Assembly (NCBI RefSeq): GCF_029945535.1
Contig: NZ_JAQSCU010000013.1
Span: 187,522-251,521 of the forward strand
DNA from: Methylotenera sp.
Lineage (GTDB): Bacteria > Pseudomonadota > Gammaproteobacteria > Burkholderiales > Methylophilaceae
Reading direction: 5' to 3'
Length of the DNA: 64,000 nt
The stretch's first letter is position 1. Each line of letters opens with the position of its first letter. Below the pieces are notes generated by a model. It saw only the letters and a list, made by a program, of their open reading frames with translations. It made no database searches and was not told the origin of the DNA. Both the position numbers and the translations under genes were made by a program. Below are positions 1-64,000 of this stretch, in pieces.

Positions 1-1
1 C

Positions 2-652
2 GCATTAGATGCCAGCGAGCTTGCAGACATCGTTGAGGATTATGTACACGCGGCTAAATGCTCACTCGCTGCAGGTTTTGATGGAGTGGAAATACATGCT
101 GCCAATGGCTATTTGCTAGACCAGTTTTTACGTGATGGTACGAATAAACGTACAGATAATTATGGAGGCAGTTTTGAAAATCGTGCTCGCTTGTTGATGG
201 AAGTCACCAAAGCGGTTGTTGACGTTGCTGGCTCAGACAAAGTGGGTATTCGCATCTCACCAGTTAATCCATTCAATGATATGCAAGATAGCAATCCTCA
301 AGCCTTATTTAATTATGTGGTAGGCGAACTGAATCAATTTAATCTTGCTTATTTACATGTGCTAGAGGGTGGCGTACATGGCGGGGGAGTCGCAGATCCA
401 TTTGATTTTGCAGCATTACGTCAACTGTTCAAAGGCGCTTACTTAGCTAATTTAGGATATGACAAAGCGCGTGGTAACGCGGCAATTGCTAACGGTCAAG
501 CTGATGCGATTGCTTATGGTGTACCGTTTATCGCCAATCCAGATTTAGTGAAACGCTATAAAACGGATGCTGCACTCAATGAAGCAGATTCAAATACTTT
601 TTATGGTGGAAGCGAAAAAGGTTACACTGATTATCCTTTTTTAAACGCCTAA
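2..652 (+). CDS. Old Yellow Enzyme-type NADH:flavin oxidoreductase (3' part)
   Basis: FMN-dependent ene-reductase of the Old Yellow Enzyme/NemA family, which reduces activated C=C bonds or nitro groups with NAD(P)H. The frame is open from base 2, so the gene begins outside the window. About 216 C-terminal residues of a usual 350-370 are present. The visible core motif is EIHAANGYLLDQFL, followed by RTDNYGGS, both typical of the barrel. The C-terminal end carries IANPDLVKRY and FYGGSEKGYTDYPF, a standard OYE ending. The GTG at 86 is internal to the domain and is not a start. A nitroreductase gene follows after 18 bases, so the two are probably co-transcribed and may both act on electrophiles or nitro compounds. 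The family call is firm; the substrate is unknown. Confidence 0.93.
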   Translation, partial: ALDASELADIVEDYVHAAKCSLAAGFDGVEIHAANGYLLDQFLRDGTNKRTDNYGGSFENRARLLMEVTKAVVDVAGSDKVGIRISPVNPFNDMQDSNPQALFNYVVGELNQFNLAYLHVLEGGVHGGGVADPFDFAALRQLFKGAYLANLGYDKARGNAAIANGQADAIAYGVPFIANPDLVKRYKTDAALNEADSNTFYGGSEKGYTDYPFLNA

Positions 653-670
653 TTTGGAGTAAAAACCTTC

Positions 671-1273
671 ATGCACAATCCAGCAATCACCCAAGTCGAC
701 ATTGATAAAACCCTAGCTAACCGTTGGAGTGGTCGTGCCTACGATGCTGCAAAACCGGTTAGCACAGAGCAGATTACTGCCTTGCTTGAAGCGGCTCGTT
801 GGGCACCATCTTGCTTTGGGGATCAACCATGGCGCTTTATTGTGTGGGATAAAAATACAGATGCAGCCGCTTGGCAACAAGCGTTTGACTGTTTAGCACC
901 AAGTAACCAAGCTTGGGTGAAAGATGCCTCTGTACTTTTACTAGTGTGTGCGGGTAGTTTGTTTAACCATAATCAGCAACCTAATCGTTGGGCGCAATAT
1001 GACACTGGTGCAGCGGCCGAAAACCTATGCTTACAAGCTTCAAGTATGGGTTTGATGGCACATCAAATGGGCGGTTTTAATGTGGATCTAACACGTGAAA
1101 AATTCAGTATTCCAGCGCAATTCACGCCTATGGCGATGGTTTGCGTTGGTTATGCTGCAGATATTGCAACGGTGACTGGCGAAGCATTAGTACGTGAAAC
1201 TGCGCCACGGTCACGTCGCCCATTAAATGAATTGTTTTTTGCCAATGGTTGGGATCAGCCTATTAATAAATAG
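671..1273 (+). CDS. Nitroreductase family protein
   Basis: Predicted FMN-dependent nitroreductase-fold oxidoreductase of 200 residues, a normal length. The N-terminal part shows NRWSGRAYD and then LLEAARWAPSCFGDQPWRF, the FMN phosphate-binding and core region of the family (usual pattern R-x-S-x-R and A-P-S-x-x-N/D-x-Q-P-W). A second conserved stretch, GAAAENLCLQASSMGL, lies near residue 115. No signal peptide, so it is cytoplasmic. It starts 18 bases after the OYE gene, suggesting one transcript for two flavoenzymes. The substrate (nitroaromatic, quinone or other) cannot be read from the sequence. Confidence 0.9.
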   Translation: MHNPAITQVDIDKTLANRWSGRAYDAAKPVSTEQITALLEAARWAPSCFGDQPWRFIVWDKNTDAAAWQQAFDCLAPSNQAWVKDASVLLLVCAGSLFNHNQQPNRWAQYDTGAAAENLCLQASSMGLMAHQMGGFNVDLTREKFSIPAQFTPMAMVCVGYAADIATVTGEALVRETAPRSRRPLNELFFANGWDQPINK

Positions 1274-1312
1274 GTTAGCTAACTTTAAATACTTGATTAA
1301 CTAGCATTTTAG

Positions 1313-1346
1313 GGTTTAGTTAAAGCCGACTGGGCTTAACTAAACC
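1313..1346. repeat. Inverted repeat after the nitroreductase gene
   Basis: Arms of about 14 bases (GGTTTAGTTA...AGCC and GGCTTAACTAAACC, with one bulged A) surround a 5-base loop. It lies 40 bases after the nitroreductase stop and about 90 bases before the thioredoxin start. It has no T-run, so it is either a weak terminator or transcript-end stabiliser, or an operator for the downstream gene. Confidence 0.5.
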
Positions 1347-1438
1347 TGCTAGGTCTGCTAAAATCTAGTCTGATAGTTACAAATTATTTACAAGTTACTT
1401 AAATCATCAAATTAATCAATTAAATTTAGGATCTAGTC

Positions 1439-1810
1439 ATGGCGGTTGTTGCACTCAACAAAGAAAATTTTAAAGAAACAATCGAAGGCAATAATTTTAT
1501 TATTGTTGATTTTTGGGCACCATGGTGTGATCCATGTATAGCATTTACGCCAACATTTGAAGCTGCTGCTGCAAAAAATCCTGATATTGTATTTGGTATG
1601 GTGAATACTGAAACAGACCCTGAAATTGGTGAGTATTTTGAAGTGAATCAGATTCCAGGTGTTTTGGTCATTCGTGAGCAAGCTGGTATTCATGCGCAAG
1701 TCGGTGAAATTGGCGCGCCAGCATTAGACGCAATTATTCAATGGGCACGTGATTTTGATATGACAGAAGTGCGTTCTTATTACGCAGAGGAAGCTAAAAA
1801 AGCTAACTAG
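1439..1810 (+). CDS. Thioredoxin-fold protein with WCDPC active site
   Basis: Cytoplasmic thioredoxin-like protein of 123 residues (classical TrxA is about 108). The N-terminal half has the beta strand FIIVDFWAPW followed by the redox motif CDPC near residues 31-34, where thioredoxin normally has CGPC. The cis-proline loop QIPGVLVI is present, so the fold and active site appear intact. Gly to Asp inside CxxC is expected to change redox potential and partner choice, but that is inference. The C-terminal tail is longer and charged. The gene stands alone and is followed by a strong terminator. It could be a co-chaperone-type thioredoxin rather than the general reductant. Confidence 0.88.
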   Translation: MAVVALNKENFKETIEGNNFIIVDFWAPWCDPCIAFTPTFEAAAAKNPDIVFGMVNTETDPEIGEYFEVNQIPGVLVIREQAGIHAQVGEIGAPALDAIIQWARDFDMTEVRSYYAEEAKKAN

Positions 1811-1831
1811 TGGTAAATCATAGATTAAAAT

Positions 1832-1860
1832 AAAAAAAGCGGCTCTAAGCCGCTTTTTTA
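1832..1860. terminator. Bidirectional intrinsic terminator
   Basis: Perfect stem AAGCGGCT/AGCCGCTT with a 3-base loop, flanked by A7 on the left and T6 on the right. It therefore works for both the thioredoxin gene (plus) and the membrane-protein gene that ends at 1880 on the minus strand. Confidence 0.93.
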
Positions 1861-1879
1861 TTAGCTGTGTAGTACGTTG

Positions 1880-2254
1880 TTAGAAAGAACCTGTCGTAAT
1901 TAATCTGAACAAATAATATGCGCCAATGAGCATCATCACATACATCGGTACATCACCACTTTTCTTAGTTTCAGATTTACTTCCAGAACTCATCCAGCGA
2001 TTAAGCAGCCACAACACAAAAATAATCACTGGAATCATCATCATACTTGTAGTGGATTCAAATAATTTACCCAGTATTTTTTTTAGTATGCCATCATCAC
2101 TAAAAAACTCCATGGCAATCCCAACAATACCAAGCAGCATCAGGCCCATACGACCCATTGCAGCTAAAACACCCAACTTACTTTCAGGGGCAATATCCTT
2201 ATTTTTGAGGTATTTATTCGGATCTACCTTATCATTTGGTTTCTGCTTGGCCAT
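1880..2254 (-). CDS. Small membrane protein of unknown function
   Basis: I do not recognise this 124-residue protein. The first 30 residues are hydrophilic and lysine-rich. Three hydrophobic segments follow, at roughly residues 28-48, 72-88 and 102-118, so it is probably an inner-membrane protein with three spans. The ATG is preceded by AAGGA at good spacing. It is the last gene of the minus-strand run after nlpD, 54 bases downstream, and is closed by the terminator at 1832-1860. A long overlapping plus-strand frame is judged to be a shadow because the minus frame has the ribosome binding site and clear membrane segments. Confidence 0.7.
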   Translation of the reverse strand: MAKQKPNDKVDPNKYLKNKDIAPESKLGVLAAMGRMGLMLLGIVGIAMEFFSDDGILKKILGKLFESTTSMMMIPVIIFVLWLLNRWMSSGSKSETKKSGDVPMYVMMLIGAYYLFRLITTGSF

Positions 2255-2308
2255 ATTGAATTCCTTAGTATTTAAAGCTTATCAGTTTGAGTTTTAACTA
2301 AATCAATG

Positions 2309-3367
2309 TTAATTAGAGGCTAGATATTTACTTGGATCCACCGATTTACCTTGGCGGCGAATTTCAAAATGTAACTTTACTGAGTTGCTGTCAGTATTGC
2401 CCATTTCGGCAATTTTCTGACCGCGGCTCACTTGCTGACCTTCTTTAACCAGTATTAGACTATTGTGCGCGTAAACTGATAAGTAATTGGCATTATGTTT
2501 AATGATGACTAATTTGCCGTAACCGCGTAAATCTGAACCGCTGTAAATAACTTTGCCAGAGGCGGCAGCAGTAATTGCCTGACCTGTGCTACCACCGATA
2601 TCAAGCCCTTTATTGCTCGCCTCATTAAAGTTTGCCACGACCTTACCTTTAGTTGGCCATGCCCAATCAATATCTTCGCTTGAATCAACGCTTGATTTTA
2701 CGTCAGAGTTTGGTTTTACTTCGGCACTCGGCTTGGTGTCAGATGTGGACGCGACGACAGGCTTAGTTGTTGGCGTAGTTGTTACAGCTTTATCAACAGG
2801 TTTCTCAGTGCCTTTGTCAGCGGTTTTTTCAATCGTTTTAGCGACAGGTAAAGGTTTTTTAAGCGCTTCTTCGCTGTAAGGTTCGCGCATGGCTTTAGGC
2901 TCAGTAATCGCGACTATGATTGGCGCTTTAATTACTGCACTCGTAGTCGTAGTAGTGCTGGAGCTAGCCTCTGTATTGATTGGCGAGATTTCGACGCCAT
3001 CGTTAGTGGTTGTTGAAACAGGCTTTGTTTCAACCGTGGCTGATTTATCTTTTAAGGCGTTAAATTTGAGCGTTTGCCCAACATTGATATTGTAAGGCGC
3101 GCTAATATTGTTAGCCTGAGCAATATCTTTATAGTAGTAACCAAACTCAAGACCAATACTAAATAGCGTATCACCTTTTTTAACAACGTAAGTATCTGGT
3201 CGCCAATCACCTGTTTTGTACGTAGGTCTATTGGTTTTTTTCGCAGTGTTTACATTATTAGTTGCGCTTGGCTTGCTTGTTGGTAGTCGATCAATGACTG
3301 GTGCTGGAGGGGTGCTGCTACAGCCTGCAAGGAATGCAAAGATGATTAAATATAAAGCGTTACGCAT
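2309..3367 (-). CDS. nlpD: NlpD-type lipoprotein, LysM plus degenerate M23 domain
   Basis: Outer-membrane lipoprotein that in enterobacteria activates an N-acetylmuramyl-L-alanine amidase during cell separation. The N-terminus is a lipoprotein signal ending in lipobox LAGC (Cys16). A LysM domain follows near residues 58-103 (YVVKKGDTLFSIGLEFGYYY), then a long Thr/Lys/Val-rich linker. The C-terminal M23/LytM domain lies at about 250-350. The catalytic residues of true M23 peptidases are replaced: no His sits before GLDIGG, and the usual HxH is KLH. That fits a non-enzymatic activator, as in NlpD. It starts 2 bases after the pcm stop, so surE-pcm-nlpD form one transcript. The usual next gene in many relatives, rpoS, is absent here. 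Confidence 0.92.
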   Translation of the reverse strand: MRNALYLIIFAFLAGCSSTPPAPVIDRLPTSKPSATNNVNTAKKTNRPTYKTGDWRPDTYVVKKGDTLFSIGLEFGYYYKDIAQANNISAPYNINVGQTLKFNALKDKSATVETKPVSTTTNDGVEISPINTEASSSTTTTTSAVIKAPIIVAITEPKAMREPYSEEALKKPLPVAKTIEKTADKGTEKPVDKAVTTTPTTKPVVASTSDTKPSAEVKPNSDVKSSVDSSEDIDWAWPTKGKVVANFNEASNKGLDIGGSTGQAITAAASGKVIYSGSDLRGYGKLVIIKHNANYLSVYAHNSLILVKEGQQVSRGQKIAEMGNTDSNSVKLHFEIRRQGKSVDPSKYLASN

Positions 3368-3369
3368 CG

Positions 3370-4041
3370 TTATGATGTGCCCCCGAGTAAAGGCACAAAC
3401 TTTACTGGCTCGAGTTTAGTGTGGCGATAATCTTTTTGAGTATGTCGCTCTACAAGGTATAAGATTTGCTCATCGGTGCCCACAGGAATCACTAGACGCC
3501 CACCAACAGCGAGTTGATCTAATAAGTCTTGCGGCATATGGCTGGCGGCAGCGGTGACGATGATGCCATCAAATGGTGCATATTCTGCAATCCCTATATT
3601 GCCATCAGCATGACCTAACTTAACATTCACACATTTGAGTTCACGCAGATGGCCGCGTGCTTTCATCACCAAAGGGCGAATCCGTTCAACAGAGTAGACT
3701 TCTTTAGCAAGCTTGGACAATACCGCGGTTTGATAACCACAACCAGTGCCAATTTCCAGTACTTTATCGAGCGGTTTGCCATTACGTAGAATCTCTGACA
3801 TGCGCGCCACGATGTAAGGCTGTGAGATTGTTTGACCAAAGCCTATGGGTAGCGAAACGTCTTCATACGCACGAATCGACAGCGCTTCATCTACAAAAAT
3901 ATGTCTAGGTGTACTTCCAATCGCTGAAAGCACAACTTCATCTTTAATGCCTTGTTCGCGCAAACGCACTAACATACGGTCACGCGTGCGCAGAGATGTC
4001 ATGCCTATACCTGACTGGGTTGGAGGTCTTGCGAGAGCCAC
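3370..4041 (-). CDS. pcm: Protein-L-isoaspartate O-methyltransferase
   Basis: SAM-dependent methyltransferase that repairs isoaspartyl residues in damaged proteins. It has 223 residues, the normal size. The visible motifs are [13 protein letters not shown] (the family signature before motif I), SAM-binding motif [16 protein letters not shown], and the C-terminal KFVPLLGG. Its frame begins 2 bases after the surE stop and nlpD follows 2 bases after its own stop, giving the conserved surE-pcm-nlpD order. The start may be slightly further in, but [16 protein letters not shown] resembles relatives. Confidence 0.95.
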
Positions 4042-4043
4042 TA

Positions 4044-4826
4044 TTAGTTCTTTCCTGCGTTATTCTTTTCAGTACTGCTAATATCGAGGTTAAGCCAGTC
4101 TTTGATTTCCGTCAGCTGCGCGTGGTTGGTTAAGTCTACTTGAATCGGTGAGAGTGAAACTTTGTTATTCGCCACTGCGTAAAAATCAGTACCTTCGCCA
4201 CCGTCATTTGGCTGACCAGCGGCGCCTACCCAATACACCGTTTCGTTCCGAGGTGTTTGGAGTTTTATCACAGGCTCAGCTTTATGACGTTTACCTAAAC
4301 GAGTCACCACGCGACCTTGCAGCTCGCTATATGGAATATCGGGTACGTTAACATTTAACAATGTGGCTGATTTAAAGCCGACTTTTTGGTAATGCTGTAC
4401 TAGCTCAACGGCTACTTTCGCCGCAGTTTCAAAATAGGTGGAATTATGTTGTGACATCGAAATTGCAATCGACGGAATGCCAAGTAAATAGCCCTCCATA
4501 GCTGCAGCTACAGTGCCTGAATATATCGTATCATCGCCCATGTTAGCGCCATCGTTAATACCGCTAATTACCATGTCTGGCATGGTATCCATTAAGCCAG
4601 TCAATGCAATATGAACGCAATCTGTTGGAGTGCCATTGACATAAAAAAAGCCGTTTGCGGCTTTTTTTACACTGAGCGGTCTATCTAATGTGAGCGAATT
4701 ACTCGCGCCGCTTCTATTTCGCTCGGGGGCAACTACTGTGATATTGGCAATCTTAGCAATGTGCTCAGCTAAAATGTTAAGGCCTGGCGCAAAATAACCA
4801 TCGTCGTTGGAAAGTAGTATTTTCAT
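4044..4826 (-). CDS. surE: 5'/3'-nucleotidase SurE
   Basis: Metal-dependent nucleoside monophosphate phosphatase, 260 residues. Metal-binding NDDG is at residues 7-10 ([15 protein letters not shown]), followed by [14 protein letters not shown] and the second catalytic block [20 protein letters not shown]. All SurE signatures are present and the length is normal. It is the first gene of the surE-pcm-nlpD run. An A-tract/GC-stem/T-tract structure that looks like a complete intrinsic terminator lies inside its coding sequence at codons about 53-61 (see separate entry). Confidence 0.96.
4643..4668 (-). terminator. Terminator-like hairpin inside surE
   Basis: A7-GCCG, loop TTTG, CGGC-T7: an uninterrupted 11-bp stem with a 4-base loop whose 3' arm ends in seven U residues in either transcript. 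It lies about 160 bases into surE, in codons for KKAANGFF. The structure is directly visible; whether it terminates while ribosomes translate the message is unknown. Confidence 0.55.
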
Positions 4827-5004
4827 GCGTAGCTTGTCGCTAAAAGAGTTTTCATATGCAAATTATAGTGTAAGACGGGCTGTTTAGTACGCGGCAACGC
4901 TAAAAAATGCTTGAAAACGGAAAATGCCCGAAAAGTAGCAAGTAATTGAGGATTAGCCTAGTTTTAAAGCGCCGTTTTTTAGCTAAATCTCAATATTTAG
5001 TCAG

Positions 5005-5733
5005 TTAACTACAAGCTACTTCTTTAAGGTCAGCTTCAGGGAATTCAGGTTTTAGTTTTTTAAGCTCAATAACTTCAGTGTCTGTTAGCCTGTTAAATTG
5101 CAAGCTTGCGTGTCCTTTGCCTTGGTTGCGCAAGGCTTTTACCACCTCTTTAACACCTTTGGCTTTCAATTCATTCAGTAAATTGGTGGCGAGTTGCTCA
5201 TCTTCAAAAACGCCAAATGAAATGGCATTTCTCCATCGGGCATCTTGCACAATATACATATCTTGAATGCCTAGCGCTTTTAATTCTAGCGCCTTAGCTT
5301 GCGCTGCTTCCACTGATTTTAGTGGCGGCTTATAGACCCAAAAACGTTTAGCTTCTAGCGAAGATTGTTCTTTAATCGAAGTTTGTATTGATAAATTTGA
5401 TACAGCGGTTTGTGCACCCGTCAAATTGGCGGCTGAAAATACGCCCCATTCATAGCATGTTGTTTTAGCAGGTGTTAGCACAGGCGCTGGGGTGGCGATT
5501 GTTGCGGCTGCGGCATCTAGGGTCGGAGGTGTAATGGCTGCTAAGGTTGGTGCAGTTGCAGCAGCGCCTTTTTTAGGTAGGGCATCAATCTGTTGTTGGG
5601 TCACAATGCTGATTTTTTCAGGGTGTATGGCGAGCAATGCCGCTTTTGGCGCGCTAGGCAAAATAACGTCTTTATTAAAATAGGCCAGTAAACCTACGTT
5701 AATCAATACTAATAACCAAACCAACTTTTTCAT
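5005..5733 (-). CDS. SPOR-like domain membrane protein
   Basis: A 242-residue protein with one N-terminal membrane anchor (residues 4-20, KLVWLLVLINVGLLAYF), then an Ala/Pro/Thr-rich linker to about residue 90. The C-terminal globular part contains a repeat-like alpha/beta pattern: CYEWGVFSAANLTGAQTAV, then RFWVYKPP, then ISFGVFEDEQLATNLLNEL. This is the look of SPOR domains, which bind denuded glycan strands of septal peptidoglycan. Its start overlaps the coaX stop by one base, so it is co-transcribed with birA-coaX. The call rests on pattern, not on a database hit. Confidence 0.72.
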   Translation of the reverse strand: MKKLVWLLVLINVGLLAYFNKDVILPSAPKAALLAIHPEKISIVTQQQIDALPKKGAAATAPTLAAITPPTLDAAAATIATPAPVLTPAKTTCYEWGVFSAANLTGAQTAVSNLSIQTSIKEQSSLEAKRFWVYKPPLKSVEAAQAKALELKALGIQDMYIVQDARWRNAISFGVFEDEQLATNLLNELKAKGVKEVVKALRNQGKGHASLQFNRLTDTEVIELKKLKPEFPEADLKEVACS

Positions 5734-6536
5734 TACTTTTCACTCTTCGTAAGGTTTTCAGGCGCAAAGTTATCTATCAAATACAAACCGCGTAAGACCA
5801 AATTATCTACGATTAATGCAAGGTTTGTCACGTCACTCAAAAGATTATCTTTGATGAGCTGCGCGTTGCCACCGCTAATGAAAATATAGGGCGCTTGTTT
5901 ATCGTCAGAGTTGAGTGCAGCAAGCGCAGTATGCATTTGCTTGATTGCACCACAAGCAGCATTAATGGCACCAGCGCGCATGGCGTCAGCAGTATTTTTG
6001 GCAAAAATATCTTGATACTGGTGTATTACGGATGGTATTGATTTTTCTTTATGGAGCTTGGGTAATTGTGCAGCAGCTACCCCTAAACTTTGCTGCATTA
6101 AGTAGATGCCAGGCAAAATCATTCCACCGATAAACTCACCTTGATTGTGATTGTTTACCAGTGCATCTATAGTCACTGCGGTACCCGCATTCACCACCAC
6201 GCAAGGTGCTTGTTTAATATGCCAAGCCGCGACTAGTGCTGCCCAACGGTCGGTACCGAGTTTTTCTGGTTGATCATAACGGCTGTTTACGGCGCATTCA
6301 CTGGCTTTTGCCGTTATCCAGTGGGTAGGAATGTGTTTCGGCAGTATTTCTTCAAGCTGTTTTTTGATGTACTCACCAGCCACGTTTGAAATGATGACAC
6401 GTGCAGCAGCTGGTAATTTTGTGTGCACGATTTCAGCGTTCAGGCAGGCGCCGTTGACTAGCAGCGTGCCGTTCGTGTCAAATAAGCCCCACTTAACGCG
6501 AGTGTTCCCTGCATCTATGGCTAATAAATAATCCAT
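5733..6536 (-). CDS. coaX: Type III pantothenate kinase
   Basis: First step of coenzyme A synthesis (ATP-dependent phosphorylation of pantothenate), cytoplasmic. I place the start at the ATG at 6536 (MDYLLAIDAGNTRVKWG), one base after the birA stop. An in-frame upstream extension to 6584 would lie wholly inside birA. That gives 267 residues, normal for CoaX. Motifs visible are DAGNTRVKWG (phosphate loop), LGTDRWAALVAA, NAGTAVTID and GGMILPGIYLM. The order birA-coaX-SPOR gene on one strand is common in betaproteobacteria. Confidence 0.95.
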   Translation of the reverse strand: MDYLLAIDAGNTRVKWGLFDTNGTLLVNGACLNAEIVHTKLPAAARVIISNVAGEYIKKQLEEILPKHIPTHWITAKASECAVNSRYDQPEKLGTDRWAALVAAWHIKQAPCVVVNAGTAVTIDALVNNHNQGEFIGGMILPGIYLMQQSLGVAAAQLPKLHKEKSIPSVIHQYQDIFAKNTADAMRAGAINAACGAIKQMHTALAALNSDDKQAPYIFISGGNAQLIKDNLLSDVTNLALIVDNLVLRGLYLIDNFAPENLTKSEK

Positions 6537-6537
6537 T

Positions 6538-7512
6538 TTATGACGCTCGCAAACTAATCTCGCCCGATGAAAAGCGTTGCTCACCAGCGGCTGTGCTCAC
6601 TAATAAGTTACCGTCTTCCGCCACGTTAACGACAATACCTGTCGTTTCGCGACCATCGGGATGTAACATCCTGACTGCTTGTTGATGATAGGCATGGTAG
6701 CTCGTCCACTCATCGCGCACGCTCGCAAAGCCGCGTTGTTCAAAAGTGCTGAGAACGTCAGTTAGATGTTTCAATAATTCGCCAAGCAGCAAATTGGGGT
6801 TGATGGGTGTTTGCGTCACGCTAGCTAAATCGGTGGCGGGCTGATCAATTTGTTGTTTGATGCTTGCTGGCAGATTTAAGTTAATGCCCACACCAATCAC
6901 CGCAACGCTTGGGCCTTCCATATCGCCTTGCAATTCAATCAAAATCCCTGCTAATTTTTCGTGGCCAATTAGCACGTCATTTGGCCATTTGAGCTGCGCC
7001 TGCGTTACACCAAAGTGATGCAGAGCGCGAATTAAGGCAATACCTACCGCCAAACTCAAGCCAGATAAACCAGCCGCACCACATTGAAAGCGCCATAACA
7101 GTGAAAAAGTTAAACTAGCGCCCAAGCCCGCTTGCCAAGTGCGACCACGTCTGCCGCGACCGTTGGTTTGTAAGTTGGTAGCCACGCAGTTGGCGTGCGC
7201 TTGCCCCGTGCTTAGTTTCTTCATCAAATAGGTATTGGTCGAATCTAAATGGTCGTGAATCTCCAATTTAAGCAAAGAACTTTGTGGTCCCATTGCGCTC
7301 AATATAGCTTGTTCATCCAGTAGCGTGACTGACTGTGGTAGTTTGTAACCGCGTCCGCGCACTGAAAAAATCTCAATGCCGAGTTTTTCTGCGTCCTGAA
7401 GTGCATTCCACACCGTGGCGCGAGAGACTTTTAATTGCTGCGCAATGGTTTCACCCGAGTGAAATTTGCCATCGGTGAGCAGTCTTAAAATAGGGAAAGT
7501 AAGTTCGTTCAT
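6538..7512 (-). CDS. birA: Bifunctional biotin-protein ligase / biotin operon repressor
   Basis: Activates biotin to biotinyl-AMP and transfers it to carboxylase carrier proteins; the N-terminal domain can also bind DNA. 324 residues. A winged helix-turn-helix occupies roughly residues 5-60 (HSGETIAQQLKVSRATVWNALQ). The catalytic domain shows NGRGRRGRTWQAG (biotinyl-AMP loop), LKWPNDVLI and KLAGILIE. The N-terminal HTH makes the repressor (group II) type likely. A gap of 119 bases separates it from divergent glnS and must hold both promoters. Confidence 0.95.
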   Translation of the reverse strand: MNELTFPILRLLTDGKFHSGETIAQQLKVSRATVWNALQDAEKLGIEIFSVRGRGYKLPQSVTLLDEQAILSAMGPQSSLLKLEIHDHLDSTNTYLMKKLSTGQAHANCVATNLQTNGRGRRGRTWQAGLGASLTFSLLWRFQCGAAGLSGLSLAVGIALIRALHHFGVTQAQLKWPNDVLIGHEKLAGILIELQGDMEGPSVAVIGVGINLNLPASIKQQIDQPATDLASVTQTPINPNLLLGELLKHLTDVLSTFEQRGFASVRDEWTSYHAYHQQAVRMLHPDGRETTGIVVNVAEDGNLLVSTAAGEQRFSSGEISLRAS

Positions 7513-7631
7513 AACGGTGAGAAGTTTAGCACAAGCTCAATTAAAGTAAGTTATAGCAAGTTGAGGCAAGGCGCGCTTCAACAGTGTAAAATAAGCATAA
7601 TTATTTCGACTTCAAAATTTAAGTTAAAAAC

Positions 7632-9413
7632 ATGTCATCAGAAAAAGCACCCATTCCTTTAGGCTCTAATTTTATTCGAGCGATTGTAGATAAAGACCTT
7701 GAACAAGGCGTTTACGCATCACGCAAATGGGCGGGCAGCCCTGGTGATGCGGCGCATCAAGCAACGGGTCAGCCAGACCCAGCCAAGATTCGCACACGCT
7801 TCCCGCCCGAACCAAATGGATATTTGCACATTGGTCATGCCAAAAGTATTTTTTTGAATTTTGGTTTGGCGCGTGATTACAACGGCGTGTGCCACATGCG
7901 TTTTGATGACACTAACCCAGAAAAAGAAAGCCAGGAATACGTTGATAGCATCACCGATTCTGTTAAATGGCTAGGTTTTGGTTGGGAAAAAACATGGCCA
8001 GAAGGTAACAAAGAGTCTAGTTTGTATTTTGCCAGCAACTACTTTGACTTTATGTACCGAGCCGCTGAAGCGCTGATTGAAAACGGCCATGCTTACGTGG
8101 ATAGCCAAAGCGCAGAAGAAATGCGCATTAACCGCGGTACACTGACTGAAGCAGGTAAAAACTCACCGTGGCGCGACCGCACTGTGGCGGAGAATCTTGC
8201 ACTATTCCGCGAAATGCGCGATGGAAAACATGCTGATGGCAGTTTGATTTTACGTTCTAAAATTGACATGGCATCGCCTAATATTAACCTGCGCGACCCA
8301 GCCATTTACCGTGTGCGCCGTGCGCATCACCACAACACTGGTGATAAATGGTGTATCTACCCAATGTACACTTTTGCGCACCCGATTGAAGATGCGCTTG
8401 AGCAAGTCACGCACTCTATTTGTACCTTGGAATTTGAAGACCAACGCCCATTCTACGATTGGCTATTAGAGCGCCTTGCCGAAGCTGGCTTGCTAGCGCA
8501 TCCGCTACCAAAACAATACGAATTTGCGCGTTTAAACCTCACGTATGTGGTGCTGTCAAAACGCAAACTCATTCAATTAGTAGAAGAAAAACACGTGAGC
8601 GGTTGGGACGACCCACGCCTGCCAACGCTTGCAGGCGCGCGTCGCCGCGGCTACGTGGCAGAAGGCTTTAAACTGTTTACCGACCGCATTGGCGTAAGTA
8701 AAGCAGATTCATGGATTGACTATTCAACCTTTGAAGACTGCATGCGCGAAGTGCTAAACATCAATGCAGAGCGCCGCATTGCCGTGTTAGACCCAATCAA
8801 GTTGGTCATCGACAATTATCCAGCAGACCAAGTGGAAGATTGCTTTGCACCAAACCATCCGCTAAAACCAGAACTAGGCAAACGCGTAGTGCCGCTCACC
8901 CGCGAACTATGGATAGAACGCGAAGACTTTATGGAAGTACCAAGCAAAGGCTATTTCCGCCTCACGCCAGAAGGCATGGTGCGCTTGCGTTATGGCTACG
9001 TGGTGAAATGCACTGGTTGTGAAAAAGATGTCGATGGCAACGTCACCGTAGTGCATTGCGAATACTTGCCAGATACCAAATCAGGCACACCGGGTTCAGA
9101 CAGCGTAAAAGTAAAAGGCAATATTCACTGGGTTTCTGCTCAACACGCTTACGAATGCGAAGTGCGCTTATACGACAGACTGTTCAAAGAAGCGCATCCG
9201 GGTGAAGGCGATAGAGATTTCTTAACTGACATTAACCCAAACTCAGTCACCGTCATCACCGCGCAACTAGAACCAAGCTTAAAAGACGCTAAAGCCGAGG
9301 ACAGCTTCCAATTTGAGCGCCATGGCTACTTTGTTGCAGACAAAAAAGACAGCGTGACTGGTAAGCCTGTGTTTAATAGAACGGTGACTTTGAAAGATGC
9401 TTGGCAGAAGTAA
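7632..9413 (+). CDS. glnS: Glutaminyl-tRNA synthetase
   Basis: Class I aminoacyl-tRNA synthetase charging tRNA-Gln, 593 residues, slightly longer than E. coli GlnRS. The signature RFPPEPNGYLHIGHAKS holds the HIGH motif near residue 70. The KMSKS counterpart is VVLSKRKL. A C-terminal beta-barrel anticodon-binding region extends to the end. The coding sequence uses host-like CGC/CGT arginine codons throughout, in clear contrast to the next gene. It is divergent from birA. Confidence 0.97.
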   Translation: MSSEKAPIPLGSNFIRAIVDKDLEQGVYASRKWAGSPGDAAHQATGQPDPAKIRTRFPPEPNGYLHIGHAKSIFLNFGLARDYNGVCHMRFDDTNPEKESQEYVDSITDSVKWLGFGWEKTWPEGNKESSLYFASNYFDFMYRAAEALIENGHAYVDSQSAEEMRINRGTLTEAGKNSPWRDRTVAENLALFREMRDGKHADGSLILRSKIDMASPNINLRDPAIYRVRRAHHHNTGDKWCIYPMYTFAHPIEDALEQVTHSICTLEFEDQRPFYDWLLERLAEAGLLAHPLPKQYEFARLNLTYVVLSKRKLIQLVEEKHVSGWDDPRLPTLAGARRRGYVAEGFKLFTDRIGVSKADSWIDYSTFEDCMREVLNINAERRIAVLDPIKLVIDNYPADQVEDCFAPNHPLKPELGKRVVPLTRELWIEREDFMEVPSKGYFRLTPEGMVRLRYGYVVKCTGCEKDVDGNVTVVHCEYLPDTKSGTPGSDSVKVKGNIHWVSAQHAYECEVRLYDRLFKEAHPGEGDRDFLTDINPNSVTVITAQLEPSLKDAKAEDSFQFERHGYFVADKKDSVTGKPVFNRTVTLKDAWQK

Positions 9414-9446
9414 GCTTTAATTCATTATGATTTATAAGGTGAAAGA

Positions 9447-11042
9447 ATGAATTCAGAAGACTTAAATAAAATTTCCTTATCGTTGAGCAAACGAGCAGAA
9501 AGTAATGATGACGAACATTTAGCTCGAACTTTTGTTTCAGTCGGAAATATTCCAACACTTTTAAGTAACAACGATTCGGCAATTATATTTGGAAGAAGAG
9601 GAACAGGAAAAACTCATTTGTTGTCGTTCATAAATAAGACAATACAAGATAGTGGTTCAGTCGTTATATCTATAGACATGCGAACTATAGGTTCATCTTC
9701 TGGACTTTATGCTGATAGCAGTATTCCTCTACCAGAACGAGCAACTAGGCTTCTTCGAGACACTGCAAATGCTGTATATGACAGAATAATAGAGTCGTAC
9801 ACAAATCCCGGTACACAGAAGTATGGTATAGATATAGTAAAAGCTATTGATAAATTAGCCGATGCCGCCGCAGAAGTTAAGGTTGAAGGTCAAGTTAATA
9901 ATGAGATTCAGGCTATTACCTCGTTGAATGATGAGGCGAATTTTGGAATAGGCATTAAACTCAAAGCTGCCCCGCAACTAGATCTTAATTTAGAAGATAA
10001 ACTTGTTACCACAGAGTCACAAACTACAAAGCGAGCTGTTACTGGTAGGGCAATAGCAAGAATTAATTTTGGTAGTCTCTCTGCCTCTGTTAGTAATATC
10101 GTTGCAAATATGCCTAATAAAAGGCTTTGGCTACTTCTCGATGAGTGGAGTGAAGTTCCTATCGATCTTCAACCATATCTGGCTGACATGATCAGGAGAG
10201 GCTTTTTATCTGTAAGAGGGGTTACTGCAAAATTTGCAGCGATTGAACATAGATCATCGTTTCGTAAGGTAAGTGATGATGGTTTAATGAGTGTTGGAAT
10301 TGAACTCGGGGCAGATGTGTCAACAAGTCTCAACTTAGATGACTATATGGTCTTTGAAAATGATCCGCACGCAGCCAGTGAATTCTTTTCAGAGATGCTA
10401 TTTAGACATATGAAAGCATCGGCAGATAAAGATGGTGTTGAATTCGATTTAAAAAACCGAGCAGAGCTTGTTAACTCTATGTTTACACAAAAAGATGCTT
10501 TTGATGAGTTTGTGAAAGCTTCAGAAGGCGTGCCTCGAGATGCAATCAATATTCTTTCAAAATGTGCGTTAAAAGCGAACAAAGACAAAATTAGTACACC
10601 AACAGTAAGAGACTCTGCAAGAAATTGGTTTATGTCATCAAAACACAATGATGTATCTAGTAGAAATAGTGCATATAAGTTACTTGAATGGATTGTTCAG
10701 GAAGTAATTAAAGGCAGAAGGGCGAGAGGATTTTTGCTGAACGTGAAATCCCGGGACTCATTGATAGACTTTCTGTTTGACAATCGAGTGATTCATCTGA
10801 TTAAGCGAAGTATTTCCTCAAAAGAGGAACCAGGAGAAAAGTTCAATGCTTTTACTCTGGATTATGGATGCTATGTTGAACTAGTTAACTCTTCAGCTGC
10901 ACCTAGGGGGCTTTTTGAGGCAATTGAGGAGGAGGCAAATGGAGCGAATAAATTTATAGATGTGCCGCAAACAGACTACAGATCAATAAGACGAGCAGTT
11001 TTGAATTTGGATGAATTTTATTCAAAAAACTTAACAGTTTAA
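9447..11042 (+). CDS. Orphan P-loop ATPase (ORC/Cdc6- or STAND-like), possible defence gene
   Basis: A 531-residue NTPase not matched to any characterised gene. Walker A is GRRGTGKTH at residues 49-57; Walker B is LLLDEW near residues 229-234. The ATPase core occupies about residues 40-370. The C-terminal 150 residues (KLLEWIVQEV, then LIDFLFDNRVIHLIKRS) resemble a winged-helix or helical tail. The general architecture recalls ORC/Cdc6-type AAA ATPases annotated in bacterial accessory and defence loci, but this is inference. Arginine is mostly AGA/AGG here, while glnS and the flavin reductase use CGN, which points to horizontal acquisition. It sits 33 bases after glnS and ends only 4 bases before the flavin reductase ATG. 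No second effector gene or mobility gene is adjacent. An AAGGTG ribosome binding site precedes the ATG. Confidence 0.75.
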   Translation: MNSEDLNKISLSLSKRAESNDDEHLARTFVSVGNIPTLLSNNDSAIIFGRRGTGKTHLLSFINKTIQDSGSVVISIDMRTIGSSSGLYADSSIPLPERATRLLRDTANAVYDRIIESYTNPGTQKYGIDIVKAIDKLADAAAEVKVEGQVNNEIQAITSLNDEANFGIGIKLKAAPQLDLNLEDKLVTTESQTTKRAVTGRAIARINFGSLSASVSNIVANMPNKRLWLLLDEWSEVPIDLQPYLADMIRRGFLSVRGVTAKFAAIEHRSSFRKVSDDGLMSVGIELGADVSTSLNLDDYMVFENDPHAASEFFSEMLFRHMKASADKDGVEFDLKNRAELVNSMFTQKDAFDEFVKASEGVPRDAINILSKCALKANKDKISTPTVRDSARNWFMSSKHNDVSSRNSAYKLLEWIVQEVIKGRRARGFLLNVKSRDSLIDFLFDNRVIHLIKRSISSKEEPGEKFNAFTLDYGCYVELVNSSAAPRGLFEAIEEEANGANKFIDVPQTDYRSIRRAVLNLDEFYSKNLTV

Positions 11043-11046
11043 TCTG

Positions 11047-11613
11047 ATGATTTCAGTTTCAGTCGATAAATCTAAAGCTTACCGCCTCGTAAACCACGGC
11101 CCCACCATCCTCGTTTCTGCTCGCCACAATGGCAAACAAAACATCATGGCAGCGGCGTGGGCTTGTGCGCTGGATTTTGATCCACCTAAAATCACGGTGG
11201 TGATTGATAAAAGCGCTTACACCCGCGAGTTGATTGAGGCTGCTGGTACATTTGCCATTAACGTGCCATGTGTGGCGCAGGTGGATATTGTGCGCAAAGT
11301 GGGGACGACTTCTGGACGTGAATTGAAGGACACTGACAAATTCGCCGAGTATGGTTTAGAGATTTTTTCTGCGACTGAAATTGATGCGCCTTTGCTAAAA
11401 GGTTGCGTGGCTTGGCTGGAGTGTAAGCTGATCCCAGAGCCGCATAATCAAAATACTTACGATTTATTTATTGCTGAAGTGGTTGCGGCGCATGCAGATG
11501 AGCGTGTTTTCAGTGATAGTCATTGGCATTTTGAAGGTCATGATGAGCTGCGCACCATACATCACATTGCGGGTGGGGCGTTTTTTGCAACGGGCGAGGC
11601 AATTCAGGCTTAG
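11047..11613 (+). CDS. Flavin reductase family protein
   Basis: Predicted FMN-binding split-barrel flavoprotein, 188 residues. The start MISVSVDKSKAYRLVNHGP leads into the FMN-binding strand ILVSARHNGKQNIMAAAW, then PPKITVVIDKSAYTRELI and the loop FAINVP. These are typical of the DIM6/NTAB flavin reductase-like domain. Its ATG lies 4 bases after the ATPase stop with no visible ribosome binding site of its own. It is therefore either translationally coupled to the ATPase or cut from its old leader by the ATPase insertion. The regulator gene follows after 9 bases. Confidence 0.85.
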   Translation: MISVSVDKSKAYRLVNHGPTILVSARHNGKQNIMAAAWACALDFDPPKITVVIDKSAYTRELIEAAGTFAINVPCVAQVDIVRKVGTTSGRELKDTDKFAEYGLEIFSATEIDAPLLKGCVAWLECKLIPEPHNQNTYDLFIAEVVAAHADERVFSDSHWHFEGHDELRTIHHIAGGAFFATGEAIQA

Positions 11614-11622
11614 GCATCCATC

Positions 11623-12369
11623 ATGCAGCAAACACCGCTCCTCATTGCTACTCTTAAAAAAATACTAAAAGCTAATAACGTAACTTACAAAATCTTGGCG
11701 GATAAGCTAGAAATGAGTGAGTCGAGCATTAAGCGTATTTTTGCTGAAGAGAGTTTGTCTTTACAGCGTTTAGAGCAAATTTGCGCGCTGATTAATATAG
11801 ATTTATCTGACCTAGTGCAGATGATGAACCGCGACAAACCGCGCATTAGCGAGCTAACCGAAGAGCAAGAAAAAGTCGCAGCGGCGGACATGCGTTTGCT
11901 AGGCGTAGCTTTTTTGGTGGTGAATGGTTGGGCGTTTGATAATATTCTGACGCGCTACCCAATCAACGCCGCGGACTTGGTGCATTATCTCTTGGTGTTA
12001 GATAAATTACGTGTGATTGATTTAGAGCCTAACAACCGAATTCGTTTGCTGATTTCCCCTAATTTCTCGTGGCGCAAAAATGGGCCGATTCAACGTGCTT
12101 TAAGCCAAACTGTACAAAAAGACTTTATGGAGGGTGATATTGAAAGCGCTGGCGGTCAGCAACAGTTCGTGTCTGGCATGCTATCTGCCGCTTCTCGCGA
12201 TGAGATTTCAAAACACTTAGATCGCTTAAGCTTGTTGTTTAATGAACTTAAACATCAAGATCAACGTTTGCCGTTGAGCCAACGCACAGGCTTTAGCATG
12301 GCCACCACACTGCGGCCGTGGCGTGATGGTTTATTAGAATCCATGATTAAAAAGCACGAAAACCAATAG
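11623..12369 (+). CDS. XRE-family transcriptional regulator
   Basis: 248 residues. The N-terminal helix-turn-helix of the XRE/Cro type spans about residues 6-65 (LADKLEMSESSIKRIF, then LEQICALINIDLSDL). The remaining 180 residues are helical, with no motif I recognise, and are presumably a sensory or dimerisation domain. It lies 9 bases after the flavin reductase, likely in the same transcript. Its target is unknown. A 10-bp inverted repeat follows the stop. Confidence 0.82.
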   Translation: MQQTPLLIATLKKILKANNVTYKILADKLEMSESSIKRIFAEESLSLQRLEQICALINIDLSDLVQMMNRDKPRISELTEEQEKVAAADMRLLGVAFLVVNGWAFDNILTRYPINAADLVHYLLVLDKLRVIDLEPNNRIRLLISPNFSWRKNGPIQRALSQTVQKDFMEGDIESAGGQQQFVSGMLSAASRDEISKHLDRLSLLFNELKHQDQRLPLSQRTGFSMATTLRPWRDGLLESMIKKHENQ

Positions 12370-12440
12370 CTTTAACTCACTTCACTACTTATTTCACCAG
12401 AGCGCGCATCGTGTAGCTCTCCTTTTGGTATCAAATTTCA

Positions 12441-12478
12441 ATACTTTAACTCGCCATCGTTGTGGTTAAAGTATCTTT
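12441..12478 (+). terminator. Probable terminator after the XRE regulator
   Basis: Perfect 10-bp arms ATACTTTAAC / GTTAAAGTAT with a 14-base loop, followed by CTTTTA. The stem is AT-rich and the T-run short, so it may be a weak terminator; it could also be an operator upstream of the CarF homologue. Confidence 0.45.
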
Positions 12479-12531
12479 TAAATAAGCTTCAATCTCCCTC
12501 ATTTAACTGAGTTTTGAATTGGAGTGTTGAA

Positions 12532-13044
12532 ATGCTTATTGCCATTAAGGCCTTATTACTTACGTTGCTGGCTGACTTTGTTTCTGGTTATATTCATTGG
12601 CTAGAAGATGTGTACGCGAAGCCCGGTATGCGTTTTATTCATCAAATTGCAGTGGATAACCAATTGCATCACACGCGTCCACGCGAGTTTCTTAAAAAGA
12701 ACTGGTGGCAGAGTTCGTGGGATATTGTTTTAGCTTGTGCGGTGCTGATTGCAACTGCTTGGTGGTTTAACGTTCTTAGCTGGGAAATTGTGCTGTTTTC
12801 AGTGTTGATTACCAATGCCAACCAAATCCATAAATGGTCGCATCAAAATCACTCAGAAAAACATGCCATTGTGAAATGGTTGCAAACGATGCATATCTTG
12901 CAAGGGCCGCGCCAGCACGGTAAACACCATAGTGGTGAGAAAAATACGCATTATTGCGTAATGACAAACATGTTGAATCCGCTTTTAGAAAGGATACGCT
13001 TTTGGCGTGGGCTGGAAAATTTACTCAGCTTTACTTTAGCTTAA
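12532..13044 (+). CDS. CarF/TMEM189 (PEDS1)-type plasmanylethanolamine desaturase homologue
   Basis: Predicted membrane di-metal desaturase of the Kua/TMEM189/CarF family, whose characterised members introduce the vinyl-ether bond of plasmalogens. I start it at the ATG at 12532, which has GGAG seven bases upstream; an 18-base longer TTG start is less likely. That gives 170 residues. Hydrophobic spans lie near residues 2-16 and 64-82. Histidine and acidic motifs, in order, are DFVSGYIHWLED (15-26), NQLHHTRP (43-50), NANQIHKWSHQNH (95-107), MHILQGPRQHGKHH (120-133) and THYCVMTNMLNPLLERIRFW. These match the family's His-rich layout, including IHKWSH. No ether-lipid synthesis genes are near, so the substrate is an inference. 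Confidence 0.82.
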   Translation: MLIAIKALLLTLLADFVSGYIHWLEDVYAKPGMRFIHQIAVDNQLHHTRPREFLKKNWWQSSWDIVLACAVLIATAWWFNVLSWEIVLFSVLITNANQIHKWSHQNHSEKHAIVKWLQTMHILQGPRQHGKHHSGEKNTHYCVMTNMLNPLLERIRFWRGLENLLSFTLA

Positions 13045-13133
13045 CGTAATTTAACGAGTCGCTCCCTATAATGGTTTGCATATCGAGAGGTCAGCAGCAT
13101 TGCTTAAGTTGACCTAATCAATGAGGAGTCATC

Positions 13134-13625
13134 ATGAAAAGCAAACAAATACACGTTAAGTCTTTATTAGCCGCTGTATTAATTTCTGTGGCAAGTATGA
13201 GTTTATCCAATAGTGCATTGGCGGATTCATTTCCGTTTAGTGCAACACCAAGTCCTGCAGTTAGTGCTATCAAAGTGGCGCCGACTTCATCGCCACAAAA
13301 GCTGAGCGTTAAGAATGTTGATGTGGATGCGTTTAGCTTTCCATTCTTGCAAGGCGTAGCGCTTACAGCAGAGCAACGAGGTGTGTTTTCACAAATTTTA
13401 AATAAACAAATGCCAGTGATTAGTTCAAATATTGAAACTATTGAATATGCACGTGGTTTGCTACGTGATATGGCGCTAGCAAAAACTTACGATGAAACGA
13501 TTGCCAATATTGCCGCTGATAGTATTGCCAATGGCACTGCTAAGCTAGCGGTATTACAGGCAGAGCGTGAATATCAAGTGTTGGCTTTGTTAACACCAGA
13601 ACAAGTGAGTGAATTAAGAAAGTAA
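13134..13625 (+). CDS. Small periplasmic LTxxQ-motif protein (Spy/CpxP-like)
   Basis: 163 residues with a signal peptide that cleaves after about residue 30 (SNSALA-DSFPF). The mature part is mainly helical. It has LTAEQR near residue 81 and LTPEQV near the C-terminus, with the final sequence SELRK. Paired LTxxQ motifs are the mark of Spy/CpxP-type periplasmic chaperone or stress-sensing proteins. Similarity beyond the motifs is weak. It is monocistronic, with AGGAG before the ATG and a strong terminator behind. The function is only suggested. Confidence 0.65.
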   Translation: MKSKQIHVKSLLAAVLISVASMSLSNSALADSFPFSATPSPAVSAIKVAPTSSPQKLSVKNVDVDAFSFPFLQGVALTAEQRGVFSQILNKQMPVISSNIETIEYARGLLRDMALAKTYDETIANIAADSIANGTAKLAVLQAEREYQVLALLTPEQVSELRK

Positions 13626-13717
13626 AACCAAATGTTGTTTTAAAGTTGTTGATATTAAGCTGATGTACTTTAGCTTACACCTATCCCCTTGAGTTAGCCT
13701 TAATAAGCTGCTCCTTC

Positions 13718-13749
13718 GCGCACCTAGTCGTTTTAGGTGCGCTTTTTTT
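13718..13749 (+). terminator. Intrinsic terminator
   Basis: Perfect 9-bp GC-rich stem GCGCACCTA/TAGGTGCGC with a 7-base loop, followed by T7. It ends the LTxxQ-protein transcript before corA. Confidence 0.95.
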
Positions 13750-13837
13750 GCCAATTTTTGATGAGTAAAGCTAACATTTTATTGCAGGCTGGCATTACAA
13801 TGGTTTGATATATTCATTTGTAAAGCATCACTAGATT

Positions 13838-14938
13838 ATGAAAAAACCTCGTTTACTTCGCCGTAAAAAACATCGTGTAAGTAAAATTGGCTTACCGCCA
13901 GGTGCGCTGGTTTATGTAGGTAATGCCGATACTAAAAACTTAGCCAAACCTAAAGTCAGTAAGATTATCTATGATGCTAGTGGTTTGGTTGAATGTGAGT
14001 TATCGAGTGATGACCTCACCAACTTTAAACGCGATGACACCAAGAAGGTCTGGCTCAATATACATGGCGTACATGATGCGGCGTTGATTAAGCAAGTGGG
14101 CGACTTGTTTCATTTGCATCCCTTAGTGATTGAAGACATCCTTAACACCGAGCAACGCCCGAAAATTGATGAATTTGATGAGTATATTTTTTTAGAAACG
14201 CGGCTGTTTTATTATCATGCAGAGAGCATGTCGACTAGCTCTGAGCAAATTAGCTTGGTGCTAGGGCATAACTTTCTACTGACATTCCAAGAGCGCTCAA
14301 CGGGCGCATTTGAGCCCATACGTGAGCGTTTACGCGCAACCCGTGCGCCGATTCGAGATTTAGGTGTGGATTATCTGGCCTATGCTTTGTTGGATAGCAT
14401 AGTCGATCGCTATTTCAGTGTGTTGGAAGAAGTGAGTGACGCGAGCGAAATTTTAGAGGAGCAGCTTTTTAAAAGCCCAACGAATGCAGAGCTGCACAGC
14501 ATTCACCAACTCAAACATTCCAGCATTGAATTGCGCCGCGCGGTATGGCCATTGCGTGAGGTGATTAACAGTTTAACTCGCAATGAAAAAGGCTTTTTTA
14601 AGCCTGCCACCATGCCGTATTTGCGGGATGTTTACGACCATACCGTCAATTTCATTGAGTCGCTAGAGTCGATACGAGACACTTTGAGCGGCATGATGGA
14701 TATCTACATGGCAAGTGTGAGTCAGCGTGTTAACTTAGAACTTCGCGCCTTAACCGTAGTGGCCATGCTGTTTATGCCCGCTACCTTGATTGCAGGTATT
14801 TTTGGCATGAACTTTAGGCATATGCCTTGGACTGACCATGACAATGGTTTTTGGTATGCCCTTGCCATTATGACGGGTATTGCGCTAGTGATGATTTTGA
14901 TATTCTGGCGCAGGCAGTGGTTGAGTAGTAAGTCCTAA
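13838..14938 (+). CDS. corA: CorA-type magnesium/cobalt transporter
   Basis: Inner-membrane divalent cation channel, 366 residues. A large cytoplasmic N-terminal domain contains VWLNIHGVHD and HPLVIEDILNTEQRPK, typical of CorA. Two C-terminal membrane helices follow. The first ends in the selectivity motif GMN (IFGMNFRHMPW, near residue 323) and the second lies around residues 340-358. The protein ends with a short basic tail. It is convergent with msrA, and only a weak hairpin lies between. Confidence 0.95.
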   Translation: MKKPRLLRRKKHRVSKIGLPPGALVYVGNADTKNLAKPKVSKIIYDASGLVECELSSDDLTNFKRDDTKKVWLNIHGVHDAALIKQVGDLFHLHPLVIEDILNTEQRPKIDEFDEYIFLETRLFYYHAESMSTSSEQISLVLGHNFLLTFQERSTGAFEPIRERLRATRAPIRDLGVDYLAYALLDSIVDRYFSVLEEVSDASEILEEQLFKSPTNAELHSIHQLKHSSIELRRAVWPLREVINSLTRNEKGFFKPATMPYLRDVYDHTVNFIESLESIRDTLSGMMDIYMASVSQRVNLELRALTVVAMLFMPATLIAGIFGMNFRHMPWTDHDNGFWYALAIMTGIALVMILIFWRRQWLSSKS

Positions 14939-14942
14939 TTTA

Positions 14943-14964
14943 TCATCTCTATTTTTTGAGATGA
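14943..14964. terminator. Weak hairpin between convergent corA and msrA
   Basis: 7-bp stem TCATCTC/GAGATGA with an 8-base loop but no following T-run in either direction. It may be a marginal bidirectional terminator. Confidence 0.3.
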
Positions 14965-14971
14965 GAAATGA

Positions 14972-15511
14972 TTAACCTTTAATCAGCGCTGCATACTTGG
15001 CACGAATCTTCGCCGCTTTCGGTGCTGCAACAGCCATGCAGTAAGGATTTCCAGGATTTTTATCAAAATAATACTGGTGATAATCTTCGGCTGGGTAAAA
15101 TGTCTCGGCGCCGTTAATTTGCGTGACGATTGGTGCGCCATAAACCTGTGCTTCATTAAACTCTGCAATCATTTTTTCAACTGCATCATGCTGTGCTTGA
15201 TTCTGGCAGAACACTGCTGAGCGATATTGCGTGCCTATGTCATTGCCTTGGCGATTAGGCGTAGTTGGATCGTGGCTGACCAGGAACACTTCTAACAAAG
15301 TTTCAAAGCTCACCGCATCTGCATCAAAACTAATTCTAATGCCTTCAGCATGGCCTGTATCGCCATTGCAAATGGCTTTGTAAGTTGGGTTGGTCGTATG
15401 CCCACCAATATAGCCAGATTCAACTTTACTTACGCCTTTTAGCTGGCTAAACACTGGCTCGGTACACCAAAAACAACCGCCTGCGAAAATTGCAATTTGC
15501 TCATTACTCAT
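14972..15511 (-). CDS. msrA: Peptide-methionine (S)-S-oxide reductase
   Basis: Repairs methionine-S-sulfoxide in proteins using thioredoxin. 179 residues, a normal size. The catalytic motif is GGCFWCTEPVF with the nucleophilic Cys near residue 13. QGNDIGTQYRSAVF and the C-terminal FDKNPGNPYC, with a likely resolving Cys, are also present. There is no signal peptide. It is monocistronic and convergent with corA. An overlapping short minus frame is a shadow. Confidence 0.96.
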   Translation of the reverse strand: MSNEQIAIFAGGCFWCTEPVFSQLKGVSKVESGYIGGHTTNPTYKAICNGDTGHAEGIRISFDADAVSFETLLEVFLVSHDPTTPNRQGNDIGTQYRSAVFCQNQAQHDAVEKMIAEFNEAQVYGAPIVTQINGAETFYPAEDYHQYYFDKNPGNPYCMAVAAPKAAKIRAKYAALIKG

Positions 15512-15658
15512 GATACGTTACCTTTAAAGTTATTTTTATCTCGTTAAAATTGACTGGTTGTTAAAACTTATTACAAAACTGGCTAGCTCAATAAACACTT
15601 ACTAATCATACGGTTGCTAAATCTCTCTTACTTGTATTATTTCAGCTATAAGTCGGAT

Positions 15659-15676
15659 GTAGTCTAACTGGACTAC
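15659..15676. repeat. Inverted repeat upstream of the PEP-CTERM pair
   Basis: GTAGTC and GACTAC, perfect 6-bp arms separated by six bases, about 100 bases before the first PEP-CTERM gene. It is a possible operator and no regulator is known. The 263-base gap otherwise holds only the divergent leaders of msrA and this gene. Confidence 0.35.
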
Positions 15677-15774
15677 TTTTAAAATTCTAAGCGGTAACAA
15701 TTCACCTGTAGTTTGTATGTACTTTGAAATTAAGTTTATCAAATCGTTCAACATTCAAACTATAGGAATCGCAA

Positions 15775-16446
15775 ATGCAAAAACCATTGTCACTCATCGG
15801 GTTAGCAATATTATCCTTAATCACAGTTCAGGCAAATGCCGCGGTGTTAATTACTGAAGTCGCGCCTTGGGGTAGTGGTAATGCCCCTTATGCTACTGAC
15901 TGGTTTGAACTCACCAACACAGGCTCTTCTGTGGTGAATATTTCTGGCTGGAAAATGGACGATAACTCTAACTCTTACGCTTCGGCTACTAGCCTTACAG
16001 GCATTACCAGCATTGGTGCTGGTGAATCAGTCATTTTTACAGAGAACGCTGCTAATGCTAGCTTTCTAAGTACTTGGTTTGGTACAAATATACCTGCAAG
16101 TTTGCAAATTGGTAGCTATACAGGTTCTGGTGTTGGTTTAAGCGCTTCAGCTGATGCTGTGAATATTTATAACGCTAGCGGTGTGTTACAAGCCAATGTC
16201 ACCTTTGCTGCATCTGATGCGATTGCGCCGTATCAAACTTTTGACAATGCTGCGGGCTTGAACAACGCTGCAATTTCTACCTTAAGCGTGGTGGGTGTAA
16301 ACGGTGCGTTTGTAGCGTCAAACGATGTGAGTGAAATCGGATCACCAGGCAAAATTGCAGCAGCCGTGCCTGAGGCCGACTCTTACGCCATGTTGTTGGT
16401 TGGTCTTGGCTTAATGGGTTTTATTTCACGTAGACGTAAAGGCTAA
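15775..16446 (+). CDS. PEP-CTERM protein with a lamin-tail-like domain
   Basis: Exported protein of 223 residues. The signal peptide is at residues 1-22 (ITVQANA-A). The mature N-terminal part LITEVAPW...TDWFELTNTGSS...ISGWKMDD has the pattern of lamin-tail (LTD) beta-sandwich domains. The C-terminus is a sorting tail: VPEADSYAMLLVGLGLMGF followed by RRRK. It is of the PEP-CTERM kind recognised by exosortase, but with PEA in place of Pro-Glu-Pro. It is six bases upstream of a second PEP-CTERM gene, so the two are probably co-expressed and placed in the envelope or matrix. No exosortase gene lies in the window. Confidence 0.82.
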   Translation: MQKPLSLIGLAILSLITVQANAAVLITEVAPWGSGNAPYATDWFELTNTGSSVVNISGWKMDDNSNSYASATSLTGITSIGAGESVIFTENAANASFLSTWFGTNIPASLQIGSYTGSGVGLSASADAVNIYNASGVLQANVTFAASDAIAPYQTFDNAAGLNNAAISTLSVVGVNGAFVASNDVSEIGSPGKIAAAVPEADSYAMLLVGLGLMGFISRRRKG

Positions 16447-16452
16447 TTTATC

Positions 16453-17484
16453 ATGAAAATATCACAAGTTATTTTTGCGCTTGCAGCTACTTTTTCTGTC
16501 TCTGCGCAGGCTGCAAGCTCCATCAATTTAGCTAATTACAGTGTAAGTGGTACATATGCACTCGATATTTTAGGTGGTGTAGGCGGGTCAATTTCTGGCC
16601 TTGAAGGTTCTGCAATCACTTATGCTCAAGATCGCAGCTCACTTTTCTTCGTTGGTGATGAAGGCACTGGTGTTATCGAGATTTCGAAAACGGGCGCAAC
16701 GCTTGGCAATAACTTCTTCGATTGGACAGGTACTGGCAGCACCAAGCATGATACTGAGGGGCTAACGTACTTAGGTAATGGTCAATTAGTTGTAGGCGAA
16801 GAGCGTTTGCAAGACGCTTATAGCTTTAGTTATGTGAATGGTGGAACGGTTACACTAAAAAATAACTTCGTGTCTATGAGCAATACCGCGGTTGGCAATA
16901 ACGGCATGGAAGGTATTAGCTACGACTCACGTAACGGCAGTTTTGTGACGATTAAACAACAATCTCCAGAGGATGTTCTTTCTGGAAACCTGACTTTTGC
17001 TGCTGCAACAGGTATTCCACCAAGCACTTCTGGTGATGGGTCATCACCAGCTGGCGGTGGTACTTCAACGGTGACTAATTTGTTTAACCCTGCTTTATTG
17101 GGTTTATCAAGTCTATCTGACGTGCAAACCCTATCAGCAGTGAGTGCACTTTCTGGAACATCAGGTGCGGACAATTTACTTTTCCTGAGTTTAGGTTCAA
17201 AAAAACTTGTTGAAACTGACCGTTTGGGCAATATATTAAGTAGCTTTGATCTTTCAACGGTCTTGCCGCACAATGCCATTGAAGGCGTGACTATTGACGA
17301 AAATGGTACGATCTATCTAGTGGCTGAGCAAGTGCAAGATGCAACAGCACTGGCTGGTGAGAAGTCACAGCTGATTGTACTCACCTCTACCGCACCAGTG
17401 CCGGAGCCAGAAACATACGGCATGCTTTTGGTTGGATTGGGGATTATGGGCGCAGTAGCTCGTCGTAAAAATAAACAAGCTTAA
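16453..17484 (+). CDS. PEP-CTERM protein with an SdiA-regulated/phytase-like beta-propeller
   Basis: 343 residues. The signal peptide ends near residue 20 (VSAQA-A). The body shows propeller-like repeats: GLEGSAITYAQDRSSLFFVGD, TEGLTYLGNGQLVVGEERLQ, MEGISYDSRNGSF and IEGVTIDENGTIYLVAEQ. These recall the YjiK/SdiA-regulated esterase-like or phytase-like families. The C-terminus VPEPETYGMLLVGLGIMG plus RRKNK is a classical PEP-CTERM sorting signal. It is the second gene of the pair, followed by a strong terminator. The enzymatic activity is unknown. Confidence 0.82.
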   Translation: MKISQVIFALAATFSVSAQAASSINLANYSVSGTYALDILGGVGGSISGLEGSAITYAQDRSSLFFVGDEGTGVIEISKTGATLGNNFFDWTGTGSTKHDTEGLTYLGNGQLVVGEERLQDAYSFSYVNGGTVTLKNNFVSMSNTAVGNNGMEGISYDSRNGSFVTIKQQSPEDVLSGNLTFAAATGIPPSTSGDGSSPAGGGTSTVTNLFNPALLGLSSLSDVQTLSAVSALSGTSGADNLLFLSLGSKKLVETDRLGNILSSFDLSTVLPHNAIEGVTIDENGTIYLVAEQVQDATALAGEKSQLIVLTSTAPVPEPETYGMLLVGLGIMGAVARRKNKQA

Positions 17485-17504
17485 AGTGCGTTTGTATTAG
17501 AGAG

Positions 17505-17546
17505 AGTATTAAAAATGGGAGCTTAGGTTCCCATTTTTTTAATACT
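17505..17546 (+). terminator. Intrinsic terminator of the PEP-CTERM pair
   Basis: Long stem AGTATTAAAAATGGGA / TCCCATTTTTTTAATACT (two extra T residues in the 3' arm) with an 8-base loop; T7 lies in the 3' arm. Confidence 0.88.
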
Positions 17547-17607
17547 ATTCTTTAAGCGCTAATAAATCAGCGTATCATTTTGCGATGATTGTAATGTTTA
17601 ATAAACC

Positions 17608-18840
17608 ATGTCCTTAAACGCGTTATACGTAGATTTCAACTCTTACTTTTCCTCGGTAGAACAACAGCTGCGGCCTGAGTTACGTGGCAAACCAGTAGGG
17701 GTGCTGGCGGTGATGGCCGAGACCACGTGCTGTATCGCCGCGAGTTATGAGGCTAAAGCGTTTGGTATTAAAACAGGCACTTTGGTGAAAGAGGCACGAA
17801 AGCTATGCCCAGAGATGATTTTCGTAGAAGCTCGACCATCCGCCTATGTGACGTTTCACCATAAACTGATTGAAATCGTGGAAAGCTGCACACATGTAGA
17901 AAAAGTGCTTTCGATTGATGAAATGGTCTGCAAGCTCACTGGTAGTCAGCAACTACCTGTAAATGCACTTAAGCTTGCAGCCAAAATTAAGCGTGAGATC
18001 AATAAACAGTTTGATTTTATTCGCTGCTCAATAGGTATTGCGCCAAATACATTTTTGGCAAAAACTGCATCGAATATGCAAAAGCCTGATGGTTGTGTGT
18101 TGATTGAGCAACATGAGTTGCCACAGCGTTTGTATGGTCTGAAATTGCGCGCTTTAAACGGCATAGGCAAGCAGATGGAAGCGCGATTGAATCGCTTTAA
18201 AATCACTACGGTTGAGCAATTGTATGCGGCAAATCGTCAGCAGTTGCAGTCTGCGTGGGGTAGCATAGAGGGTGAGCGCATGTATGACAAACTGCGCGGC
18301 TTAGAGCCTCATTACGTTAAAAATGCGCGTAGTAGCTTGGGGCATTCGCATGTGATGCCGCCAGAGCAGCGTAATACGGCAGGTGTGAAAGCCGTGTTGC
18401 ATCGCTTGCTGCAAAAAGCCTGTATGCGTATGCGTAGTTATGATTTATTGGCTTCAAGAATTAGCGTGAAAGTAAAATTCCGCAATCAACCTAGCTGGAG
18501 CCCAGATAGCGCGATTTCACCTACAGATAACACTTTACGTTTGATAGAAGCGCTCGAAGCCTTTTTGCAGCATTATCCACAAACTAACAATGAACCGTAT
18601 GCAGTTGGCGTATCTTTTTCTGGCTTAGTGACGGCAGATGAAGTAGCGCGTGATTTGTTTCAAATCGAGCCGCTAGAGAATGAGAAAAAGCTTAATAAAG
18701 CCATAGATACACTCAATCTCAAGTTTGGTAAAAACACCATCTATTTTGGAGGCGCGCATGATGCCTTAAAAGATGCGCCTATGCGCATTGCTTTTAACCA
18801 TATTCCAGACTTAGTGGTGGAGGGTGATGGTGATGACTAA
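17608..18840 (+). CDS. Y-family DNA polymerase (DinB-like)
   Basis: Translesion DNA polymerase of 410 residues. Palm and finger motifs visible are YVDFNSYFSSVEQQ with the first catalytic Asp, ASYEAKAFGIKTG and VLSIDEMVC with the Asp-Glu catalytic pair. The thumb helix-hairpin-helix is LRALNGIGKQMEARLNRF. The C-terminal little-finger region follows. It is longer than E. coli DinB (351) and lacks a visible clamp-binding tail. It could be a diverged Pol IV or the standalone Y-polymerase often labelled ImpB-like. It is convergent with modC, with a nine-base gap. Confidence 0.9.
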   Translation: MSLNALYVDFNSYFSSVEQQLRPELRGKPVGVLAVMAETTCCIAASYEAKAFGIKTGTLVKEARKLCPEMIFVEARPSAYVTFHHKLIEIVESCTHVEKVLSIDEMVCKLTGSQQLPVNALKLAAKIKREINKQFDFIRCSIGIAPNTFLAKTASNMQKPDGCVLIEQHELPQRLYGLKLRALNGIGKQMEARLNRFKITTVEQLYAANRQQLQSAWGSIEGERMYDKLRGLEPHYVKNARSSLGHSHVMPPEQRNTAGVKAVLHRLLQKACMRMRSYDLLASRISVKVKFRNQPSWSPDSAISPTDNTLRLIEALEAFLQHYPQTNNEPYAVGVSFSGLVTADEVARDLFQIEPLENEKKLNKAIDTLNLKFGKNTIYFGGAHDALKDAPMRIAFNHIPDLVVEGDGDD

Positions 18841-18849
18841 ACAGTTTTA

Positions 18850-19494
18850 CTACAATTGATAATTCACTTTACCATGTTGAATATCCACTAAATTGTCGGT
18901 GATTTGCATGATTTCCTTTTTGGAGTGGCTAATGTAAATCATCGGGATGTTAATTTCGGTGGATACTAATTTTAAGAACGGTAATATCTGATTTTTCAGT
19001 CTGTCATCTAAAGAAGCTAGCGGCTCATCTAGCATTAATAACCTTGGTGAGCTTAGTAGGGCGCGCCCCAAGGCTACACGTTGTTTTTCACCACCAGAGA
19101 GTTGATGTGGACGTTGCTTTAATAAAGCTTCAAGTTCTAGCAATGCAACGATTTGTTTCAGCTGAAATTGCTGGTTTTTTACTGGTGTAAAATTTAAGGC
19201 ATAGCTTAAGTTATGTTCGACGGTGAGATGCGGAAATAAGCGCCCCTCTTGAAATACTAAACCAATTTTACGCTGATGAATCGGCTTGTTGATGCGTGCT
19301 TGGCTATCAAATAAACACTCACCATCTATCACAATGCGGCCACTATCGGGCTGTGTGATGCCTGCAATGATACTTAATAACGTGCTTTTACCTGCGCCAG
19401 AGGGGCCATATATTGCCGTAACACGTTGACTTAATTGCAGTGAGGCATCTAACTCAAAGTGTTTGCGCTTAAGGCGTACTTGAACTTCAATCAT
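18850..19494 (-). CDS. modC: Molybdate ABC transporter ATP-binding protein, short form
   Basis: ATPase of the molybdate importer. I take the ATG at 19494 (MIEVQVRLKRKHFELDASL), overlapping modB by 8 bases; the only longer alternative is a TTG four codons upstream. That makes 214 residues. Walker A is GPSGAGKST, the ABC signature LSGGEKQRVALGRALL and Walker B RLLMLDEPLASLDD. E. coli ModC has about 350 residues with a C-terminal Mop/TOBE domain for molybdate sensing. That domain is absent here and the protein ends just after the ATPase fold. Confidence 0.93.
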   Translation of the reverse strand: MIEVQVRLKRKHFELDASLQLSQRVTAIYGPSGAGKSTLLSIIAGITQPDSGRIVIDGECLFDSQARINKPIHQRKIGLVFQEGRLFPHLTVEHNLSYALNFTPVKNQQFQLKQIVALLELEALLKQRPHQLSGGEKQRVALGRALLSSPRLLMLDEPLASLDDRLKNQILPFLKLVSTEINIPMIYISHSKKEIMQITDNLVDIQHGKVNYQL

Positions 19495-20197
19495 GGTGAC
19501 GACCAATATTCTGATTGGCTTTACGTTCTAGCCTATCGCTGATCATCAATGCGCCCAGCGCCAGTGCCATGCTCAAGATAACCAGTCGTAGCGCAGGCAA
19601 ATCGCCATCGGGAATCTGCGTGTAGCTATAAATGGCTAATGGCAGTGTACGTGTTTCATTTTCAATATTACCGACAAAGGTAATGGTTGCACCAAACTCA
19701 CCCAAGCTGCGACTAAATGCCAGAATCAAGCCGGTAATAATGCCTGGCATAGATAGCGGTAAAGTAATGGTGAAAAATACTTTTAGCGGATGTGCACCTA
19801 AAGATTGCGCTGCAATCTCCAAGCCTTTATCTACTTGTGAAATCGCTAATCTTGCTGAACGTACCATTAGTGGAAATGCCATGACTGCAGAAGCGACCAC
19901 CGCGCCCATCCAAGTAAAGGCTAAGCTGATACCAAAAATATTATGCAAGTATTTGCCGATTAAACCTTGGTTACCCAATAATAGTAGAAGCAAGAAGCCC
20001 GGCACTACAGGCGGTAACACTAAAGGTAAATGCACAAGGCTATCAAGCAACGATTTACCAAAGAATGATTTTCTGGCGAGCACCCAAGCCACTACAACTG
20101 CGGGCACTAAAATCAGTACGACACAAAATAGCGCCACCTTTAAAGACAGCGCTAATATGCTTATTTCAGATGGTGTGAATCGTAATATATCTAGCAT
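19487..20197 (-). CDS. modB: Molybdate ABC transporter permease
   Basis: Inner-membrane channel subunit, 236 residues, with about five membrane spans. The cytoplasmic coupling loop is AAQSLGAHPLKVFFTITLPLSMPGI, the EAA-type motif that contacts ModC. LAFSRSLGEFGATITFVGNI is diagnostic of ModB/CysT-like permeases. It follows modA after 44 bases and overlaps modC. Confidence 0.94.
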   Translation of the reverse strand: MLDILRFTPSEISILALSLKVALFCVVLILVPAVVVAWVLARKSFFGKSLLDSLVHLPLVLPPVVPGFLLLLLLGNQGLIGKYLHNIFGISLAFTWMGAVVASAVMAFPLMVRSARLAISQVDKGLEIAAQSLGAHPLKVFFTITLPLSMPGIITGLILAFSRSLGEFGATITFVGNIENETRTLPLAIYSYTQIPDGDLPALRLVILSMALALGALMISDRLERKANQNIGRHHD

Positions 20198-20241
20198 ATA
20201 GGGTTATTAAAACTTTTATATAAATTCTCAAGGCAGGTTGG

Positions 20242-21009
20242 CTAAAGAAGATTAATAGTGAAGCCATATTTGATAAAGATTGCCTTTGCTTTTTCGGATT
20301 TTAAATAATCATAAAAGCCGGTAGCTGCAGGACTTGCAGTTTTTACCAGTGCCAAAGGATACACAATTAAGTCGTGACTCGTATCAGGGAACGCAGATAA
20401 AACTTCAACTTTGTTTGATACCTTGGCATCGGTCGCATAAACAATACCTGCATCACACTCACCGCGCTCAACAAACACTAAAGCTGCTCGCACGTCTTGT
20501 GTGCCAACAATACGCATTTTAACGGCATCCCACCAATTAAGATTTTTTAATGATTGCTTCGCGTAAATTCCAACTGGCACAGACTCTAATTCACCTGTAC
20601 ATAATTTTCCACTAAAAGCCCCTACAATATTAAAGCCTTTGTCCATTTCTACCTTAAATGCTTTATTTTTAGGCGCAATCAGCACTAATTGATTGCCTAA
20701 TAAATTCACTTTGCTATCGACTTTAAGTAGAGATTTGTCTTGCAGATAACTCATCCACTTGGTATCTGCTGAGATAAAAATATCCGCAGGCGCGCCTTTT
20801 TCAATTTGTTTAGCTAATGTGGAGGACGAGGCAAATGAAGTTTGAATTTGCACAGCCTGTTCTTTTTCATATTGAGCAGCGATGTCAGTGATGGCGTTGG
20901 TTAAGCTTGCTGCGGCAAATATCGTGACTTTATCCTGAGCATTTGACGCGATGCTCATCAACATGAGCATCGCGCTAAGTATCAGCTTGATATAACTATT
21001 TTTAATCAT
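20242..21009 (-). CDS. modA: Molybdate-binding periplasmic protein
   Basis: Solute receptor of the molybdate importer, 255 residues. The signal peptide ends near residue 24 (MSIASNA-QDKV). The mature start VTIFAAASLTNAITDIA is the ModA signature with the oxyanion-binding Ala/Ser. SFASSSTLAKQIEKGAPADIFIS and a late ALVFVERGECDAGIVYATDA are also family hallmarks. It lies 46 bases downstream of the porin gene in one direction, so the porin probably belongs to the same operon. Confidence 0.95.
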   Translation of the reverse strand: MIKNSYIKLILSAMLMLMSIASNAQDKVTIFAAASLTNAITDIAAQYEKEQAVQIQTSFASSSTLAKQIEKGAPADIFISADTKWMSYLQDKSLLKVDSKVNLLGNQLVLIAPKNKAFKVEMDKGFNIVGAFSGKLCTGELESVPVGIYAKQSLKNLNWWDAVKMRIVGTQDVRAALVFVERGECDAGIVYATDAKVSNKVEVLSAFPDTSHDLIVYPLALVKTASPAATGFYDYLKSEKAKAIFIKYGFTINLL

Positions 21010-21055
21010 GATTTTTACCTATTAATATTGATGATGATTTTGAATTGAACTGACC

Positions 21056-22621
21056 TTAGAAATCTAACTGAGCGCGCATGGTCAATGCATCTTCTTTGTC
21101 GTTTAGCTTGCCATTCACGTTGATGTTCGTATCAAATTTTGTATGCACATAATTCATCATGATGCGTGTGTATGGGTTGAGTATCCATTTGGCGCCAAGC
21201 GTCCATGCATCGGCTTCGTTGGTGCCGAGTACAATGCCGCCAGTTTTAGATGGTGTAAATACACCTGCAGCACATGTCCCTGCTGGCGTGATTGAGCCAT
21301 CGCCGATATTTCGCACAGTTGTTGCCGCAGAACATCCACCGCCTGCAAATGCAAAGTCGCTCGCATCAAACTTGCTATACCTTAAGCCAAGCTCTAACGC
21401 TCCCCAGCCATTTTTATTGATTTCAAAATTGCTTTTAGGCAAGATGCGACCAAATTGACCGTCTTTGTAACTGTCTGCATAGTTCTCACCTGTGACTAAC
21501 CACATCGCTTCTGCGTACCAAGCTTTAACGTCTTTATCATAATCTCTTGCTGGAGTAGCTCCTGTACCCGTTGTTGCCGCAGATGTTCCTTGATAATTAG
21601 ATACATCATATTCTCCTTGAAGTTTCACTGGACCGTGCGCCAAAGCCGTTTCAACGCCGTAACGTGTTCTATCTACGCTATCTCCAGTAAAGGCTGCTGG
21701 GGCAAAAAAGTTCACGCCACGTGCTTCAGTTTGGCTTGCAGATGCGCTTGCTGTGGCTTGTATACCATGGTTATACCAACCACCAACATGCGTCACGGTT
21801 TTATCCCATCCTACCCATTGTGCTGGGTTGATTGTTGCGCGTAAGGTGACATCCTTGCCGTCTTTACTCTGCGCTGTGCCAAGCGCTTCATCATTGCCTT
21901 GACCTGTTCCATTTGTCACAGCAAAAGCATAAGTGCTGCCTTTAAACGGTGTGCCATAGACTATGGCGCCTCGCTCATAAATATCATCACCAAACGTGTT
22001 GTAGGCTAGTGAGCGCTCAAGAAAATCTGAATAGGTATCAGTTGTTGAGTTTTCTAAACTTTTGAATGTTTTAAACTGACCGATACGAAACTTAGCTTGC
22101 GGCCACCAATTGGCTTCTACATAGCCATTCACAAGCCGCGTGCTAGCGGCTGAGTGATCAATCTCTAAACGAAGTAAATAGTTTTGATAAAAACCTAACT
22201 GTGTGTTAAATCGTGCGCGACGGATGCTCCAAGTATCAGGATTACCCTCATCGCCGCTGAATGAGCGGTAGTCAGCTTGAACACGTCCATTAAACTGTAA
22301 GTTCCAATTGCCAGTGCCATCTTCAAATTTAATCCCTTCTTTGAAATTGGCGTAGACAGGATTGCCTTTGCTGTTGCCTTTTTCTTCAGATTTGGCAATT
22401 TTTGACTGGCTGACTTGGTTGCTTATTCCAACAAGCTCTTTGGTTAACACGTCTATTTGTTTGTCTTGCTCGGCACGTTGATCTATCAACTGTTGTACTT
22501 TTAGCTCTAAACTCTTAATACGCGCTGCTGCATCATCATCTTGCGCAAACAATGTGGTTGGAAAAGCAGTCGTAATCGCTAAAACAAGCAGTGATTTCGA
22601 AAAATGATGATTAATTTGCAT
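21056..22621 (-). CDS. OprO/OprP-type outer-membrane porin linked to molybdate uptake
   Basis: 521-residue outer-membrane beta-barrel with a signal peptide (cut after TLFAQ-DD near residue 27). A short coiled-coil-like segment follows (RIKSLELKVQQLIDQRAEQDKQ, about 33-60), as in trimeric OprP-family porins. Alternating beta strands start at WNLQFNGRVQADYRSF. The protein ends in aromatic ALTMRAQLDF with terminal Phe, the Bam signal. Its place between the ModE-like gene and modABC suggests it carries molybdate or another oxyanion. That specificity is inference, since the family was characterised for phosphate and pyrophosphate. Confidence 0.85.
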   Translation of the reverse strand: MQINHHFSKSLLVLAITTAFPTTLFAQDDDAAARIKSLELKVQQLIDQRAEQDKQIDVLTKELVGISNQVSQSKIAKSEEKGNSKGNPVYANFKEGIKFEDGTGNWNLQFNGRVQADYRSFSGDEGNPDTWSIRRARFNTQLGFYQNYLLRLEIDHSAASTRLVNGYVEANWWPQAKFRIGQFKTFKSLENSTTDTYSDFLERSLAYNTFGDDIYERGAIVYGTPFKGSTYAFAVTNGTGQGNDEALGTAQSKDGKDVTLRATINPAQWVGWDKTVTHVGGWYNHGIQATASASASQTEARGVNFFAPAAFTGDSVDRTRYGVETALAHGPVKLQGEYDVSNYQGTSAATTGTGATPARDYDKDVKAWYAEAMWLVTGENYADSYKDGQFGRILPKSNFEINKNGWGALELGLRYSKFDASDFAFAGGGCSAATTVRNIGDGSITPAGTCAAGVFTPSKTGGIVLGTNEADAWTLGAKWILNPYTRIMMNYVHTKFDTNINVNGKLNDKEDALTMRAQLDF

Positions 22622-22734
22622 GGCTATCCCCTTAGATTCTTTCTATGTAAGTTGTCTTTTATATACTCAATTTTTTATTTATACCTAATACTTTTTAGGC
22701 GCACGGCTTATTACTCACATTTAACCATAACTAA

Positions 22735-22758
22735 CGCTATATTCAAACAGGAATAGCG
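22735..22758. promoter_or_regulatory. Candidate ModE operator
   Basis: Imperfect inverted repeat CGCTATATTC-N6-GAATAGCG in the gap between the ModE-like gene and the porin gene, about 115 bases upstream of the porin start. The CGCTATAT half resembles the CGNTATAT half-sites known for ModE in enterobacteria. The position would suit control of the porin-modABC transcript. Confidence 0.4.
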
Positions 22759-22803
22759 GTGGCTGAATTAATTTTTATCTTGCAAATGGAAGGTGGTTTT
22801 TAT

Positions 22804-23154
22804 TTAATCAGACTTTTTCAGATTACTGAGAATGTGGTTCAGCTCAACTTCGACAGCAGCTTGCGCCTTAGTGACAAGATCTCGATAGTTTTTCAGAATA
22901 AAACGACCGAAATCGGTGAGCTGTGCGCCGCCACCATGATGACCACCAGGTGAGCTGCTTACTAGGGGCTGATTAAACGATTTATTCATGACGTCTACCA
23001 GCTCCCAAGCTCTGCGATACGACATATGCATTTGCTTGGCTGCGGATGAAATAGAACCGCAAGCGTCAATAGTTTCTAGCAACTCAGCTTTACCTGGCCC
23101 CATGACTACTGAGCTGTCGTTTGCAATTCTTATCTTAAGTTGATTATTCGCCAT
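22804..23154 (-). CDS. ModE-like regulator, DNA-binding domain only
   Basis: LysR-type winged helix-turn-helix protein of 116 residues, counted from the ATG at 23154 (MANNQLKIRI); an in-frame ATG 15 codons upstream is possible. The ModE N-domain signature is clear: GPGKAELLETIDACGSISSAAKQMHMSYRRAWELVDVMN, then a Gly/His loop SSPGGHHGGGAQLTDFG. Full ModE has two C-terminal Mop domains that bind molybdate; this protein ends after the dimerisation helix. It lies upstream of the porin-modABC genes on the same strand and is presumably their regulator. Confidence 0.85.
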   Translation of the reverse strand: MANNQLKIRIANDSSVVMGPGKAELLETIDACGSISSAAKQMHMSYRRAWELVDVMNKSFNQPLVSSSPGGHHGGGAQLTDFGRFILKNYRDLVTKAQAAVEVELNHILSNLKKSD

Positions 23155-23253
23155 GGCATCAGTGTAATATATTTCAGCCGCCGCTAATGAATTTAGCATT
23201 AAATCAGCTAAGCTTTTAGTGCCATGGGTTATTTGAATTTAACTAGTTACGTC

Positions 23254-24336
23254 TTAAAATCTCGCACCACGAATGTTACAAACTTTTACCGCAGGATTTT
23301 CTGCGGTCATCATATCAATAGCACTTACTTTCTGTAGCGTTTCGGCCTTAGATTCTGGCTGGGCGGCGGTAATTGTGCAATCTACGCATTTACCTTTTGA
23401 TTCTTCGTAGCCTTTGATCGCCTCTAAGCCTTTCACATTGGTCATAATCGTTCCATCTAATATGGCTTCACCAAATTTTGCACCTGTAATGTCCGCGCCA
23501 GTTAAATCTGCTTTACTAAAGTCCGCGCGAAACAAATCGGTATTGCGTAAGTTTGCACCTCTAAAATCGGCAAATCTGAAGTTAGAGCGATTGATGTCAG
23601 CACCTTCAAAATTAGTGTGGGCGAATTTTCCGCCAATCGCATCAAAGCGCATCGCGCCCATCGGTTGGTTGCCAATATCTAAACCAAAGCGCCCTCTAAT
23701 GACGGTAGCATCACTCATGTTGACGTTGCCTAGCGTGCCTATCATGCGTGCATTGGTGAGGTTTGCACCTTGAAAGTTGGTTTTATCAAAGATTGCCTGA
23801 AAGATAGTCGCGTCAGTTAAATCAGCACCGCTTAAGTTGGCATCTTCAAGTCTGGCAAGATTCAGATAACTTTTTTGCATATTGGCACCACTTAAATTTG
23901 CACCGCGTAAATAAGCGCCAAAGAAGCTGGTATTGACCATTTTGCAATGACGTAAATCCATTTTATCGAACTCTAAATATCCGGCGTCTTTATTACTTAA
24001 GTCACAATTTGTGCTGTTAATTTGCTTAAGTGCATCGGCTTGACTGATTTTTTCACGTTCTGGTTCAACATCTTTAACTGCTTTATCTGCATTTTTGGCA
24101 TAAAAGGCACTCGCTTTATTGATGACTTCTTGCGGATTGGCTAAAAATGCTGCTCTTGCGGCTTCACCACTGAAGCAATAAGTTTTACCACCAAATACTT
24201 CTTTAATTTCACAGTTAGTCGTAAATGAGATGCCTTGTGATAAACCATTGGTACATTGATTATTAAACTCTGCGGCGTAGGAGTGGCTACTTAGCATTAG
24301 ACCGATGACTATTGTTAATTGTTTGATTATATTCAT
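23254..24336 (-). CDS. Secreted YHS-like plus pentapeptide-repeat protein
   Basis: 360 residues from the ATG at 24336, which has GGAG six bases upstream; an upstream TTG frame start is rejected. The signal peptide is about residues 1-21 (SSHSYA-AEF). A YHS-like segment follows: VFGGKTYCFSGEAARAAFLANP. Next come some 20 pentapeptide repeats A(N/D)LxX from about residue 125 to 305 (GANLSGANM, DANLSGADLTDA, ADFRGANLRN, KADLTGADI). The tail has KCVDC and VCNIRG. Pentapeptide repeats fold as a right-handed beta-helix. The role is unknown; secretion argues against a Qnr-like gyrase protector. It sits directly upstream of the molybdate genes, which may be coincidence. Confidence 0.8.
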   Translation of the reverse strand: MNIIKQLTIVIGLMLSSHSYAAEFNNQCTNGLSQGISFTTNCEIKEVFGGKTYCFSGEAARAAFLANPQEVINKASAFYAKNADKAVKDVEPEREKISQADALKQINSTNCDLSNKDAGYLEFDKMDLRHCKMVNTSFFGAYLRGANLSGANMQKSYLNLARLEDANLSGADLTDATIFQAIFDKTNFQGANLTNARMIGTLGNVNMSDATVIRGRFGLDIGNQPMGAMRFDAIGGKFAHTNFEGADINRSNFRFADFRGANLRNTDLFRADFSKADLTGADITGAKFGEAILDGTIMTNVKGLEAIKGYEESKGKCVDCTITAAQPESKAETLQKVSAIDMMTAENPAVKVCNIRGARF

Positions 24337-24348
24337 ATAGTTCTCCAA

Positions 24349-24685
24349 TGTTCTGCTTTATGGTTAAGCAGCTAAATGCATTATTCACTCTTGATTGCTA
24401 ATACTTTGTAACTAATGTCACATAACGATAAATAACTACTACTAAGACTATTGATTGGTCGGTTAGTTTCTCTAATGAAAATCATTAGTTACAAATTCGT
24501 AACAATTGTCTGTAGTCCAAACAGAAAATAGACGCGTTAACTCACCATCTGCAAAATAAATCGCAGAGATTGAATGTTAAAAGTGCTAATTTTTGAATTC
24601 AATCCATCGCGCTAATTAGGCGTAACTAAGGTCTAGCGACTTAACTTAAATCATAAAAGTCAGCTAGACAAAAAGGAGAAATAAA
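24349..24685. other. 337-base intergenic region with divergent leaders
   Basis: No credible coding frame. It separates the divergent pentapeptide-protein and glycine-zipper genes. Two short inverted repeats are visible: CTAATGA-AAA-TCATTAG at 24472-24488 and GTTAC-N6-GTAAC starting at 24488. Either could be an operator. AGGAG precedes the glycine-zipper ATG. Confidence 0.6.
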
Positions 24686-25348
24686 ATGAGTTTTGTAAAA
24701 AACGTGCGAGTAAAAATGTTAGTACCAGCTTTATTGACTGCAGTGTTTGCAGTGCCAGCAATGGCTGATCAATATTCTGATACAGCCCGCGTGCTTTCAT
24801 CAACACCTCAAATAGAGCGTGTGAATGTGCCGCGCCAAGAATGCCGTACAGAATATCAACAACAAAGCTATAGCAATGGCGGTAATAATTCTATGGCTGG
24901 TGCCATCATCGGTGGTATTGCTGGTGGTTTGCTAGGTAATACTGTGGGTCGTGGTAATGGCCGTGTTGCTGCCGCTGCGGTGGGTGCTGGTGTAGGTGCC
25001 ATAGCCGGTAATAGTATCGCGAATAATCAACGTGGTTACGGCGGTACGCGTAGCGTGCCAGTGCAAACATGTTACCAAGTTGATAATTGGCAAAGTGTGA
25101 CTACAGGTTATTTAGTGAGCTATGAATACAACGGTAGAACTTATAGCACTGTCACGAATGAACAGCCTGGCCGCTATATTGATGTGAATGTAGCAATAGA
25201 GCCACGTAGCCGTGTAGTTTCGCAAGTAAGTTATGTGGAGCCTGCTAACTACAATAGAGGCTGGGATGATGATCATGATAGCCATGACCGCGGTCGCCGT
25301 GGTTGGGATAAACATGATGATGACCGAGGTGACAGACGTTACTATTAA
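24686..25348 (+). CDS. Glycine-zipper 2TM envelope protein
   Basis: 220 residues. The signal peptide is at residues 1-27 (VPAMA-DQYS). A glycine-zipper 2TM segment at about 70-112 (MAGAIIGGIAGGLLGNTVG, then GAGVGAIAGNSIAN) is like Rickettsia 17-kDa surface-antigen-type proteins. Tyr/Val-rich strands follow, and the tail from about residue 190 is very rich in Asp, His, Arg and Gly. No lipobox Cys is seen in the signal. It is probably in the outer membrane or periplasm. The function is unknown; relatives are linked to envelope integrity. It is single-gene, with a strong terminator behind. Confidence 0.82.
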   Translation: MSFVKNVRVKMLVPALLTAVFAVPAMADQYSDTARVLSSTPQIERVNVPRQECRTEYQQQSYSNGGNNSMAGAIIGGIAGGLLGNTVGRGNGRVAAAAVGAGVGAIAGNSIANNQRGYGGTRSVPVQTCYQVDNWQSVTTGYLVSYEYNGRTYSTVTNEQPGRYIDVNVAIEPRSRVVSQVSYVEPANYNRGWDDDHDSHDRGRRGWDKHDDDRGDRRYY

Positions 25349-25433
25349 GCCTCACTGTAAAAATCGTAAGTAAAGATAGCAGTTAATTAAATAATAGTTT
25401 ATTAGTCTAGCCCATAAAGCTAGGCAATGATTA

Positions 25434-25469
25434 AACCCAGTAGCCCCAAAGAGGTTGCTGGGTTTTTTT
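25434..25469 (+). terminator. Intrinsic terminator
   Basis: Stem AACCCAGTAGCC / GGTTGCTGGGTT (one G-T pair) followed by T7, ending the glycine-zipper gene transcript. Confidence 0.93.
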
Positions 25470-25558
25470 ATATTTCAGAATTTCCTATGCGAAATCACCC
25501 ATGCAATGATGCTTGCAAGTAAAATCTAGCCTATAGGTATTATTAAGATGAGTCTTGT

Positions 25559-26530
25559 GTGAAATTAACGGTAGATTGCGTTTTAAACCATGAGTTAGCC
25601 AACTTGCAAGGTGCAAGTGCATTGTCACGTCTGCTGGCAAAAGCTCAGGTTGCACAATTGAACGTACCATTAGAAGCCTTAATTTCTCAGCAATTTGGAT
25701 TAAATGAAAAGGGCGACTTGCCTATTGCCGCCATTAGTGCCGCGGCGGATGGCTTAGCGGTAAGTGATAGTTATTGGCTGCGAGCCGACCCAGTGCATTT
25801 TGTGATGCAGCGAGATTGTTTTAGTCTAAGTGAACCCGCACCGTTGTTCATAAAGCCAGAACATGCAACGCTGATGGTTGCCAGTTTAAATAAACATTTT
25901 GAACAAGATGGCTTGGTATTCTGTATTGGCAAATCAGGCGCATGGTATTTGCATGCGGATAAAGTTGCGCACATTGCAACAACCTTGCCCAGCGTGGCTA
26001 TGGATAAAAACGTGCATCACTTTATGCCGCAAGGTGTAGATTCTGCAAAGTGGAAATCTATACTGAATGAAGTGCAAATGCTGCTGCATGATCACTCAGC
26101 CAATGAAGCACGCGAATCTAGTGGTGAGCTTGTGGTAAATAGTGTTTGGTTGTCTGGCGGCGGCGTCATGCCATCATCTAAGGTGTTGCAGCATGATGTT
26201 GATTTAATCATTGCGAATGATGTTTTAAACCAAGGTTTGGCAGCATGGGCAAATATATCTTGCCAGCCCGTAGCTGCGAGTTTAGATAAAATTTTGCAGA
26301 GTACGGCACAGCATGTGCGGCTAACATTGCCACAAAGTAATCACTCTCAAACTAATGGCTTAGATGAAACTTGGATTACATCTTTATTTGCCGCATTAAG
26401 AAATAAACAGATTGAGCAACTCACTTTGAATTTAGGTTTTTATGAAAAATGCTTAGTGGTTGTGATTAAACCGTTAGATATCTATAAGTTTTGGCGAAAA
26501 CCAAAACCTATTATGCAATATCTGGAATGA
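25559..26530 (+). CDS. RpfE-like protein upstream of recJ
   Basis: 323 residues from a GTG start (GTG AAA TTA ACG). It is cytoplasmic, with no membrane segment. It resembles the RpfE-type regulatory proteins sometimes annotated as cofactor-independent phosphoglycerate mutase-like, which sit next to recJ in Xanthomonas and many betaproteobacteria. The N-terminal YWLRADPVHFVMQRD and central VVNSVWLSGGGVMP stretches are the most family-like parts. The recJ ATG lies 10 bases after the stop. The biochemical role is not established. Confidence 0.65.
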   Translation: MKLTVDCVLNHELANLQGASALSRLLAKAQVAQLNVPLEALISQQFGLNEKGDLPIAAISAAADGLAVSDSYWLRADPVHFVMQRDCFSLSEPAPLFIKPEHATLMVASLNKHFEQDGLVFCIGKSGAWYLHADKVAHIATTLPSVAMDKNVHHFMPQGVDSAKWKSILNEVQMLLHDHSANEARESSGELVVNSVWLSGGGVMPSSKVLQHDVDLIIANDVLNQGLAAWANISCQPVAASLDKILQSTAQHVRLTLPQSNHSQTNGLDETWITSLFAALRNKQIEQLTLNLGFYEKCLVVVIKPLDIYKFWRKPKPIMQYLE

Positions 26531-26540
26531 CCAAGATCAA

Positions 26541-28229
26541 ATGACCAAAATTGTACAACGTAATATTCCATCTCAAGCAGCGCAGGCTTTGCAAGCATCA
26601 GGCGCATCCTCACTGATGGCGCGGTTATTGGCGGCACGCGGCATTAGCGATGCAAATCAACTCAGCATTTATTTAAGCAATCTATTGCCCCCTAATACGC
26701 TGACCAATAACGTAGCCATGGCAAAGCTATTGGCTGATGCGATTCAAGCCAATAAAAAATTACTGGTGATTGGTGATTACGACGCTGATGGTGCTACCGC
26801 AACGGCTGTCGCCGTGAAAGGACTAAAAGCTTTTGGCGCAACGGTCGATTTTTTAGTACCAAATCGCTTTGAATACGGATATGGCTTAACGCCTGAGATT
26901 GTAGCGCTAGCTGCTATGCAGCAACCTGATGTGATTATTACCGTCGATAATGGTATTGCCAGTGTAGATGGCGTAGCAGCAGCGAATGCGCTTGGCATAC
27001 AGGTGTTAATTACTGATCATCATTTACCAGGCCAAGTCACGCCAGAAGCTGCTTGTATTATTAACCCTAATCAACATGGTTGTAGTTTCGCCAGCAAGAA
27101 TCTGGCTGGCGTAGGCGTAATGTTTTATTGCTTACTCGGTTTGCGTGCTGAAATGCGAGAGCGTGGTCTTTTTGCAGAAAAGCCAGAGCCAAATTTAACA
27201 GAATTACTCGATTTAGTCGCATTGGGTACAGTGGCAGATTTGGTGAAGCTAGATGATAATAATCGCATTCTAGTCGAACAAGGTTTGCGCAGAATCCGTG
27301 CAGGCGCTTGTTCGCAAGGCATATTGGCTTTATTAAGAGTTGCAGGCCGTCAGCCGCAAAGTACCAATGCACAAGATTTAGGTTTTTATGTAGGCCCTCG
27401 TTTGAACGCCGCTGGCAGGCTGGATGATATGACTTTAGGCATACAATGTTTACTTGCCGAATCTGAACTTGAAGCCACAACAATTGCACAGCGTTTGCAA
27501 GATTTAAACGTGCAGCGCCGCAGCATAGAAGCTGACATGCAAGATGGCGCAAGCCTGTCGTTGGAAGAGATTAATATTGATAATCAATTTGCGATTAGCA
27601 TTTATCAGGAAGATTGGCACCAAGGCGTCATTGGTATTTTGGCATCGCGCATTAAAGAGCGCTATCACCGCCCTGTGATTGCCTTTGCAAGTGCTGGTGA
27701 TGGCTTGCTTAAAGGGTCGGGTAGATCTATTGCTAGTTTGCATTTACGCGATGCGCTTGATTTGCTCAGTAAACATCAGCCAGATTTAATTTTAAAGTTT
27801 GGTGGGCACGCCATGGCTGCTGGCCTCACTATTAAGCAGGTTGATTTTGAATTGTTCAATCAAAGTTTTGAGGCTGTAGTGAAAAGCTTGATTACTGAAG
27901 CCGATTTGGAGTCCGTGTTAGAGGTTGACGGTAGCTTGAGCAAAAGCGAAATGACTTTTGCAACGGCACAAGCGCTGGAAAACCAAGTATGGGGGCAGGG
28001 GTTCGCAACACCATTGTTTTATGATGAGTTTGAAGTGCTGAATCAGCGTTTGCTAGGCGAAAAACATCTTAAACTTAGCTTGAAAAAAGATGCAAGTGTC
28101 ATTGATGCGATTTATTTTAATCACGCCGAGTTTTTACCAAGCACAATTCAAGTCGCTTATCAGTTGCAAACCAATAGTTATAACGGTACGCAAAAAGTGC
28201 AACTGAATCTACGTTATGTGGCGATTTAA
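26541..28229 (+). CDS. recJ: Single-stranded-DNA-specific exonuclease RecJ
   Basis: 5'-to-3' ssDNA exonuclease for recombination and mismatch repair, 562 residues, a normal length. DHH-family motifs are VIGDYDADGATATAV (motif I), TVDNGIASVDG, LITDHHLPG (DHH motif) and NLAGVGVMFY. The DHHA1 domain carries KFGGHAMAAGLT. It is downstream of the rpfE-like gene and convergent with the hemerythrin gene, with six bases between stops. Confidence 0.96.
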   Translation: MTKIVQRNIPSQAAQALQASGASSLMARLLAARGISDANQLSIYLSNLLPPNTLTNNVAMAKLLADAIQANKKLLVIGDYDADGATATAVAVKGLKAFGATVDFLVPNRFEYGYGLTPEIVALAAMQQPDVIITVDNGIASVDGVAAANALGIQVLITDHHLPGQVTPEAACIINPNQHGCSFASKNLAGVGVMFYCLLGLRAEMRERGLFAEKPEPNLTELLDLVALGTVADLVKLDDNNRILVEQGLRRIRAGACSQGILALLRVAGRQPQSTNAQDLGFYVGPRLNAAGRLDDMTLGIQCLLAESELEATTIAQRLQDLNVQRRSIEADMQDGASLSLEEINIDNQFAISIYQEDWHQGVIGILASRIKERYHRPVIAFASAGDGLLKGSGRSIASLHLRDALDLLSKHQPDLILKFGGHAMAAGLTIKQVDFELFNQSFEAVVKSLITEADLESVLEVDGSLSKSEMTFATAQALENQVWGQGFATPLFYDEFEVLNQRLLGEKHLKLSLKKDASVIDAIYFNHAEFLPSTIQVAYQLQTNSYNGTQKVQLNLRYVAI

Positions 28230-28235
28230 ATCTGA

Positions 28236-28655
28236 TTAGTCGTCGCTTTTTTCTTTTAGCGTATCAAGGCTAGCGGCATATTCGACATGTTCTTTCTTCA
28301 AATGAGATATCCACCAGTCTTTTAAAAATTTAAGTAATATAAAAGCATCTTTATAGGCGATGGCTTCTTGGGCAGCAGCGTCTACATCTTTTGTGAATTG
28401 CTTTTGAGCCATAATGTGCTTATGTAACTCTTTATATCCTGCCTTAGATAATATTCCTTCTTCAGTTTTGAAGTGAAAGCTAGAGTAGCTTTTAATAATA
28501 TTGAGCGTTGGTGCAAGCGCAGAAAGCCCCCAACCCTCTTGGATGAAATAGTAGAGTGAGTTAATGGTGGCAACAATCGCGCGATGTTGCTCATCAATAA
28601 TGGGAACACCAATATCATCATGTGGTTTCCAAACAATATAAAGTACATTCATCAT
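28236..28655 (-). CDS. Hemerythrin-domain protein with altered iron ligands
   Basis: 139-residue single-domain bacteriohemerythrin. The scaffold is clear: IIDEQHRAIV (His24), FHFKTEE (His61, Glu65), HIMAQKQF (His80) and WWISHLKKEHVEY (His118). In the family consensus the fourth block is HxxxH and the last is HxxxxD. Here the second His is Gln84 and the bridging Asp is His123; both were read again from the DNA. Two of seven usual di-iron ligands are therefore changed, so O2 binding may be lost or altered. The family role is O2 storage or sensing in the cytoplasm. The start may be either of two adjacent ATGs. Confidence 0.88.
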   Translation of the reverse strand: MMNVLYIVWKPHDDIGVPIIDEQHRAIVATINSLYYFIQEGWGLSALAPTLNIIKSYSSFHFKTEEGILSKAGYKELHKHIMAQKQFTKDVDAAAQEAIAYKDAFILLKFLKDWWISHLKKEHVEYAASLDTLKEKSDD

Positions 28656-28932
28656 AAAGTATTCTCACCTATAGCAATGTTATGTGATTCTGGTTTTGTC
28701 TTAGCTACGAGTAGTCGTATAAAATATCTCCAATGCGGATTGAGTAAATTTTATGGCTAAGTTTATGACTATAATAGTCTACAGGTCTTTAAGCTTACCC
28801 TTAATTAAGGCGTAATAAGCAGGCCAGTTCTGCTTTTGGTCATTAAGCAACGTGATGGATTTATCTTACAATCTTTAGCAAACTTTAGGATTTGATATCA
28901 TCAAAACAGCACAATCTAACCCTCATTTGTTA

Positions 28933-29769
28933 ATGCAAAGCATGCTGGGAAACACTTTGCCAGCACGTAAAGTTGATGCGCATAAAGGCACATTCGGCAG
29001 TCTGGCGATTATTGGTGGTGGCGCTAGCATGGTCGGCGCTGTGTTGCTGTCAGCCAGAGCTGCCTTGTTGAGCGGTACAGGGCGAGTTTATGCAGCTTGT
29101 TTATCAAGCAACTCGCCTAGTGTTGATATGCTGCACCCTGAAATCATGTTTCGCAAACCAGCTGACTTAACTAACTTAGCGCAACTGGATTGTGTTGTGA
29201 TTGGTCCTGGGCTTGGTCAATCACAAGCAGCTATCGAGATGTTGGAGTTCTGGTTGAGTCAAAATGTAGTGTTATTGATAGATGCTGATGCGCTTAATCT
29301 AATGGCTAAACATTCATATTTAACTGCAATTTGCAAAAAGCGCCATGCTGAAACAGTCATTACGCCTCACGCTGGAGAAGCCGCTAGATTGCTTGATGTG
29401 ACTAGCGAAGATATTCAGCAAAACCGAACTGAAAGCGCACTTAAGTTAGCGCACATTCTGCATGCGACCTGCGTGCTTAAAGGTGCTAATACCGTGGTGG
29501 CATATGACGATGGCAATTACTTTATTAACTCTACAGGCAATGTTGGTCTCGCTAGTGGAGGCACTGGGGATGTACTGAGTGGCATTATTGGCAGCTTCTT
29601 AGCACAGGGTGTAAGTGGCTTAAATGCAGCTAAGTTAGGTGTTTTTGTACATGGAGCGGCGGCCGATGCACTAGTTGCAAAAGGAGTCGGCCCGGTAGGT
29701 CTTGTTGCATCAGAGGTTGCGATTGAGGCACGGAATATCATTAATCAATTAAGCTCACAGTCTGCCTAG
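28933..29769 (+). CDS. nnrD: ADP-dependent NAD(P)H-hydrate dehydratase (NnrD domain only)
   Basis: Repairs hydrated NAD(P)H. Ribokinase-like fold. The motifs are HKGTFGSLAIIGGGASMVGA, VIGPGLGQS, LIDADALNL, VITPHAGEAARLL and the catalytic stretch NVGLASGGTGDVLSGIIGS. About 278 residues. In E. coli this domain is fused behind an NnrE epimerase; here only the dehydratase is encoded. Start choice is open: TTG 28927, ATG 28933 and ATG 28942 lack a good ribosome binding site, and the frame is closed upstream by a TAG at 28876. It precedes tpiA by about 80 bases. Confidence 0.9.
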   Translation: MQSMLGNTLPARKVDAHKGTFGSLAIIGGGASMVGAVLLSARAALLSGTGRVYAACLSSNSPSVDMLHPEIMFRKPADLTNLAQLDCVVIGPGLGQSQAAIEMLEFWLSQNVVLLIDADALNLMAKHSYLTAICKKRHAETVITPHAGEAARLLDVTSEDIQQNRTESALKLAHILHATCVLKGANTVVAYDDGNYFINSTGNVGLASGGTGDVLSGIIGSFLAQGVSGLNAAKLGVFVHGAAADALVAKGVGPVGLVASEVAIEARNIINQLSSQSA

Positions 29770-29851
29770 TTAATCTTAACGTCTAGTTAAACGATGACTA
29801 TCCACAATTAAAAATGTAAAATCCTGTTTGTAAATATCAACTAAGGTTAGC

Positions 29852-30604
29852 ATGGGTAAAAAATTAGTCGTTGCCAATTGGAAAATGCATGGCAATATGG
29901 CCGAAAATAAGCGGTTGCTTCAAGCTTATATTAATCAGCTGTCCTCCCTAAAAAATACTGATGTTGTTGTTTGTGTGCCATATCCTTATCTAGCGCAAGC
30001 GCAATCCATGTTGCAAAATACCAATATCGCTTGGGGTGCGCAAAATTTAAGTAAAGATGCAGTAGGGGCACACACAGGTGAAGTGAGCGCCGCAATGATT
30101 AAAGACTTTGGTGCAAGCTATGTGATTATTGGTCATTCGGAACGTGCAACGGCCTATTGTGAATCAGATGAAAATATCGCCACTAAATTTGTGCAAGCGC
30201 AAGCGCATGGTTTAACGCCTATTTTGTGCGTGGGTGAAACTTTGATTGAACGCGAAGCAGGTGTCATGCAAATGGTGGTTGGTAAGCAATTAGATACTAT
30301 TATCAGTACATATGGCGCAGCCGTATTTGCTAAATCAGTGGTTTCATATGAGCCAATTTGGGCCATTGGTACAGGTCTAGCTGCAAGTTCTGATCAAGCG
30401 CAAAGCATGCACGAATTTATTCGTGGCAAGGTTGCTATGCTAGATAAAGAGGCTGCAGCAAGCATGAAAATCCTCTATGGGGGCAGCGTAAACCCGCAAA
30501 ATGCGGTACAATTATTCGTTATGCAGGATATAGACGGAGGTCTTGTCGGCAAGTGCTCATTAAATGCACAAGAATTTGAACAAATATGTCGCGTTGCAGC
30601 CTAA
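29852..30604 (+). CDS. tpiA: Triosephosphate isomerase
   Basis: Interconverts dihydroxyacetone phosphate and glyceraldehyde 3-phosphate. 250 residues. The catalytic Lys is in VVANWKMHGN, the His in YVIIGHSERA, the Glu in SYEPIWAIGTGLAA, and the phosphate-binding YGGSVNPQN is near the end. The first gene of the conserved tpiA-secG-tRNA-Leu order. Confidence 0.98.
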   Translation: MGKKLVVANWKMHGNMAENKRLLQAYINQLSSLKNTDVVVCVPYPYLAQAQSMLQNTNIAWGAQNLSKDAVGAHTGEVSAAMIKDFGASYVIIGHSERATAYCESDENIATKFVQAQAHGLTPILCVGETLIEREAGVMQMVVGKQLDTIISTYGAAVFAKSVVSYEPIWAIGTGLAASSDQAQSMHEFIRGKVAMLDKEAAASMKILYGGSVNPQNAVQLFVMQDIDGGLVGKCSLNAQEFEQICRVAA

Positions 30605-30674
30605 AAAGGCGTAACAAATTATTGCGGTATGAGTTCTGTATTGGTTGTAAAAATTAAATAGCATTAGGTGGAAA

Positions 30675-31031
30675 ATGGAAAAATTAGTATTAGTAATTCA
30701 TGTGATTGCAGCGCTAGGCGTGATTGCCTTGGTTCTTTTGCAGCATGGCAAAGGCGCTGATATGGGCGCTTCATTTGGTAGCGGCGCATCTGGCAGCTTA
30801 TTCGGTGTGTCTGGCTCGGCTAACTTTATGAGCCGCGCAACGGCGGTTTTTGTGTTGATATTCTTCACTACAAGTTTAACGCTAGCTTACATGTCTAGCC
30901 ATAAAGAGGGTGGTGGCAGTGTGGTTAAAGTCTTGGCAGAGAAAAGTGCTGTTGTGAATGCCTCTTCTTCAGCAGCAAAAACTGATGCTGTTACTCCGCC
31001 AGTAGTGCCGGCGCAAGATATACCAAAATAG
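30675..31031 (+). CDS. secG: Preprotein translocase subunit SecG
   Basis: Small inner-membrane partner of SecYE, 118 residues. Membrane helix 1 is at about residues 2-21 and helix 2 at about 54-72 (AVFVLIFFTTSLTLAYMSS). Between them lies the signature LLQHGKGADMGASFGSGASG and SLFGVSGSANFMSR. The Ala/Val/Ser-rich tail is variable in the family. The order with tpiA upstream and tRNA-Leu 30 bases downstream is typical. Confidence 0.96.
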   Translation: MEKLVLVIHVIAALGVIALVLLQHGKGADMGASFGSGASGSLFGVSGSANFMSRATAVFVLIFFTTSLTLAYMSSHKEGGGSVVKVLAEKSAVVNASSSAAKTDAVTPPVVPAQDIPK

Positions 31032-31061
31032 TTAGATATTCTGAGCTAGTCTCAGAAAATT

Positions 31062-31147
31062 GCCGTCGTGGTGGAATTGGTAGACACGCAACCTTGAGGT
31101 GGTTGTGACGAATAGTCGTGAGAGTTCGAGTCTCTCCGTCGGCACCA
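31062..31147 (+). tRNA. tRNA-Leu (anticodon GAG)
   Basis: Complete 86-base tRNA with encoded CCA. D-arm GGTGGAATTGGTAGACAC; anticodon stem CAACC/GGTTG with loop TTGAGGT, giving GAG; long variable arm TGACGAATAGTCGTGA as in class II leucine tRNAs; T-arm GAGAG-TTCGAGT-CTCTC. The acceptor GCCGTCG/CGTCGGC has one apparent U-U mismatch at position 5:68. Confidence 0.96.
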
Positions 31148-31371
31148 AGTAGCAGTAAATCCTCATAAAATCCTAATCAATATAATCGGTTAATGTATTT
31201 TTACTTTGTGATGAGTATTACCTATAAGGTTCGCAATTGACTGGTTATTTTTTGAGGCTGTTGTATACAGAATTGGCTATGCTCTTTTTAAACTGTAAGC
31301 TTGTGTAAGCAATTCTCAAGTAGAATGTTACCTTTAGTAATTGAATCCTACTTAACAACTAGAGGATATAG

Positions 31372-32055
31372 ATGCTTTTTGTAATTGATTTTGATGGTAC
31401 GCTTTCTGTTGGTGACACGGTAGATGCAATGCTTGAGCGATTCGCAGATGATCGATGGAAAGATCTTGAAGACGAATGGTTAAACGGTAATATTACCGCT
31501 ATAGAATGCATGAAGCAGCAGTTAGATTTGGTTGAGGTTGATCAAGTTACTCTGGAGAATTTCTTTCGCGGCATTCAGCTTGATGCTAGTTTTATTCCAT
31601 TTCATAAATATATTAGCCAATTCGCTAAAGTAGCGATAGTCAGTGATGGCTTAGATCATGCGATTGATGTGGCTACTCACAATGCTGCAATTCCCGAAAT
31701 GCCGATTTATGCAAATAAACTAACGTTTAAGCCTAATGGTGTGTCAATTAGCTACCCATATCGCAACACAGAATGCAAAGCAGGTAATGGCGTGTGTAAG
31801 TGTCAAATTGCTGAGCAGTTATCTTCAGATGTGGGTGGTCCTGTGGTGTTAATTGGTGATGGTAAATCTGACTATTGCTTGGCTAAACATGCGGACGTTG
31901 TGTTTGCAAAAGGCAAATTAATTACTCATTGTGAGCAAGAAAATATTCCTTTTAGAAGGTTTCAGACGTTTGCTGAAGTTTTAGATGTGGTCAAAAAATG
32001 GGATTCTGCCAAAAAGCTTACAGCGAGAGCGTTGACAGGTCAGCAAGTAGCGTAA
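31372..32055 (+). CDS. HAD-family phosphatase, MtnX-like
   Basis: 227-residue cytoplasmic HAD hydrolase. Motif I is VIDFDGTLSVGDT with nucleophile Asp6 and general acid Asp8; motif II is VAIVSDGLDHAI; motif III/IV is VVLIGDGKSDYCLAK. A Cys-containing insert NGVCKCQIAEQL recalls the CxC region of MtnX-type and phosphoserine-phosphatase-like HAD-IB enzymes. It is the first gene of the co-directional run to 39263. AGAGG precedes the ATG. The substrate is unknown; methionine salvage is not supported because no other mtn gene is here. Confidence 0.85.
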   Translation: MLFVIDFDGTLSVGDTVDAMLERFADDRWKDLEDEWLNGNITAIECMKQQLDLVEVDQVTLENFFRGIQLDASFIPFHKYISQFAKVAIVSDGLDHAIDVATHNAAIPEMPIYANKLTFKPNGVSISYPYRNTECKAGNGVCKCQIAEQLSSDVGGPVVLIGDGKSDYCLAKHADVVFAKGKLITHCEQENIPFRRFQTFAEVLDVVKKWDSAKKLTARALTGQQVA

Positions 32056-32146
32056 AATAGTTGCTAATCAAGCAGTAATATTACAACTACAGTTTAATTT
32101 ATAGCTTAATTTATAAAATAACTTTGAGAATGAAAGAGTGCTTTTG

Positions 32147-33520
32147 ATGGATGCAAAGATAATTGAGATTTTAGATAAAAATAACAAATATTGCTCACAT
32201 GGCGATACTGTGAATTATGCAGATCCACCAAAAGTGTTTGAAGATTGCCAAGGCAGCTTCTTGTTCGATGAAAATAAAACACCATATTTAGATTGGCAAA
32301 TGTGGTATTCCGCGGTGAACTTTGGTTATAAAAACAAGCGTTTATCAGATGCTTTGCATAAGCAAGTAGACACATTGCCGCAGTTAGCTAGTCAATATTT
32401 ACATAAAGAAAAAGTAGAGTTAGCAGAAATAATTTGTAAATACATGGAAGATAAATACGGTGAAAAAGGCCGCGTTCACTTTAATGTAGGCGGCGCTCAA
32501 GCTGTTGAGGATTCATTGAAATTAGTACGTAACCATACAGGTAAAACACATCAGTTTGCCTTTATGGGTGGTTACCATGGACGTACGCTTGGCGCTTCAG
32601 CTATTACATCTAGCTTCCGCTATCGTCGTCGTTTTGGTAACTTTGCTGATCGAGCACATTTTGTACCATATCCATATTGCTTCCGTTGTCCGTACGACAT
32701 GAAAGTGGAGACCTGCAACACATATTGCCATACACAGTTTGAAAAATTATTTGAAACTGAATATCAATCAGTTTTAGATGTGAAAACAAATGAGAGTGAA
32801 TTTGGAGCGTTCTACATTGAACCTATGCAAGGTACTGGAGGTTACATTATTCCACCAGAAGGTTACATGGCTAAACTCCAAGAAAGCTTAAGAAAACGTA
32901 ATATATTACTTGTTGCCGATGAAATTCAAATGGGTGTTTACCGTACAGGTAAATTATGGTCTTGGGAAAACTTTGGAATCGTTCCAGATGTGTTTGTATT
33001 CGGTAAAGCGATTACAAACGGCTTAAATCCGCTTTCAGGTATTTGGGCTAAAGAAGAGTATATTAATCCAGAGAAATTTCCTCCAGGAACTACGCACTCA
33101 ACTTTTGCCTCTAATCCGCTAGGTACAGCAGTGGCTTTAGAAGTGCTGAAAATGACGGCTGAGGGTGATTTTGAGGCGCAGGTTAATGAACGTGGTGCAT
33201 ACTTTCTAAAAGCGATTGAAGGTTTAAAATCGCGCTGGAAATGTGTGGGTGATGTCAGTGGCTTAGGTTTGGCATTGCGTATTGAGTTATGCACTGATGA
33301 TGGCTTTACTGCCAGCCGTCAATTAGCAGACCAAATGTTTAATGAAGGCTTAAAAGGCGATATTGATATTGGCGGTAAAATGTATGGCTTAGTGCTAGAC
33401 ATTGGTGGCTATCAAAAGAATGTAATTACTTTGGCACCATCGTTATTGATTACGAATGAAGAAATTGATCTAGGTATCCAATTGTTTGAATCTTTACTTA
33501 AACGCTGCGGCGCTAAGTAA
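32147..33520 (+). CDS. Class III PLP-dependent aminotransferase
   Basis: Fold-type I omega- or 4-aminobutyrate-type aminotransferase, 457 residues from the ATG at 32147 (AAAGAG eight bases upstream); a GTG three codons earlier is less likely. Landmarks are NVGGAQAVEDSLKLVR, GGYHGRTLGASAIT, the PLP-binding Asp in LLVADEIQMGVYRTG, and the Schiff-base Lys in VFGKAITNGLNP (about residue 287). A four-Cys patch PYCFRCPYDMKVETCNTYC occurs at about 180-200, as in some GABA-type members. It probably moves an amino group to or from the end of a chain. The substrate is unknown. Confidence 0.92.
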   Translation: MDAKIIEILDKNNKYCSHGDTVNYADPPKVFEDCQGSFLFDENKTPYLDWQMWYSAVNFGYKNKRLSDALHKQVDTLPQLASQYLHKEKVELAEIICKYMEDKYGEKGRVHFNVGGAQAVEDSLKLVRNHTGKTHQFAFMGGYHGRTLGASAITSSFRYRRRFGNFADRAHFVPYPYCFRCPYDMKVETCNTYCHTQFEKLFETEYQSVLDVKTNESEFGAFYIEPMQGTGGYIIPPEGYMAKLQESLRKRNILLVADEIQMGVYRTGKLWSWENFGIVPDVFVFGKAITNGLNPLSGIWAKEEYINPEKFPPGTTHSTFASNPLGTAVALEVLKMTAEGDFEAQVNERGAYFLKAIEGLKSRWKCVGDVSGLGLALRIELCTDDGFTASRQLADQMFNEGLKGDIDIGGKMYGLVLDIGGYQKNVITLAPSLLITNEEIDLGIQLFESLLKRCGAK

Positions 33521-33551
33521 TCGTTGCTGAACATTAGAATACTATAAAGAT

Positions 33552-34469
33552 ATGAGTAATCACGTGCACGATGCTTTTGAAAAGCCAAGTTCAGGAAAGC
33601 CTACTATTGATGAGTTGTTGGGGCCTGTTGGTTTTATCGAGCGTAAAGGTAGTGTAGGCGTATTGTTGGTTCATGGCCTTACGGGCACGCCTACTGAGAT
33701 GAAGCAGTTTGGCAAAGTGATTGCTCGTAAGGGCTTCACTGTTGCTTGCCCTGAACTGGCAGGGCATTGTGCTACCATCGAAGCGCTATCAGCTACTAAA
33801 TGGCATGATTGGTACTTGTCAATTGAGAAGGCATTTGATGCACTTAAACAAGAGTGTGATCATGTATTTGTAGCAGGTCTTTCTATGGGCGCTTTGATTG
33901 CACTTTTACTCGCGGCAAAAAAAGGCAATCAAGTTGCTGGCGTTATTCTACTTTCAACAACGTTTTTTTACGATGGTTGGAACGTACCAAAATTAAAGCA
34001 AGCAATCTTATTACCACTTGTACTTTATACACCGCTTAAATATTTTGTACATTGGGAAGAAACCTCTCCATATGGCATTAAAGATGAGCGTACGCGTGCA
34101 TTAGTACATGCTATTTTAGAAAATCGCGATAATCAGGCGGCAGATAAAATTGGCTATTTCAAAACGCCAGCCACTGTGATTCTAGAAAGTGTGCGTTTGA
34201 TTAATGCGACTAAAAAAGCGCTGAAACAGGTGATTGTGCCAACTTTAATTGTTCATGCAACAGAAGATGATATGGCTAGTATTAAAAACGCACATTACAC
34301 ACAAGCGAATATCTCATCCGAAACTGTAGAAACCTTTTTTGTCGATGACACTTACCATGTACTTACGCTCGACAAACGTAAAGATGATGTTGCTAAGCGG
34401 GCTGCTCAGTTTTGCAAAGAACAAGCACACATATTAACTTCGAACGCTAAAATTTTAATCGCTGCATAG
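33552..34469 (+). CDS. Alpha/beta hydrolase (esterase/thioesterase-like)
   Basis: 305 residues. The oxyanion-hole motif is VLLVHGLTGTPTEM, the nucleophile elbow VAGLSMGALIA (Ser near residue 117), the acid probably in HATEDDMAS, and the catalytic His in DTYHVLTLD. The layout resembles Est30-type carboxylesterases and monoacylglycerol lipase-like enzymes. No signal peptide. With an ACP gene 24 bases downstream, it could release or trim an acyl chain from the carrier, which is inference. Confidence 0.85.
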   Translation: MSNHVHDAFEKPSSGKPTIDELLGPVGFIERKGSVGVLLVHGLTGTPTEMKQFGKVIARKGFTVACPELAGHCATIEALSATKWHDWYLSIEKAFDALKQECDHVFVAGLSMGALIALLLAAKKGNQVAGVILLSTTFFYDGWNVPKLKQAILLPLVLYTPLKYFVHWEETSPYGIKDERTRALVHAILENRDNQAADKIGYFKTPATVILESVRLINATKKALKQVIVPTLIVHATEDDMASIKNAHYTQANISSETVETFFVDDTYHVLTLDKRKDDVAKRAAQFCKEQAHILTSNAKILIAA

Positions 34470-34493
34470 AAGTTGCTGAGAAGTGAATAGATA

Positions 34494-34766
34494 ATGACAA
34501 CAAATGATAAAGTAAACCCAAGTATTGAAGAAGTTTCAAATGCATTAGCAAAAATGATTGCTGATAAAATGGAAATTGATATTGCGACTATTCTGCCTGA
34601 AAGTAATTTACAAGAGCTAGGATTAGATTCGCTTGATACCTTTGATATTATTTTTAGCGCGGAAGATTACTTTAAAATTAAAGTACCTAACGACCAAGTA
34701 AATATTACTACCTTGCATGATGTTGCAATCTTGGTGCATCAGCTAATACTTACTCAGAAACCTTAA
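34494..34766 (+). CDS. Acyl carrier protein
   Basis: 90-residue ACP. The phosphopantetheine site is QELGLDSLDTFDIIF, Ser near residue 43. Helices before and after follow the ACP pattern. It differs from the housekeeping AcpP consensus (GADSLDTVEL), so it is a dedicated carrier. It lies between the hydrolase and the ketoacyl synthase, 27 bases before the latter. Confidence 0.93.
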   Translation: MTTNDKVNPSIEEVSNALAKMIADKMEIDIATILPESNLQELGLDSLDTFDIIFSAEDYFKIKVPNDQVNITTLHDVAILVHQLILTQKP

Positions 34767-34793
34767 AGTTTAGAACAGAAATTTAAAATAGAT

Positions 34794-36044
34794 ATGGCTT
34801 ATTCGTCAAATGCGCAACGGGTAGTCATTACTGGCTTAAGTATCGTGTCACCGCTCGGTAATAGCCTTGCCGAGTTAACAAAAAATGTATTTTCTGGCAT
34901 TTCTGGTATCAAGCGCTTAGATACTCCATTTGTAGATCAAATGGATTGCAAAATAGCCGCGCAAGCTCAATTCAATCCTGAAGACTACTTCACTAAACAT
35001 ACCTACTCAATGTTGGACCGCACTAGTCAGATTGCGCTACATACTAGTATAGAGGCGATTAAGGATGCCCACTTAACTATAGATGATGCCTTGAAACCTC
35101 GCATGGGCATATATCTTGGAACAGGTATGGGCGGCGCGCAGTCTGTGGAAGATGGTTATGTTAGACTTTTTAAAGATGGTGCGAGTAGATTAAAGCCTTT
35201 TACCGTGTTGATGGGTATGAATAATGCAGCGGCTTCGGCCATTGCTTTAGAGCATAAACTCACCGGTCCTAATCAAACTTTCTCTACGGCATGTTCTTCA
35301 TCCGCAGTGGCTATTGGCGAAGCTTCTAGATTGATTCGTCATGGATATGCTGACGTGATGTTAGCTGGTGGTACAGAAGCACTCTTGACCTTTGGTACGA
35401 TGAAAGCATGGGAAGCCTTAAGAACACTGGCAGAAGAAGATCCCAGTGATATTGGCGCCTCTTGTAAGCCATTCTCGGTAAACCGCACAGGCTTAGTACT
35501 TGGTGAAGGGGCTGCGATGCTTGTATTAGAGTCTTATGAACATGCGGTCGCGCGTGGCGCTAAGATATATGCAGAGGTTGCAGGCTATGGTGCTGCGAAT
35601 GATTGTAACCACATAACACAACCCTCCGTGAATGGGCAGTCTGCAACTATGCAAGCAGCGCTCAATGATGCAAATTTAAGCGCAAATGCAATTCAATATA
35701 TTAACGCGCATGGTACTGGTACAAAGCTAAATGATATTACTGAAACCAATTCTATTAAGAAGGTGTTTGGTTCACATGCGCATGAATTGAGCGTTAGCTC
35801 GACTAAGTCTATGCATGGTCATTTGATGGGTGCGGCAGGCGCGCTTGAGGCAGTCATCACTACGCTCGCAGTGCATAGCAACACACTGCCACCTACAATT
35901 AATCTAGCGCATCCAGATCCTGAATGCGATTTAGATTATGTGCCTAATCACTCTAAAACCTTACCAAAGCTTGAATATGCTATGTCAAATTCATTTGCGT
36001 TTGGCGGTACAGGCGCTGCTTTGATTCTGAAAAAATTAAACTGA
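34794..36044 (+). CDS. Beta-ketoacyl-ACP synthase (FabF-like)
   Basis: Thiolase-fold condensing enzyme of 416 residues. All catalytic residues are present: Cys in TFSTACSSSAVAIG, His in NAHGTGTKLND, and Lys and His in STKSMHGHLMGAAGALE. SNSFAFGGTGAALIL is the C-terminal glycine-rich loop. It is a complete elongating KS II type, not a chain-length factor, because Cys is kept. It pairs with the ACP immediately upstream. No ketoreductase, dehydratase or acyltransferase is in the cluster, so other steps would come from general fatty-acid synthesis or be absent. Confidence 0.93.
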   Translation: MAYSSNAQRVVITGLSIVSPLGNSLAELTKNVFSGISGIKRLDTPFVDQMDCKIAAQAQFNPEDYFTKHTYSMLDRTSQIALHTSIEAIKDAHLTIDDALKPRMGIYLGTGMGGAQSVEDGYVRLFKDGASRLKPFTVLMGMNNAAASAIALEHKLTGPNQTFSTACSSSAVAIGEASRLIRHGYADVMLAGGTEALLTFGTMKAWEALRTLAEEDPSDIGASCKPFSVNRTGLVLGEGAAMLVLESYEHAVARGAKIYAEVAGYGAANDCNHITQPSVNGQSATMQAALNDANLSANAIQYINAHGTGTKLNDITETNSIKKVFGSHAHELSVSSTKSMHGHLMGAAGALEAVITTLAVHSNTLPPTINLAHPDPECDLDYVPNHSKTLPKLEYAMSNSFAFGGTGAALILKKLN

Positions 36045-36136
36045 TGATGTTTCTTCCGTGCAAAGCGGTAAGAAATATTTATCATTTCAACAAAAAATAT
36101 TAAGCATCATATTAACCTTCGCTAGGTAAATTCTCT

Positions 36137-36493
36137 TTGTCTACACTCGCCATTTTTGTTTGGTTGTTAAATATCGTTGTTGATACTACAGGGCATATTG
36201 CGTTCAAATATGCAGCTGTTACCGAGAGTGAAAGCGAACTTCTGCGTTGGAAAAGCATGTTGTCATCTTTGCCACTCTGGGTTGGTATATTCTGCTTTTG
36301 TTTAGAGTTTATGTTGTGGTTAGTTTTGCTTTCCATGCTGCCATTGTCGCTTGGTATATTGCTTAGTGGGTTCAATACTGTAGCCATCATGATTGCTGGC
36401 AGGTTGATCTTTAAAGAAATGTTAGACCCTTTACGTATTATAGGCATCACCTTTATTACAGTGGGAGTGGCACTGGTTGGGGGCTACGCGTGA
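36137..36493 (+). CDS. Half-size EamA/DMT transporter, first subunit
   Basis: 118 residues with a TTG start (TTG TCT ACA CTC); no in-frame ATG exists upstream before a stop at 36113. Four membrane helices are predicted, near residues 2-20, 38-60, 66-86 and 95-117. The internal feature FNTVAIMIAGRLIFKEMLDPLRIIG is like the conserved EamA half-domain end (GE-x-x-x-x-x-x-x-x-G). Size and topology match ArnE/ArnF or SMR-like proteins that work as dimers. It overlaps the next gene by four bases. Confidence 0.78.
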   Translation: MSTLAIFVWLLNIVVDTTGHIAFKYAAVTESESELLRWKSMLSSLPLWVGIFCFCLEFMLWLVLLSMLPLSLGILLSGFNTVAIMIAGRLIFKEMLDPLRIIGITFITVGVALVGGYA

Positions 36494-36876
36494 AGAAGCT
36501 ATATTTCTATGCCATCGGCTTTGCAATCTTAATCGCTTTTGATACCTTAACGCAGGTTTCTATTAAACTTGCATCTGTACAAGCTGGCGCATTTGTAATG
36601 AGTGTAGATTGGTTACTAGTTGTGCTGTATAACCCTTGGTTATACGCGGCTGTGCTAGGTTACATAGGGGCATTTTTTGCTTGGATGACTTTGTTAAAGC
36701 ACGCCCCAGTCGGCCCTGCGTTTGCAGCTTCGCATTTAGGGCTAATTCCAGTATTGCTGATTTCAGCCAGCTATTTTGGTGAAAAGCTGACCACTATGCA
36801 ATTACTAGGTGCTGTGAGCATCATGGTTGGCATTGTGTTCTTGAGTTTAAGTGAGGCTAAGTATCCACATGGCTAG
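36490..36876 (+). CDS. Half-size EamA/DMT transporter, second subunit
   Basis: 128 residues from a GTG start in a four-base overlap (GTGA) with the first subunit, which implies coupled translation and a fixed ratio. Four membrane spans. The motif GPAFAASHLGLIPVLLISASYFGEKLTTMQLLGA, with Glu before the last helix, is the EamA signature. The pair probably forms a heterodimer. By analogy with ArnE/ArnF it could flip a lipid-linked amino compound across the inner membrane. The cargo is inferred, not shown. Confidence 0.8.
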   Translation: MKKLYFYAIGFAILIAFDTLTQVSIKLASVQAGAFVMSVDWLLVVLYNPWLYAAVLGYIGAFFAWMTLLKHAPVGPAFAASHLGLIPVLLISASYFGEKLTTMQLLGAVSIMVGIVFLSLSEAKYPHG

Positions 36877-36913
36877 TATCCTTATGAATAAAGCGTAATT
36901 AAGGCAAAGCAAC

Positions 36914-38113
36914 ATGGCTCATTTATTTCATGAACCGCCACCAACTGCTGGCTTGCCTCTTTCAATGTCGGATTTTTTACCAAGTAAAACTTCGCTTGAA
37001 GAAGGTTTAGCGGTTTTTTTACAGCAAGAATATGTACAAATTGAAAGTTCAGGTACGGCGGCTATTATGGTTGCACTGGCAGCACTTAAGCACTTAAGTA
37101 ATCGCCGTTCCGTCATTATTCCCGCATACACTTGCCCATTTGTACCGCTCGCTATTTTGCGCTGTGGCCTAAAACCAATTATTTGTGAAACTAAAAAGAA
37201 TCATTTTGATTTTTGCTTAACCTCGCTTGAATCCGCTTGTGATGAAGATACCTTGGCGATTATGCCTACTCACCTTGGTGGACGCGTTGCAGACCTAGCT
37301 AGCATTATGAAAATCGCGCAAAAATGTGGTGCCTATGTGGTGGAAGATGCCGCACAAGCCTTAGGCGCGCGTTGGCAGGGGCAGTTGGTTGGTACGCTTG
37401 GTGATATTGGCTGTTATAGCTTAGGCGTAGGTAAGGGCTTAACCATTTACGGTGGTGGTGCAGTTATTGCACGTAAAAGTGAAGTGCGAGAGGCGTTAAA
37501 AACCACCCATGTTGAAATCGTACCTTTTAAACTGACATGGGAAATACAGCGATTATTAGGCCTGATTGGCTATTATGTATTTTATCGGCCGCTAGGTTTA
37601 GGTCTTGTTTTTGGCATGCCATTACGGAAGAACCTTCAAGAAGGTAAGTTAATTGAGGCGGTAGGGGATGACTGTTTAGCCGACTTCCCTGTACATCATG
37701 TAGGGCGTTGGCGTAAAGCCATTGGGGCAAAAGCCTTAATGAGATTACCCGATTTTCATGAGGTCAGCCGCAAGCAAGCGTTTAATCGTAAGGCGCAACT
37801 CTGCAAAATTCATGGCATAAACGTGATGGACGATGCCGAAGGAGACACAGGCACATGGCCATATCTTTTGGTATTAATGCCTACGCAACAATCGCGAGAT
37901 GCTGCCTTGGCAGAGCTTTGGTCAGCCAAACTGGGCGTAGGGCGTTTATTCATATATGCTTTGTGTGACTATGAATATTTGCCCTTTAGTGAAGTTAAAG
38001 CGCCCAATGCACAAGACTTTGCAGCACGTACATTAACCATCACGAATAGCCCGTGGCTGGACGAGAGCGATTTTTCGAAGATTTATGAAGTATTGGAACG
38101 CGTAATTGGTTGA
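36914..38113 (+). CDS. DegT/DnrJ/EryC1/StrS-family aminotransferase
   Basis: PLP-dependent sugar-aminotransferase fold (ArnB-like), 399 residues. SSGTAAIMVALAAL binds PLP phosphate; VIIPAYTCPFVPLAILRCG, VVEDAAQALGA and the internal Lys in YSLGVGKGLTIYGGGAV (about residue 179) are all present. Typical substrates are keto-sugars on nucleotides; some members act on other ketones. The second aminotransferase of the cluster, of a different class from the one at 32147. It overlaps the next gene by eight bases. Confidence 0.9.
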   Translation: MAHLFHEPPPTAGLPLSMSDFLPSKTSLEEGLAVFLQQEYVQIESSGTAAIMVALAALKHLSNRRSVIIPAYTCPFVPLAILRCGLKPIICETKKNHFDFCLTSLESACDEDTLAIMPTHLGGRVADLASIMKIAQKCGAYVVEDAAQALGARWQGQLVGTLGDIGCYSLGVGKGLTIYGGGAVIARKSEVREALKTTHVEIVPFKLTWEIQRLLGLIGYYVFYRPLGLGLVFGMPLRKNLQEGKLIEAVGDDCLADFPVHHVGRWRKAIGAKALMRLPDFHEVSRKQAFNRKAQLCKIHGINVMDDAEGDTGTWPYLLVLMPTQQSRDAALAELWSAKLGVGRLFIYALCDYEYLPFSEVKAPNAQDFAARTLTITNSPWLDESDFSKIYEVLERVIG

Positions 38114-39263
38114 ATATACGATTAACTGGTTGAATTCTGAATCAGAGATTGCCTCTGAGTTATGGGAAGCCTGCTTTCCTGCGCCCTTTGAAGGTCGCTG
38201 GTGGTACAAAGTACTTGAGCAATGCGGCATTGCCGACCAATTCACATTTTTATACGCACAAGTCAGTGACTCCAACGGCCCAATCGCAATAGCACCAGCT
38301 TTTGTTATGAACGTGCCGATGCGATTAGTATTGCCAGCACCACTATTGCCATTAGCAAATATTGTTGGAAAAGCCATACCATCCGCTTTGTACCAACGCA
38401 CGCTATTTATCGGCTCACCTTGCAGCGATGAGGGCAGGGTAGGCATGCTCAATAACGTCAATCGTGTTGAAGTGCTGCGTCTCGTCAATGACTCAATGGT
38501 GCTTCAAGCCAGAAAGCTCAATGCATCTATGCGCGTTTGGAAAGATTTTCCGCAGGAGTATGCACCAGACTTTGCCGCATTCCCGTCTAACTTATTCCCA
38601 TTAGTCAGCTTCCCCGGTACTGTGGTGGAGTTACCAAACTCGACTAAAGAAGGCTATTTAAGCACCCTTAAATCGTCACGCCGCAATAAGTTAAAAAAGA
38701 AATTAAAAGCTGCGGCAGGCGCACCTGTAGATGTAGAAGTCATTCAGCAGCCAGATAACGCCATAATGGATGAGATTTTCAACCTGTTTTGGCAAACCTA
38801 TGAAAAAGGCTCAACCAAATTCGAGCGATTAAATCGCAAGTTCTTTGATTTAATCGCTGCTGAAAAACACGCTTATTTTGTGGTGCTAAAAGAGCGCGAA
38901 AGCAAACGAGTAGTTGCATTTATGCTGTGCTTTGCAATGGGCGACCATGTCATTAATAAATTCATCGGCATAGATTATACAAAACCAAAAGAGTGGTTTT
39001 TATATTTCAGATTATGGGAAGTCGCAGTTGATTGGTCTGCCTCTATTAAAGCAAAATCCATACAGAGCGGTCAAACTGGTTACTCGGCAAAAGTTGAATT
39101 GGGTAATCAGTTGATCCCTCTCACTAATTACTGTCAGCATAATAATTCGATCGTCCATTGGGTGTATGCTAAGGTGGCAAGAACCATTAATTGGGATACA
39201 TTAGATGAGGATTTAGCGATTTATTTGAAGGCATATCCTGATGAAAAGCCAAAGTTGCAGTAA
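38106..39263 (+). CDS. FemAB/CelD-like GNAT-fold acyltransferase
   Basis: 385 residues from a TTG codon (TTG GTT GAA TAT ACG) overlapping the DegT-gene stop; no ATG is available nearby. The middle STLKSSRRNKLKKKLKAA is the marker of the FemAB/BioF2-like or CelD acetyltransferase group. EIFNLFWQTYEKGSTKFERLN, FVVLKERESKRVVAFML and INKFIGIDYTKPKEW follow. Such proteins add acyl or aminoacyl groups to amines on lipids, glycans or peptidoglycan precursors. It is the last gene of the run. The acceptor could be the amine created by one of the aminotransferases, which is inference. Confidence 0.78.
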   Translation: MVEYTINWLNSESEIASELWEACFPAPFEGRWWYKVLEQCGIADQFTFLYAQVSDSNGPIAIAPAFVMNVPMRLVLPAPLLPLANIVGKAIPSALYQRTLFIGSPCSDEGRVGMLNNVNRVEVLRLVNDSMVLQARKLNASMRVWKDFPQEYAPDFAAFPSNLFPLVSFPGTVVELPNSTKEGYLSTLKSSRRNKLKKKLKAAAGAPVDVEVIQQPDNAIMDEIFNLFWQTYEKGSTKFERLNRKFFDLIAAEKHAYFVVLKERESKRVVAFMLCFAMGDHVINKFIGIDYTKPKEWFLYFRLWEVAVDWSASIKAKSIQSGQTGYSAKVELGNQLIPLTNYCQHNNSIVHWVYAKVARTINWDTLDEDLAIYLKAYPDEKPKLQ

Positions 39264-39371
39264 GGCCTTACTGATTAATTGCTCTGTAGTAACATTTCGA
39301 TTTTATGATTGTCGATTTACTGGAGTTTGAATTGTTCTGGTGTGTCTAAATTAATCACAGACGCAGGGTAA

Positions 39372-42300
39372 CTATTCGAACCTGCGTTTAAAGAAATTCT
39401 TGATATCATCAACATAGCTAAATACTGATGGAATCACCAATAGGCTTAATAGCGTAGAGGTCATTAGACCACCAATAACAGCGACAGCCATAGGAGAGCG
39501 GAATGAGGTGTCACCAGCACTCCAGCCAGCGGCAATTGGTAGCATACCTGCACCCATAGCGATGGTTGTCATCACAATCGGTCTTGCACGTTTGTGGCAG
39601 GCGTCTATTAAGGCGTCAAAGCGGCTTAGGCCGTGATCGCGTTGTGCCACGATGGCATATTCCACCAGCAAGATTGAGTTCTTAGTGGCGATGCCCATGA
39701 GCATGACCAGTCCAATAAGTGAAGGCATAGAAAAACTTTTGCCTGCGACTAAAAGTGCTACAAATGCACCACCTAATGACAAGGGTAGCGCGACCAAAAT
39801 GGTAAATGGGTGTAAAAAGTCTTTAAACAAAATGACCAATACAATGTAGATACATAGCACGCCGGTGAGCATTGCCAATGCAAAGCTGCCGAATAATTCA
39901 TTCATGACTTCCGCATCACCGATTTCAGTTTGTTTAATACCTGCAGGTAGCTTTTGTAAGCTAGGTAGGTGTTTTACCGCTTCGGTAACATCGCCTAAAG
40001 TAAGTTTGGAGAGTTCAACTTCAATCTGTACGTTACGCGTGCGGTCATAGCGGTCTATCACTGCCGGGCCGCCTTCTAAATTAAAGTCTGCTACCTGCGC
40101 GAGCATGACGGGGCCTTTAGAGCCGGGCACGGTTAAATGTTCTAATATGCTTTGACCTTTACGTGCTTCATCTGATAACTGGACGACAATAGGCACTTGG
40201 CGCTGACTAAGATTCAACTTAGCCACAGAAAAATCATAATCGCCATCGGTAGCGATACGCAATGTTTCACTAATCGCATTACTGCTTACGCCTAAGTCGG
40301 CAGCTTTACTAAAGTCTGGGCGTACTATCATTTCAGGGCGAATGAGCGTTGCGCTAGAGGCAATATTGCCTATGCCAGGAATCGTACGTAAATCTTGTGT
40401 AACGGCATTAGACGCTTCTTGTAAGGCAGCAGAATCATCACCACTCAACATCAGTATATATTTTTCACCTGAGCCGCCTAAGCCAACTTTGCTACGGACA
40501 CCTGCTAGATTAGTGAGTGCGTCACGAATACGGCTTTCAATTTCTTGCTTAGGGGGTCTTTCAGAGCGAGGATCTAGGGCAATTGTCAGGGTTGCTCGTC
40601 TTGTTTCAGCAGCGCCCGTACTCACAAAAGCATCGGTACCTGCGCTGCCGCCACCAATAGCTGTATAGATTGTTTTGATATGGGCAATACTTTTGATGAT
40701 TTGTCGTGCTTCTTCGGCTGATTGCTTGGTTTGTTCTAATGTTGAGCCAGGGGCAAGCTCTAAGTAAACTTGTGTCTGTGAGCTATCATCCGCAGGAATA
40801 AAGCCAGTAGGTAGCAATGGAATCAGTTTAATTGAGCCAAATAAAAATAATATAGCTGCAATCACTGTAATTAATCGGTGTTGCAAGCACCAATGGCTCC
40901 AACGTAAATAGGTACGCATTATTGCGCCATCTTCTTGATGGGTATTGTTTGGTTTGAGCAGGTAAGCTGACATCATTGGTGTGAGCACACGCGCCACCAC
41001 AAGTGATGCAAAGATGGCAAAAGCCGCAGTCCAGCCAAATTGTTTAAAGAATTTACCTGGGATACCGCTCATAAATGCTGTAGGTAAAAATACGGCAATT
41101 AGGGTAAATGTAGTGGCAATCACGGCTAAGCCAATTTCATCGGCAGCTTCCATCGCTGCTTGATAGGGCGTTTTGCCCATGCGTAAATGGCGTACGATAT
41201 TTTCGACTTCTACAATGGCGTCATCTACCAAAATACCAATCACGAGTGATAGCGCTAAAAGCGTAACAATGTTGATACTAAAGCCAAAGCTGGACATGCC
41301 GATAAACGCGGGAATAACTGATAATGGCAGCGCTACTGCACAAACAAAAGTTGCACGCCAGTTACGTAAAAATAGAAGCACAACGAACACCGCAAGAATG
41401 GCACCTTCTATCAGCATGGTGATAGACGCTTTGTATTCATCTCGAACTGGTTGCACAAAGTTAAATGCCTCAGTGAGTACAATATCTGGGTGCTTGAGCT
41501 TGAGTTCAGCAAAGGCTTTTTCTACGCCATCACCCACTTCAATTTCGCTCGCACCTTTGCTGCGTGAGATTTCGAAACCAACTACTGGTTTACCATCCAG
41601 AAATGCTGCGGAGCGTGGTTCGGCAAAGCTATCTGACACATTAGCGATTTGATTGAGTGTAATTTTCCGGCCATCAGTTAAGTTAAGTTCAATATCGCCG
41701 ATGGCTTCGGCAGATTTGACTATGGCAATGGTGCGCATGGGTTGTTCGCTATCACCAAGTTTAGTGCGGCCGCCAGCAGACTCCATTTGGCTTAATTTCA
41801 ATTGATGTGAAATTTCTGCCACCGTAGCATTGAGTGCTTGTAGTTTGCTTGGATCTAGCTCAACGCGAATCTCACGATTGACGCCGCCTACACGGCTGAC
41901 TTTGCCCAAGCCTTTTACACTGAGTAGTTTTTTGGTGAGTTCGTTATCTACAAACCAAGAGAGCGCCTCATCATCCATGCCTGGCGAGCTAATGGTGTAA
42001 GACAATATAGGTGATGATGCTACGTTGAGTTTACTGATTTCAGGATCACGTAAGTCGCTAGGTAAATCTGCTCGGACTTGTGCTACGGCTGAGCGCACAT
42101 CGTCTACCGCCTCTTGTACAGGTTTTTCCAAGCGGAACTCGACCGTAATGCTGACTACGCCATCTTGCACCTTGGTGTAAATATGCTTTAAGCCCTGTAA
42201 TGACGCTAAGTTGTTTTCAATCTTACGCGCAACCTCAGTTTCTAGCTGCGCAGGCGAGGCACCGGGAAGGGACGCGGTAATATCCACAGTAGGTAAATCA

Positions 42301-42419
42301 AGATCAGGAAAGTTTTGCACTTTCATTGCTTGATAGCTAATGACGCCTGCGAACGACAGCATCACAAATAGCATGATGGCAGGAATCGGATTTCTAATAC
42401 ACCAAGCAGAAATATTCAT
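39372..42419 (-). CDS. RND-family efflux pump inner-membrane transporter
   Basis: 1015 residues, 12 membrane helices in the usual RND layout with two large periplasmic loops. N-terminal ISAWCIRNPIPAIMLFVML is helix 1. The proton-relay Asp pair is in LVIGILVDDAIVEVENI (helix 4) and the matching Lys in GIATKNSILLVEYA (helix 10). These features place it in the HAE-1-like proton-driven multidrug branch rather than the metal branch. It is last in the minus-strand order outer-membrane factor, adaptor, pump. It converges on the biosynthetic run. The substrate is unknown. Confidence 0.93.
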   Translation of the reverse strand: MNISAWCIRNPIPAIMLFVMLSFAGVISYQAMKVQNFPDLDLPTVDITASLPGASPAQLETEVARKIENNLASLQGLKHIYTKVQDGVVSITVEFRLEKPVQEAVDDVRSAVAQVRADLPSDLRDPEISKLNVASSPILSYTISSPGMDDEALSWFVDNELTKKLLSVKGLGKVSRVGGVNREIRVELDPSKLQALNATVAEISHQLKLSQMESAGGRTKLGDSEQPMRTIAIVKSAEAIGDIELNLTDGRKITLNQIANVSDSFAEPRSAAFLDGKPVVGFEISRSKGASEIEVGDGVEKAFAELKLKHPDIVLTEAFNFVQPVRDEYKASITMLIEGAILAVFVVLLFLRNWRATFVCAVALPLSVIPAFIGMSSFGFSINIVTLLALSLVIGILVDDAIVEVENIVRHLRMGKTPYQAAMEAADEIGLAVIATTFTLIAVFLPTAFMSGIPGKFFKQFGWTAAFAIFASLVVARVLTPMMSAYLLKPNNTHQEDGAIMRTYLRWSHWCLQHRLITVIAAILFLFGSIKLIPLLPTGFIPADDSSQTQVYLELAPGSTLEQTKQSAEEARQIIKSIAHIKTIYTAIGGGSAGTDAFVSTGAAETRRATLTIALDPRSERPPKQEIESRIRDALTNLAGVRSKVGLGGSGEKYILMLSGDDSAALQEASNAVTQDLRTIPGIGNIASSATLIRPEMIVRPDFSKAADLGVSSNAISETLRIATDGDYDFSVAKLNLSQRQVPIVVQLSDEARKGQSILEHLTVPGSKGPVMLAQVADFNLEGGPAVIDRYDRTRNVQIEVELSKLTLGDVTEAVKHLPSLQKLPAGIKQTEIGDAEVMNELFGSFALAMLTGVLCIYIVLVILFKDFLHPFTILVALPLSLGGAFVALLVAGKSFSMPSLIGLVMLMGIATKNSILLVEYAIVAQRDHGLSRFDALIDACHKRARPIVMTTIAMGAGMLPIAAGWSAGDTSFRSPMAVAVIGGLMTSTLLSLLVIPSVFSYVDDIKNFFKRRFE

Positions 42420-42457
42420 GCGGTTATGGGTCTTTATAAAAGCTAATTGTTAAGGTT

Positions 42458-43591
42458 TTATTTTTTAGTATTAGCTTGCGGAGCAATCTTCACTAAATCA
42501 TTGTCAGATAAAAATGCACCACCAGTAGCTACAAGCTGCTGGTTAGGTTCTATACCGCTGATAATTTCAACGAGATTACCTACACGCCTGCCAGTCTTCA
42601 CTTTAACTTGCTTGGCAATTTTTTTACCATTGATATTGCTAACTGCAAACACGTAGGTAAAGCCATCACGTAGCACCAGCACTTGCTGAGGAAGCGCTAA
42701 GGTGCTTGATTGACCTAAGATAAACTCACCTTTTGCATACATACCAGCTTTTGCTGAGCTGTTAGCTGGTAAATCAACGTAGATAAGCGTATTGCGGGTT
42801 TGTGTATCCACTATTGGCGAAATCATACGTACTTTACCTTTGAAGCTTGAGCCATCTGCTGCAATGACGTTGGTTTGCATGCCTGCTTTTATTTTGGCTA
42901 AGTCACTCGATACAACTTCGGCACGCCACTCTAGGCGACTTTGTCTAATTAATTTGAATAGCTCGCTACCTGCACCCATCACCGCGCCAACCGTAGCGCT
43001 ACGTGAAGAAATAACGCCGCTATCAGGCGCATAAATTCTAGTATTTTTTAAGCGTATCTCTTGTGTGGCCACTGCAGCTTTTGCTACTTCAACTCTTGCT
43101 TTAGACGTGTCTGCGGCGGTTGTATATTGATCAATTTGCTGATTCGACATAGCGCCAGTATTTTGTAAAGTGCGTGCGCGGTCTGAATTATTGATTGCCT
43201 CTCGGCCTTGTGCTTCGGCTTCCATTAAACTTGCTTTAGCTTGGTTTAATTCCGCCTCAATAGACTCCGCAGAGAAAGTTGCGAGTAATTGACTTTTTTT
43301 CACAACATCACCCACATTCACTAACACTTGTGTGAGTCGTAAGCCGTTGGATTCACTGCCAATAATGGCTTCTTGCCAGGCTACGATATTACCATTGGCT
43401 GATATTTTGAGCGGTAGAACAGTCTGTTGTGGCTGTATGAGTGTTACCGTGAGCGCTGGCGTAGAGATTGTTTCTGTGCTGGTTTTTTCAGCAAGACCAA
43501 GAATTGGAGCAAATGCTAAGATTGGTAAAAGTAATAGGAGAAACTTGTTCTCTAATAAATTGGCTGGTAATGGCTTAGTTACTTGTGTCAT
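42458..43591 (-). CDS. RND efflux periplasmic adaptor (membrane fusion protein)
   Basis: 377 residues. A hydrophobic N-terminal segment lies at about 17-36 (signal or anchor). The lipoyl half-motif is GNIVAWQEAIIGSESNGLRLTQVLVNVGDVVKKSQLLATF, then an alpha-hairpin (about 105-160: AEAQGREAINNSDRARTLQ). The second lipoyl half is RIYAPDSGVISSRSATVGAVMG, with beta-barrel regions to the C-terminus. It joins pump and outer-membrane channel. It begins 8 bases after the outer-membrane factor stop and the pump follows after 38 bases. Confidence 0.92.
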   Translation of the reverse strand: MTQVTKPLPANLLENKFLLLLLPILAFAPILGLAEKTSTETISTPALTVTLIQPQQTVLPLKISANGNIVAWQEAIIGSESNGLRLTQVLVNVGDVVKKSQLLATFSAESIEAELNQAKASLMEAEAQGREAINNSDRARTLQNTGAMSNQQIDQYTTAADTSKARVEVAKAAVATQEIRLKNTRIYAPDSGVISSRSATVGAVMGAGSELFKLIRQSRLEWRAEVVSSDLAKIKAGMQTNVIAADGSSFKGKVRMISPIVDTQTRNTLIYVDLPANSSAKAGMYAKGEFILGQSSTLALPQQVLVLRDGFTYVFAVSNINGKKIAKQVKVKTGRRVGNLVEIISGIEPNQQLVATGGAFLSDNDLVKIAPQANTKK

Positions 43592-43599
43592 GGCTTATC

Positions 43600-45150
43600 T
43601 CATTGAGCTGAATCAGTAGGCGCAGAATCTGTGGCTATAGAATCAGCTTCCAGCTGTTCGGTTTGATTAAGTTTTTGGTCAAAAATAAGTGTTGGGGAGT
43701 TTAGTGCCGCAGTCCAGCCACCACCCATAGCGCGATATAAAGAAATCCATGCAAGTACCCGTTCATTCTTTAAGATAAGTAAATTATTGTCGGCTTGCAG
43801 ACTCGCACGGCGCGCCTCTTCAAGTTCAAATAAATTACCTAGGCTGGCTTTGTTGCGAGCTTCAGTGGCAGCTAAAGATATTTTAAATCCTTCTGCAGCT
43901 TGATTGGCATCGTTAAAGCGTTGTGCCGTACTGTTTAGAGTGGCTAAAGCTTCCTCTACCTCACGCACAGCATTTCGTGCCACGCTTTCGTAAGTGACTT
44001 TGGCGGCTTCATATTGTGCTTTAGCATTTTCTACATTAGCAGCTCTGACTCCAGCATCAAAAATCGGCAAAGATACTGCCAGAGGGCCAATTGACCATGT
44101 CAGCCCGTCTAATGCAGATCGATTTTTGCTGAATGTACGAGAGAATGAGTCGTAACTTAACGCTATATTTCCTGCTAAGCTTAAGCGAGGATAACGCTGT
44201 GCCTCATTCGACACAATTTCAAAACTGGCTGCAGCAACATTTCGCTCAGCATTCAGAACGTCAGGGCGTTGTGCTAGTAGACCTGCAGGCATTTCGGCTA
44301 TTTCAATATCGGCAGGGGTGGGTATTACACCACTATTAGTTGCAAGTTTTGCAACTAACTCAGATTCAGGTATTGCTGTGATAGCAACTAAACTTTTAAT
44401 ATTTAAAGTACATTCTAGTGCTTGTTTCTTTTGCAGATTGGCTGCTTCTGCAGCTTGGGCTAAGGATTGACTGGCGCTGGCAGGCGCTAAAAAACCAGCT
44501 TTTGCTGTTAAATCTGATAGTCGAGCCGTTTCACGACTAGAATCAGCATTCTTTTTTGCTACTATATTCAAGCTCTCACACAACCGATAGTTAGAGTATT
44601 GCTTAGCTGTTTGAGCCGCTACGATTACACGGGCATCGTGCCAAAGTGCAATATTGGCGACTAACTTAGCTTCTTCTTCATGTTTACTTGCTTTATTTCT
44701 ACCCCAAACATCAAGCTCCCAACTTGCATTCGCACCAACTGAAGCAGTCGTGCTGGTCGGAAATACTGTGCTGCCATTGGTGGATGGGAATGCTGAACCT
44801 GACCTACTTCTGCTGATGCTAGCGTCAGCGGTAACATTTGGTAGTAACTGAGAGTTAGCTACCGTAACAGCAGTTTGAGATCCCGTTACTCTAGCTTTAG
44901 CGCTTTCAATATCTGGGCTAACTTTCTGAGCGGCTTCAATTAACTCTACAAGAACTGGATCATTGAATTGCTGCCACCAGTGTTTAAGGTTAGTTACTGT
45001 GCCATTGTGAGGTTGTGTCGCAGGTAATGGTTCAATCCACTCTGCTGCAGGGTAAGTTGGCTTGAAGTTATTCTGCTTTACAGTAGTGCAACTACAAATA
45101 AATATGCTTAAAAACGCACAGCTTATTAAATTGTGTGATTTTATTTTCAT
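43600..45150 (-). CDS. TolC/NodT-type outer-membrane efflux lipoprotein
   Basis: 516 residues from the ATG at 45150 (MKIKSHNLISCAFLSIFICSC); the longer frame begins with an unlikely TTG. The lipobox FICSC-TTVK predicts a lipidated outer-membrane factor of the NodT family. PAAEWIEPLPATQPHNGTVTN and LKHWWQQFNDPVLVELIEAA are typical early OMF sequences. Two repeats of long coiled helices follow, with ANAQLLPNVTADASISRSRS-like and AQRYPRLSLAGNIALSYDS strands. First gene of the efflux transcript. Confidence 0.9.
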   Translation of the reverse strand: MKIKSHNLISCAFLSIFICSCTTVKQNNFKPTYPAAEWIEPLPATQPHNGTVTNLKHWWQQFNDPVLVELIEAAQKVSPDIESAKARVTGSQTAVTVANSQLLPNVTADASISRSRSGSAFPSTNGSTVFPTSTTASVGANASWELDVWGRNKASKHEEEAKLVANIALWHDARVIVAAQTAKQYSNYRLCESLNIVAKKNADSSRETARLSDLTAKAGFLAPASASQSLAQAAEAANLQKKQALECTLNIKSLVAITAIPESELVAKLATNSGVIPTPADIEIAEMPAGLLAQRPDVLNAERNVAAASFEIVSNEAQRYPRLSLAGNIALSYDSFSRTFSKNRSALDGLTWSIGPLAVSLPIFDAGVRAANVENAKAQYEAAKVTYESVARNAVREVEEALATLNSTAQRFNDANQAAEGFKISLAATEARNKASLGNLFELEEARRASLQADNNLLILKNERVLAWISLYRAMGGGWTAALNSPTLIFDQKLNQTEQLEADSIATDSAPTDSAQ

Positions 45151-45165
45151 GCTTTTTGCGCACAA

Positions 45166-45657
45166 TTCTGTAACTTTACGTTCAATTTAACATCTCTTAA
45201 TATTGTTTCGCAGATAGTTGCTTGAGGAACATAAAATATCATAATTAAATGCGTTTTGGAATTTATGTTCTGCCTTGCAATTAAACAAGCAAGGGCTTTG
45301 AGCTTAGAATCCTATAAATCTGCTATAAAGTCAATTTACTCGTTAATTTTGTTTTAAGCTTATAGCAAGGCTCATGCTTAATGGGTTACAATTACGGCTT
45401 GTCTGAGCTAGCTGTTGAAGTTTTAATTTAAAGCTTGAGGTGTTAGATTTAAAAGTGGCCACAAATTCTTCATAATAACTTTAAAAATAAAATGTTTTAA
45501 TGTTTAAATTAAGGGGTTATTTGGAATGTGTTTGTAGTAATAGTGTCATAAGTGACATGTAAAAATATTTATATGTTTGATTCGAGTAGCTTTAGATTTC
45601 TTGCTGCTTAATTTTCCAAAAAGTTTAGTTTTCAGAAATTGAGTTTGGGGCTAGTAA
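45166..45657. other. 492-base intergenic region upstream of nuoA
   Basis: No convincing gene is seen in either strand; it is AT-rich. It lies between the divergent efflux operon and nuoA and should hold both promoters. The only clear structure is the palindrome at 45544-45557. The terminal GGGG before AGTAA-GTG may be the nuoA ribosome binding site. Confidence 0.7.
45544..45557. promoter_or_regulatory. Palindrome TGTCA-N4-TGACA upstream of nuoA
   Basis: Perfect 5-bp arms with a 4-base spacer, the geometry of CRP/FNR-family sites but with a different half-site from FNR (TTGAT). It is 100 bases before nuoA, so it could be an operator of the complex I operon. No regulator can be assigned. Confidence 0.4.
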
Positions 45658-46014
45658 GTGTTAGAAAATTACTTTCCGATATTGATGTTTATTCTCGTGG
45701 GCTTAGCGGTCGGCGTTGGGCCTCTGGTATTGGGTTTATTGGTTTCACCACATAAGCCGGATGCTGCAAAAAATTCTCCATACGAATGCGGTTTTGAAGC
45801 GTTTGAAGACGCCCGTATGCGATTTGACGTGCGTTATTACCTCGTAGCTATCCTATTTATTTTATTTGACTTGGAAATTGCCTTTCTATTTCCTTGGGCG
45901 GTTGTGTTGCAAGAAATTGGTTTGTTTGGCTTTATTGCCATGATGATTTTTTTGGGCGTACTGGTGATCGGCTTTATTTACGAGTGGATGAAAGGTGCCT
46001 TGGAATGGGATTAA
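45658..46014 (+). CDS. nuoA: NADH-quinone oxidoreductase subunit A
   Basis: Membrane-arm subunit near the quinone site. 118 residues with a GTG start. Three helices, with the conserved loop [24 protein letters not shown] between helices 1 and 2 and [12 protein letters not shown] in helix 2. First gene of an uninterrupted 14-gene operon. The GTG start is set by conserved length and the G-rich sequence before it. Confidence 0.97.
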
Positions 46015-46039
46015 ACCTCAGAGCGGGACTAAGTAAGCC

Positions 46040-46516
46040 ATGAGTATTGAAGGTATTTTAGAAAAAGGGTTCGTCACCACTACGCTAGATACGGTGATTA
46101 ATTACACCCGTACTGGTTCGATGTGGCCGATGACTTTTGGTTTGGCGTGTTGCGCGGTAGAAATGATGCATGCAGGCGCTTCACGTTATGATCTGGATCG
46201 TTTCGGCATCGTATTTCGCGGAAGTCCTCGTCAGTCAGATGTAATGATTGTGGCTGGCACACTTGTCAACAAAATGGCGCCAGCGCTACGTAAAGTGTAT
46301 GACCAAATGGCGGAGCCACGTTGGGTAATTTCAATGGGTTCATGCGCTAATGGTGGCGGATATTATCATTACTCTTATGCTGTCGTGCGTGGATGTGATC
46401 GCATCGTTCCGGTTGATGTCTACGTGCCGGGTTGCCCGCCAACCGCAGAGGCATTACTCTACGGTATTATTCAGCTACAAAATAAAATCAAACGTACTAA
46501 CACCATCGCGAGATAG
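46040..46516 (+). CDS. nuoB: NADH-quinone oxidoreductase subunit B
   Basis: Carries the terminal 4Fe-4S cluster N2 that reduces quinone. 158 residues. Cluster ligands are visible in [13 protein letters not shown] (tandem Cys), [13 protein letters not shown] and [17 protein letters not shown]. Starts 25 bases after nuoA. Confidence 0.98.
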
Positions 46517-46535
46517 TGCGAGCTAAAAGAAAAAT

Positions 46536-47132
46536 ATGTCAGCTAAATTAGATCAATTATTAAGTGATTTGCAAGCTTCGCTAGGCGACAAAATCACTAA
46601 GCATGTTGTAGCGCTAGATGAAATCACCATTGAATGTAAAGCTGCAGATTATTTAGCGGTTTGCCAAATATTGCGCGATGCAGCGACTTTGAAGTTTGAG
46701 CAGCTAATCGATTTGAGCGGTGTAGATTATCAAACTTATGGCGACGGTGCTTATGATGGCATGCGCTATGCAGTGGTTTGTCACTTGCTTTCTGTGTCAC
46801 TCAATCATCGTGTGCGTTTACGTGTATTTGCTCAAGATGAAGACTTTCCAATTTTGCCGACTTTGGTCGACGTATGGTCAGTTGCGAACTGGTATGAGCG
46901 TGAAGCGTTTGATATGTTCGGTATCATGTTTGAAAATCACCCAGATTTACGTCGCCTTCTGACAGACTATGGCTTTGTTGGCCATCCATTCCGTAAAGAT
47001 TTTCCTATGATTGGTAATGTTGAAATGCGTTACGACCCAGAGCAGCAGCGCGTGATTTATCAGCCTGTGACCATTGATGAGCGCAATAATGTGCCGCGCG
47101 TGATTCGTGATGAAGGAGCGCATCGTGGCTGA
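46536..47132 (+). CDS. nuoC: NADH-quinone oxidoreductase subunit C
   Basis: Peripheral 30-kDa-type subunit, 198 residues, not fused to NuoD (unlike E. coli NuoCD). The signature [20 protein letters not shown] and GHPFRKDFP near the end are diagnostic. It overlaps nuoD by eight bases. Confidence 0.97.
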
Positions 47133-48378
47133 GATTCGTAATTACACCATGAACTTTGGTCCGCAGCACCCTGCAGCGCACGGCGTTTTGCGCTTGGTGT
47201 TGGAGTTAGATGGTGAAGTAATTCAGCGTGCAGACCCGCATATTGGCTTGCTACATCGTGGTACTGAAAAGTTAGCTGAAAACCGTACATATCTACAATC
47301 TGTACCCTATATGGACAGGCTTGATTATGTGTCGATGATGTCGAACGAACATGCGTATGTGATGGCGATTGAAAAAATGATGGGTATCGATGTGCCCATC
47401 CGCGCGCAATACATACGTGTAATGTTCGACGAAATTACTCGCGTGCTAAATCACCTGTTATGGCTTGGCGCACATGCTTTAGACGTGGGCGCAATGACGG
47501 TGTTTTTGTACGCTTTCCGCGAACGTGAAGATTTGTTTGATTGTTATGAAGCCGTTTCTGGTGCGCGCATGCATGCTGCGTATTATCGTCCAGGTGGTGT
47601 GTATCGCGATTTACCAACGCAAATGCCGCAATATCAAGTTTCGCCTTTGCGTAATGCTAAAACCGTTAAAAGTCAGAATGAAAACCGCCAAGGTTCATTG
47701 CTAGATTTCATTGAAGATTTCGTCAATCGTTTTCCTAAATATGTTGATGAATATGAAACTTTGCTCACTGATAACCGTATCTGGAAACAACGTACTGTCG
47801 ATGTAGGTATCGTCACCCCAGAGCGTGCTTTACAGTTAGGGATGACGGGCCCAATGCTACGTGGCTCCGGTATTGCTTGGGATCTACGTAAAACACAGCC
47901 TTATGAAGTATACGCAAATATGGATTTTGATATTCCTGTTGGCGTGAATGGTGATTGTTACGATCGCTACTTGGTGCGCATGGAAGAGTTTAGGCAATCA
48001 AACCGCATCATTAAACAATGTGTTGATTGGTTGCGTAAAAATCCAGGCCCAGTGATTTCCAGTGATAATAAAGTTGCACCGCCAGGCCGTGAAGGTATGA
48101 AAAGCAACATGGAAGACATGATTCACCACTTCAAGCTATTTACCGAAGGTTTCCACGTGCCAGCAGGTGAAGCTTATGCTGCAGTTGAACATCCAAAAGG
48201 TGAGTTTGGTATTTATATGGTGTCTGATGGCGCTAATAAGCCGTACCGCCTAAAAATACGTGCGCCAGGTTTTGCCCATTTAGCGGCTTTAGATGAAATG
48301 ACACGCGGCCACATGATTGCTGACTTGGTTGCGATTATTGGTACGCAAGATATTGTATTTGGCGAAATAGATAGATAA
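47125..48378 (+). CDS. nuoD: NADH-quinone oxidoreductase subunit D
   Basis: 49-kDa-type subunit forming the quinone pocket with NuoB. I take the GTG at 47125 ([20 protein letters not shown]), because AAGGAG lies six bases before it and relatives begin there; a GTG/ATG pair six and five codons upstream is weaker. 417 residues. [42 protein letters not shown] and the C-terminal DIVFGEIDR are the family marks. Confidence 0.97.
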
Positions 48379-48398
48379 TTAGGTCTGATAGATAAAAA

Positions 48399-48872
48399 AT
48401 GTTAAGTCCACAAGCCATAGAGAAAATAGATTACGAGCTGACAAAATATCCAGCTGACCAACGCCAAGCGGCGGTGATGAGCGCCTTGCGTATTGTGCAA
48501 ACAGAGCGCGGCTGGTTGTCGAAGGAAAGCATTACTGAAATAGCACAATATTTGCGTATGCCTGAAATCGCCGCGATGGAAGTGGCAAGTTTTTACAATA
48601 TGTATGATTTGTCTCCGGTTGGAAAATACAAAATCACAATATGTACTAATATTTCATGCATGTTGCGCGATAGTGATGAGATTGTTAATCATTTAAAAGC
48701 TAAATTGGGTGTTGGATTTAATGAAGTGACGCCCGACGGTAAATTTTGCCTAAAAGAGGGTGAGTGCATGGGCTGTTGTGGTGGCGCGCCTTTGATGCAT
48801 GTAAACAATACTGATATGCATGAGTTTCTGACGGTTGAAAAAGTAGATGCGATTATTGAGGAGCTTAAATAA
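48399..48872 (+). CDS. nuoE: NADH-quinone oxidoreductase subunit E
   Basis: 24-kDa-type subunit with the 2Fe-2S cluster N1a, 157 residues. Ligands are in ICTNISCML (CxxxxC) and [11 protein letters not shown] (CxxxC). Thioredoxin-like C-domain. Its stop overlaps the nuoF start (TAATG). Confidence 0.97.
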
Positions 48873-50215
48873 TGGCAACTAGTAAATCCGCGGTTGATAA
48901 AACGGCACTTCATAAGCCAGTCGTGATGACTGATTTAAAAGGTCAAACTTTAGTGACCTTACGCACGCTCACAGAAGAAAATCCAGCATCGTTAGAGACA
49001 TACATTAAACTCGGTGGTTACTCAGCGTTAAAACGCATCGTGACTGAGAAAACTAAAGCGACCGATATTATTACCGAGGTGAAAACTTCCGGCTTACGTG
49101 GTCGCGGTGGTGCAGGCTTCCCAACAGGTCTTAAGTGGAGCTTTATGCCGCGCTACTTTGATGGCGTAAAGTACTTGGTTTGTAACTCCGATGAAGGGGA
49201 GCCTGGCACATTCAAAGACCGCGATATTATTCGCTACAATCCGCATCAGTTGATTGAAGGTATGGCAATTGCCGCTTATACATTGGGGGCGCGCGTAGGC
49301 TATAACTATATTCACGGTGAAATCTGGCAAGATTACGAGATATTTGAAGCGGCTTTGCACGAAGCAAAAGCAGCTGGTTACTTAGGTGAAAACATTTTAG
49401 GTAGCAACTTTAATTTTGATTTATATGCAGTGCATGGGTACGGCGCATACATCTGTGGTGAAGAAACTGCATTGATTGAATCAATTGAAGGTAAAAAAGG
49501 TCAGCCACGTTTTAAACCGCCGTTTCCAGCAAGTTATGGTGTATTTGGTAAGCCTACCAACGTCAACAATACGGAAAGTTACACTTCTATTCCTTGGATA
49601 TTAGAGCATGGTGGACAAGCTTTTGCTGACTTAGGTGTACCTAATTCGGGCGGTACAAAACTATTCTCAGTGTCTGGGCATGTTGAAAAGCCAGGTAACT
49701 ACGAAGTTAAAATGGGTACGCCATTTAATGAGCTATTAGAGCTTGCAGGTGGCGTTTGGAAAGGTCGTAAGCTTAAAGCGGTGATTCCAGGCGGGCCATC
49801 AACGCCAGTGATGCCAGCAGAAGCGATTATGGCTGCGACGATGGACTATGAAGGCTTAAGTAAAGCGCGCTCTAGTTTAGGTGCTGGTTCAATGATCGTG
49901 ATGGATGAAACTACTTGTATGGTGAAAGCCTTGCATCGTTTATCTTATTTCTTCTATGAAGAAAGTTGCGGTCAATGTACGCCATGCCGCGAAGGCACCG
50001 GTTGGGTTTATCGTGTGATAGACCGCATCGTTAACGGTAAAGGCAAAATGGAAGATTTAGATTTGCTAACAGATGTAAGCAACAACATCGCAGGTCGCAC
50101 TATTTGTGCGTTAGGCGAAGCTGCGGCAACGCCAGTGTTAAGCTTCATTAAACATTTTAGACCAGAGTTTGAATACTATATTCAGCATGGTAAGAGTATG
50201 GTGGAAAGTCAATAA
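48872..50215 (+). CDS. nuoF: NADH-quinone oxidoreductase subunit F
   Basis: NADH- and FMN-binding subunit with 4Fe-4S cluster N3, 447 residues. [16 protein letters not shown] binds [22 protein letters not shown] follows, and cluster N3 ligands are in [13 protein letters not shown] plus a distal Cys in [11 protein letters not shown]. It starts within the nuoE stop and ends within the nuoG start. Confidence 0.98.
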
Positions 50216-52644
50216 TGTTAAATATTGAAATAGATGGCAAAGAGTTAGAAGTCGAACACGGCAGCACGATTATTGATGCTGCGGATAAGGCTGGCATTGC
50301 CATACCACGTTTTTGTTATCACCCTAAATTATCCGTAGCGGCTAACTGCCGTATGTGCTTGGTGCAGGTTGAGAAATTCAACAAGCCATTACCAGCTTGT
50401 GCAACGCCAGTAGCCGATGGTATGAAGATTTTCACACGTTCTAAATCTGCGATTGAAGCGCAGAAGAGTGTGATGGAGTTTTTATTAATTAATCATCCGC
50501 TTGATTGCCCGATTTGCGATCAAGGTGGTGAGTGTGACTTGCAAGATATTGCTGTAGCTTATGGCACCAGTGGCTCACGTTACACTGAAGAAAAACGTGT
50601 TGTTTTTAATAAAAATATTGGTCCGCTAGTCAGCACTGATATGACACGTTGTATTCAATGTACCCGTTGCGTACGCTTCTTAAAAGAAGTCGGCGGTATG
50701 ATGGAGCTTGGTATGGTCGGTCGTGGTGAGCATGCTGAAATTACTGCTTATGTCGATAAGAGCGTGAATTCAGAGCTGTCAGGTAATATCATCGATTTGT
50801 GCCCAGTTGGTGCGTTGACTAGCAAACCCTACCGATATTCAGCCCGTAGCTGGGAGCTGACACGTCGCCCAAGTATCGCGCCGCATGATGGCTTAGGTTC
50901 GCACATCGAAGTGCATGTAAAAGACAATAAAGTCATGCGCGTATTGCCGCGTGAAAAAGATAGTATTAACGAGTGCTGGTTGTCAGACCGTGATCGCTTC
51001 TCTTACGAAGGATTAAACAGCCCAGACCGCCTTAAAGTGCCGATGATTAAACATAACGGCAATTGGGTGGAAACTGATTGGAAAACAGCACTAGAGTTTG
51101 CTGCAGGTCAAATCAAAGATATTACTAATGAGCATGGCGCAGAATCACTAGGCGTGCTTGTTTCACCAAATAGCACGATGGAAGAGGGCTATCTAGCTAA
51201 GAAATTGGCTGACGGCTTAGGTTGTGGCAACGTGGATTATCGTCTGCGCCAAACTGATTTTAGGTTAGATGGCAAGCGTTTAGGTACGCCATGGATGGGC
51301 TGTAATATACAAGAGATTGAAGAGCTAGATCGTATATTAGTGATTGGTTCAAATCTGCGTAATGAGCATCCGTTATTAGCGCAACGCTTCCGTAAAGCGG
51401 TAGCGAATGGCGCTAAGCTATCTATCATCAGTCCGCTGGATAACAATCCTTTGATGGATGTCGCGCATAAAGTCATCGTGCGTCCGAATGATATGGTCAA
51501 CGTGCTTGGCCAAGTGCTTAAGGCAATGTCTGGTTTGCAAAAATTGTCACTATGCTTGCCGCCAACACTTACGCAATTGCTGTCAGATATTAAAGTACGC
51601 CCAAATACTCAAGCGATTGCTGAAAGCATGGCTGGACATGGTGAGACGTACGATTTGATTTCACCAAAAGTCGGTATTTTCTTAGGAAATATGGCGTTAA
51701 GCGATCCTAGATTTACTGAAATGTATAGTATGGCTGAAGCTATCGGCGGTATTTCAGGCGCTAAAGGCGGTATTTTGCCAGCCGCAGCGAACAGCACTGG
51801 TATGCATATGCTAGGCGTGATGCCAAACGGTACTGGTATGCACGCACGTGCAATGCTAGAAGTGCCACGTAAGGCATATTTACTAGTGAACATTGAACCT
51901 GAACTTGATTGTCAGCATGCTGCTTTAGCTAAAGCAGCGATGGAAAAAGCCGAATGTGTTGTTGCACTCACTGCATTTAAATCTCAAGCTTTAGAAAATG
52001 CCGACGTATTGTTGCCAATAGCGCCATTTACTGAAACTTCAGGCACATTTATGAGCATGGAAGGTCGCGTACAAAGCTTTACTGCCGTGACTAGACCACT
52101 AGGTGAATGTCGTCCAGCATGGAAAGTGCTACGAGTATTAGCAAACACTTTAGGTTTGCAAGGTTTTGACTATGAAACTAGTGAGCAAGTTAAAGAGGCG
52201 GCATTTGCTGGTGAAAAGCCATCTGCTGTTGTTTGGCGTAGTTTGAATAATAACTTGAAAGAGTTAGTTGAAATTCAAATTAACATTAAGCATGAAGGCT
52301 TGCAGCGCATCGGTGAAGTGCCACAATATGAATCTGATCCAATTGTGCGTCGCTCAACTCCGTTACAAAAAACTAAATATAACATCAAACCAATGGCGCG
52401 CATGTGCGCGAGTCAACTGGCTGAGTTAGGTCTGATTGACGGTGACCTTGTTTCAGTGAAACAAGACAAGGGTAGTGCCGTGCTCACTGTTAAATTGGAT
52501 GAACACGTAGCTAAAGGTTGTGTACGTGTAGCAGCCGCACATGAAGATACGATAGGTTTGGGTGATTTGATGGGCGATATTACTGTTGAAAAACTATCAC
52601 CTGAGCAACTCAAAGCTGATGCAACTGCGGAGGCGCGAGCATGA
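50215..52644 (+). CDS. nuoG: NADH-quinone oxidoreductase subunit G
   Basis: 75-kDa-type subunit, 809 residues. The N-terminal 2Fe-2S ferredoxin domain carries [19 protein letters not shown]. The N5 site is [19 protein letters not shown] and the N4 site [12 protein letters not shown]. The C-terminal two thirds form a degenerate molybdopterin-oxidoreductase fold. The extra N7 cluster of E. coli NuoG would need a CxxCxxxC at the start of that fold. Here the place reads [16 protein letters not shown], without Cys, so N7 is absent. Confidence 0.97.
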
Positions 52645-53684
52645 TCGCATCCTTCTTAGGGCTATGCTCCAACCTATTTGGTAGCTACTGGCCAGCAGTG
52701 CAACTGACTGTTTGGACTTTGATTAAAATTGTTGCCATTGTTGCGCCATTAATGGGGGCAGTTGCTTACCTCACGCTAGCTGAACGTAAAGTCATTGGCT
52801 ATATGCAAGTGCGCATTGGTCCTAATCGCGTGGGTTATTTTGGTTTATTACAGCCAATCGCCGATGGTTTAAAACTTTTATTTAAAGAAATTGTTATTCC
52901 TACTGCTTCAAATAAAACCTTGTTTTTATTAGGTCCAGTATTAGCAATTGCGCCTGCCTTTGCGGCATGGGCGGTAGTGCCTTTCGATGCTACTCTAGTG
53001 CTGGCTAATGTTGATGCTGGTTTGCTTTATATTTTAGCAATGACCTCAGTCGCAGTTTATGGTGTGATTATTGCAGGTTGGGCGTCAAATTCTAAATACG
53101 CATTTTTAGGGGCGTTGCGTTCAGCGGCACAAATCGTGTCTTATGAAATTGCCATGGGTTTTGCACTAGTCGGCGTGTTAATGTGCGCTAATACATTGAA
53201 TCTAGGCAAAATTGTAATGGCTCAAGAGGGTGGCTTCTGGCACTGGTATTTCTTACCACTATTTCCTTTGTTCATCGTTTACTTTATTAGTGCTGTCGCT
53301 GAAACTAACCGTGCACCATTCGATGTGGCTGAAGGTGAGTCAGAAATCGTTGCTGGTTTCCATGTGGAATACTCAGGTATGGCGTTTGCAGTGTTCTTCT
53401 TAGCTGAATATGCCAACATGATTCTAGTGTCTATGCTCGCTGCAATCATGTTCTTAGGCGGCTGGTTGTCACCTGTGCCGTTTATTCCAGATAGTTTCTT
53501 ATGGCTTTTAGCTAAAGTAGCTTTCTTGTTGTTCCTATTCTTATGGTTCAGAGCGACTTTCCCAAGGTACAGATATGATCAGATCATGCGTTTAGGTTGG
53601 AAGGTGTTTATTCCGATTACCATTGTTTGGATTGTGTTTGTTGGCGGTATGATGCAAACGCCATATGCTTACTTGTTCCACTAA
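52641..53684 (+). CDS. nuoH: NADH-quinone oxidoreductase subunit H
   Basis: Membrane subunit linking the quinone site to the proton channels, 347 residues, eight helices. [19 protein letters not shown] and [20 protein letters not shown] are the conserved loops. Overlaps nuoG by four bases. Confidence 0.98.
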
Positions 53685-53715
53685 TTTGACTACTTTGATA
53701 TTGACTTAAAAATTT

Positions 53716-54207
53716 ATGATCGCAAAAATTAAATCAACGCTTTCTAGCTTAATGCTAGTCGAGCTACTAAAAGGGATGGCGTTAACAGGCCGCTACTTTT
53801 TTGCGCCTAAAATCACGGTGCAATATCCTGAAGAAGTGACACCACAATCAAACCGTTTTCGTGGTTTGCATGCGTTACGCCGTTATCCAAACGGTGAAGA
53901 GCGTTGTATTGCTTGTAAGTTATGCGAGGCGGTATGTCCAGCGATGGCCATTACAATTGAATCTGAGCAGCGCGAAGATAATACGCGTCGCACAACACGT
54001 TACGATATTGACCTCACTAAATGCATTTTTTGCGGCATGTGCGAAGAATCATGTCCAGTGGACTCTATTGTTGAAACACGGGTGTTTGACTATCACGGTG
54101 AGCAACGAGGTGACTTACTCTACACTAAAGAGATGTTGCTGGCAGTTGGTGATAAGCATGAGAAACAGATTGCTGCTGATCGTGCGCAAGATAAAGAATT
54201 TAGATAG
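53716..54207 (+). CDS. nuoI: NADH-quinone oxidoreductase subunit I
   Basis: Ferredoxin-like subunit with clusters N6a and N6b, 163 residues. The two 8Fe-type motifs are [16 protein letters not shown] and [16 protein letters not shown]. The last codons (EFR) and the stop lie in the first copy of a 17-bp tandem repeat. Confidence 0.98.
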
Positions 54208-54243
54208 TTAAAGCATTTAGATAGCAAAAGAATTTAGATAAAT
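54193..54243 (+). repeat. Three tandem copies of a 17-bp unit at the nuoI end
   Basis: Units begin at 54193, 54210 and 54227. Each reads AAAGNATTTAGATA plus three variable bases. Copy 1 contains the nuoI stop (TAG, 54205-54207); copies 2 and 3 make up most of the nuoI-nuoJ gap. Likely a local slippage duplication. Confidence 0.85.
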
Positions 54244-54271
54244 ATAAGAGTTTAGGTAGAACCGAATCGAT

Positions 54272-54925
54272 ATGACCTTTTTTGGCTTACATTTTCAAGA
54301 CATCGTTTTTTATACGCTAGCAGCTGTATTGCTGTACGCGGCTATCAGCGTGATCACTACCCGTAACCCTGTGTATGCTGCCTTGTACTTGGTATTAGCG
54401 TTCTTTACTGCAGCTGGAATTTGGTTGTTATTAGAAGCCGAGTTTTTAGCGATTGCACTCGTATTAGTTTATGTGGGTGCGGTCATGGTGCTGTTCTTAT
54501 TCGTGGTGATGATGCTGGATATTAATCTTGATAAGTTGCGCGAGGGCTTTTGGAATGCATTACCTGTTGCATTGCCTGTTGGCGGCTTAATGGCAGTAGA
54601 AATGGTGATGATTGTTGGTGTGCGCAACTTTGGTGTTGATAAAGTCATTGCTCCAGCAGCGCATCCAGCGGATTACAGCAACACCGCAGAGTTAGGTCGC
54701 GTGCTTTACACAGATTATTTATTGCCATTTGAATTAGCTTCAGTTGTGTTGTTGGTAGCGATTGTTGCGGCGATAGCGTTGACCTTAAGAGATAGAAAAG
54801 AAAGCAAATCTGTAGACCCATCTAAACAGGTACTGGTAAAAAAAGCTGATCGTCTTCGTATATTGAAAATGGACGCGGTCGTTGAAAAAACTGAAGATGC
54901 AACGAATACGCAGGAGACTAAATAA
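54272..54925 (+). CDS. nuoJ: NADH-quinone oxidoreductase subunit J
   Basis: Membrane-arm subunit, 217 residues, five helices. [46 protein letters not shown] covers helices 2 and 3 with the pi-bulge glycine of [15 protein letters not shown]. The Lys/Glu-rich tail is beyond the membrane part. Its stop overlaps the nuoK start. Confidence 0.97.
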
Positions 54926-55230
54926 TGGTTGGTTTATCTCACTACCTAATTTTAGGTGCGCTGTTGTTTGCTGTTAGCGTGATTGGCATATTTTTAAATC
55001 GTAAAAATGTAATTATTTTATTGATGGCAATTGAGCTAATGCTACTTGCTGTAAATCTTAACTTTATTGCGTTCTCACATTATTTACACGATATTGCAGG
55101 TCAAGTTTTCGTGTTCTTTATCCTGACTGTGGCGGCTGCAGAATCTGCAATTGGTCTAGCAATTTTGGTGGTGTTGTTCAGAAATCTACGCACTATTAAC
55201 GTAGATGATTTAGATAGTTTAAAAGGGTAG
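54925..55230 (+). CDS. nuoK: NADH-quinone oxidoreductase subunit K
   Basis: Mrp-like proton-path subunit, 101 residues, three helices. Conserved membrane Glu residues are in [14 protein letters not shown] and [13 protein letters not shown]. Overlaps nuoJ by one base. Confidence 0.98.
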
Positions 55231-55238
55231 CGAAAAGA

Positions 55239-57275
55239 ATGACAATGCAACAAATTTATCTCGCTATTCCTCTATTACCGCTATTAGCTGCAATCATAGT
55301 CGGCTTGTTTGGTAAGCAATTGCCGCGTGCCGCAGCTCATGTAGTCACGATATTGGGCGTAGGTGCTTCATTTGCTCTGTCGGTTTATGTGCTGAATGAT
55401 GCAATGACAAGTGCACCCTATAATGCAACAGTCTACTCATGGCTAAAAAGTGGTAATTTCACTTTTGAAATTGGCTTCTTAATCGACAGACTTTCCGCCA
55501 TGATGATGGTAGTTGTGACTTTTGTTTCGCTGATGGTCCATATCTACACTATCGGCTATATGCATGAAGATAAAGGCTACGCACGCTTTTTCAGCTACAT
55601 ATCTCTCTTTACCTTCTCAATGCTGATGCTAGTAATGAGCAACAACTTCATGCAGTTGTTCTTCGGTTGGGAAGCCGTTGGCTTGGTTTCTTATCTATTG
55701 ATTGGCTTCTGGTATACACGCCCAACGGCTATTTACGCAAATTTAAAAGCCTTCTTGGTGAACCGTGTTGGTGACTTTGGATTTTTGCTAGGTATAGGCT
55801 TGGTATTGTTCCATTTCGGCAGCTTAGATTACGCCGCGGTATTCTCAGTCGCGCCGCAAATGGCGGATGTACAGATTAACCTCATAGGTAATGCGCAGTG
55901 GTCATTGATGACTGTGACCTGTATCTTGCTGTTCATCGGCGCAATGGGTAAATCTGCACAAGTGCCCTTGCACGTATGGTTGCCTGACTCTATGGAAGGC
56001 CCTACGCCGATTTCAGCATTGATTCATGCAGCAACCATGGTGACGGCTGGTATTTTCATGGTGGCACGGATGTCACCTCTGTTTGAGCTGTCTTCAACAG
56101 CACTATCTTTTGTGATGATTATTGGTAGCATTACAGCGCTGTTTATGGGCTTTTTGGGCATTATCCAAAATGACATCAAACGTGTAGTTGCATACTCAAC
56201 TTTGTCGCAACTTGGCTATATGACGGTTGCGTTAGGTGCTTCAGCTTACTCGGTGGCGATATTCCACTTAATGACGCATGCGTTCTTTAAAGCCTTGCTA
56301 TTTTTAGGTGCAGGTTCTGTGATAATGGGTATGCATCATGACCAAGATATTCGCAACATGGGTAACTTGAAAAAATACATGCCAGTGACTTGGATTACTT
56401 CACTAATTGGTTCACTAGCTTTAATCGGTACACCATTTTTATCAGGCTTCTACTCGAAAGATAGCATCATTGAAGCTGCAAAAGCGTCAACGATTACTGG
56501 TAGCGGCTTTGCTTATTTTGCAGTATTAGCGGGTGTATTTGTCACGGCTTTCTATAGTTTCCGAATGTACTTCTTGGTATTCCACGGTACTGAGAAATGG
56601 CGTGCTGTAAAACATGACGCACACTACGATGATGAACATGGTGCGCATGACGACCATGATCACCATCATGGCTTATCACCTACTGATGACCCACACGAAC
56701 CAGGTTGGGTGATTAAGTTGCCGTTAATTTTATTGGCAATACCGTCATTAGCGATTGGTTATTTCGCAATCGAGCCAATGCTATACGGTAGTTTCTTTAA
56801 GGGCGTCATATTTGTTGATTCTGCAACGCATCCAGCCATGCATGAACTTACCCATGAATGGCATGAAGTCATGCATAACGCTGCAGGTATGGCTTTGCAT
56901 AGTTTGATGTCATTGCCACTATTGCTTGCAACTTCAGGTGTTGCGGTAGCGTGGTTCTTCTATATGAAGCGTCCAGATATTCCAGCAAGTATCCAAGCTA
57001 GATTTTCTACTATCAATAAAATACTTGAGAATAAATATGGCTTCGATAGCTTTAATGAACGCGTATTTGCCGCAGGCTCAGTCTTTATTGGTAATAAGCT
57101 TTGGCAAATTGGTGATGTGAAAATCATCGACGGCGCCATAGTCAATGGCACAGCCAACTTGATAGGCAAGCTTTCAGGTGTAGTACGCAAGTTGCAAACA
57201 GGTCTTATTTATCACTATGCATTTGCCATGATTATTGGTGTATTTTTGATGCTCACATTCTTTAATAAAGTATAA
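55239..57275 (+). CDS. nuoL: NADH-quinone oxidoreductase subunit L
   Basis: Distal antiporter-like proton pump, 678 residues. Key motifs are FFGWEAVGLVSYLLIGFW, GDFGFLLGIGLVLFHFG, WLPDSMEGPTPISALIHAATMVTAG and the long C-terminal lateral helix ending TGLIYHYAFAMIIGVFLML. The cytoplasmic/periplasmic loop at about residues 457-490 is strikingly rich in His and Asp (HYDDEHGAHDDHDHHHG), more than I expect for the family. Confidence 0.97.
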   Translation: MTMQQIYLAIPLLPLLAAIIVGLFGKQLPRAAAHVVTILGVGASFALSVYVLNDAMTSAPYNATVYSWLKSGNFTFEIGFLIDRLSAMMMVVVTFVSLMVHIYTIGYMHEDKGYARFFSYISLFTFSMLMLVMSNNFMQLFFGWEAVGLVSYLLIGFWYTRPTAIYANLKAFLVNRVGDFGFLLGIGLVLFHFGSLDYAAVFSVAPQMADVQINLIGNAQWSLMTVTCILLFIGAMGKSAQVPLHVWLPDSMEGPTPISALIHAATMVTAGIFMVARMSPLFELSSTALSFVMIIGSITALFMGFLGIIQNDIKRVVAYSTLSQLGYMTVALGASAYSVAIFHLMTHAFFKALLFLGAGSVIMGMHHDQDIRNMGNLKKYMPVTWITSLIGSLALIGTPFLSGFYSKDSIIEAAKASTITGSGFAYFAVLAGVFVTAFYSFRMYFLVFHGTEKWRAVKHDAHYDDEHGAHDDHDHHHGLSPTDDPHEPGWVIKLPLILLAIPSLAIGYFAIEPMLYGSFFKGVIFVDSATHPAMHELTHEWHEVMHNAAGMALHSLMSLPLLLATSGVAVAWFFYMKRPDIPASIQARFSTINKILENKYGFDSFNERVFAAGSVFIGNKLWQIGDVKIIDGAIVNGTANLIGKLSGVVRKLQTGLIYHYAFAMIIGVFLMLTFFNKV

Positions 57276-57277
57276 AA

Positions 57278-58804
57278 ATGTTGAATTACTTTAGCTCCGA
57301 CTACTTCTTTAGTCATATTTTAAGCTTCTCAATTTGGGTGCCAGTATTAGCTGGTATCGCGGTATTGTTCACCTCTAATGATAACAAGCCAGACACTACT
57401 CGGTGGGTGGCACTTATTGGTGGTCTAGCAGCCTTTTTGGTCACCATTCCACTTTATACACACTTTAATTTTGCTGATGGTGGTTTTCAGTTTCAAGAAG
57501 GTTTTAACTGGATTCCAGCCTTCCATATTAACTACCATTTAGGTGCTGATGGCATTGCTATTCCACTGATTCTGCTAACAAGTTTTACTACGGTCATAGT
57601 CATCATCTCCGCATGGGAAGTGATTGAGAAACGCGTTGCGCAATACATGGCAAGTTTCCTTATTATGAGTGGCTTGATGATAGGCGTATTCAGTGCCTTA
57701 GATGCTATTTTGTACTACGTATTCTGGGAAGCGATGTTGATCCCAATGTTCCTAATCATTGGTATCTGGGGCGGCCCAAACCGCGTTTATGCAACTATTA
57801 AGTTCTTCTTGTACACATTGCTAGGCTCGCTATTAATGTTGGTGGCATTCATTTATTTATACATGAACACCAATAGCTTTGAAATCATAGATTTCTATAA
57901 CTATCAAATGCCGCTTAATGTGCAAGTTTTGATTTTCTTGGCATTTTTTGCAGCATTTGCAGTAAAGATTCCAATGTGGCCAGTGCATACTTGGTTGCCC
58001 GATGCTCACGTGGAGGCGCCAACTGGCGGTTCTGTAGTATTGGCTGCAATTGCGCTTAAGCTTGGCGGATATAGCTTCTTACGCTTTGCAATGCCAATCG
58101 CACCTGATGCCGCACATTATTTATCAGGTTTTATGATTACCTTGTCATTGATAGCCATTGTTTATATCGCGCTGGTAGCTTTGGTACAAAAAGACATGAA
58201 AAAGCTCATTGCTTATTCATCTATTTCACACATGGGTTTTGTTACATTAGGCTTTTTCATATTTAATAACCTAGGTCTTGAAGGTGCGATTGTTCAAATG
58301 GTATCCCACGGCTTTATTTCTGCGGCTATGTTCCTATGCGTGGGCGTTTTGTATGACCGTGTCCACAGCCGTGAAATCAAGTCCTATGGTGGCGTAGCCA
58401 ATACCATGCCTATTTTCGCAGCATTTGCAGTATTGTTTGCCATGGCTAATAGTGGTTTGCCTGGCACATCAGGCTTCGTAGGGGAGTTCATGGTGATTTT
58501 AGGTGCTATTCAAGAAAACTTTTGGTACGCGTTCTTAGCTTCATTTACATTGATTTTTGGCGCAGCTTACACCTTATGGATGGTGAAGCGTGTGTTTTAT
58601 GGCGAAATTGCTAACGCAAAAGTAGCTGCACTTAAAGATCTATGCCAACGTGAATTCTTGATATTGGCGATATTAGCTGTTTTGGTATTGGCTTTAGGTA
58701 TATACCCGCAGCCACTTACTGATATGACAAACGCAACAGTTACACAACTTCTTTCACATTTAATGCAAAGCAAGCTACCTGTAGGTTTGCCGTCAGGTCT
58801 ATAA
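57278..58804 (+). CDS. nuoM: NADH-quinone oxidoreductase subunit M
   Basis: Antiporter-like proton pump, 508 residues. YVFWEAMLIPMFLIIGIWGG, PMWPVHTWLPDAHVEAPTGGSV and LIAYSSISHMGFVTLG are the conserved helices with pump Glu and Lys residues. It begins two bases after nuoL and ends three bases before nuoN. Confidence 0.98.
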   Translation: MLNYFSSDYFFSHILSFSIWVPVLAGIAVLFTSNDNKPDTTRWVALIGGLAAFLVTIPLYTHFNFADGGFQFQEGFNWIPAFHINYHLGADGIAIPLILLTSFTTVIVIISAWEVIEKRVAQYMASFLIMSGLMIGVFSALDAILYYVFWEAMLIPMFLIIGIWGGPNRVYATIKFFLYTLLGSLLMLVAFIYLYMNTNSFEIIDFYNYQMPLNVQVLIFLAFFAAFAVKIPMWPVHTWLPDAHVEAPTGGSVVLAAIALKLGGYSFLRFAMPIAPDAAHYLSGFMITLSLIAIVYIALVALVQKDMKKLIAYSSISHMGFVTLGFFIFNNLGLEGAIVQMVSHGFISAAMFLCVGVLYDRVHSREIKSYGGVANTMPIFAAFAVLFAMANSGLPGTSGFVGEFMVILGAIQENFWYAFLASFTLIFGAAYTLWMVKRVFYGEIANAKVAALKDLCQREFLILAILAVLVLALGIYPQPLTDMTNATVTQLLSHLMQSKLPVGLPSGL

Positions 58805-58807
58805 GTC

Positions 58808-60256
58808 ATGGAAAATATTCGTTACGACCTCATAACAGCCTTACCTGAAATTGTCATCGTATGTATGGCGATGTTTATTTTGTTGGCAGATTTATTTCTT
58901 AAACCTGCCAATCGCATCGCTATTTATTTGCTAGCACAGGTCACATTATTGGTTGCGGCTTACATCACGTTTACTACACATGTACCAAGCGTTAGCTATG
59001 CGTTTACCAACACCTTTGTTGATGATGCGATGTCAGACGTATTGAAATTGATGATTTATTTGGGTACTTCATTAATCTTTGTTTATAGCCGCCAATATTT
59101 ACAGCAACGTGATATGTATCGTGGTGAATTTTATGCTTTAACGCTATTTTCAGTCGTGGGTATGATGATTATGGTGTCAGGCCAAAGCATGCTAACGCTG
59201 TATATAGGCCTAGAGCTATTATCGTTGAGTTTATACGCATTAGTAGCGCTTGACCGTGATAACGCAAAAGCAACCGAAGCTGCCATGAAGTACTTTGTTC
59301 TTGGCGCATTAGCATCAGGCATGTTGCTATACGGCATGAGCATGATTTATGGCATGACAGGTAGCCTGAATATTGCTGAAATTAGCGGCGCATTAGTTGG
59401 TGCTGATAAATTACATTCTGTGTTGATTTTAGGTTTGGTGTTTATTGTTTCAGGTTTAGCTTTCAAGCTGGGCGCAGTGCCATTCCAAATGTGGGTGCCA
59501 GATGTTTATGAAGGTTCGCCAACAGCAATGACAATGCTGATTAGCTCCGTACCTAAACTAGCCGCTTTTGCATTCGTGATTCGTCTGTTAGTACAAGCAT
59601 TGCCGTCATTAGCCATCGATTGGCAGCAAATGCTCATGTTCATGGCGGTCTTGTCCATCATAATCGGTAACATCACGGCCATCGCGCAAACCAATTTAAA
59701 ACGTATGTTGGCCTACTCAACAATTTCACATGTCGGCTTTATGATGTACGGCTTGATGAGTGCTAGTACTAACGGTTTTGTGTATGCAATGTTCTACATC
59801 GTGAGTTATGTATTAATGACGCTTGCGGGTTTTGGTATGATATTGCTGCTATCACGCAAGGGTTTTGAAGCAGATAAGTTAGATGACCTCAAAGGGCTAA
59901 ATCAACGCAGCCCATGGCATGCATTTTTAATGTTGATTGTGATGTTTAGTATGGCTGGTGTACCGCCAACTTTAGGTTTTTATGCTAAATTTTCTGTGCT
60001 ACAAGCTGCGTTACAAGCCGGCTACTTATGGTTAGTTGTATTTGCGGTATTAATGGCGGTGATTGGTGCGTTCTACTATTTACGTGTGATTAAAATGATG
60101 TATTTCGATGACCCTGTAGATCGCAATCCAATCGAAGCGCCAATGGACATGCGTATTGTGTTGGGCATCAACTCACTGGCTTTATTAGTGATTGGTTTAA
60201 TGCCAGAGAAATTGATGGAGCTTTGTATTTACGCTATTACAAGAAGCTTAAGTTAA
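58808..60256 (+). CDS. nuoN: NADH-quinone oxidoreductase subunit N
   Basis: Third antiporter-like pump, 482 residues. YIGLELLSLSLYALVAL, FQMWVPDVYEGSPTAMTM and RMLAYSTISHVGFMMYG carry the pump residues. Last gene of the nuo operon. Confidence 0.98.
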   Translation: MENIRYDLITALPEIVIVCMAMFILLADLFLKPANRIAIYLLAQVTLLVAAYITFTTHVPSVSYAFTNTFVDDAMSDVLKLMIYLGTSLIFVYSRQYLQQRDMYRGEFYALTLFSVVGMMIMVSGQSMLTLYIGLELLSLSLYALVALDRDNAKATEAAMKYFVLGALASGMLLYGMSMIYGMTGSLNIAEISGALVGADKLHSVLILGLVFIVSGLAFKLGAVPFQMWVPDVYEGSPTAMTMLISSVPKLAAFAFVIRLLVQALPSLAIDWQQMLMFMAVLSIIIGNITAIAQTNLKRMLAYSTISHVGFMMYGLMSASTNGFVYAMFYIVSYVLMTLAGFGMILLLSRKGFEADKLDDLKGLNQRSPWHAFLMLIVMFSMAGVPPTLGFYAKFSVLQAALQAGYLWLVVFAVLMAVIGAFYYLRVIKMMYFDDPVDRNPIEAPMDMRIVLGINSLALLVIGLMPEKLMELCIYAITRSLS

Positions 60257-60360
60257 ATTTCAATCAGTCGAATTTCATCCGCAGTTTATAGTTGCTTTGT
60301 AAACAATCGTAAAAAATCTATCTCCTATCAGGCTTAACTCATTAGGCCAGCGCTCTTCAT

Positions 60361-60397
60361 AGCAAAAATATACAAAAAGTACTTGTATATTTTTGCT
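60361..60397. terminator. 15-bp perfect inverted repeat after nuoN
   Basis: AGCAAAAATATACAA and TTGTATATTTTTGCT around a 7-base loop, about 100 bases after nuoN and 60 before the metallopeptidase gene. The T5 within the 3' arm and long stem fit the end of the nuo transcript, but the stem is AT-rich. An operator for the next gene is the alternative. Confidence 0.5.
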
Positions 60398-60455
60398 TGT
60401 CATTCAAAATACAAACAGATTAAACTCAATTAAAACTTAGTATTCAAAGGCTCAT

Positions 60456-61313
60456 ATGCGCTTAGATGACGAACGTGAAAGCAGTAACGTAGAAGATAGA
60501 CGCGGCAGTGGTGGTGGCATACCTATAGGCGGCAAAAGCATCGGTCTCGGCACTATCGCAATTGCCTTAGTGGCTATGTATTTTGGCGTTGATCCTTCTG
60601 TAGTACTCAATATCGGTCAAGGCTTGCAGCAACAGGCGCCAACTGAAGCCCAAGCAATTCCAGCCGATGACCCAATGGCGAAGTTTGTAGCTAAAGTACT
60701 TGCTAGCACGGAAGACACGTGGGGCAAAATTTTTGAGGCGTCTGGTCAACAATATCCTGCACCGAAACTAGTGTTGTTCAGTGGTCAAACTCCCACGGCT
60801 TGCGGTTCTGGTCAGGCTGCGATGGGACCGTTTTATTGTCCGGGTGACCAAAAAGTCTATATTGATTTAGCCTTCTATAATGAAATGAAAACACGTTTTC
60901 ATGCACCAGGTGACTTTGCTCAAGCCTATGTAATTGCGCATGAAGTCGGGCATCACATTCAAAACATCACTGGCATTTCAGATAAGGTACAGCAAGCTCG
61001 CCGAAGTGCGCATAGCGAGGCTCAATCCAATCAGTACTCAGTAAGGTTGGAGTTGCAAGCCGATTGCTATGCAGGCGTTTGGGCAAATCGTGCGGATGGT
61101 GCAGATCGTATATTAGAAGCCGGTGATGTGGAGGAAGCGCTGACCGCAGCGGCTGCGATTGGTGATGATGCCTTGCAAAAACAAGCGCAAGGTTATGCAG
61201 TACCAGATAGCTTTACACATGGCACATCTGCGCAACGTACACACTGGTTTAATCAAGGTTTAAGCACTGGCGATATTAAAAAATGTGATACTTTTAGTTC
61301 GGCATCCGTTTAG
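60456..61313 (+). CDS. YpfJ-type neutral zinc metallopeptidase
   Basis: 285 residues. The N-terminal 25 residues are charged and glycine-rich, then one membrane helix (SIGLGTIAIALVAMYFGV, about 28-45). The zinc site is VIAHEVGHHIQ (HExxH, about residues 166-170), with LQADCYAGVW downstream as the likely third-ligand region (E of RLELQADC). Also FYCPGDQKVYIDLAFY. This is the KPN_02809/YpfJ family. The substrate is unknown. The domain probably faces the periplasm. Confidence 0.9.
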   Translation: MRLDDERESSNVEDRRGSGGGIPIGGKSIGLGTIAIALVAMYFGVDPSVVLNIGQGLQQQAPTEAQAIPADDPMAKFVAKVLASTEDTWGKIFEASGQQYPAPKLVLFSGQTPTACGSGQAAMGPFYCPGDQKVYIDLAFYNEMKTRFHAPGDFAQAYVIAHEVGHHIQNITGISDKVQQARRSAHSEAQSNQYSVRLELQADCYAGVWANRADGADRILEAGDVEEALTAAAAIGDDALQKQAQGYAVPDSFTHGTSAQRTHWFNQGLSTGDIKKCDTFSSASV

Positions 61314-61357
61314 TTCACTAGCAGTTTAATAGTAGCAATTCACAACAGAGTATTTTA

Positions 61358-61933
61358 ATGCAAATGCTAGATCATGATTTAACAGAACATTGCATCGATT
61401 CACAAACCATTGCAACGGGAGGGATGCTTACTGTTAAGCGCGATCAAGTTCGCTTGCCGAATGGGCATACTAGTCAGCGTGAATATGTGACACATCCAGG
61501 CGCAGTGCTGGTTGTGCCGATTCTGCCGAATGGCAACATTGTGCTTGAAAAACAGTTTCGTTATCCCTTACATCAGGTGTTTATCGAACTACCAGCCGGA
61601 AAAATCGATGCAGGCGAAGATACATTAGTCACTGGCAAGCGGGAGCTTGAAGAAGAGACTGGCTACACAGCGAGTCATTGGGTGAGTTTAGGGTATCAGC
61701 ATCCATGTATAGGCTACTCTAATGAGGTGATACATACTTACTTAGCTTATGGCTTGATTGCTGGCGCACATTTTCGTGATGATGATGAATCTTTAATTGT
61801 TTATGAAGATAGCCTCGCTAACTGTTTAGAGATGATAAAAAGCGGTGAAATTACCGATGGAAAAACAATTATTGCTTTGTTTCTTACCGAAAAGTATTTG
61901 GCGCTTCATCCTGATTTACTTCAATCTAAGTAA
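61358..61933 (+). CDS. Nudix hydrolase, ADP-ribose pyrophosphatase-like
   Basis: 191 residues. The Nudix box is GKIDAGEDTLVTGKRELEEETGY, with the REL-EE-TG catalytic core near residues 90-100. Upstream HPGAVLVVPILPNGNIVLEKQFRYPL is typical of the ADP-ribose/NDP-sugar branch. The next gene starts seven bases after its stop, with a short overlap chain to MltB following, so the three may share a transcript. Confidence 0.9.
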   Translation: MQMLDHDLTEHCIDSQTIATGGMLTVKRDQVRLPNGHTSQREYVTHPGAVLVVPILPNGNIVLEKQFRYPLHQVFIELPAGKIDAGEDTLVTGKRELEEETGYTASHWVSLGYQHPCIGYSNEVIHTYLAYGLIAGAHFRDDDESLIVYEDSLANCLEMIKSGEITDGKTIIALFLTEKYLALHPDLLQSK

Positions 61934-61940
61934 TTAAATC

Positions 61941-62798
61941 ATGGCAAAAGTTCTTATCGTTGGATGTGGTGATTTAGGTGGCACCGTTGCTGCGCAATTG
62001 TCAGCTGCTAACATTCAAGTAACGGGTGTGAGGCGCAGTGATGTAGCCATTAGTGGTGTGCATATTATTCAAGCCGACATTACCGAAGTCTCTAGTATAG
62101 AGGTGCTTAAGCCAATCCAGCCCGACATTATTATCTATTGTGTTGCTGCGAATGGTCAAACAGATGAGCAGTACAAAGCAAATTACGTTGATGGACTTCG
62201 CAATTTACTCGCTACACAGTCAGAAAATACAAATCTGAAGCATGTATTTTTTGTGTCTAGCACGCGCGTATACGGGCAAAAAACCGATGCGTTTTTAGAC
62301 GAGTCTACGCCAGCGATAGCCGCGGACTTCGGCGGTGAGCGCTTGCTAGAAGCAGAAGCGCTATTAAATAAGCTCACATGTAATACCACGGTATTAAGGC
62401 TTTCTGGCATTTATGGCGCGGGTCGTTTGCGTATGATTAATTTAGCAAAATCACCGCAGAATTGGCCTGCGCAAAATAGTTGGTCTAATCGAATTCATAA
62501 GGATGATGCAGCAGCTTTTATGGTGTTTTTGGTGCTGCAGGTGTTGGCGAGTAAGCCTATTGGAGCTTGTTACATCGTCACTGATTCTAAACCAAGTACT
62601 CAATATGAGGTATTAAGCTGGATTGCCAATCAAATGCAGATAAATAGTGACGTTACAATGCCAGCAATAGAAGGTGGTAAGCGCTTGAGTAACCAGTTCA
62701 TGTTAAGCACTGGTTTTCAATTGCAATATCCTGATTTTATCTCTGGTTATCGAGCCTTATTGGCTACTACAGTAGCCACAGCTTCTGGTCTGGTATGA
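61941..62798 (+). CDS. NAD(P)-dependent SDR-fold epimerase-like protein (YeeZ-like)
   Basis: 285 residues. The Rossmann motif is VLIVGCGDLGGTVAAQL (GxGxxG at residues 8-13). FVSSTRVYGQ gives the Ser/Tyr region of extended SDR enzymes, although a full YxxxK is not evident, as in YeeZ-type proteins. LRLSGIYGAGR and NRIHKDDAAAF follow the atypical-SDR pattern. The substrate is unknown. Its stop overlaps the MltB start (ATGA). Confidence 0.85.
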   Translation: MAKVLIVGCGDLGGTVAAQLSAANIQVTGVRRSDVAISGVHIIQADITEVSSIEVLKPIQPDIIIYCVAANGQTDEQYKANYVDGLRNLLATQSENTNLKHVFFVSSTRVYGQKTDAFLDESTPAIAADFGGERLLEAEALLNKLTCNTTVLRLSGIYGAGRLRMINLAKSPQNWPAQNSWSNRIHKDDAAAFMVFLVLQVLASKPIGACYIVTDSKPSTQYEVLSWIANQMQINSDVTMPAIEGGKRLSNQFMLSTGFQLQYPDFISGYRALLATTVATASGLV

Positions 62799-64000
62799 GG
62801 TTTATCGGTATTTTTAGTGTATTTTTCTGCGGCTTATTTGCAAGCCCAGCATTTGCACATGAAGACTTCAATATTTGGCTAAGTGAGTTGAGACAAGAAG
62901 CTATAAGCGTAGGCATTACCGAAAAAACTGCCAGTGCTATCGTTAATCATGTGGAAATATTACCTAATGTTATTGAATTAGATCGCGCACAACCTGAGTT
63001 TGTTAGCCCGTTTCTTGATTATTATCAACGAAGAGTCAATACACTCAAAATCACTGAAGGCCGTAAGCTCCTTGTTCAACATGCTGAGTTGCTGGATAAA
63101 ATCGAGGTGCAATACGGCGTACCTAAAGCCTTGTTAGTAGCGTTTTGGGGAATGGAGTCTAATTACGGCCGTTATCAAGGCAATATTGATACCTTATCTG
63201 CCTTGGCAACCTTAGCCTACGATGGGCGACGCGCCAGCTTTTTCCGCAACCAACTTTTAGATGCAATGCGTATGGTAGATGCAGGCAATGCCAACACCGA
63301 GCAGTTTGTTGGGTCGTGGGCGGGCGCATTTGGCAATATGCAGTTTATGCCAACTACTTTTATTACTTATGCTGTTGATGGTGACGGGGATAAGAAAATA
63401 GATGTTATCAACTCTCAAGCCGACGCGTTCGCATCTGCAGCCAATTATTTATCCCAAGTCGGTTGGCAAAAAGGTCAGCCCGCGATGGTGGAAGTGCAAC
63501 TGCCCGCGGATTTTGAATGGCAAATGGCTCAGTACACTTTAAGAAAACCAGTAGGTGAATGGCGCAAGCTAGGTGTAAACACGATGCAGGCAAGCAATCT
63601 AACTGCTGCAGGTGGATTGACGCAGGTACATAGTGCAAATAAAAAGATAAAAACCAAAAAGCACAAAACAAACATACATCAGATTAATTTTAAAATAAAA
63701 AACTCTACGACTGCATTTGCTAGTACTCAGATTTTAGATGCTACTAAATCTGCGCTTCCTAACGTGTCAGGACAAGCGGCTATTATCTTGCCACAAGGTT
63801 GGCGTGGTCCAGCTTTTATGGTGTTTGATAATTTCGATGCAGTCATGGATTGGAATCGCTCAATCAATTATGCACTCTCAGTTATGCAATTAGCAAAGCG
63901 TCTTAATGGCGAGCCGCATATATTAGGAGGTCAGTTTGCAGAACTTGGTGCTTTGTCATTTCTGCAAATGAAGGCCTTGCAAATTGAGCTAAATAACCAT
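62795..64000 (+). CDS. MltB-type lytic murein transglycosylase (5' part)
   Basis: Cleaves peptidoglycan glycan strands to anhydromuropeptides. The gene starts at ATG 62795, overlapping the previous stop, and stays open to the window end, so 402 residues are visible. The signal peptide is about residues 1-21 (FASPAFA-HED). The catalytic Glu is in LVAFWGMESNYGRYQG; GSWAGAFGNMQFMPTTF, DGDGDKKIDV and FDNFDAVMDWNRSINYAL are MltB hallmarks. Between NLTAAGG and QAAIILPQGWRGP there is a Lys-rich insert of about 50 residues (KKIKTKKHKTNIH) that I do not expect in the family. Confidence 0.92.
   Translation, partial: MRFIGIFSVFFCGLFASPAFAHEDFNIWLSELRQEAISVGITEKTASAIVNHVEILPNVIELDRAQPEFVSPFLDYYQRRVNTLKITEGRKLLVQHAELLDKIEVQYGVPKALLVAFWGMESNYGRYQGNIDTLSALATLAYDGRRASFFRNQLLDAMRMVDAGNANTEQFVGSWAGAFGNMQFMPTTFITYAVDGDGDKKIDVINSQADAFASAANYLSQVGWQKGQPAMVEVQLPADFEWQMAQYTLRKPVGEWRKLGVNTMQASNLTAAGGLTQVHSANKKIKTKKHKTNIHQINFKIKNSTTAFASTQILDATKSALPNVSGQAAIILPQGWRGPAFMVFDNFDAVMDWNRSINYALSVMQLAKRLNGEPHILGGQFAELGALSFLQMKALQIELNNH

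Follow-up and report, generated by a model that had tools for sequence, protein, structure and literature searches.

A short predicted lipid desaturase of the family PF10520 in Methylotenera, probably not of the plasmalogen type, is encoded in an insertion next to an XRE-type regulator and a conserved palindrome

The window, i.e., the whole 64-kb stretch of Methylotenera DNA that was analysed, contains three consecutive genes encoding an XRE-type regulator, a predicted membrane di-iron enzyme of the family PF10520 (Lipid_desat) and a small CpxP/Spy-like protein, and these genes lie between the genes of a flavin-reductase-domain protein (11047–11613, + strand) and a CorA-family Mg2+ transporter (13838–14938, + strand). 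The two flanking genes form the left and right borders of an insertion and are not counted in the module. The XRE-type (HTH_26) regulator (11623–12369, + strand, 248 aa), which is found together with the desaturase in this genus, is the predicted binder of an operator-like palindrome, GTATCAAATTTCAATAC, located at 12428–12444, 87 bp before the desaturase ATG. The desaturase ORF (12532–13044, + strand), assigned using Pfam, a histidine alignment and an AF2 model, runs from ATG to TAA and encodes 170 aa; a candidate ribosome-binding site, GGAG, is present at 12521–12524 ahead of this ATG, and an alternative in-frame TTG at 12514 would yield a frame of 176 residues. The CpxP/Spy-like gene (13134–13625, + strand), whose model matches are far below the cut-offs, is found 3′ of the desaturase gene in the window and in loci L003 and L004 and is missing from this position in L005. 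Further to the right, two proteins encoded at 15775–16446 and 16453–17484 (both + strand) carry what we take from the translation to be a PEP-CTERM-like tail.

The Pfam search gave the desaturase 117.4 bits with PF10520 (cut-off 26.4), and all the motifs listed in the first-pass annotation (HW-ED, NQLHH, IHKWSH, QHGKHH and THYC), which had been attributed to the Kua/TMEM189/CarF family, are present as HWLED (residues 22–26), NQLHH (43–47), IHKWSH (99–104), QHGKHH (128–133) and THYC (139–142), in agreement with this family. The predicted metal ligands are H22, H46, H47, H100, H104, H129, H132 and H133, accompanied by D26, an aspartate of the essential type. Three further genomes of this genus retain the gene, with 90–99% identity over 166 residues. 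Two of the same-genus genomes match two named Methylotenera MAGs exactly in the desaturase, in line with a Methylotenera-like host; the dN/dS values in the three pairs composed of the window, L004 and L005 are 0.059–0.088, indicating purifying selection. The ORF is not a chance one, because its frame is conserved in three congeneric genomes and the dN/dS is low; the desaturase is a real PF10520 member under purifying selection. A second PF10520 match in the same genome (C5:1328–1507, 21.1 bits, two stops) lies below the cut-off and was rejected as spurious, and similar sub-cut-off matches in G084 and L008 were set aside for the same reason.

Within the bacterial family, 4 of 150 genomes, all of one genus, encode a PF10520 protein scoring over the cut-off; the figures are 2 of 274 genomes for the class and 5 of 398 for the phylum, both including the window. 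Scanning species genomes for two peptide patterns revealed 138 relatives of the desaturase; the 80 that were kept include representatives of Pseudomonadota (Burkholderiales, Moraxellaceae), Verrucomicrobiota, Planctomycetota, Gemmatimonadota, Acidobacteriota and one MAG labelled Bacteroidota. The family alignment comprised 92 rows from 95 loci (L002, L006 and L008 gave none), and its close-subfamily core contained 84 rows (82 distinct), with eight long-branch rows left out. All eight histidines are intact in 81 of the 82 non-truncated rows of this close subfamily, the exception, L024, having Asn at position 46; the window protein itself has the full set of eight His and the Asp. A long N-terminal fusion seen in L057 and L081 was discarded as an artefact of over-long ORFs. 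In a quick tree, a single branch separates the 46 Verrucomicrobiota rows from the rest, and the Methylotenera rows fall together with an Oceanospirillales MAG. Judging from these comparisons, the window protein belongs to a short PF10520 subfamily spread over several bacterial phyla, and no account of its subfamily, marked by Asn at position 43 (N43), was found in the literature searched (subscription papers and preprints were outside its scope). Further relatives are found on an Erythrobacter phage, an uncultured 595-kb phage and a Legionella lytica plasmid, and scans of viral contigs with the desaturase protein and with alignment A1 showed no relative. The protein of the Erythrobacter phage vB_EliS-L02 (L009, 2337–2873) has 178 residues, is PF10520-like, is annotated as hypothetical and is encoded between phoH and the portal gene.

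A comparison with 18 congener loci without the desaturase, found through the CorA gene (L160–L177, three of them cut short), clarifies the position of the module. The flavin-reductase gene adjoins CorA in six of these 18 loci (L161, L167 and L170–L173), and none of the 18 contains a match to XRE or the desaturase; so the desaturase and the XRE regulator sit in an insertion that congeners lack. The four genomes with the desaturase form one clade, which means one gain or loss and not four. The flavin reductase had been considered as an electron donor, and this candidate was dropped: its gene occurs without the desaturase in congeners, and among the neighbour clusters listed it recurs beside the desaturase only in the four Methylotenera rows. 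A P-loop ATPase encoded at 9447–11042 (+ strand), between the GlnRS and flavin-reductase genes, resembles ORC-CDC6-like proteins (44.1 bits) and the Sll1717 family (52.6 of 75 bits); it looks like a second, separate insertion, because GlnRS abuts the flavin reductase directly in the congeners L170 and L171, and it is possibly defence-related.

The neighbours of the desaturase were compared in 90 of the 92 alignment rows (all but L001 and L003). An XRE homologue is matched in 16 of the 90 loci and is adjacent and divergent in 11 of them; the four rows from Methylotenera, which comprise two identical pairs, have XRE upstream on the same strand as the desaturase. Within the bacterial family, XRE was found in 5 of 150 genomes, namely all four with the desaturase and G083. 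A LysR-like regulator matches 24 of the 90 loci, being directly upstream in 22; the Verrucomicrobiota loci with a divergent upstream neighbour that we presume from its sequence to be LysR-like, and with no XRE, are L025, L027, L030, L034, L035, L039, L042–L048, L050–L052, L055, L074, L075, L083, L085 and L088. Four Variovorax loci (L037, L040, L041 and L066) have, next 3′ of the desaturase and on the same strand, a gene for a GTPase that we take from the start of its sequence to be COG0523/CobW-like, possibly a metal chaperone.

The site at 12428–12444 is the sole exact GTATYN7RATAC sequence within the window. In the XRE/desaturase gaps the palindrome is exact in 10 of 14 loci and present with at most one mismatch in all 14, the pattern having been derived from these same 14 loci, several of which are close relatives; the background counts were 0 of 664 windows (exact) and 11 of 664 (at most one mismatch). 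It is located 82–112 bp before the desaturase start in 13 of the 14 gaps, and in L018, where the XRE gene is 2.9 kb from the desaturase, the exact palindrome is still ahead of the latter. Upstream of XRE genes at 30 loci that were not used for the derivation, the exact palindrome occurs in 9, compared with 2 of 365 background windows (p 1.2e-9), and the exact or one-mismatch form occurs in 16, compared with 14 of 365. Where XRE is not a neighbour of the desaturase (74 loci), the palindrome is present upstream in the exact form once and with one mismatch in seven cases. The window's own genome has 26 exact sites, and a reversed control gave nine; the palindrome alone defines no regulon, because 12 of the 15 sites that were read (of the 26) fall inside ORFs. 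A Foldseek search of the PDB with the XRE model (mean pLDDT 82.7) yielded nothing at E ≤ 0.001. A perfect inverted repeat at 12441–12474, ATACTTTAAC-N14-GTTAAAGTAT, is not kept in L004 or L005 and was rejected. The conservation of the palindrome suggests that the XRE-type regulator would control the desaturase through it.

Regulators of this family are also found at loci with other lipid genes. XRE was detected in 56 of 369 class genomes, and about 1.5 kb on each side was read for 30 XRE loci, comprising 29 of these 56 genomes and a locus of another genus of the same family (L109, genome G083). The genes lplT or aas were found near XRE in 13 of the 30: an LplT-like gene is divergent beside XRE in seven (L111, L113, L115, L117, L121, L123 and L124), and six others have an Aas-like gene in the orientation of XRE, at most 1.2 kb downstream of it (L114, L120, L126, L131, L133 and L136). 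All seven LplT-like genes, clipped by the locus end, have as best match PRK08633, a fused acyl-ACP-phospholipid O-acyltransferase, in its LplT half, with 384–529 bits (full-length cut-off 1221), and two Aas-like genes match PRK06814 with 427 and 567 of 1349 bits. A PF04116 fatty-acid hydroxylase was found near XRE in one of the 30 loci: at L109 its gene (581–1336, – strand) faces XRE and an exact palindrome, with no desaturase, and its best model is OlsE, with 60.7 of 475 bits. Pfam confirmed PspA/IM30 proteins near XRE at L120 and L138. The remaining 16 loci contain no lplT, aas or hydroxylase gene within the distance read. The available part of PMC11416262 describes LplT as flipping lysophospholipid inward and Aas as re-acylating it.

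The desaturase itself has the same partners in a minority of the 90 loci. An LplT-like gene follows it by 13–55 bp on the same strand in seven (L038, L056, L057, L058, L060, L062 and L077), and an aas-like gene comes next at the same spacing and on the same strand in two more (L079 and L089). The LplT-like protein of L058 scores 203.4 of 297 bits with LplT; the partner in L038 is a fused LplT-Aas protein clipped by the contig end (PRK06814, 1182 of 1349 bits). The gammaproteobacterial locus L038, which belongs to a clade separate from the Verrucomicrobiota cases, combines the desaturase–LplT/Aas pair with the XRE gene and the palindrome. The window's genome contains Aas and LplT homologues (45–46% identity) on another contig and not beside the desaturase. 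The LplT/Aas literature searched, including the available part of PMC11416262, mentions no link to a desaturase, and the literature searched (subscription papers and preprints being outside its scope) contained no paper on the association of the regulator, the palindrome and lplT-aas. A paper on Methylobacter and Methylotenera lipids (PMC11844350), in its available part, covers quinones and hopanoids and has no bearing on the desaturase.

The histidine spacing inside each motif is the same in the window desaturase as in mouse PEDS1, the enzyme that turns the sn-1 ether chain into a vinyl ether. According to the available parts of two studies, mouse PEDS1 requires His 96, 121, 122, 187, 191, 215, 218 and 219 and Asp 100, and two further residues, His 131 and Phe 118, account for over 90% of its activity (PMC8960569; PMC9131029); 6% of the activity is left in the F118 mutant and about 7% is retained by H131A (PMC8960569). 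This ninth histidine, corresponding to H113 of CarF, is described as necessary in true CarF/PEDS1 proteins, and the tested plant and alphaproteobacterial homologues without it failed to replace CarF (PMC9131029). Residue equivalences were set by the published PEDS1/CarF numbering, assuming no gap between the HH pair and the ninth-His position. By this numbering D26, four residues after the first His, is equivalent to mouse D100 and is Asp in 84 of 84 close relatives; the ninth-His position, nine after the HH pair, is occupied by K56, so the window desaturase lacks this CarF/PEDS1 feature, and the close relatives have there Lys (29), Asn (22), Leu (18), Arg (11) or His (4). The F118 position, three before the HH pair, is N43, and Asn is invariant in all 84. 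A short form from a genome of the same phylum (L013), 41% identical to the window desaturase, has N43 and G56. The first metal His is residue 22, compared with 96 in PEDS1, so about 74 N-terminal residues, including the first helix, have no counterpart. The NCBIfam CarF equivalog NF045946 gave 63.7 bits (1.7e-17), far below its cut-off of 500. On these grounds the window desaturase is probably not of the plasmalogen type and would not be a plasmanylethanolamine desaturase; if residues 43 and 56 are read correctly, calling its close relatives plasmalogen enzymes would be wrong. Two other PF10520 homologues, encoded on the uncultured 595-kb phage LR756511.1 (L010, 3959–4417) and on the Legionella lytica plasmid (L011, 3782–4519), have all 11 PEDS1-type residues (eight His, the ninth His, Asp and Phe) and score 90.5 and 37.8 of 500 bits, respectively, with the CarF model.

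The explanation that we favour, with confidence evenly divided between its being right and wrong, is that the protein is an O2-dependent di-iron enzyme that desaturates ester phospholipids under XRE control, in a membrane-remodelling/repair response, and is not a plasmanylethanolamine desaturase. An integral-membrane di-iron centre would activate O2, and two hydrogens would be removed from one acyl chain of PE or PG, both ordinary ester-linked glycerophospholipids, close to the glycerol; this position is proposed because both characterised cousins, PEDS1 and FAD4, act near the glycerol linkage of intact phospholipids. The reaction would be a desaturation rather than a hydroxylation. The XRE-type regulator encoded alongside would act through GTATY-N7-RATAC, switching the desaturase on or off with the membrane state, and the desaturase may represent one exchangeable output of the response, other outputs including LplT and Aas. 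The family, the histidine set, the missing PEDS1 residues, the purifying selection, the conservation of the palindrome, the gene associations and the insertion site were computed; the ester-phospholipid substrate and the metal centre are predicted. The reading is weakened because LplT/Aas adjoins the desaturase in only 9 of 90 loci and not at the window's gene, because Verrucomicrobia have a LysR neighbour and not XRE, and because the closest fold found belongs to a hydroxylase and not to a desaturase.

In plants, FAD4 places a trans delta-3 bond in the sn-2 chain of PG. That the window protein is FAD4-like, giving the sn-2 chain of phosphatidylglycerol a trans double bond at carbon 3, appears doubtful to us: the two share the family and the missing ninth histidine, and an ester phospholipid substrate would suit the LplT/Aas links, but the phenylalanine F118 of PEDS1, which is conserved in FAD4 as well (PMC8960569), is replaced by Asn43, and the protein is hence not simply a bacterial FAD4.

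The structural comparisons bear on another explanation, that the gene product is instead a phospholipid fatty-acid hydroxylase. The AF2 model of the desaturase has a mean pLDDT of 96.1 and a pTM of 0.89. VIA-align found the Scs7p fatty-acid hydroxylase domain (4zr0/4zr1) as the closest solved fold, with a Z-score of 6.8 over 140–142 residues and the next entry at 2.9, a range in which the tool, below Z 8, warns of common arrangements; Foldseek retrieved nothing from the PDB at E ≤ 0.001 (E above 1), and a sequence search of solved structures revealed no credible relative. In a library of viral models, a Harvfovirus lipid-desaturase-domain protein matches with a TM-score of 0.77. In addition to the Scs7p match, the hydroxylase explanation can draw on a PF04116 (FA_hydroxylase) score of 22.7 bits, below the cut-off of 31, and on the PF04116 protein that the same regulator and palindrome face in L109. 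The fold, however, is common to both classes, so the match to it does not decide between them, PF10520 scores 117.4 bits against the 22.7 bits of PF04116, and the characterised PF10520 enzymes are desaturases, as far as the available parts of the two PEDS1 studies show (PMC9131029, PMC8960569); we regard this explanation as unlikely.

That the protein is a true plasmanylethanolamine desaturase (CarF/PEDS1), acting on alkyl-ether precursors that are imported or are products of genes elsewhere in the genome, seems very improbable. It does have the eight universal histidines, the essential Asp and the NF045946 match at 1.7e-17, and the activity of about 7% kept by mouse H131A implies that loss of the ninth His is not strictly fatal (PMC8960569, available part). 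Against this stand K56 and the invariant Asn43, the NF045946 score of 63.7 with a 500-bit cut-off, the absent N-terminal helix, the failure of the plant and alphaproteobacterial homologues to replace CarF (PMC9131029, available part) and the gene content of the genome. The first-pass annotation had stated that no ether-lipid synthase is nearby, which is true, and had proposed a search for alkyl-DHAP synthase or ElbD-type genes. This search, conducted in the window's own genome (3.0 Mb, 99.99% complete) with PF02913, PF07993 and PF09989, extends the statement genome-wide for these three families: with two of the six PF07993 matches read, no AGPS-, ElbD/FAR- or PlsA-type gene was found. PF02913 matched two proteins, a GlcD-like protein of 453 residues (best model TIGR00387, 430.9 bits, below the 567.9 cut-off) and a frame of 1304 residues whose matches are GlcD/YdiJ-like; PF07993 matched six places, and both of those read are epimerase-like; PF09989 (DUF2229), which we take to mark the anaerobic plasmalogen synthase, is absent. 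Thus, of the CarF-type assignment, the family and the di-iron, O2-dependent chemistry fit the data, and the plasmalogen or vinyl-ether role is disfavoured by K56, N43, the lacking N-terminal helix, the low NF045946 score and the lack of ether-lipid genes by the three families; of the two alternatives offered originally, lipids made by genes elsewhere or another substrate, the latter is the better.

The suggestion that the desaturase is carried along by a mobile insertion and has no function in the lipids of the host, prompted by its presence in just 4 of 150 family genomes and its absence from the same site in congeners, can hardly be sustained in view of the dN/dS of 0.059–0.088 in three species pairs, the complete His set and the palindrome retained ahead of the gene.

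The reading of an XRE-controlled desaturase of ester phospholipids can be taken further, although only tentatively, and we would sooner doubt this extension than rely on it. Besides PEDS1 and FAD4, PF10520 may have in the N43 subfamily a third functional class, whose members desaturate intact ester phospholipids near the glycerol. Their activity would be one inducible response to membrane or lysophospholipid damage, sensed by the XRE-type regulator, and at other loci this sensor would act via one conserved operator on LplT, Aas, a fatty-acid hydroxylase or a PspA-like protein. If so, there would be an unrecognised bacterial membrane-repair lipid together with its regulatory circuit; the XRE regulator and the palindrome offer a direct experimental handle on the regulon and the lipid product. 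What is new here is the desaturase/XRE insertion, the palindrome and the association of the regulator with lplT/aas.

Among the known systems, the LplT-Aas system recurs beside regulators of the XRE family, and two lineages have it beside the desaturase as well; it is not itself a desaturase system. Scs7p and FA_hydroxylase (PF04116) provide the closest solved fold but differ in having only 8% identity, a sub-cut-off family score and hydroxylase chemistry. The alphaproteobacterial CarF-like proteins (the Bradyrhizobium homologue), compared by their description in the available part of PMC9131029 only, likewise lack the ninth His and group with plants, not with CarF. Plant FAD4 resembles the window desaturase in the PF10520 domain, the eight His and the lack of the ninth (K56 here), but it has the conserved Phe common to FAD4 and PEDS1 in place of N43, and the window protein is bacterial. 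CarF/TMEM189/PEDS1 proteins share with it PF10520, the eight His in the same local spacing, the Asp after the first His and the membrane location, and are distinguished from this 170-aa protein, which scores 63.7 of 500 bits with NF045946, by the N-terminal helix, the ninth His and F118. Judged by its residues, the window desaturase fails three tested CarF/PEDS1 features and one FAD4 feature, and would work like a PF10520 lipid desaturase.
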